DNA from: a virus
DNA: 20,788 nucleotides
Direction: 5' to 3' (one strand)
Virus record (IMG/VR): IMGVR_UViG_3300049810_000881
Coordinates: 1-20,788 of that record
A program made the position numbers and the translations under genes. The notes below the pieces were generated by a model. The model was not told where the DNA came from, ran no database searches, and saw only the letters and a program-made list of their open reading frames with translations. Below, one piece after another: positions 1-20,788 of this stretch. The number at the start of each line of letters is the position of its first letter. Position 1 is the stretch's first letter.

Positions 1-257
1 CCAGTATAACAAGACTACAAGGTGCATTTAATATGTCTGCTGGTGGTGTGGATGTATCTGCTGATAGGCAATCTATGGGTGTAGAATTGATGAATGTATC
101 CGCAGAGAATGTAGAATTAAGAATGGCCAATAATCAACCACAGGGTGGTAATGTAACAGCAGTTAAATCAGATAATTCTACTAATAGGGGTGGTGATTCA
201 TATTCAATGGCTCCACCTAAACCAAATAAGACCAAAGAAGCCCTGCCGTCCAGATAA
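1..257 (+). CDS. C-terminal end of an unidentified, possibly virion structural, protein (5' truncated)
   Basis: This is the only convincing plus-strand gene. The frame is open from base 3 through the TAA at 255-257, so the ATG at 33 is probably internal and the real start lies outside the window. The visible part (about 84 residues) is rich in Asn, Ser, Gly and Met and ends in a Pro/Lys-rich tail (APPKPNKTKEALPSR). Low-complexity polar tails like this are common at the end of phage baseplate and tail structural proteins, but no diagnostic domain is visible. It converges on the gp32 gene and its stop codon touches the A-run of the terminator between them. The structural assignment is inference only; it could be any long gene ending here. 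Confidence 0.5.
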   Translation, partial: SITRLQGAFNMSAGGVDVSADRQSMGVELMNVSAENVELRMANNQPQGGNVTAVKSDNSTNRGGDSYSMAPPKPNKTKEALPSR

Positions 258-280
258 AAAAAGGGAGACCGAAGTCTCCC
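256..280 (-). terminator. Rho-independent terminator with UUCG tetraloop after gp32
   Basis: Read on the minus strand this is a perfect 7-bp stem GGGAGAC/GTCTCCC closing a C(TTCG)G tetraloop, followed at once by seven Ts. It lies 31 bases past the gp32 stop codon, so it should end gp32 transcription. On the plus strand there is no T-run after the stem, so it is probably one-directional. Confidence 0.85.
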
Positions 281-311
281 ATTCAAAGATTACTACTCTT
301 TTATTATTATA

Positions 312-1229
312 CTAGCTTTCCTTAGCGAGTTTAGCGAAGTATGACAGTGTATCATCTTCATCACTATCCGCAGCGGGTTCTTCCATAACTGGAGCAGCAA
401 CCGATGGGGCAGCTGCAGCAGCCATTGGAGTTTCCTCCACTACGTTCATTGCTGGCATGTCCATAGATGGCGTACCTGCATCGATACCTAGTACTTTATT
501 CATCTTAGATTTAAGTTCATCATAAGACTTGTAGTTTTCTGGCTTGAGAAAATCTTGTAAGGAGTATAGTTTTCCATATACATCTTCCAGTCTATCTTCT
601 TCACCATTAAACAGTGCAGTTTGTGCGGAAAACTCTGACTTATCATAGTTTACCCAACCTTCAACTTTTCTGATTTTAATCTTAAAGTCAGCACCTTCCC
701 AGAAATCATAAGGGTTGATAGGATCTTCGTCTTCGAATGCAGGTTGCATTGATTCCATAATCTTATCAAAGATTTTCTTACCAAATTTGTATAAGAATAC
801 CTTTCCTTCGTTTTCTGGATTACTTGGATCAGAAACAACGAGCACATTACTTACATAATGTAAACGTCTTTTCCTTTCTCTAGCAATATTCTTGTCTTCT
901 TCACGACCAGAGTTCCATAGAACAGAGTTCATCTCTGATACTGGATCATCTTGTCCAATAGAAGTTAAAGAGTTTTCGATATACCATAGACCAGTAGGGC
1001 CTTTAAACCCGTGGTCCCAATATCTTACCCATGGAAGGTCTTCGCCTTCTTGCGCGGGTAGAAATCGGACTACAGCATAACCGTTTCCTGCTTTATCTCT
1101 AGTAGGTTTCCAGAATCTGTCATCACCGTAAGATGATTTAGTTTCTGTTTTAGAAGACACTGCTTCCGCAGCTTTTACGAGTTTGTCGATTGACGAGCCT
1201 CGTGAGCTCTTAAGGTTTGCAAATGACAT
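312..1229 (-). CDS. 32: gp32-like single-stranded DNA-binding protein
   Basis: This 305-aa protein matches the T4 gp32 family as found in marine T4-like phages. It has a short polar N-terminal region, a core with conserved blocks such as GNGYAVVRFLPA, WYIENSLTS and FLYKFGKKIFDK, an Ala/Pro linker and an acidic tail (DSDEDD). In T4, gp32 coats ssDNA during replication, recombination and repair, and the acidic tail recruits partners. The protein contains no cysteine at all, so the zinc site of T4 gp32 (one His, three Cys) cannot exist here. The start is set by CGGAG seven bases before the ATG. A consensus sigma-70 promoter lies about 83 bases upstream inside the end of gp59, and a UUCG terminator follows. 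Adjacency to gp59 and gp33 supports the call. Confidence 0.96.
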   Translation of the reverse strand: MSFANLKSSRGSSIDKLVKAAEAVSSKTETKSSYGDDRFWKPTRDKAGNGYAVVRFLPAQEGEDLPWVRYWDHGFKGPTGLWYIENSLTSIGQDDPVSEMNSVLWNSGREEDKNIARERKRRLHYVSNVLVVSDPSNPENEGKVFLYKFGKKIFDKIMESMQPAFEDEDPINPYDFWEGADFKIKIRKVEGWVNYDKSEFSAQTALFNGEEDRLEDVYGKLYSLQDFLKPENYKSYDELKSKMNKVLGIDAGTPSMDMPAMNVVEETPMAAAAAPSVAAPVMEEPAADSDEDDTLSYFAKLAKES

Positions 1230-1255
1230 TATATTTCTCCGTATTGCGTTGTATT

Positions 1256-1274
1256 ACGACTCTAGTGTAGTCGT
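1256..1274 (-). promoter_or_regulatory. Hairpin in the gp32 mRNA leader
   Basis: A 6-bp inverted repeat (ACGACT/AGTCGT, 7-base loop) lies in the leader between the promoter and the gp32 start. About 16 A-rich, apparently unstructured bases separate it from the Shine-Dalgarno. T4 gp32 represses its own translation through a 5' structure followed by an unstructured A/U-rich stretch. This could be an analogous operator, but no pseudoknot partner was identified. Confidence 0.3.
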
Positions 1275-1311
1275 TTCTGTTATATTTCACCTTATTCATA
1301 ATTATATGTAT

Positions 1312-1340
1312 ATTATACATCAAATAAACACATTTGTCAA
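1312..1340 (-). promoter_or_regulatory. Sigma-70-type promoter P1, upstream of gp32
   Basis: On the minus strand TTGACA (1340-1335) and TATAAT (1317-1312) are separated by 17 bp. The -35 box lies within the last codons of gp59, so gp32 can be transcribed independently of the genes upstream. It belongs to a family of eight closely similar promoters in the window. Confidence 0.85.
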
Positions 1341-1904
1341 CAACTTCATGCATTTATCTCTGTTATAATATACGAATGGGTTGTACTTCTCAATTAACCG
1401 TTTTATATCAGGCCACATAATGGTATCTGATATATTATCGGATTCTCGTTCAATAAACCCAAATATGGAATTCAGAATCACAACAGTCTCTAAACTAATT
1501 TCCTCTTGCATCCACAATTTAACAACCAGGGGAACTTGTCCGTTTTCGCTTTTAAATAACAAATCAAACTGTTTTTCCTGCTCGTTTAATATATTTATAT
1601 CAACCGAGAACACTCGATGAATGCTTTCTTTAATTTTTTTAAATTTAGCATAGTTCTCTTCCGCATCTTTATCCATCATATCACCGATATACTTCTCAGT
1701 ATTGATAAATTGCGAGATATAAAAATCTTTTAGTTCACCGTTGTACTTCTTCGCCAATTTAGCAAAGAAGTACTTATCCTTTCTCTTAAAGAAAGATTGC
1801 GGTGTTACATTTGATTTAAAATTATATTTTACAGCATCATAGTTGGTCTCAAAGTGCAACTTTAATGCATTATATAGTTTATAAGAATCAAATGGATCCA
1901 TCAT
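1320..1904 (-). CDS. 59: gp59-like loader of the replicative helicase
   Basis: This 194-aa basic, helical protein aligns with T4 gp59 over its N-terminal half (SYKLYNALKLHF, YDAVKYNF, FKRKDKYFFAKLAKKY). In T4, gp59 binds fork DNA and gp32 and loads the gp41 helicase onto gp32-coated lagging-strand DNA. The length is close to T4 gp59 (217 aa). The start ATG overlaps the stop of the DsbA-like gene (TAATG), indicating translational coupling; a second ATG follows immediately. The gp32 promoter is embedded in its 3' end. The position next to gp32 matches the conserved T4 cluster. Confidence 0.9.
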   Translation of the reverse strand: MMDPFDSYKLYNALKLHFETNYDAVKYNFKSNVTPQSFFKRKDKYFFAKLAKKYNGELKDFYISQFINTEKYIGDMMDKDAEENYAKFKKIKESIHRVFSVDINILNEQEKQFDLLFKSENGQVPLVVKLWMQEEISLETVVILNSIFGFIERESDNISDTIMWPDIKRLIEKYNPFVYYNRDKCMKLLTNVFI

Positions 1905-2164
1905 TAGGCCATTACACCTTCATATAGTGCTTCAACATCTTCAACTTCCCCTACTACTTCAAGTAGATTCTGTTTATGATAAATTTCGGCCATTTTACGC
2001 AGATGTTTCTTATCAATATCAACATCTTCAACACACGAATTAATCGCTTCTTTAATAAAATCACGCTGCGATTCCATCATTGTTTTAGCATTGCTGATCT
2101 CAATAATACAATCTTTAATTCGCTTTTTATCCTCATCGGATGTTGGTATAATCACATTACTCAT
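1904..2164 (-). CDS. dsbA: DsbA-like double-stranded DNA-binding protein
   Basis: This 86-aa protein resembles T4 DsbA, the small dsDNA-binding protein encoded near gp33 (not the disulfide isomerase of the same name). The C-terminal half carries the recognisable block LRKMAEIYHKQN followed by an acidic helix ending EDVEALYEGV, and the N-terminus is a charged helix. T4 DsbA has been linked to late-promoter DNA binding; the role here is inferred from family and position. AGGAG precedes the ATG by seven bases, and the stop overlaps the gp59 start. In this window it lies between gp59 and gp33. From memory T4 has gp33 next to gp59, so the two small genes seem swapped. Confidence 0.72.
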   Translation of the reverse strand: MSNVIIPTSDEDKKRIKDCIIEISNAKTMMESQRDFIKEAINSCVEDVDIDKKHLRKMAEIYHKQNLLEVVGEVEDVEALYEGVMA

Positions 2165-2173
2165 TATTTTCTC

Positions 2174-2410
2174 CTATATTGGTAATTTATTAGTTTGCTT
2201 AGTTCTAAGTAAATTTAAATCTACGGCTTCTGCCTCGATTTTCTGTTTAAGGGAGTCAGATAAAAGTCTGTTTAAACTTTTAAAATCCATCCCTCGTTCT
2301 TCTATGATGTGAGCAGCTGCCTCAATATAAGACAACCCCTTACTATCAGATACCATATTCTCTACGGCGGTAGAGAACCTTTTTCTTGTCATAATTTTTG
2401 GTTCAATCAT
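2174..2410 (-). CDS. 33: gp33-like late-transcription co-activator
   Basis: This 78-aa protein matches the conserved part of T4 gp33: a helix around VENMV, then LSYIEAAAHIIEERG, then QKIEAEAVDLNLLR. In T4, gp33 binds the RNA polymerase beta flap and links it to the gp45 sliding clamp, so that gp55 can fire late promoters. It is shorter than T4 gp33 (112 aa), mainly at the N-terminus. Its C-terminus ends TNKLPI and lacks the LDFLL-type hydrophobic tail that contacts the clamp in T4. The start follows AAGGA by five bases. The TATAAATA octamers elsewhere in the window are the expected targets of this system. Confidence 0.85.
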   Translation of the reverse strand: MIEPKIMTRKRFSTAVENMVSDSKGLSYIEAAAHIIEERGMDFKSLNRLLSDSLKQKIEAEAVDLNLLRTKQTNKLPI

Positions 2411-2417
2411 GTTTTCC

Positions 2418-3575
2418 TTATATTACCCTAAGTAGTATACAGTCTTTGTTAACACGACCGTTTGGACTACCTATCTTGGTTGTTAATTTATCCCAAATTC
2501 TCTTATCGATTTGTTTGGGGGTGAATTTCAACACATCTGGTAATATATCAAGTGGTTTTCTTAACCTAGAGGTCTTGGATAATTTCTCATCAAAGTTCTT
2601 AATAGAAGTACCACTAACTTCAAAGCCACTCGTCGCAGTAGTAACATACTGTGACAATACTCTCTGTTTAGTATTATATACCCATAACATTTCTTTACCT
2701 GGTATAAGTACAGGATTAATAGATGTTACCTTAGATTCGATGTCCTCTTGCAAATATTGTAATCTTGCAACTTGAGCATCTGTTGATTTTGGTTTCTTGG
2801 CTCTAGGCATTCTAACTGCCTTGAAACTATCTTTTAATTTATCCAGATCAGAGAAGATAACATCCATGAGGTTTAACATCTTCTTCTGGCGTCTTGGTGT
2901 TATATGAGAATATGCCTCAACAGCTTGATCGCACTCTTTATTATACGCATCGGATACTTCATCATAATAGAATTGAACTTTTTGTTTAAATGAATTAATT
3001 ACATTACCTTTCAGGCCATGCTTTTTCCATAGTTCATATACATTAAAGTCTGGTTTAAAATTTCCATCCATCCAGCTATCAACTACTATATCATCCCAAT
3101 CGGCATGAATAGTCTCCATCATGTTCATATATGCCCTTTGTGCAGGACTGATGACAGGTGGTGCATTCTTTTTGGTTTCTTTCTTTTCTACTACTACTAG
3201 TTTACCTTCCTCGACTTTTTCTTTGAGTTTAATAAGGCATCTTTCGTGTATAGATTCTTCATGCACAAAACCTCTAAAGTGTAATCTTGCGACTGAATTA
3301 ACACCCTCGTTAATCTTCCAGTCTGGTAGTGCAGCAATTGCAGAAATTTGTTTCTTATCGAATTTGTGTACTTCTTCTGCGTATTTTAGTACATACGGAA
3401 CGTAATCTTTTGGTTTACTGAAATAGTTATACCAGTGTGCTGCTTTTGACCAACTTGCAGCAGTAGAAGGTATTTTCTCATCCCACCACGGCTCAGGGCC
3501 CATATATTTGTCATCAATCGTGACTCTGTTCTTGCGCCCGTTGATTCTTCTCTTTTCTAATGCTTTACTTACCAT
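2418..3575 (-). CDS. Conserved marine T4-like phage protein of unknown function
   Basis: This 385-aa basic protein has no domain I can name. The C-terminal third (MLWVYNTKQRVL, a TSGF/GTSIKNFDE block, SRLRKPLDILPD, ending NKDCILLRVI) resembles a protein I recall as conserved in cyanomyophages near the gp33/gp59 block. The N-terminus is Trp-rich (GPEPWWDEK, AASWSKAAHWYNYF), and a Lys-rich linker near residue 130 separates two helical parts. The start is well supported by AAGGAG eight bases before the ATG, with promoter P2 27 bases upstream. It is the first gene of the P2 unit that runs on into gp33, DsbA-like and gp59. A replication or DNA-binding role would fit the neighbours, but nothing in the sequence proves it. 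Confidence 0.8.
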   Translation of the reverse strand: MVSKALEKRRINGRKNRVTIDDKYMGPEPWWDEKIPSTAASWSKAAHWYNYFSKPKDYVPYVLKYAEEVHKFDKKQISAIAALPDWKINEGVNSVARLHFRGFVHEESIHERCLIKLKEKVEEGKLVVVEKKETKKNAPPVISPAQRAYMNMMETIHADWDDIVVDSWMDGNFKPDFNVYELWKKHGLKGNVINSFKQKVQFYYDEVSDAYNKECDQAVEAYSHITPRRQKKMLNLMDVIFSDLDKLKDSFKAVRMPRAKKPKSTDAQVARLQYLQEDIESKVTSINPVLIPGKEMLWVYNTKQRVLSQYVTTATSGFEVSGTSIKNFDEKLSKTSRLRKPLDILPDVLKFTPKQIDKRIWDKLTTKIGSPNGRVNKDCILLRVI

Positions 3576-3601
3576 AATTACTCCTTATTTGATATGTGTA
3601 T

Positions 3602-3630
3602 ATTATATCACGTATGATATAATTTGTCAA
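3602..3630 (-). promoter_or_regulatory. Sigma-70-type promoter P2
   Basis: TTGACA (3630-3625) and TATAAT (3607-3602) with a 17-bp spacer on the minus strand. The sequence after the -10 (ATACACATAT) is shared with other promoters in the window. It drives the 385-aa gene and probably gp33, DsbA-like and gp59. An inverted repeat abuts its -35. Confidence 0.85.
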
Positions 3631-3676
3631 CCCCCTAGCGACATTCTGATAAGGAGTAGAAAGCGTCGCTAGGAGG
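3631..3676 (-). repeat. Inverted repeat abutting the P2 -35 box
   Basis: CCTAGCGAC (3634-3642) and GTCGCTAGG (3665-3673) form a perfect 9-bp stem that extends past one mismatch by two more C-G pairs (3631-3632 with 3675-3676). The loop is 22 bases. It lies between the stop of the 81-aa gene and the P2 promoter. It could end or insulate upstream transcription, or act as an operator; there is no T-run after it. Confidence 0.55.
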
Positions 3677-3688
3677 TTGAACAAAACT

Positions 3689-3934
3689 TTAACCTTCCGC
3701 AGAAAGATCCTGAGTTGGGTAAGATTTAATACCCTGTACATAATTTTCTGCTGCATCCTCGGCCCAAGATTCACTCTTGGTTGGATACCATTCAATACCC
3801 ATAGCCAGAAAAGACCCCTTCTTTTCTTTACTATAGTATCTTACACCCCAATAATTTTCAGGTTGACCAGAAGTTCGCAGTACATCTGCACGACGATGTC
3901 CTTGCTGGTATGTTGAAATTTCCATGTAGGTCAT
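3689..3934 (-). CDS. Small hypothetical protein (81 aa)
   Basis: A soluble, aromatic-rich 81-aa protein with no recognised family. Segments of note are ENYWGVRYYSKEKKGSFLA and a C-terminal amphipathic helix, SESWAEDAAENYVQGI. The start ATG overlaps the stop of the preceding membrane-protein gene (ATGA), which supports both as real and co-translated. Competing frames in the same stretch on both strands lack this coupling. It ends just before the inverted repeat at 3631-3676, so it is probably the last gene of its transcription unit. Confidence 0.65.
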   Translation of the reverse strand: MTYMEISTYQQGHRRADVLRTSGQPENYWGVRYYSKEKKGSFLAMGIEWYPTKSESWAEDAAENYVQGIKSYPTQDLSAEG

Positions 3935-4137
3935 GTGTTATCTCCGTCACGATATTTAATATCGGCTTTGTTGAATTGTTTCGGTTCTTGTTTAAATAGG
4001 TTATATAGAAACCCACCTTTTTCCCATAGTAGGGGAATGTGCTTCTTAGCGTCTTTCTCAAAAGACATATGTATACCTATGTATGTTAACAAAGTAAATA
4101 CTGCTAACATTATAATAGCAATAAATTGTTCTAACAT
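3931..4137 (-). CDS. Small single-span membrane protein (68 aa)
   Basis: The N-terminal 24 residues form one transmembrane helix (EQFIAIIMLAVFTLLTYIGI), followed by a charged cytoplasmic-type tail of about 44 residues. It has no convincing signal-peptidase site, so it is probably an anchored inner-membrane protein. The ATG overlaps the stop of the 56-aa ORF upstream, and its own stop overlaps the next start (ATGA), a fully coupled chain. Function unknown. Confidence 0.65.
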   Translation of the reverse strand: MLEQFIAIIMLAVFTLLTYIGIHMSFEKDAKKHIPLLWEKGGFLYNLFKQEPKQFNKADIKYRDGDNT

Positions 4138-4301
4138 AATAGCTCTCCTGACATTTCGTCATATGAATTACCAGACTGAAGTATTTTAATTAATTCTTTT
4201 CTCTTCTGTTTCCATAAGAGTTTAAACTCTGGATTTGTTGCTCGATCTTGTGCCCTCTGTAGTGCATTAAGACGAATAGTTGCAAGTTCTGAGGACATCA
4301 T
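4131..4301 (-). CDS. Small basic helical protein (56 aa)
   Basis: This 56-codon ORF fills the only gap between the 92-aa and 68-aa genes. It begins MMSSELATIRLNALQRAQDR, continues as a Lys/Arg-rich helix (KLLWKQKRKELIKIL) and ends in a short acidic tail. Its stop overlaps the next ATG (ATGTTAG). The Shine-Dalgarno is weak (AGGGAAG about 10 bases upstream). The helical, charged composition is typical of small early phage proteins that bind host factors, but no function can be assigned. Confidence 0.55.
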   Translation of the reverse strand: MMSSELATIRLNALQRAQDRATNPEFKLLWKQKRKELIKILQSGNSYDEMSGELLC

Positions 4302-4325
4302 CCTAGAAACTTCCCTGTGGCAAAA

Positions 4326-4604
4326 TCAATATTCATCTTGTGACCTCATTGCGTTATATGTTTCCATGTAAGAGGTTCCAGCAAGATAATCTTGGGTCTC
4401 CCTCTCGGTATAAAAGAGATTCTCCTCTGAAAATGCTTCTAAACTTTTAGGGGCTTGATGTTCAGCCTTCTTTACTGAATTGGTTAACTTCTTATGAAGT
4501 CTCATTTCTGCTTTAATAGCAGCTTTGCGTGTGGCAATATTTGTTACTGCCCTTTTAATTTGCGCCTTCTCGGCCGCTTGTTTGATTAGTTTCATTCTAT
4601 CCAT
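4326..4604 (-). CDS. Small basic coiled-helix protein (92 aa)
   Basis: A 92-aa protein whose first 50 residues are an almost continuous Ala/Lys/Arg-rich helix (KLIKQAAEKAQIKRAV, TRKAAIKAEMRLHKKL). The remainder is acidic and aromatic. AAGGAG lies eight bases before the ATG, and promoter P3 starts about 24 bases upstream, so it is the first gene of the P3 unit. A nucleic-acid-binding role is possible from charge alone. I do not recognise the family. Confidence 0.65.
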   Translation of the reverse strand: MDRMKLIKQAAEKAQIKRAVTNIATRKAAIKAEMRLHKKLTNSVKKAEHQAPKSLEAFSEENLFYTERETQDYLAGTSYMETYNAMRSQDEY

Positions 4605-4627
4605 TATTTTCTCCTTATCTTAGGTAT

Positions 4628-4656
4628 ATTATACTACCATTAGAACCATTTGTCAA
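4628..4656 (-). promoter_or_regulatory. Sigma-70-type promoter P3
   Basis: TTGACA (4656-4651), 17-bp spacer, TATAAT (4633-4628). A run of Ts followed by seven As lies just upstream of the -35 and looks like an UP element. The upstream block and the ATACCTA after the -10 are shared with P4. Confidence 0.88.
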
Positions 4657-4678
4657 CACTTTTTTTAAAAAATATGGT

Positions 4679-4999
4679 TCATGCTGCCTTTATTTGGTTA
4701 AGGTGTTTACAACTACCTCTAAATTTAAAACCAGGACATGTGCATTTATTATCCTTCACGTAGTATGTGTTACCTCGTGAACCTTTAACTGGTATTCCTG
4801 CTGTACCGTTATCAATAGTACCTAGAAGTTTGAATTTCCTACGTGCGGTTGAGAACCTTTTCATAGGTTTGCTGAATTCTTTGTATTCGCCATTCTTAGG
4901 CATATAAGCAACTAGATGGTCGTGTTGGTTAACATAGTATGTTCCATTAGAAACATTCTCTTCGCCCCAGTCGGTTACCTCTTGGAGTATTCTAATCAT
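4679..4999 (-). CDS. SWIM-type zinc-finger protein
   Basis: This 106-aa protein ends in a complete SWIM motif, CxCx8CxH: C86, C88, C97 and H99 in CTCPGFKFRGSCKH. SWIM fingers bind zinc and mediate DNA or protein contacts. The first 80 residues are beta-rich and basic (PMKRFSTARRKFKLLG) with no known catalytic site. The ATG overlaps the stop of the upstream 66-aa gene (ATGA). It is the last gene of the P4 unit and ends just upstream of P3. Binding DNA or a host regulator is inference. Confidence 0.8.
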   Translation of the reverse strand: MIRILQEVTDWGEENVSNGTYYVNQHDHLVAYMPKNGEYKEFSKPMKRFSTARRKFKLLGTIDNGTAGIPVKGSRGNTYYVKDNKCTCPGFKFRGSCKHLNQIKAA

Positions 5000-5196
5000 T
5001 TAACCCACACATGGTTATAGCGCGACGGCAGATCATCGCAGGTGAATTTATCTGATTCGGAGAAGTTAACCACCTTCATGCATTCTCCTGTAGAGTGGCT
5101 CATTTGCACCTCAGGGATGTTAAATGCATAATTCAATGCAAAACCGAATATAATTCCTAAGACTGATCCGGTAGCCAAACCTTTTAATTTATTCAT
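4996..5196 (-). CDS. Small membrane or exported protein with two cysteines (66 aa)
   Basis: Residues 5-28 form a hydrophobic, Gly-rich helix that could be a membrane anchor or uncleaved signal. The rest (about 38 residues) would face the periplasm and carries two Cys (GECMKVVNF and FTCDDLP) able to form a disulfide. I recall similar small proteins, with the same spacing of Cys and a C-terminal WVK, in marine T4-like phages. The start overlaps the 49-aa gene by eight bases and the stop overlaps the SWIM gene. Function unknown. Confidence 0.7.
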   Translation of the reverse strand: MNKLKGLATGSVLGIIFGFALNYAFNIPEVQMSHSTGECMKVVNFSESDKFTCDDLPSRYNHVWVK

Positions 5197-5338
5197 AAGA
5201 TTTCATCCAATCAGCAAGAATTTCCCTCGCTTCGTATTTGTTAAGACCGAAGGCTTCCTGCAACACAGGGGCCGCTCCGAACATATTAATTTGGCCTGAT
5301 TCTCTCAGGTCTTCCAAGAAGTCAAATATCTCTTTCAT
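5189..5338 (-). CDS. Small conserved phage protein (49 aa)
   Basis: The chosen ATG at 5338 overlaps the upstream stop (TAATG) and follows GAGGAGG by seven bases. This gives a 49-aa protein rather than the longer frame that would run into the previous gene. Key stretches are FDFLEDLRESGQINMFGAAP and GLNKYEAREILADWM. The pattern resembles a small helix-turn-helix-like fold in which an acidic helix is followed by EAREIL. I recall near-identical proteins in cyanomyophages, always of unknown function. Confidence 0.75.
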   Translation of the reverse strand: MKEIFDFLEDLRESGQINMFGAAPVLQEAFGLNKYEAREILADWMKSYE

Positions 5339-5550
5339 TATGCTACCTCCTCTTCGCCGAACATTGAGTTCCAGCAAGCTGGCGTACAACCAGAAATTAG
5401 AAACTCCCTCTGATCCACAGTGGCATCAGGCATAGCATCCTGAATGAGAGTGTCAGTTTCCGTCCACAGAGCGTATTGCTCAGGAGACGCATTAATCTCC
5501 ATAATGTTGGTTAAACCACTGACCGGACTTGTCTTTTCACATAAAATCAT
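5338..5550 (-). CDS. Small acidic conserved phage protein (70 aa)
   Basis: A 70-aa acidic protein containing TLIQDAMPDATVDQREFLIS followed by a Trp and the acidic end FGEEEVA. The pattern of a helix ending QREFLISG, then a Trp, then FGEEE resembles small proteins I recall from marine T4-like phages. AAGGAG lies eight bases before the ATG, with promoter P4 about 37 bases upstream. It opens the P4 operon (70-aa, 49-aa, 66-aa, SWIM), whose members are all stop/start-overlapped. Function unknown. Confidence 0.72.
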   Translation of the reverse strand: MILCEKTSPVSGLTNIMEINASPEQYALWTETDTLIQDAMPDATVDQREFLISGCTPACWNSMFGEEEVA

Positions 5551-5586
5551 AATTAAAACTCCTTATCTTTCTTAATTTATAGGTAT

Positions 5587-5615
5587 ATTATACTACGCTG
5601 AATTGCATTTGTCAA
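5587..5615 (-). promoter_or_regulatory. Sigma-70-type promoter P4
   Basis: TTGACA (5615-5610), 17-bp spacer, TATAAT (5592-5587). The -35 is preceded by a perfect T7/A7 palindrome, a likely UP element. The spacer begins AAT and ends TAG, as in P3. Confidence 0.88.
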
Positions 5616-5650
5616 CACTTTTTTTAAAAAAATATCGTTTTTTGTCGCAA

Positions 5651-6064
5651 CTACCAACACTTCTTCCATAGTTCCTCTTCTTTGGCAAATGCCTCTTTTT
5701 CCCATGGAGCATTTTCGTACTTGTAATTACGTGGTTTCTTACCTTTCCAAGACATACTATAACCACAAAGTTCTTTACGGAAGTATTGTTTGGCGTGAAC
5801 CATTTCATGAGCTAGAGTTTTCATCATTGATTCATGTGACATCTTTTCATCGCAAGAGTTTCTAGCTATAAGTATTTCAGCATAACCTTCTGTAGTATCT
5901 CCCCAACAGGATCCTTCTGCTTGGTCATCACATGATGTTACAAACTTTACTATCAGTACTTTCTTATGCATTCGGTTAATACCAAGTTCTTTAGATAGTT
6001 TGTAGATATACTCGTAGATTTTTTTCTTCTGAGCTACCTGGCCTTTCATAACAACTATCGGCAT
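5651..6064 (-). CDS. SprT-like zinc metalloprotease
   Basis: This 137-aa protein carries the zincin motif HEMVH (H86, E87, H90) inside TLAHEMVHAKQY, the typical SprT-like/WSS1 helix. Downstream, PWEKEAF (residues 120-126) probably supplies the third metal ligand. Members of this fold cleave DNA-bound or other proteins; SPRTN acts in DNA-protein crosslink repair. In the middle it has an acidic, Cys-containing insertion (SCDDQAEGSCWGD). It is the only gene between promoters P5 and P4, so it is probably transcribed alone. The Shine-Dalgarno (AGAGAAAG) is weak. The protease call is firm from the motif; the substrate is unknown. Confidence 0.85.
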   Translation of the reverse strand: MPIVVMKGQVAQKKKIYEYIYKLSKELGINRMHKKVLIVKFVTSCDDQAEGSCWGDTTEGYAEILIARNSCDEKMSHESMMKTLAHEMVHAKQYFRKELCGYSMSWKGKKPRNYKYENAPWEKEAFAKEEELWKKCW

Positions 6065-6095
6065 AATTCTTTCTCTGATTGGTTAATATGTGTAT

Positions 6096-6125
6096 ATTAT
6101 ACTACGGCTAGAAAACTTTTGTCAA
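6096..6125 (-). promoter_or_regulatory. Sigma-70-type promoter P5
   Basis: TTGACA (6125-6120), 18-bp spacer, TATAAT (6101-6096). The -10 and its downstream flank are part of a 25-base segment (6081-6105) repeated exactly at P6 (6511-6535). It serves the SprT-like gene. Confidence 0.82.
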
Positions 6126-6154
6126 CCATTTAGGCGATATTTCTTAGAACATTT

Positions 6155-6172
6155 GGTTATAAAGATATAACC
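6155..6172 (-). repeat. Small inverted repeat after the 106-aa gene
   Basis: GGTTATA and TATAACC form a 7-bp stem with a 4-base loop, three bases past the stop of the 106-aa gene. On the minus strand no T-run follows; the T-run lies on the other side. It is at best a weak terminator or a 3'-end stabiliser. Confidence 0.35.
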
Positions 6173-6174
6173 TT

Positions 6175-6495
6175 TTAATCCATTCGACTTTGTGCAAAGA
6201 CGCCGATCTCTGGTAAGTATTGACGAATCACTTTCACGTAAGCATCAGTACCTGCTTCCTTCGCAGAAAGGCTTTGAGTAGAAGAACCACTAGGGTTCCA
6301 TAACTGATAACCACCACCGTATGCCTTTGTAAACCCCACGGCCTTGAAAGCTTTACCAACCTTGGTATTCCCTTTCACTGACGCGTGAACCCATGCAAAT
6401 CCACAACAATCCCAGTCACCGTGTTTCTCAATAAACTTATCAGTTGCAGTCTTGGCCGCTTCCAGTGCAATCTCATGTAATTCGGTAAAGGTCAT
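6175..6495 (-). CDS. Conserved phage protein of unknown function (106 aa)
   Basis: A compact 106-aa protein with an N-terminal helix, then CCGFAWVHASVKGNTKVG, then FKAVGFTKAYGGGYQLWNPS. The pairing of a VKGNTK block with a GGGYQLWNPS block is distinctive and looks to me like a small family found in several large phages, but no function is known to me. It sits alone between P6 and P5. AGAGAAA precedes the start by six bases. It is the first gene after the cyclase in the direction of the replication block, so the switch from late to early-type genes falls just upstream of it. Confidence 0.75.
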   Translation of the reverse strand: MTFTELHEIALEAAKTATDKFIEKHGDWDCCGFAWVHASVKGNTKVGKAFKAVGFTKAYGGGYQLWNPSGSSTQSLSAKEAGTDAYVKVIRQYLPEIGVFAQSRMD

Positions 6496-6525
6496 AATAT
6501 TTCTCTTTTCGGTTAATATGTGTAT

Positions 6526-6555
6526 ATTATACTACAGATTGGCCATGGCACCTAA
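6526..6555 (-). promoter_or_regulatory. Promoter P6 with consensus -10 and degraded -35
   Basis: TATAAT (6531-6526) lies within a 25-base segment identical to P5, but the -35 position has only TTAGGT at 18 bp rather than TTGACA. It serves the 106-aa gene. The weak -35 suggests lower strength or a need for an activator. Confidence 0.65.
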
Positions 6556-6594
6556 CGCTTTTACCGCTATTTTTTAGAATATTTTGGAATAACG

Positions 6595-8439
6595 TTATAA
6601 CTTAGGAGAATAAATGGTTATAAGTTCGTCTTTGCCTTTCACCTTTATATTACCGATCTCCTTACAGATATACTTCTCTGGGAGTTGGTCTCTGGTGAAT
6701 GACGATATGATTGTCTTATATTCTATATATTCATGTCGAGCGGCAGTGGCCTCGAGACGGGCTGCAAGGTTGACTGCATCTCCAATGACTGAATAATCGA
6801 ATCTGGATTCAGAGCCCATGTTACCAACAATGCAATCGCCGGTGTTAATGCCAGTACCGACATTAATATCAGGAAGACCTCTTGATTTATACATTTCTTT
6901 AAGTTCATTTGTTTTAATCTCTATTTCTATTGATGATTTAACGGCCATCTCAGCGTGATTATCACATGGTAGTGGTGCATTCCAGAATGCCATGATACAA
7001 TCGCCCATGTACTTATCTATTGTTCCACCGTTATTGAGTATGATTTTTGTCATGGAATCTAAGAATTCATTAACCAATTCTACCAGCCCTTCTGGATCAT
7101 CTTTGTTCTTATAGTACTCACTGATAGGGGTGAATCCGCATATATCCATGAATAAGAAGCTCATTTCTTTTCTTTCACCACCAAGGGTTAAGAGAGATGG
7201 GTCTTTCTGTAACATATATACCATATCAGGTGACAAGTAAGTTCCAAATTGTTTCTTAATCTGTTGTCTCATCATAAACTGTTTATAGAAATTATTAAAT
7301 GACGCCGAAGAGAATATCAGTATATATAATATCAGAGGGTAACTAATATCAAGGAGATATCCAAATTCGCTCCAGGAAAACAATGCGCCGTAGACAGATA
7401 ACCCAACAACGGCAAAGAAGGTTAAACCACTACTCCAAATTGGAAGATAATAAACTGCCCCTACAATCAATAGAGCCCCAATCAAAGAAAGACCGATCTC
7501 CAGAATATCAGCCCAAAGTGGACGGGTTATCTGATCCCCATTCATTATTGTCTGCAGAGCAGAAGCCTGAATTTGATGAGCAGATTTTAATCCTTGAGGG
7601 GTTGGAATCTGAGAGGCAAGGCCCTTTGCAGTTAAACCAACCAGTACAGTCTTTCCTTGTAGATTCGGAAGGGGTTCCGAAGTGTATTCTATATCCTGAA
7701 AACGGTATTTAGGATTAATCCATATAGATCCATTTACATCAGTTGATATTCTAAATGGCCTTAATATAATTTCTTCTAACCCTATCTCACTAACCTTTAC
7801 AGTATAAGATATTTTCTCGTTTAATACACGTATTGTTTCTAATGCAAATGAGGGATATAGTTCATCATTGATTTGAGATATAAGAGGTATTCTTCTTACT
7901 ACACCATCAACTTCTGGCATTGCATTAATTAAACCATGGCCCCATGCACCTGCTTCTATTTCTGGTATATTGGTTACTAATCCTTTATATCTTATAACGT
8001 GATTAAGTGGGTCTCCAGTACCAAATGTGGCAGTTCCAACATAAGGTGCCTTTGCACTTCTACCACTATTATCTGCGTCTTGTGAGAGTATAATACCATT
8101 ATCTTTTACCCATGACGCGAAGACTTCATCACCACCGAATCTATCAGCCTCTGGAAACATGATAGTAAAACCAATCATACCAGCATTGGCATTTCTTAAA
8201 TCTGATATTAATTGTGCATACTGCTGACGTGGAAAGGGATACTGACCGAAGACTCCGAGTGATTCTTCTCCAATATTTAAGAGAATTACTTGGTCTGATT
8301 CTTGTACGGGTAAAGAATTAATATATTGATCAAATACAGTAAGTCTAGTTTCTTCTAAAATAGAAGGGTCACTGATTCTTACAAAGAGAATACATGCTAT
8401 TAGAACTATTGTAGTCCATATCGAAGTAATATATTTCAT
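6595..8439 (-). CDS. CHASE2-sensor membrane adenylate cyclase (class IIIb)
   Basis: This 614-aa protein makes cAMP from ATP. Order of parts: N-terminal membrane helix (about 5-22); a large extracytoplasmic CHASE2 sensor (about 28-300, with a typical FPEADRFGGDEVFA-type region); three close membrane helices (about 311-380); a short linker; and a class III nucleotidyl cyclase domain (about 425-612). The catalytic set is complete: metal aspartates D432 (FMDICGF) and D480 (KYMGDC), purine-selecting K476, and transition-state N557 and R561 (VNLAARLE). The second selector is Ser (S550 in YSVIG) where class IIIa has Asp, the mark of class IIIb adenylate cyclases. The start has no Shine-Dalgarno and overlaps the stop of a 26-aa ORF (ATGA). 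It is the last gene of the curli-like run. Such an enzyme is very unusual in a phage. Confidence 0.93.
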   Translation of the reverse strand: MKYITSIWTTIVLIACILFVRISDPSILEETRLTVFDQYINSLPVQESDQVILLNIGEESLGVFGQYPFPRQQYAQLISDLRNANAGMIGFTIMFPEADRFGGDEVFASWVKDNGIILSQDADNSGRSAKAPYVGTATFGTGDPLNHVIRYKGLVTNIPEIEAGAWGHGLINAMPEVDGVVRRIPLISQINDELYPSFALETIRVLNEKISYTVKVSEIGLEEIILRPFRISTDVNGSIWINPKYRFQDIEYTSEPLPNLQGKTVLVGLTAKGLASQIPTPQGLKSAHQIQASALQTIMNGDQITRPLWADILEIGLSLIGALLIVGAVYYLPIWSSGLTFFAVVGLSVYGALFSWSEFGYLLDISYPLILYILIFSSASFNNFYKQFMMRQQIKKQFGTYLSPDMVYMLQKDPSLLTLGGERKEMSFLFMDICGFTPISEYYKNKDDPEGLVELVNEFLDSMTKIILNNGGTIDKYMGDCIMAFWNAPLPCDNHAEMAVKSSIEIEIKTNELKEMYKSRGLPDINVGTGINTGDCIVGNMGSESRFDYSVIGDAVNLAARLEATAARHEYIEYKTIISSFTRDQLPEKYICKEIGNIKVKGKDELITIYSPKL

Positions 8440-8516
8440 GCGTATACATCTATATATAAGCCTTTAGGAATACCCCAGCCATATTTAAGACGAAGAAATC
8501 TTTGATAAGAATTCAT
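8436..8516 (-). CDS. 26-aa ORF coupled to both neighbours
   Basis: A 26-codon ORF (MNSYQRFLRLKYGWGIPKGL, then six more residues) exactly fills the gap between the 88-aa gene and the cyclase. Its ATG overlaps the upstream stop (TGATG) and its stop overlaps the cyclase ATG (ATGA). The cyclase start lacks a Shine-Dalgarno, so this ORF may pass ribosomes to it by termination-reinitiation. It is basic and aromatic and not a membrane helix. It could encode a real micropeptide or act only as a translational relay. Confidence 0.5.
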   Translation of the reverse strand: MNSYQRFLRLKYGWGIPKGLYIDVYA

Positions 8517-8782
8517 CAGCTAAATCTTCTTTGTATATATTTAAAGATTGCATATATACTTAACCCATAAAAGGCCAAGACACTCATTGGTAGTGCAATA
8601 TATGCTAACTCCCATGGAGTTAAGAATAATACTTGCCATGTAAAATCAGCAACTGCTTGAGCATCACTCATTTCTGCCATTTCTAATTCACCAGTCAAAT
8701 CGATTTCGTATTCGTTTACAAAATCAAACCACTGTTCATCAGTCATGCAAATCATATCATCTGGACATTTAAATTCTTCCAT
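8516..8782 (-). CDS. 88-aa membrane protein in the curli/cyclase operon
   Basis: The first 55 residues are strongly acidic, with two Cys (FKCPDD, ICMTDEQWF). One transmembrane helix follows (about 58-79, WELAYIALPMSVLAFYGLSI), then a short basic end (KYIQRRFS), so the acidic part probably faces outward. It has no cleavable signal and matches no Csg protein I know. It lies two bases after curlin-like B and is coupled through the 26-aa ORF to the cyclase. Position suggests a link between the exported proteins and the sensor. That role is inference. Confidence 0.7.
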   Translation of the reverse strand: MEEFKCPDDMICMTDEQWFDFVNEYEIDLTGELEMAEMSDAQAVADFTWQVLFLTPWELAYIALPMSVLAFYGLSIYAIFKYIQRRFS

Positions 8783-8784
8783 TA

Positions 8785-9513
8785 TTAATTACCTTGTTCT
8801 ACTGTGGCCGAACAACCACCTACTGTCATACAATCAATACTTAAAGTGTACGTTTGACTTGTAGTACCTAATTGTTTTAAGATTAAATCAGTACCATATA
8901 ACCCATCGAGTGTTACGTTTGCACTGTGTGATGTATTATTACCTTTCTGTCGAACAAATACATCATTATAGTCATTGTAAATAGTAAGGTCTAAATTCTT
9001 TGCACCATTACTTTGTTGTTTTATTTTAACTTCGTTATGGTCACCTGCTAAATGTAAATTAAAGTCATGACCATCAAGTGCGCCTGTTTGATTTGTTTGT
9101 TGAACTGCTAATTGATTATAGTCGCCATACATAGTAACATCTATTTCATGACCACCACTCTCATAGTCATCCACCCACCAAGTTAAATCAGTATCAGAAT
9201 CAAGTGTAGTCCATGCAGCGCCTTGAGCGAGTTTCATTTGGTTACCAGTTCCACTTAATTCGTCAAAAGTAATTTTATTAGGAAGTCCAGTAGTTGTGTT
9301 AACCTGAACTAAATACATATCTAAATTTGTTGCTGTAATATATGAATTACTATCCAACATTTCGATTTCGTTACTATGACCTAACTGATCAATACCTAAT
9401 TGTAAATTATCGCCAGATTGTTCTAATGATATTACATTATCATCAGCACAGAGTTGTGCTGCAAAGAATAATAATATAATTAATATACCTAAATGTGTTC
9501 CTGTTATCTTCAT
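8785..9513 (-). CDS. Curlin-like (CsgA/CsgB-type) exported repeat protein B
   Basis: The ATG at 9513 overlaps the FecR stop (TGATG) and gives a 242-aa precursor with a signal peptide ending around residue 24 (LCA/DD). The mature part has curlin-type strands alternating hydrophobic and polar residues with Gln and Asn at fixed places. Examples are ISLEQSGDNLQLGIDQLGHS, GDYNQLAVQQTNQ, GDHNEVKIKQQSNG and NDYNDVFVRQKGNN. Curlin repeats stack as a beta-solenoid and polymerise into amyloid outside the cell. It is longer than E. coli CsgA (151 aa), and a less regular segment around residues 60-120 interrupts the repeats. Two Cys near the C-terminus (CMTVGGC) could pair. The first module closely resembles that of curlin-like A, so the two are probably paralogues and likely cargo of the CsgG-like pore. 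Confidence 0.85.
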   Translation of the reverse strand: MKITGTHLGILIILLFFAAQLCADDNVISLEQSGDNLQLGIDQLGHSNEIEMLDSNSYITATNLDMYLVQVNTTTGLPNKITFDELSGTGNQMKLAQGAAWTTLDSDTDLTWWVDDYESGGHEIDVTMYGDYNQLAVQQTNQTGALDGHDFNLHLAGDHNEVKIKQQSNGAKNLDLTIYNDYNDVFVRQKGNNTSHSANVTLDGLYGTDLILKQLGTTSQTYTLSIDCMTVGGCSATVEQGN

Positions 9514-10628
9514 CAATTCGCCTGATTTATATAAATGAGGATATCTTCACCCCCATTCCCTGTTACGATACCTTCCCAAGATGGTGTTATAGTATCTAAG
9601 GTAAAATTTCCGCCAGCGGCAATCTTAATTCTTATTTTACCACTTACACTTCGGTATAGAACTAATGCGCCATCTTCTAAAAATACATTAAACTGTGATT
9701 CATCATTAAAACCTCTTGATGCGCCTTTTATATCAAACTCACCTAATGTATCAAATAAGTCAGAAGAATCAATAATATCTAAAACATCAACCAAATAATC
9801 TACGTTTAATTCATCAATATCTAGTTCGTTAAAATCTAAGTTTTCTTCTGAATCTGCTAATTCGTCTTTTTCTAATTCATCAAATTCTAAAAAGTCAATA
9901 TCAAGAAGACCTTTATCCTGATCAGCATCATCCGCCATTTCTTCTTTTATTTGATCTTCAACCTCGGGCGGAGGTGCTACAATAAACATATTGTCAATTA
10001 AAGCTGGTGTAATACCATTAACTACAACTGTTTGTGTTGGTGATTGGTCTAATGAAGATACCATAGTTGCCGCATAGGCTTGAGTTAAGGTAACCTCACC
10101 ACCATCATTTGAAACTATTATTTCGCCTGAAGGATCTCCATTATCATCTGGTAATAATATAATTAATGATCTGCCCAATTCATCTACGGTAGTAGTAAAA
10201 TCTGTTCCCCTAACAGCAATTGATGCAGTAGGGGTTGAGATGTCTATATTGGCTTTATTTACTAAACCCAATCTACCAGATGCAAATCTAGCTGTACCCA
10301 TTGTAAACTTCATACTCATTTTTGAGAGTGAAGGATCCGGGTCATAATATATTTCGTCTATTAATACTTCTGAATGCTCTTTTAAAGCGAGTTCCGCCTT
10401 ATCTAAGAATTCAATTAATATTCTTCCGTTTCCAGTTTTCGCCTCATCATATAACTGTACAGGTATTTTTTGGCCTGTAACAGATATCTGCTCGTTATTT
10501 CTAACAATCTGGCCAATACCAGTCGACTCTACTATATCACCAATGGAATTAGCTTCAACCCCACTGGTGAATAGTATAAGACTAACTATCGTTAGCTGCG
10601 TCTTTCTGATTAATTTGTACAGTAGCAT
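9513..10628 (-). CDS. FecR-domain periplasmic protein with acidic linker
   Basis: The frame is open further upstream, but that stretch overlaps curlin-like A. The ATG at 10628 starts a good signal peptide (cleavage near residue 26, VEA/NS), giving 371 aa with a 47-base overlap. A FecR domain spans about residues 49-179, with the signature STPTASIAVRGTDF at 131-144. Next comes an extremely Asp/Glu-rich stretch (about 222-299, including DFNELDIDELNVDYL), which could bind calcium or stay disordered. A small beta domain (about 313-369) ends the protein. FecR domains usually carry signals across the periplasm. From family knowledge, FecR-domain proteins often neighbour CHASE2 cyclases in bacteria, and both are present here. 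Confidence 0.85.
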   Translation of the reverse strand: MLLYKLIRKTQLTIVSLILFTSGVEANSIGDIVESTGIGQIVRNNEQISVTGQKIPVQLYDEAKTGNGRILIEFLDKAELALKEHSEVLIDEIYYDPDPSLSKMSMKFTMGTARFASGRLGLVNKANIDISTPTASIAVRGTDFTTTVDELGRSLIILLPDDNGDPSGEIIVSNDGGEVTLTQAYAATMVSSLDQSPTQTVVVNGITPALIDNMFIVAPPPEVEDQIKEEMADDADQDKGLLDIDFLEFDELEKDELADSEENLDFNELDIDELNVDYLVDVLDIIDSSDLFDTLGEFDIKGASRGFNDESQFNVFLEDGALVLYRSVSGKIRIKIAAGGNFTLDTITPSWEGIVTGNGGEDILIYINQAN

Positions 10629-11319
10629 TATCTGATGTAATATCCAAGTTAATGATTGCATTAGGACTTGCACAAGGTGAACCACCCACACAAGTACCTG
10701 ATATCTGATTAATATCAATATCACCGCTATCTCCATTCCATTCTACTGTTAAACTTTGCTCACCATCATTTTGTAATGTATTAATATTGTTACTATCTCC
10801 AGTAATATCAAAGTTCCAAGTAACATCATCAGATTCAAAATCTAAATCAAATACATTAGAAGTACCTAATAGTATTAAGTCCGCATCAAGTCTTTCTGCA
10901 CTTACTGTAAAACCCTGATCAATATCAAAAGTATTAGAATCACCTGTTATAGCAAAGTCATAATTTGATGAGTCTGAACTACCAGTATCACCAATATTCC
11001 AGTCTACTTTGTTTGAATCACCAGTTAGACTAAATGTTAAACTGGATGAATCAAGTTTAGCAGGTCCATAAATCAAGTTTTGGTTACCAATCATATCAAG
11101 GTTAAATGTTAAACTCGAACCTGTGATTAACATATCGGAACTAGACGATGAAAAGTCAGTGCCTCCGATTTTGTTACCATAACCAACCTGATCAATATAT
11201 AATGTCAAAGTGTCACCACTTTGTTCTATCAAAATTTCGTTATCATCAGTGGCTTGTGCGAAAACAGATGAACTCGCCATTGATAATACTAACAATAAAC
11301 TAATTTGTTTCTTCATCAT
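10582..11319 (-). CDS. Curlin-like (CsgA/CsgB-type) exported repeat protein A
   Basis: The ATG at 11319 follows GAGG by ten bases (a second ATG is adjacent) and starts a classic signal peptide ending VFA/QA; the longer frame adds only non-signal residues. The 245-aa precursor is a Ser/Asp/Asn-rich beta-repeat protein. It opens with EILIEQSGDTLTLYIDQVGY, a curlin-type module, and repeats the turn TGDSN three times (SLTGDSNKV, AITGDSNTF, DITGDSNNI). It ends with a Cys pair and NATVQINQKD. Lysine and arginine are scarce, so the product is very acidic. It starts 17-20 bases inside the end of the CsgG-like gene. The curlin call rests on the repeat pattern and the neighbours; the repeats are more degenerate than in E. 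coli CsgA. Confidence 0.85.
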   Translation of the reverse strand: MMKKQISLLLVLSMASSSVFAQATDDNEILIEQSGDTLTLYIDQVGYGNKIGGTDFSSSSSDMLITGSSLTFNLDMIGNQNLIYGPAKLDSSSLTFSLTGDSNKVDWNIGDTGSSDSSNYDFAITGDSNTFDIDQGFTVSAERLDADLILLGTSNVFDLDFESDDVTWNFDITGDSNNINTLQNDGEQSLTVEWNGDSGDIDINQISGTCVGGSPCASPNAIINLDITSDNATVQINQKDAANDS

Positions 11320-12268
11320 TTTCGTTATCCTCTTTGTTTGAGTGCCTTTCATTAGTCCCATCAACTTGATGGGGATGTCTATGGCCCTCGGTTAAATCCC
11401 AGAAGTTACGGTCATGCCCCTGGTATATTAATTCAAGTACTGCAGCCTCAATGGCTGATCGTACCGCATATGTCACCGACTCATTATTACCAACCCCGTC
11501 TTCATACTCAATTAGTTGGGTTCCTTGTTCAATAAAACGAAACACATCACCCCCACCGCCGTAAGAAAGTACCGATTTCTTAGCTTGGACATTTAATAAT
11601 ATTTCACCCGTTAACACAGATACTGCTCTCACAGAGACCGTTACAACGTCTTTACGATACATTTTGCTAAAACCTATACCAAGTGTTCGTGCACCACGGC
11701 CGCCAGTTTCAGTATTAGCATCATAACCAATAATTCCTCCCTCTATAATCATTCCAGCGAATAAGAGAGGTCCCACACCCTTTGGGTCAACACCATTTAC
11801 TTTGGCAACATCTTGCCTAGTTGACCTTACAATTTGTCTTTCTCTGACTAGGTTATCAATACCTTGTCGTTCTACTACTCTAAACCACGTACCGCCGCCT
11901 GCAGTTTTAAGAGCATCTATTAATAATTCTGTTCCGCCTTGGGTCACTGCAGTAGAAAACGATGCTATATTATCTACTGACTTTCTTTGGCCTGTTTTAT
12001 CTTCAAACTTATATACTGCAACAACCGGTTTTTCTTTTGCAGGTGGAAGATTTAATAAGTCCACATACGCAGGTAACCTAACTGCAGTTGGTTCATCAAT
12101 ACAGATATACTTTCTAGCCATTGTCTTTTGTATACCCATTTGAAGGTGTCTATTAAACCCTTCATCATACTTACCCTCAAGGTCGTTACAATCTTGCGGG
12201 TTCGGACTCCAAGTTGGAACCGATGCACAACCACTTAAAAGCAATAATATAATAAGATACTTAACCAC
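11300..12268 (-). CDS. csgG: CsgG-like outer-membrane lipoprotein secretion channel
   Basis: In enterobacteria CsgG forms a nonameric outer-membrane pore that exports curli subunits. Here a GTG at 12268, eight bases after AGGA and overlapping the CsgF-like stop, gives 322 aa. It begins with a lipoprotein signal and lipobox LLSGC (Cys14). Core matches to E. coli CsgG include ASFSTAV, WFRVVERQGIDNLVRERQIV, GMIIEGGIIGYDANT and GEILLNV, with VLSY soon after. Differences: about 45 extra residues with two Cys between the lipobox and the core, and a His/Asp/Glu-rich C-terminal tail. In the pore constriction the E. coli Phe56 is kept (SF), while Tyr51 and Asn55 appear replaced. The longer frame upstream lies within the CsgF-like gene and is rejected. 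Confidence 0.95.
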   Translation of the reverse strand: MVKYLIILLLLSGCASVPTWSPNPQDCNDLEGKYDEGFNRHLQMGIQKTMARKYICIDEPTAVRLPAYVDLLNLPPAKEKPVVAVYKFEDKTGQRKSVDNIASFSTAVTQGGTELLIDALKTAGGGTWFRVVERQGIDNLVRERQIVRSTRQDVAKVNGVDPKGVGPLLFAGMIIEGGIIGYDANTETGGRGARTLGIGFSKMYRKDVVTVSVRAVSVLTGEILLNVQAKKSVLSYGGGGDVFRFIEQGTQLIEYEDGVGNNESVTYAVRSAIEAAVLELIYQGHDRNFWDLTEGHRHPHQVDGTNERHSNKEDNENDEETN

Positions 12269-12779
12269 CGTCTGAATCCTGACCAAAGTTTCCAGTACCA
12301 ACTGGAATTTCAATAACTGTTTCTGTTCCATCAGAATCAACTATTGTCATTTTAATATATTCGGATCCATCCTCATTTGTTAATACTTCATAGGTTACTA
12401 CGTTACCTTCTAAAGTAAACGAACCAAATCTTACAGAACCATCATTACTAAACATAGATTCAACAAGCTGCTTAGACATTTGAGCATATATTCTACTTTC
12501 TAAGTTACGAATAAACTTAGCCATAGTACTATTTGCTTCTTCTCTCTCTGCGGCCTTTCTTGCAGCCTCTAAAGCATCTTCTATCTGTTTCTTTCTACTG
12601 TGTTCTTGATTTTCAATTGTTAAATAATGAGCACCAGTGCCTGATCCAGAAAAAGATGGGTTCTTAAACCCAAATTTTATCTCGTCTCCGTATGCATCTG
12701 ATACGCTAAACGTACATACTATAAAGAATGTTACTATTAAAACAATTCCTATGCTATTCTTCTCTTTTCTTTTTTTCAT
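12261..12779 (-). CDS. csgF: CsgF-like curli assembly factor
   Basis: CsgF plugs into the CsgG pore through its N-terminus and helps nucleate curli at the cell surface. This 172-aa precursor has a signal peptide (about 1-31) followed directly by FGFKNPSFSG (36-45), the CsgF hallmark that inserts into CsgG (FQFRNPNFGG in E. coli). A charged helix with EEANSTMAKFIRNLESRIYA follows, then a C-terminal beta region ending in an acidic Gly-rich tail. It is somewhat longer than E. coli CsgF (138 aa). It overlaps the upstream holin-like gene by 26 bases and the CsgG-like gene by eight, so the three are one transcript. No CsgE is visible. Confidence 0.92.
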   Translation of the reverse strand: MKKRKEKNSIGIVLIVTFFIVCTFSVSDAYGDEIKFGFKNPSFSGSGTGAHYLTIENQEHSRKKQIEDALEAARKAAEREEANSTMAKFIRNLESRIYAQMSKQLVESMFSNDGSVRFGSFTLEGNVVTYEVLTNEDGSEYIKMTIVDSDGTETVIEIPVGTGNFGQDSDGG

Positions 12780-13008
12780 TTTCTTTATATTCCAAAACTA
12801 CATTAACTTTCTGTTGTAAACGTATTAAGTCCTGATCAAGCATTCTTGTCTGATCAATAACACGTATTAATGCGAAGTGCATTTTTTCAAGTTCTGGTTC
12901 TATTACATCACCAATAAAACACCAAATGTAATATAAAAAATAACCAAAACCAACACACGCAACTATAGGGAAACCATAATCGGATATACCTTGTACTAAT
13001 TCATCCAT
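12754..13008 (-). CDS. Small holin-like membrane protein 2 (84 aa)
   Basis: One transmembrane helix (about 12-35, opening YGFPIVACVGFGYFLYYIW) is followed by a long charged helix able to form a coiled coil and a Lys/Glu-rich end. The short N-terminus with a GFPI motif before the membrane helix is typical of BhlA/UviB-type holin-like peptides. Protein 1 upstream has the same plan (VGAPI), suggesting an old duplication or a partner pair. AGGAG lies six bases before the ATG. Because its end overlaps the CsgF-like gene, a role in the curli module is an alternative to a role in lysis. Confidence 0.65.
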   Translation of the reverse strand: MDELVQGISDYGFPIVACVGFGYFLYYIWCFIGDVIEPELEKMHFALIRVIDQTRMLDQDLIRLQQKVNVVLEYKENEKKKREE

Positions 13009-13017
13009 TATATTCTC

Positions 13018-13125
13018 CTATATGAATAATAGACCGATAAAAAAACCTATATTAAGTCCCAATGAACACATCAGAACAAAATCCCTAGTAAAAGAATATT
13101 CAACCATTTCTATTTCATTTATCAT
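13018..13125 (-). CDS. 35-aa membrane peptide
   Basis: The ATG at 13125 overlaps the stop of holin-like protein 1 (TAATG). The product has a short polar N-terminus (MINEIEMVEYSFTRDF) and then one hydrophobic helix to the end (VLMCSLGLNIGFFIGLLFI). Its TAG forms part of the AGGAG used by the next gene. Exact packing between two real genes supports translation. It resembles tiny phage membrane peptides such as antiholins or holin partners, but the sequence alone cannot show that. Confidence 0.6.
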   Translation of the reverse strand: MINEIEMVEYSFTRDFVLMCSLGLNIGFFIGLLFI

Positions 13126-13421
13126 TAATCGCGTCTCACATCCACTTTTCCGTCTTCAACAAAATTTTCAGCACGTGCTACTCTCTCAATGTCTGGTCTT
13201 AATTCTAAAGCACTACTCACCAACATATCAATCTTTATCATTTCATTAGCCATAGTCCTTGCTCTGTTTTCCAGTGACTCGCAGAACATCGTCAGGGTTT
13301 TAATCTGTCCGACCAAGCCCTGCAATATCTGTTTAATAATTAGGAAAATAAAAGCGCCCATAGCGATGGCTCCAGCAATAGGAGCACCAACTTGAGCTAT
13401 TAGTTCAAAGATTTCGGCCAT
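13125..13421 (-). CDS. Small holin-like membrane protein 1 (98 aa)
   Basis: A transmembrane helix (about 11-35) follows the short N-terminus MAEIFELIAQVGAPI. The rest is a long helix with many charged residues (KTLTMFCESLENRARTMANE) and a basic end. The layout matches BhlA/UviB-like holins and the second protein downstream. It lies just after the lysozyme region, where phages often keep holins. No Shine-Dalgarno is seen; the late promoter octamer ends six bases before the ATG, so the mRNA may be leaderless. Holin function is a reasonable guess, not proven. Confidence 0.65.
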   Translation of the reverse strand: MAEIFELIAQVGAPIAGAIAMGAFIFLIIKQILQGLVGQIKTLTMFCESLENRARTMANEMIKIDMLVSSALELRPDIERVARAENFVEDGKVDVRRD

Positions 13422-13427
13422 ATATTC

Positions 13428-13435
13428 TATTTATA
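13428..13435 (-). promoter_or_regulatory. T4-type late promoter (TATAAATA) opening the lysis/curli run
   Basis: TATAAATAG on the minus strand, six bases before the ATG of holin-like protein 1. It is the only late-type octamer between here and the cyclase end at 6595, so it may drive the whole run of holin-like, Csg, FecR and cyclase genes. The octamer sits in a perfect 12-base palindrome (13428-13439), so a plus-strand copy exists as well. Confidence 0.65.
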
Positions 13436-13478
13436 AATATATGACCTTAGAGATAGTGTTATTATTTAGTAAAGCTGA

Positions 13479-13664
13479 TTAGCAATACTTTTCCTTCATT
13501 TCAGATAATGAAATGTTCCAATCAGTATATCTGAAAAGACCTTTCTTTTCATTACACCAATACCATCCTTTTTCTGTTTGAGGTTCACTTGTGTGATAGT
13601 ATGTTAGACCTCTTCTAGTCTCGACATAAGTCTTTCCGCTCGATTTGTCACTTGTTTGTACCAT
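13479..13664 (-). CDS. 61-aa ORF overlapping the lysozyme 3' end
   Basis: The frame begins 60 bases inside the end of the lysozyme gene (another frame) and runs past it. The part beyond the overlap is protein-like: TYYHTSEPQTEKGWYWCNEK, then KGLFRY and a C-terminal Cys. No later start codon is visible, and the Shine-Dalgarno before 13664 is poor. It could be a separate small gene, or a C-terminal extension of lysozyme reached by frameshifting, since lysozyme ends slightly short of T4 lysozyme. Without the unique tail the stretch 13479-13603 would be unexplained. Confidence 0.5.
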   Translation of the reverse strand: MVQTSDKSSGKTYVETRRGLTYYHTSEPQTEKGWYWCNEKKGLFRYTDWNISLSEMKEKYC

Positions 13665-14068
13665 CTTGAATCACGACCTTCTACAGCCGCCTCCTTCCAA
13701 TCACCACATTGCAGCGCTGCATTGTGCTTATTAAATTTACTTAAGCGCGTAAGTCCCATATTGAACATCATGTTTGCAACTATTTGTTTTACCTCTTGTG
13801 GGTAACCGTCCCAACCATCATGTAATTTTTTACAATCTTCAAGTACTATTTCTACGTCCTTGGCAAAACATTCAATGACTCTATCCTCTGCCACTGGAGT
13901 ACCGACCTCCATCCCATGTTCTGGGTCTCCTTCCAGTACCAAGTGTCCAATGCCAAATGTAGCATAACCGAGGTGATCATTATAAATTTCATTTACTTGT
14001 CCCTCATCTATAATAAGTTGTTCTCTTAATTGATCAACGTCAATATCTTTGTCTCTATTAAAAAACAT
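13604..14068 (-). CDS. e: T4-type lysozyme (endolysin, GH24)
   Basis: This 154-aa enzyme hydrolyses the peptidoglycan glycan backbone for host lysis. The catalytic set of T4 lysozyme is present with exact spacing: E22 (IDEG), D31 (YNDHLGY) and T37 (ATFGIGH), matching E11, D20 and T26. Further matches are VANMMFNMG and SRWYKQVTNRAERL. No signal peptide is visible, so it needs a holin, as in T4. It ends about ten residues short of T4 lysozyme and overlaps the 61-aa ORF. GAGG lies eight bases before the ATG. Two holin-like genes follow downstream. Confidence 0.95.
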   Translation of the reverse strand: MFFNRDKDIDVDQLREQLIIDEGQVNEIYNDHLGYATFGIGHLVLEGDPEHGMEVGTPVAEDRVIECFAKDVEIVLEDCKKLHDGWDGYPQEVKQIVANMMFNMGLTRLSKFNKHNAALQCGDWKEAAVEGRDSRWYKQVTNRAERLMSRLEEV

Positions 14069-14069
14069 A

Positions 14070-14951
14070 TTAATCCTCTAAATAATTTGTTATATACGCT
14101 TTAACGTGCGTCATTTTTTCTATATCGGTATTATATACACCGGCCCAAAATGATAATTTATCATTTAATGATTCATCTGTATAAGGAATGGCACTTCCGA
14201 TTGATGTACACCATCTTGAACCAATATCATAACTTACTGTAAAATATACATCAACTAACGGAGACATTTCCCCACTGCTATTATATATAACACCGAAGAA
14301 ATGTGATCCAACAGATGGTATAATTTTATCTATAGTTTTACATAAATCTGGATGGTATGAATACATTTCACTCGGTGATAACATAACTTTAATGACTACG
14401 TCTGAGGTAGTCTTATCAAATTTAAGTCCATGAAATGGTAAACATATATTATATGGAAGATTAAAATATGTCTTCAATTCGCTTGTAGGTTCTTGCATAT
14501 CATAGTATGAAATACTGTTGTTAATATATGGTAACCTCATAGGAGTAAATTCTGAAACAAGATTTTTATTATCTCTCCTAAAGTCAGGAATAAAACCGTC
14601 CCAACCAGCTTCTAATTCGTCTACAAGAGCACTACCTTCATCAGTATCTATTGAATAATCTTTTCTTGCAATACTTCCGGCCATATACACATCATCGCGT
14701 ACAGATTTACCGATATTTGATTCTGTATTTAAAGTAGAAGTTTTTATTTGACCATATTGAGATTCATAACGGTTAACGGCTAATTTTGTAGTCAAGTTCC
14801 AATCTATGGAACCATCAGTGTATACTGCATTTTGTACTACTGTATTAGTCTCATCGTTAAGTGTTATAGTAGAAGGTAATAGCGGTGACACATTTCCATC
14901 TGCATCTATGGTTCTTGATGTATTATTTTCTTTAGTAATATGAATTGGCAT
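14070..14951 (-). CDS. Tail-fibre-associated protein of unknown function
   Basis: This 293-aa protein sits between the fibre-like gene and lysozyme, its ATG overlapping the fibre stop (TAATG). Composition is mixed and polar, with several aromatic-rich beta segments (YFNLPYNICLPFHGLKF, GSHFFGVIYNSSG, VDVYFTVSYDIGSRW). The N-terminus (MPIHITKENNTSRTIDADGN) is polar and Thr/Asn-rich. No signal peptide, membrane helix or enzyme motif is visible. Genes directly after a tail fibre often encode fibre chaperones, adhesins or virion decorations, so a virion role is likely but inferred. Confidence 0.7.
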   Translation of the reverse strand: MPIHITKENNTSRTIDADGNVSPLLPSTITLNDETNTVVQNAVYTDGSIDWNLTTKLAVNRYESQYGQIKTSTLNTESNIGKSVRDDVYMAGSIARKDYSIDTDEGSALVDELEAGWDGFIPDFRRDNKNLVSEFTPMRLPYINNSISYYDMQEPTSELKTYFNLPYNICLPFHGLKFDKTTSDVVIKVMLSPSEMYSYHPDLCKTIDKIIPSVGSHFFGVIYNSSGEMSPLVDVYFTVSYDIGSRWCTSIGSAIPYTDESLNDKLSFWAGVYNTDIEKMTHVKAYITNYLED

Positions 14952-16243
14952 TATACTATCTCCACAAAGTTTGTTACACCGTTAGTGGTTCCGAAATAAC
15001 TCACGAAGGAAAAACTACCAGACTGTGTCCAAGTGGCAGTTGCACTACTCGTGCCGTTATTTGAAACAGAAAATGACATATTACTTCTATAAAGAGTTGC
15101 TTCAGGCGAACCTGACGCATTACTTTGATTAAAGTATACATTTATTTGAGTCCACCCAGAATTTGTGTATATAGGAGTACTACCCGATGCAGCAACAATA
15201 AAAGAAAGAGTATTGCCAAGAGCGTTTCCTAAACCTGTCATCTTAGAAGTATTACCTTGGAATGTAAAATTAGAACTGGCCGCATGAGCACCTGAGCTAT
15301 AATACTGATTAGTTTGATAAATATAACCAAGAGCTTCTGAGTGAACGCCAGGGCTTACTCTAGTCTTACCATAAAAGTCTGAAAATTCTATCTGACCACT
15401 TGTGGGTATACCAGTTGTATTATGATATATACCGCCTTTATAATAATCGCTGATTTCAATATTATTAGTAGCAACATTACCCGACATTTCTTCTGAAATA
15501 CCATTAGTAAAAGTAGTATTACCTGATCTAGTAATATAAATTCTAGTTGATGCAGTCTTTACATTACCAAAATCAATACTAGCATCGGATATATTGTCCC
15601 AAGTCCAAACACTTTGTATTCCATCATAATCATATGATGCTCCACTACGTGTATGAATAATACCATCACCGTTATTATCATAAGTTGTAAGTTGATAAAA
15701 GGTATTATCACTATTTGGAACATTTCCAGCTAAAGAAAACCAAAATTGATTACCAGTATTTTGAGAATATCCGCCACTAGTAAAAGTGGATGTATTTTTT
15801 AAGTAACCAATATCATTAATAGTTCTTACAGTAGAACTTGCATCTGTATATGTGCTACTACCTAAACTACCAACTGTAGATGAAGTAGACGAGTTAAGTG
15901 CTAAATCATTACCTGACCAGTTGCCATAAGGAGGGGTACCCATATAATCCCACGCTTCCGTAAATATAGGAGAATAATAACCACCAGGGTTAGTAAAAGC
16001 TATGTATGTTTTTCTTGCAGCTGAACCAGTATTTCTTCTATAATAGTATGCAGTTCCATCAGTAATCTGTATACCATAATATGATGAAAAGCCAGGTTCT
16101 GATTCAAAGGAACGTCGATATTGTGCCCAACTTGAATCTGCACCAAAAGACAATGAATTATAACCAGTATCTAAAAGGACATTGGATGAAGGGTTTGCAC
16201 CAGCATCTTTAAGGCCTAAAGCACCACTTGATATTAATGTCAT
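14951..16243 (-). CDS. Tail-fibre-like virion structural protein
   Basis: This 430-aa protein is rich in Ser, Thr, Asn, Gly and Tyr and poor in Lys, as fibre and adhesin proteins often are. Near residue 290 it carries IPTSGQIEFSDFYGKT, preceded by NIEISDYYKGG. This short motif pair recurs in structural proteins of marine T4-like phages. The first part resembles a glycan-binding beta region (YYYRRNTGSAARKTYIAFTN); the last 110 residues look like a separate beta domain (NVYFNQSNASGSPEATLYRS) that may be the receptor-binding tip. The ATG overlaps the stop of the 87-aa gene (ATGA). Host-specificity role is inferred. Confidence 0.8.
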   Translation of the reverse strand: MTLISSGALGLKDAGANPSSNVLLDTGYNSLSFGADSSWAQYRRSFESEPGFSSYYGIQITDGTAYYYRRNTGSAARKTYIAFTNPGGYYSPIFTEAWDYMGTPPYGNWSGNDLALNSSTSSTVGSLGSSTYTDASSTVRTINDIGYLKNTSTFTSGGYSQNTGNQFWFSLAGNVPNSDNTFYQLTTYDNNGDGIIHTRSGASYDYDGIQSVWTWDNISDASIDFGNVKTASTRIYITRSGNTTFTNGISEEMSGNVATNNIEISDYYKGGIYHNTTGIPTSGQIEFSDFYGKTRVSPGVHSEALGYIYQTNQYYSSGAHAASSNFTFQGNTSKMTGLGNALGNTLSFIVAASGSTPIYTNSGWTQINVYFNQSNASGSPEATLYRSNMSFSVSNNGTSSATATWTQSGSFSFVSYFGTTNGVTNFVEIV

Positions 16244-16503
16244 TTAATTATTTCCGTAATTAAATCCTCGAATTGCTCAATCTTCTCAACCCTATTGGGC
16301 CAAAGGATATATTCTTTTTCTGGATTTTTCTTTAAATTTGATAATAGAGGTAATATAGAATTATATAATTTATTTAACTTATCTTCCAGTTCCTGTACAT
16401 TTGCAGATGCACTAGATGCTTCAGATGTTACTTTCTGAACTGCTTCTAATTCGTTTTCATCTACGGCTGTAAAACCGAAATCAAAATCTAATAAATCTGC
16501 CAT
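16240..16503 (-). CDS. Small conserved late phage protein (87 aa), possible head assembly chaperone
   Basis: This 87-aa acidic helical protein starts with the distinctive MADLLDFDFGFTAVDENELE, continues as a coiled-coil-like helix (ELEDKLNKLYNSILPLLSNL) and then NPEKEYILWPNRVEKIEQFE. I recall the same arrangement in many cyanomyophages, where it is sometimes labelled a head vertex assembly chaperone; I cannot verify that label here. GAGG lies eight bases before the ATG, and a late promoter octamer lies 16 bases upstream. It is translationally coupled to the fibre gene, so it belongs to the late virion-assembly set. Confidence 0.75.
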   Translation of the reverse strand: MADLLDFDFGFTAVDENELEAVQKVTSEASSASANVQELEDKLNKLYNSILPLLSNLKKNPEKEYILWPNRVEKIEQFEDLITEIIK

Positions 16504-16519
16504 ATTTAATCCTCTATAG

Positions 16520-16527
16520 TATTTATA
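16520..16527 (-). promoter_or_regulatory. T4-type late promoter (TATAAATA)
   Basis: TATAAATAC on the minus strand, 16 bases before the ATG of the 87-aa gene, with GAGG between them. It probably starts a late transcript for the 87-aa, fibre, 293-aa and lysozyme genes. Confidence 0.8.
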
Positions 16528-16605
16528 TTCCGATTTTTACTTTTCCGCGGAATATTTTTCTTTTTATTGGGAACAACTTGGTGACGAGAGAAAGGACTGT
16601 CTTTA

Positions 16606-16818
16606 TCAAACAGTACCTGATGATATCTTGTTTTGCGACGATTCGTCTTCGCCGTATCTGCCTCTGTCTTCATTACCGTCCCAATTTAATTCAGTTGATG
16701 CCTTTTGTTTCATCTTCTGATCTTTACTACCAAATACAGCATCCCAATTATCAGTATATGCTTTACTTGTTATTTTTGTCTGGATAGAATCTCCAGTCAC
16801 ATCGTTCTTAGTTACCAT
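16606..16818 (-). CDS. Small conserved phage protein (70 aa)
   Basis: A hydrophilic 70-aa protein (MVTKNDVTGDSIQTKITSKA, then DNWDAVFGSKDQK and a highly polar tail). The N-terminal VTGD and the NWD-FG element match a small protein family I recall from cyanomyophages, of unknown function. GGAG lies six bases before the ATG and a TATAAATA late octamer 24 bases upstream. The charged, disorder-prone tail suggests a scaffold or accessory role, but this is not demonstrable from the sequence. Confidence 0.7.
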   Translation of the reverse strand: MVTKNDVTGDSIQTKITSKAYTDNWDAVFGSKDQKMKQKASTELNWDGNEDRGRYGEDESSQNKISSGTV

Positions 16819-16842
16819 TATAACTCCAGTTTGTAATAATAC

Positions 16843-16850
16843 TATTTATA
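16843..16850 (-). promoter_or_regulatory. T4-type late promoter (TATAAATA) overlapping a stop codon
   Basis: TATAAATAG on the minus strand, 24 bases upstream of the 70-aa gene, with a good Shine-Dalgarno between. The TAA of the octamer is also the stop codon of the 47-aa membrane ORF, so promoter and gene end are fused. Confidence 0.82.
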
Positions 16851-16989
16851 CAGTAACGATAGTTAAGCTATCACCACCATATAATAATGCTAGGATAATT
16901 AATGCTAATAAAATTAATATGACTGACCATTTAAATATAGTTCCGATTAACTCAAAGAACGACTTAACTATTACGCCTAACCAATTCAT
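16846..16989 (-). CDS. 47-aa membrane peptide
   Basis: The product begins MNWLGVIVKSFFELIGTIFK and continues as a strongly hydrophobic helix (WSVILILLALIILALLY), ending in a short polar tail (GGDSLTIVTV). Its start overlaps the end of the 60-aa gene by 26 bases and its stop is embedded in a late promoter. It fills the gap between two real genes and has a clear membrane profile, so it is probably expressed. Function unknown. Confidence 0.6.
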   Translation of the reverse strand: MNWLGVIVKSFFELIGTIFKWSVILILLALIILALLYGGDSLTIVTV

Positions 16990-17146
16990 TTCTAATCTTC
17001 TGTTTTTGTTTTGGTGGAGTATTAGAGTTCTCTAATGCTTTATTAAGTTCATCTAAGGGGGTAGACTTCATATAATAATGTTCTGTCTTATTCTTACCCG
17101 TGTTTCTGTCTCTTGTTGTCTGAGACGGTTTAAATTTTACTGGCAT
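16964..17146 (-). CDS. Small basic conserved phage protein (60 aa)
   Basis: A 60-aa, Lys/Arg/Asn-rich protein (MPVKFKPSQTTRDRNTGKNK, then HYYMKSTPLDELNKAL and a basic end KQKQKIRNELVRR). I recall the same pattern (MPVKFKPS at the start, an H-Y-K-T/S-P-ELN core, PK-KQK at the end) in many cyanomyophages as an unassigned protein. Its AGGAG is provided by the end of the 28-aa ORF upstream. Charge suggests nucleic-acid contact, unproven. Confidence 0.78.
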   Translation of the reverse strand: MPVKFKPSQTTRDRNTGKNKTEHYYMKSTPLDELNKALENSNTPPKQKQKIRNELVRRNS

Positions 17147-17147
17147 A

Positions 17148-17234
17148 TTATTCTCCTGTACTAACTAATGCGATATACGTGATTAAAACTGTAAAACAGA
17201 CGCCTAAAACGACTAGTCCTGCTAAAATTTCCAT
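17148..17234 (-). CDS. 28-aa membrane peptide
   Basis: MEILAGLVVLGVCFTVLITY followed by IALVSTGE: essentially one transmembrane helix. TAGGAG lies nine bases before the ATG, and its last codons (ACAGGAGAA) double as the Shine-Dalgarno of the following gene. Good ribosome site, clean composition and exact packing make it a likely real gene. Similar mini membrane proteins occur in this region of marine T4-like phages, by my recollection. Confidence 0.65.
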   Translation of the reverse strand: MEILAGLVVLGVCFTVLITYIALVSTGE

Positions 17235-17246
17235 TATGTATTTCTC

Positions 17247-17489
17247 CTATAGTAGATTTAAAAAATCGTTAAAAACGTCAGGGTTATCTTTACATACCCT
17301 TTCTACGTTCTTCTTAATTGTTTTTAGGGCTTTCTTATCACCCGCCTCTTGCAGCTTTTCAACTCTTTCTTTAAACTTTTCAAAGTCAAAGCGATCTACT
17401 GCATACTTTTTAGGTTTCCAACAAATTGTTGAATCTTTTGGAATCCCATAGTATCTTCCGTCATTAATAAATTTTACTGGTGCTGTCAT
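17247..17489 (-). CDS. Small hypothetical protein (80 aa)
   Basis: An 80-aa basic protein with two parts. The first is a short beta region (KFINDGRYYGIPKDSTICWK). The second is a charged helical segment (FEKFKERVEKLQEAGDKKAL), ending in NVERVCKDNPDVFNDFLNLL. AAGGAG lies eight bases before the ATG, and the site overlaps the end of the ligase gene (TATAAGGAG), indicating one transcript. I do not recognise the family. Confidence 0.68.
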   Translation of the reverse strand: MTAPVKFINDGRYYGIPKDSTICWKPKKYAVDRFDFEKFKERVEKLQEAGDKKALKTIKKNVERVCKDNPDVFNDFLNLL

Positions 17490-17498
17490 AATTACTCC

Positions 17499-18767
17499 TT
17501 ATATTTTTTCACTCTTATTAAAACCCCTAAATGTTTTAAACCTAGGGAACCTTAAACTATATTCACCATTCTCTGCTTGAGTAATGGCATCTGCTCTGAT
17601 TTCAACCAACTGGCCGATTACAGTTTCTTTATCTTTCCAAATTTCTTCTCTGTTTTCATCAGTAAGACCTGATCCAACATTCACTTTAATATTAACACCA
17701 TCGTCGATGCCTTCACATACTAGAGCACCAGTTGTTCCATCAAACTTGCCCTGGCCTTCTTCGATATCCACAACCGTAAGGGTTACTTCTATAATGGGTT
17801 TAATCTTCAACCATGAGGCCGATCTTTTACATTGATATATTGCCTCGATCGGTTTAACCATAAGACCTTCATAACCATTTTTAATGGCAGTCTTATTCAT
17901 AGCCTTAAATGTAGTCTGACCTTTTTCTGTGTCTAGGTTACATCTGGTCCATTCAACTTCTCTGATACATTCATCAAACTGTAAATTCTCTAGGATGTTT
18001 TTTCTTTCTAAGGTATTATACTTACCCTCACCCGCATTAAATTCAGAAAGGTCGAGTACATCAAAGAGTGCAAGATATGCATCTGAAGTATCTACGTTGG
18101 TCTTTCTATATACTTGTTTCATTAATGCTTGAAAGTTCTCACTCATAATCTCGCCATCAAAAACCATATTATTAAATTGTGGTTTACTCAATGCTTCTTC
18201 GATATGAGGGAAGTTAGGGAATACTTTACCATTCCTACTATGTAGAACAGCGGTGTTGTTTTGAACTATTGCAATACATCTTACACCATCATACTTGTTT
18301 TCTATAAGTACATCACCTACAAGTTTCTTTTCTTCTTTCGCTCCGTCTCTTGCCAACATACAACCAAATACTGGTATTGTTCCTTTCTGGACCTTATTAA
18401 CAGTTCTTTCAGAAAACCCTGCTTTTAAATCTTTTAATAAAATAGGTCTATACCAATTGTTCCATTGTTCTACAGTAGATAGTACCATAGAATCAACAAT
18501 AGCGTCTCTTGCAGCATGACCAGTAAGTTCTCTGGCGATTAATTTATCCAATAGAATCTTAAATTCTGGCCATTCTAATCCTGGCCCTGGTTCTCCAAGT
18601 AATTCTGCATTAGGTACAGTTTGCACACCGTATGTAATTAAGGGAGTTAAAGCATATTGAAGACCTTCTACAAACTCTTCGTTATCTATGTTATCAGCTA
18701 TAGTAGCTTGTTTAAACAGTTTGCCGTTATCTGATCTTAATAGTTCAATAATATCCCAAGGTTTCAT
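17499..18767 (-). CDS. 30: ATP-dependent DNA ligase
   Basis: This 422-aa enzyme seals nicks, for Okazaki fragments and repair. It carries the nucleotidyltransferase motifs in order: I, ENKYDGVRC with adenylated lysine K158 and R163; III, FDGEIM (203-208); IV, EGLMVK (300-305); V, WLKIKP (319-324). An OB-fold region (about 325-415, including EIRADAITQ and LRFPRF) follows. The N-terminal 150 residues form the DNA-binding helical part, as in T4 gp30. The start overlaps the HAD gene stop (TAATG), so end-processing and sealing enzymes are co-translated. The length is a little under T4 ligase (487 aa). Confidence 0.95.
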   Translation of the reverse strand: MKPWDIIELLRSDNGKLFKQATIADNIDNEEFVEGLQYALTPLITYGVQTVPNAELLGEPGPGLEWPEFKILLDKLIARELTGHAARDAIVDSMVLSTVEQWNNWYRPILLKDLKAGFSERTVNKVQKGTIPVFGCMLARDGAKEEKKLVGDVLIENKYDGVRCIAIVQNNTAVLHSRNGKVFPNFPHIEEALSKPQFNNMVFDGEIMSENFQALMKQVYRKTNVDTSDAYLALFDVLDLSEFNAGEGKYNTLERKNILENLQFDECIREVEWTRCNLDTEKGQTTFKAMNKTAIKNGYEGLMVKPIEAIYQCKRSASWLKIKPIIEVTLTVVDIEEGQGKFDGTTGALVCEGIDDGVNIKVNVGSGLTDENREEIWKDKETVIGQLVEIRADAITQAENGEYSLRFPRFKTFRGFNKSEKI

Positions 18768-19348
18768 TACACTTCTCCAGTAATATGCTTATAGATTTCT
18801 TTCCATCTATGGAATCTTGGGATCTCGCCTTTATAGTGAGCATTGTGAGAGTGAGCTACAAGGATAGAATTAAGTCCTAATTCAACACCTAATTCAGCAT
18901 TTTGTACTTTATCTTCTATCCAAAAACATTCACTATTTTCATAAGGTAGGAGAGCATCGTCTTTGTCAGCTCCACATGGTAGGCAGATTACTTCATCCCA
19001 TAATTCTCTACCGAATAATAGGTCTAGGTTCTGGTATCTTAATCTTTGCGCGTACTTATCACTACTCAATGATGTAATACAATGGAATCTATATCCATGT
19101 AACATATTAAGTCTTTTCATGTAATAAACAGCATCTCTTAAAGGTGGTAAGAATGCAATTGCTGCCGACTCGTTGAATTGTCTGACTAATTTTTTAGCCT
19201 CAGTTTTATTTAACTGAAATCTTTTGGCAATGTCATATTCATTGGTGACTTTTGTTTGAATGCCTTGATGATGCATCCACTGCGTAAATGAATATTCCCA
19301 GTCACAAAGAACCCCGTCGCAGTCTACTAATATTATATTTTCTTTCAT
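18767..19348 (-). CDS. HAD-superfamily phosphatase (deoxynucleotidase or DNA 3'-phosphatase type)
   Basis: The start at 19348 is chosen over an earlier ATG because AAGGAG lies between them. The 193-aa protein has HAD motif I, VDCDGVLCDW (D9, D11, with D16), motif II around T92 (HCITSL), a lysine near 129 (GADKDD) and motif IV, WIEDK (145-149). The DxDGVLxD form is common in 5'(3')-deoxyribonucleotidases. A role in DNA-end dephosphorylation is also possible, given the coupling to ligase. Substrate cannot be fixed from sequence. It is transcribed from P7. Confidence 0.82.
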   Translation of the reverse strand: MKENIILVDCDGVLCDWEYSFTQWMHHQGIQTKVTNEYDIAKRFQLNKTEAKKLVRQFNESAAIAFLPPLRDAVYYMKRLNMLHGYRFHCITSLSSDKYAQRLRYQNLDLLFGRELWDEVICLPCGADKDDALLPYENSECFWIEDKVQNAELGVELGLNSILVAHSHNAHYKGEIPRFHRWKEIYKHITGEV

Positions 19349-19371
19349 ATTTCTCCTTATCATATGTGTAT

Positions 19372-19400
19372 ATTATAACACATTTAAAAGTATTTGTCAA
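19372..19400 (-). promoter_or_regulatory. Sigma-70-type promoter P7
   Basis: TTGACA (19400-19395), 17-bp spacer, TATAAT (19377-19372), then ATACACATAT as in P2. It drives the HAD, ligase and small-protein genes. It lies at the very end of the 45-aa ORF and ten bases downstream of a long inverted repeat. Confidence 0.88.
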
Positions 19401-19521
19401 CACTTTTTAAGTAATTTTTAGGGAAGATACTAGGGAGATGATTACCGGGTAGTTTATAACCGTCATATGATGTCCCGAACCTAGTACCTTCACTAAAAAT
19501 TACCTTTATCTTGGTTATCAT
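19384..19521 (-). CDS. 45-aa ORF between tandem promoters (possibly leaderless)
   Basis: A continuous ORF (MITKIKVIFSEGTRFGTSYD, then GYKLPGNHLPSIFPKNYLKS and a short end) fills the space between P8 and P7. Its ATG lies seven bases after the P8 -10 box, about where transcription should begin, and there is no Shine-Dalgarno. It could be a leaderless gene or only the coding-looking face of a structured leader RNA. Both arms of the 24-bp inverted repeat lie inside it. The 28 internal sense codons outside the repeat arms and start look protein-like. Confidence 0.45.
   Translation of the reverse strand: MITKIKVIFSEGTRFGTSYDGYKLPGNHLPSIFPKNYLKSVDKYF
19411..19503. repeat. 24-base inverted repeat with 45-base loop
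   Basis: The arms at 19411-19434 and 19480-19503 match at 22 of 24 positions in inverted orientation (GTAATTTTTAG, two mismatches, ending ACTAGG against CCTAGT...AAAAATTAC). RNA from P8 would fold into a long hairpin. It ends ten bases upstream of the P7 -35. Possible roles: attenuator, insulator, RNase III site or a structured small RNA. Confidence 0.75.
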
Positions 19522-19527
19522 AGGTAT

Positions 19528-19556
19528 ATTATACTATGGCTCGGGCCACTTGTCAA
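19528..19556 (-). promoter_or_regulatory. Sigma-70-type promoter P8
   Basis: TTGACA (19556-19551), 17-bp spacer, TATAAT (19533-19528), preceded by an A-run and followed by ATACCTATG, as in P3 and P4. The transcript start is predicted at or near the ATG of the 45-aa ORF. Confidence 0.85.
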
Positions 19557-19566
19557 CACTTTTTTG

Positions 19567-19785
19567 TTAAATTTTTACCTGTTCTGAAGTAAAATGTGTT
19601 TCTAAAATCATTAACTTATCTTCGTATTCGGCAATCTTACCGATTTCACCAGATATTGTCTCCATAATATCAATGTGTTCTCCTACACCCACAGGGTTAT
19701 TGAAGAATGCTTCAACATTCATTTTGTGTTTACCAATCTCGCCATGGTAATGATTCTTTAGCGCTGTTATCATTTGATGTCTCAT
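19567..19785 (-). CDS. Small conserved phage protein (72 aa)
   Basis: The ATG at 19785 overlaps the peroxiredoxin stop (ATGA), preferred over a longer frame inside that gene. The 72-aa product (MRHQMITALKNHYHGEIGKH, then NVEAFFNNPVGVGEHIDIME and a helical acidic end) is almost all helix, with a conserved-looking NPVGVGEH turn. I recall a clearly related small protein in many marine and enteric T4-like phages, of unknown function. It is the last gene of the nuclease/peroxiredoxin unit. Confidence 0.75.
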   Translation of the reverse strand: MRHQMITALKNHYHGEIGKHKMNVEAFFNNPVGVGEHIDIMETISGEIGKIAEYEDKLMILETHFTSEQVKI

Positions 19786-20303
19786 GCTACAAACTCCTCT
19801 CCTGGATTCCACTCACACCCAGTAAGACCACCGGCCTTGAGTGCTTGTAGAGTTCTTAATACTTCATGTGCATTTCTACCAGTATCTAGTGCATTGACCG
19901 ATACGTGTTGAATTACCATGTTTTTATCATAAATAAATGTTGCCCTGTAACAAACACCTTCGTCTTCGTTTACAATACCGAGTTTATGTGATAAACCAAG
20001 ACCACAATCTGCTGCAAGAGTATGTTTAATACTACCGATTAATTTATTCTCTTGTTTCCATGCAAGTTTGCAGAATTCGTTATCACCACTGATACCAACA
20101 ACATTCGCTTCTTCTACCAACATATCCATTCCAGCAATTTCTGTGGGACAGATAAAGGTAAAATCTTTTGGATAGAAATAAACCACACTCCATTCTTGTT
20201 TGTGAGGCGTATATCCATTCTCAATATTTACTTCAACGAATTCATTATTTTCATTGACACCCTGTAAATTACATACAGGGAATTTATCACCAACTGTTAA
20301 CAT
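19782..20303 (-). CDS. 2-Cys peroxiredoxin (AhpC/Prx family)
   Basis: This 173-aa enzyme reduces hydrogen peroxide and organic peroxides. The peroxidatic site is PKDFTFICP, with P45, T49 and C52 forming the PxxxTxxC motif, and R120 (CYRATFIYD) is the conserved active-site arginine. The resolving cysteine is C163 (LTGCEWNPGEEF), as in typical 2-Cys enzymes. AGGAG lies five bases before the ATG. It lies between a nuclease and a small phage gene, so it is phage-borne, probably acquired from a bacterial host. Likely role (inference): protecting the infected cell or phage DNA replication from oxidative stress. Confidence 0.95.
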   Translation of the reverse strand: MLTVGDKFPVCNLQGVNENNEFVEVNIENGYTPHKQEWSVVYFYPKDFTFICPTEIAGMDMLVEEANVVGISGDNEFCKLAWKQENKLIGSIKHTLAADCGLGLSHKLGIVNEDEGVCYRATFIYDKNMVIQHVSVNALDTGRNAHEVLRTLQALKAGGLTGCEWNPGEEFVA

Positions 20304-20311
20304 ATTATCTC

Positions 20312-20788
20312 CTATTTTCCAAAAATATATTCACGTTTCTTTTCAGCATTATACTGTTCAATAACATCAAATAATGGTTTTACCCAATTGTCTCTATGTT
20401 CTATAAAGACTTGTGGTTCTTCGTTATCAACAGCAATTAATACCACCAATTGTGTAATAGGTATACCAGTTCTTTCTTCCCACATAATTGCATATGCGCA
20501 ACATTGCATGAAGTAACCTTTTACCCATTCCTTCTTTTTTAGTTTACGAGATGTTTTATAATCTACAATAGAATCTTTGCCATCCCATACACCAACACAA
20601 TCCACTCTACCCGCCAAACCTAAGTGTTCGGAATATAATGGAGCCTCTTGTGCATAAACTTTACTTAATCTTGTATCCAGTTGTTCTTTTACATCATGAA
20701 AGGATTGTAATATATGAGGCATTACACCTTTAGCATAATCAGGATCATTATCGACATACTTCTCTAATAAATCGTGTACCGCAGTACC
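20312..20788 (-). CDS. PD-(D/E)XK (Cas4/RecB-type) exonuclease, 5' end beyond the window
   Basis: The frame stays open to the window edge, so the N-terminus is missing; the ATG at 20722 is internal. The visible 158 residues include GTAVHDLLEKY, with the conserved His typical of RecB/Cas4 nucleases. They also include the catalytic core GRVDCVGVWDGKDSIVDYKT (Asp, then D-x-K) and the QxxxYA helix (QCCAYA). These enzymes cut DNA ends, often with a metal ion. The gene lies nine bases before peroxiredoxin. In T4-like phages such nucleases act in recombination, host-DNA breakdown or repair; which one applies here is not visible. Confidence 0.85.
   Translation of the reverse strand, partial: GTAVHDLLEKYVDNDPDYAKGVMPHILQSFHDVKEQLDTRLSKVYAQEAPLYSEHLGLAGRVDCVGVWDGKDSIVDYKTSRKLKKKEWVKGYFMQCCAYAIMWEERTGIPITQLVVLIAVDNEEPQVFIEHRDNWVKPLFDVIEQYNAEKKREYIFGK

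Follow-up and report, generated by a model that had tools for sequence, protein, structure and literature searches.

The DNA analysed here (the window) is the whole of the viral contig IMGVR_UViG_3300049810_000881, a genome fragment of 20,788 bases. A curli-type secretion module occupies its minus strand from 13421 to 6595. The preliminary description had listed four genes, for CsgF, CsgG and two curlin-like proteins, and family matches and repeat statistics place all four where they were described. The extent of the module was underestimated: it also includes two genes for small proteins with one transmembrane segment each (the TM pair), a FecR-domain protein, an 88-aa membrane protein and a CHASE2 cyclase. 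The features, in the direction of transcription, are:

13604..14068, minus strand: lysozyme (Pfam Phage_lysozyme, 1.8e-6), a neighbour of the module in the clade of the window only
13428..13435, minus strand: late promoter core of the T4 type, TATAAATA, ahead of the first TM gene
13125..13421, minus strand: TMa, first of the pair, 98 aa, one TM segment (PHROG 18771); conserved before csgF, dN/dS 0.06
12754..13008, minus strand: TMb, 84 aa, one TM segment, a paralogue of TMa (PHROG 18771, weak holin match; weak YvrJ matches in relatives)
12261..12779, minus strand: CsgF, with signal peptide and the pore-binding segment FGFKNPSFSG (Pfam CsgF, 6.5e-16 across the full model; aligned to E. coli CsgF)
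11300..12268, minus strand: CsgG, predicted outer-membrane lipoprotein pore, probable GTG start at 12268 (Pfam CsgG, 1.2e-51; solved E. coli CsgG pore structures, 4e-47)
10582..11319, minus strand: curlin-like protein A, secreted (repeat statistics; beta-solenoid model; Curlin_rpt matched by 42 of 46 relatives, best 8.6e-6)
9513..10628, minus strand: secreted FecR-domain protein with a curlin-like C-terminal strand (PF04773, 1e-7; FecR-type fold; IxIxQ tail)
8785..9513, minus strand: curlin-like protein B, secreted (Curlin_rpt; repeat statistics)
8516..8782, minus strand: membrane protein of 88 aa, shared by a minority of relatives (19 of 84 loci)
6595..8439, minus strand: CHASE2 class III adenylate cyclase (CHASE2, 4e-37; cyclase, 7e-19; catalytic residues DKDDNR)

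Purifying selection acts on all genes of the module (median dN/dS 0.06 to 0.14). Conservation was counted in loci retrieved by two separate CsgG queries and scored wherever enough DNA was present; the FecR protein occurs in 91 of 91 such loci, and the cyclase and the second curlin in 59 of 60 each.

Profile searches gave strong matches for CsgG and CsgF, and Curlin_rpt matches below the curated Pfam cut-off for the curlin-like proteins. The description of CsgG as a lipoprotein pore agrees with its family match and its lipobox, LSGC, which is kept in 178 of 184 relatives. CsgF had been recognised by its FGFKNPSFSG segment, and this identification also held: 200 of 203 relatives retain the N-terminal pore segment (FxxNPxF), which lines up with the pore segment of E. 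coli CsgF. Judged from its sequence, CsgF retains the pore-binding motif, against the idea, published with the description of phage Melnitz, that CsgF is possibly no longer the partner of CsgG (PMC9004378). The absence of CsgE, noted at first sight, extends to the record of the window and ten related long records, none of which matched PF10627 in a profile search. CsgE is also absent from alphaproteobacterial curli modules (PMC9599517), and thus does not define the wider type VIII kind.

Proteins A and B had been read as two curlin-repeat proteins; the repeats stood up to permutation, whereas the Curlin_rpt scores (0.011 for A, 0.002 for B) fell short of the Pfam cut-off. The repeats are real by the former measure: A contains six strand-GxxN units against 0.25 expected (0 of 2000 shuffles), and B three against 0.18 expected (p ~0.001). 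Many of them lack the internal glutamines of CsgA. The start of A is at 11319 or 11316. AlphaFold2 predicts a regular beta-solenoid for the curlin-like protein (pLDDT 81.5, pTM 0.76; one isolate-record row was left out of the alignment). Foldseek gave no significant match to this model, and the VIA matches, with Z up to 16.9, were to unrelated beta-solenoids such as SufBD, so that only the fold class is supported; the best solved sequence relatives are curlins, weakly.

The FecR-domain protein is encoded between the two curlin-like proteins. Its family (140 members) carries an N-terminal signal peptide and, in about 98% of members, no later TM segment. All 140 members end in the curlin-like strand IxIxQ, in 86 different tails, and its Gln is invariant in 46 of 46 aligned. 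A repeat HMM detects only weak likeness of the tail to curlin (median 0.3 bits); in 72 of 115 FecR proteins the C-terminus is nevertheless where the best curlin-HMM match lies, as it does in 4% of shuffles. The structural model resembles signalling domains of the FecR type (Z 15.1) as well as a domain for cell-surface anchoring (Z 9.8). In its C-terminal beta domain, strands recur about every 21 residues; the structure search found no counterpart for this domain, which rules nothing out. The protein has been called an iron-dependent regulator (PMC9599517). The role of an iron-responsive anti-sigma regulator was rejected: the cytoplasmic anti-sigma segment and the TM segment before the periplasmic domain are missing, and a domain scan of 13 members recognised nothing beside PF04773 and no anti-sigma part.

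The cyclase of the window has all the catalytic residues of class III, DKDDNR (two metal Asp, the adenine-selecting Lys and Asp, the transition-state Asn and Arg), as do 68 of 92 relatives. The other 24, including those of Melnitz and one jumbo-sized phage, deviate: the adenine Asp is replaced by Ser or Gly, and the transition-state Asn by Ser. One locus (L106) was suspected to be without a cyclase domain; Pfam finds one. A search for cNMP-binding domains found none in 11 phage records, and of 79 Pelagibacteraceae genomes only 4 have one, which makes a cAMP route to a transcription regulator doubtful in Pelagibacteraceae hosts. FecR proteins are encoded beside CHASE2 sensors in the BiofilmReg operons of Burkholderia (PMC5192318), and CHASE2 cyclases of Sinorhizobium respond to the outer-membrane protein NsrA (PMC13001267). 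With these precedents, a FecR-CHASE2 signalling pair is plausible in the window phage. Like the phage module, BiofilmReg combines a secreted FecR-domain protein with a CHASE2 sensor; unlike it, BiofilmReg includes a histidine kinase, LysM and a response regulator and is not part of a curli module. The Sinorhizobium cyclases, triggered from the outer membrane via NsrA, likewise stand outside any curli module.

Of 137 phage loci, 136 have the TM pair ahead of csgF; a locus binned to Pirellulales (L110) has csgF without an adjoining pair. In podo- and myo-pelagiphages the published gene order is HK-CsgF-CsgG-CsgA/B-FecR-CsgA/B-cyclase, where HK denotes a histidine kinase (PMC9599517). From its position and the stated shortness of HK, the TM pair is probably this published gene. 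The label of sensor histidine kinase was rejected, as no kinase domain (HisKA/HATPase) was found in the pair, with 15 + 15 relatives scanned; the window proteins measure 84 to 98 aa. In a reverse test with TMa as the sole query, 70 of 80 loci showed curli-module genes, in some with inverted or shuffled order; in nine of the remaining ten the sequence ends less than 2 kb downstream of the pair, and in the last (L264) the contig end coincides with the start of the pair. A search of 50,697 isolate phage records found the pair in no phages but HTVC008M and the Melnitz strains; csgG was confined to the same phages, with a single 1.5-kb record in addition. Because the pair and the curli genes co-occur in both search directions, the pair is a phage-specific component that constantly accompanies the module, and probably not a lysis gene of general use.

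Use of the module late in infection, as the preliminary description supposed, agrees with the T4-type core upstream of the first TM gene. Of 171 distinct loci, 108 (63%, against 3% in shuffles) have ATAAATA no more than 60 nt before this gene; the corresponding figures are 27% for csgF, 12% for the cyclase and 0 to 2% for csgG, the curlin-like genes and fecR. The motif is less frequent than expected in the window as a whole; the informative measure is its position relative to genes across loci. With this enrichment, the module is probably a late operon.

The module is flanked by gp32, gp59, lysozyme and DNA ligase. The genes for gp32, the gp59 helicase loader, DNA ligase and an exonuclease are on the same strand, and these flanks are T4-like. 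Together with the occurrence of the same module on well over 100 other viral contigs, they place it inside a phage genome, as first described, and rule out a misjoined bacterial contig. Of the neighbours named at that time, lysozyme was borne out; the label of tail genes for 14070-16243 was not, as the family search gave no match there. The gp32 protein shares about 55% identity with its counterparts in phage C48C1 (unassigned), HTVC008M and cyanophages alike, and CsgG only about 45% with the HTVC008M protein; these values do not establish a SAR11 host for the window phage.

Curli modules occur in many marine phages. The earlier remark on curli clusters in pelagimyophages was correct: csgF and csgG have been reported there (PMC7029224). 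Melnitz carries the whole module, and the modules of HTVC008M and Melnitz have the same order as the window, namely two short genes, csgF, csgG, curlin, FecR, curlin and cyclase; the gene-order survey suggested at the outset thus found agreement. Compared with the pelagiphage and methylophage modules (HTVC008M, Melnitz and the HTVC023P type), the window has in addition the lysozyme upstream and the 88-aa membrane protein. Jumbo-sized phages carry the module as well. Phage curli modules with FecR and cyclase have therefore already been published (PMC7029224, PMC9004378, PMC9599517), and the window is a further example. New or corrected here are the late-promoter core, the TM pair without a kinase, the curlin-tailed FecR protein, the intact motif of CsgF, the bacterial operons with FecR and cyclase described below and the versions in jumbo-sized phages. 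Defining the whole unit by its late promoter, TM pair, curlin-tailed FecR protein and intact CsgF segment corrects published labels and provides testable ideas.

The phage-borne curli-type secretion module initially proposed, which as an export unit is complete, is thus upheld by family matches, conserved gene order, purifying selection, enrichment of the late-promoter core and the intact CsgF motif. The best reading, which we consider fairly probable from these sequence data, is that of a curli-type surface fibre made late from a phage-borne type VIII export operon. Once the operon is switched on late in infection, CsgG would form a pore in the outer membrane, with CsgF seated in its neck through the N-terminal FxFxNPxFSG segment, and the two secreted curlin-like beta-solenoid proteins would leave through the pore and assemble, at the surface of the infected cell, a fibre or coat of the curli type. 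With less confidence, the FecR protein may be a fibre-associated anchor or a periplasmic partner, its C-terminal strand docking on curlin subunits, and may signal to, or be sensed by, the CHASE2 cyclase; the TM pair would be a phage-specific inner-membrane partner. The benefit to the phage that appears most likely, though we propose it only tentatively, is that late fibres prevent lysing cells, progeny and neighbouring hosts from dispersing in dilute water. Melnitz cultures do not clump (PMC9004378), which argues against aggregation in the Melnitz system.

Counted against the late-made fibre were curlin repeats that remain below the cut-off and often lack internal glutamines, the missing CsgE, the non-clumping Melnitz cultures and the fragmentary state of the window.

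A role in lysis has been published for Melnitz (PMC9004378). CsgG, with or without CsgF, and a holin-like TM pair would then time or complete lysis, and the curlin-like proteins would form no fibres. The late promoter, the lysozyme upstream in the window and the small size, single TM segment and weak holin and YvrJ matches of the pair are consistent with such a pore. A lysozyme gene in the vicinity of csgF, however, is limited to 34 of 113 loci, the TM pair follows the curli genes even in rearranged modules, and a lysis pore leaves no role for the intact CsgF motif or for two curlin-like proteins that are under purifying selection in 59 of 60 loci; we regard this explanation as unlikely.

Equally improbable is superinfection exclusion or surface masking, whereby a fibre coat would stop competing phages from adsorbing to the infected cell. 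The module is directed to the surface and its secreted subunits are conserved, and a passage in PMC9599517 cites a limitation of phage entry by curli-rich biofilm. Transcription from a late promoter core would nevertheless come late for exclusion, and argues mildly against it as the benefit. Known T4 exclusion genes act early. Very unlikely, finally, is that an ungated CsgG pore takes in nutrients, or that FecR and CHASE2 sense the envelope with the fibre secondary: the lack of a CsgE gate, the near-universal CHASE2 cyclase and the BiofilmReg precedent (PMC5192318) would fit, but key residues are absent in 24 of 92 cyclases, cNMP-binding domains are as scarce as noted above, and neither the two curlin-like proteins nor CsgF would be needed.

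In a variant of curli secretion peculiar to phages, the TM pair might combine with the curlin-tailed FecR protein and the cyclase into a trans-envelope sensor by which the export of fibres is coupled to the final stage of infection; we consider this rather doubtful. If true, cAMP would be made in Pelagibacteraceae largely devoid of its canonical receptor, and the cyclase would have to act by some other route. The role of cAMP in such hosts is a question that the module raises.

In comparison with the curli system of E. coli (CsgA, B, C, E, F and G), the window has in common the CsgG pore, the pore segment of CsgF and secreted subunits with repeats; it differs in the lack of CsgE, in its degenerate repeats and in the added FecR protein, cyclase and TM pair. 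Counterparts also exist in other bacteria. HK and the cyclase were stated not to occur within bacterial curli operons (PMC9599517), and for the cyclase this is corrected by two Caulobacteraceae MAGs (L090, L091) and Hyphomonas TMED17 (L092, on a 705-kb contig). These share with the phages the order csgF-csgG-curlin(s)-FecR-CHASE2 cyclase, embedded in ordinary bacterial genes (CsgF 121 to 134 bits); the TM pair is found only in the phages. Among some 700 Alphaproteobacteria searched, only these three have the subtype with FecR and cyclase, and about 60 other bacterial curli loci, mostly alphaproteobacterial, are without either. In both the CsgG tree and the cyclase tree, the three bacterial operons fall within the phage diversity, at different places, which indicates that module genes have been exchanged between phages and bacteria, in either direction. 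The bacterial counterparts and the versions in jumbo-sized phages are now available for comparison.

The core of the T4-type late promoter (ATAAATA) is often found at -13 to -6 relative to the ATG of the first TM gene, which encodes one of the two short single-TM proteins preceding csgF, both in the window (13421-13435, minus strand) and in its relatives; this spacing suggests that the mRNA of the first TM gene may be leaderless. At the other end of the curli module, the CHASE2 class III adenylate cyclases of three related loci (L003, L117 and L224) belong to one clade, with residue sets DKDSSR or DKDGSR (DKDDNR in the window). Neither the adenine-selecting Asp nor the transition-state Asn is present, so the members of this clade may be inactive or altered.

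Outside the module, the window carries the following genes:
19782-20303, minus strand, AhpC/TSA peroxiredoxin gene (Pfam, 7e-21), here on a T4-like phage genome
14070-16243, minus strand, two ORFs upstream of the lysozyme gene, with no family found in Pfam or PHROG

Relatives of the two ORFs occupy the same position in about 20 loci.

Three jumbo-phage-sized contigs, L224 (357 kb), L265 (349 kb) and L283 (236 kb), each contain a curli module that includes the TM pair; the L265 module has this pair following fecR, and its cyclase gene in inverted orientation. Apparent phage contigs bearing curli modules (L084-L089, L093, L094, L099, L100, L106, L110, L115 and L117) are also binned into GTDB bacterial genomes, assigned to Pelagibacter, Synechococcus, Bacteroidota, Rhodobacteraceae and Pirellulales. 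The 1,499-base INPHARED record OR851715.1, titled 'Salmonella phage', consists mostly of a CsgG gene and is possibly host DNA.
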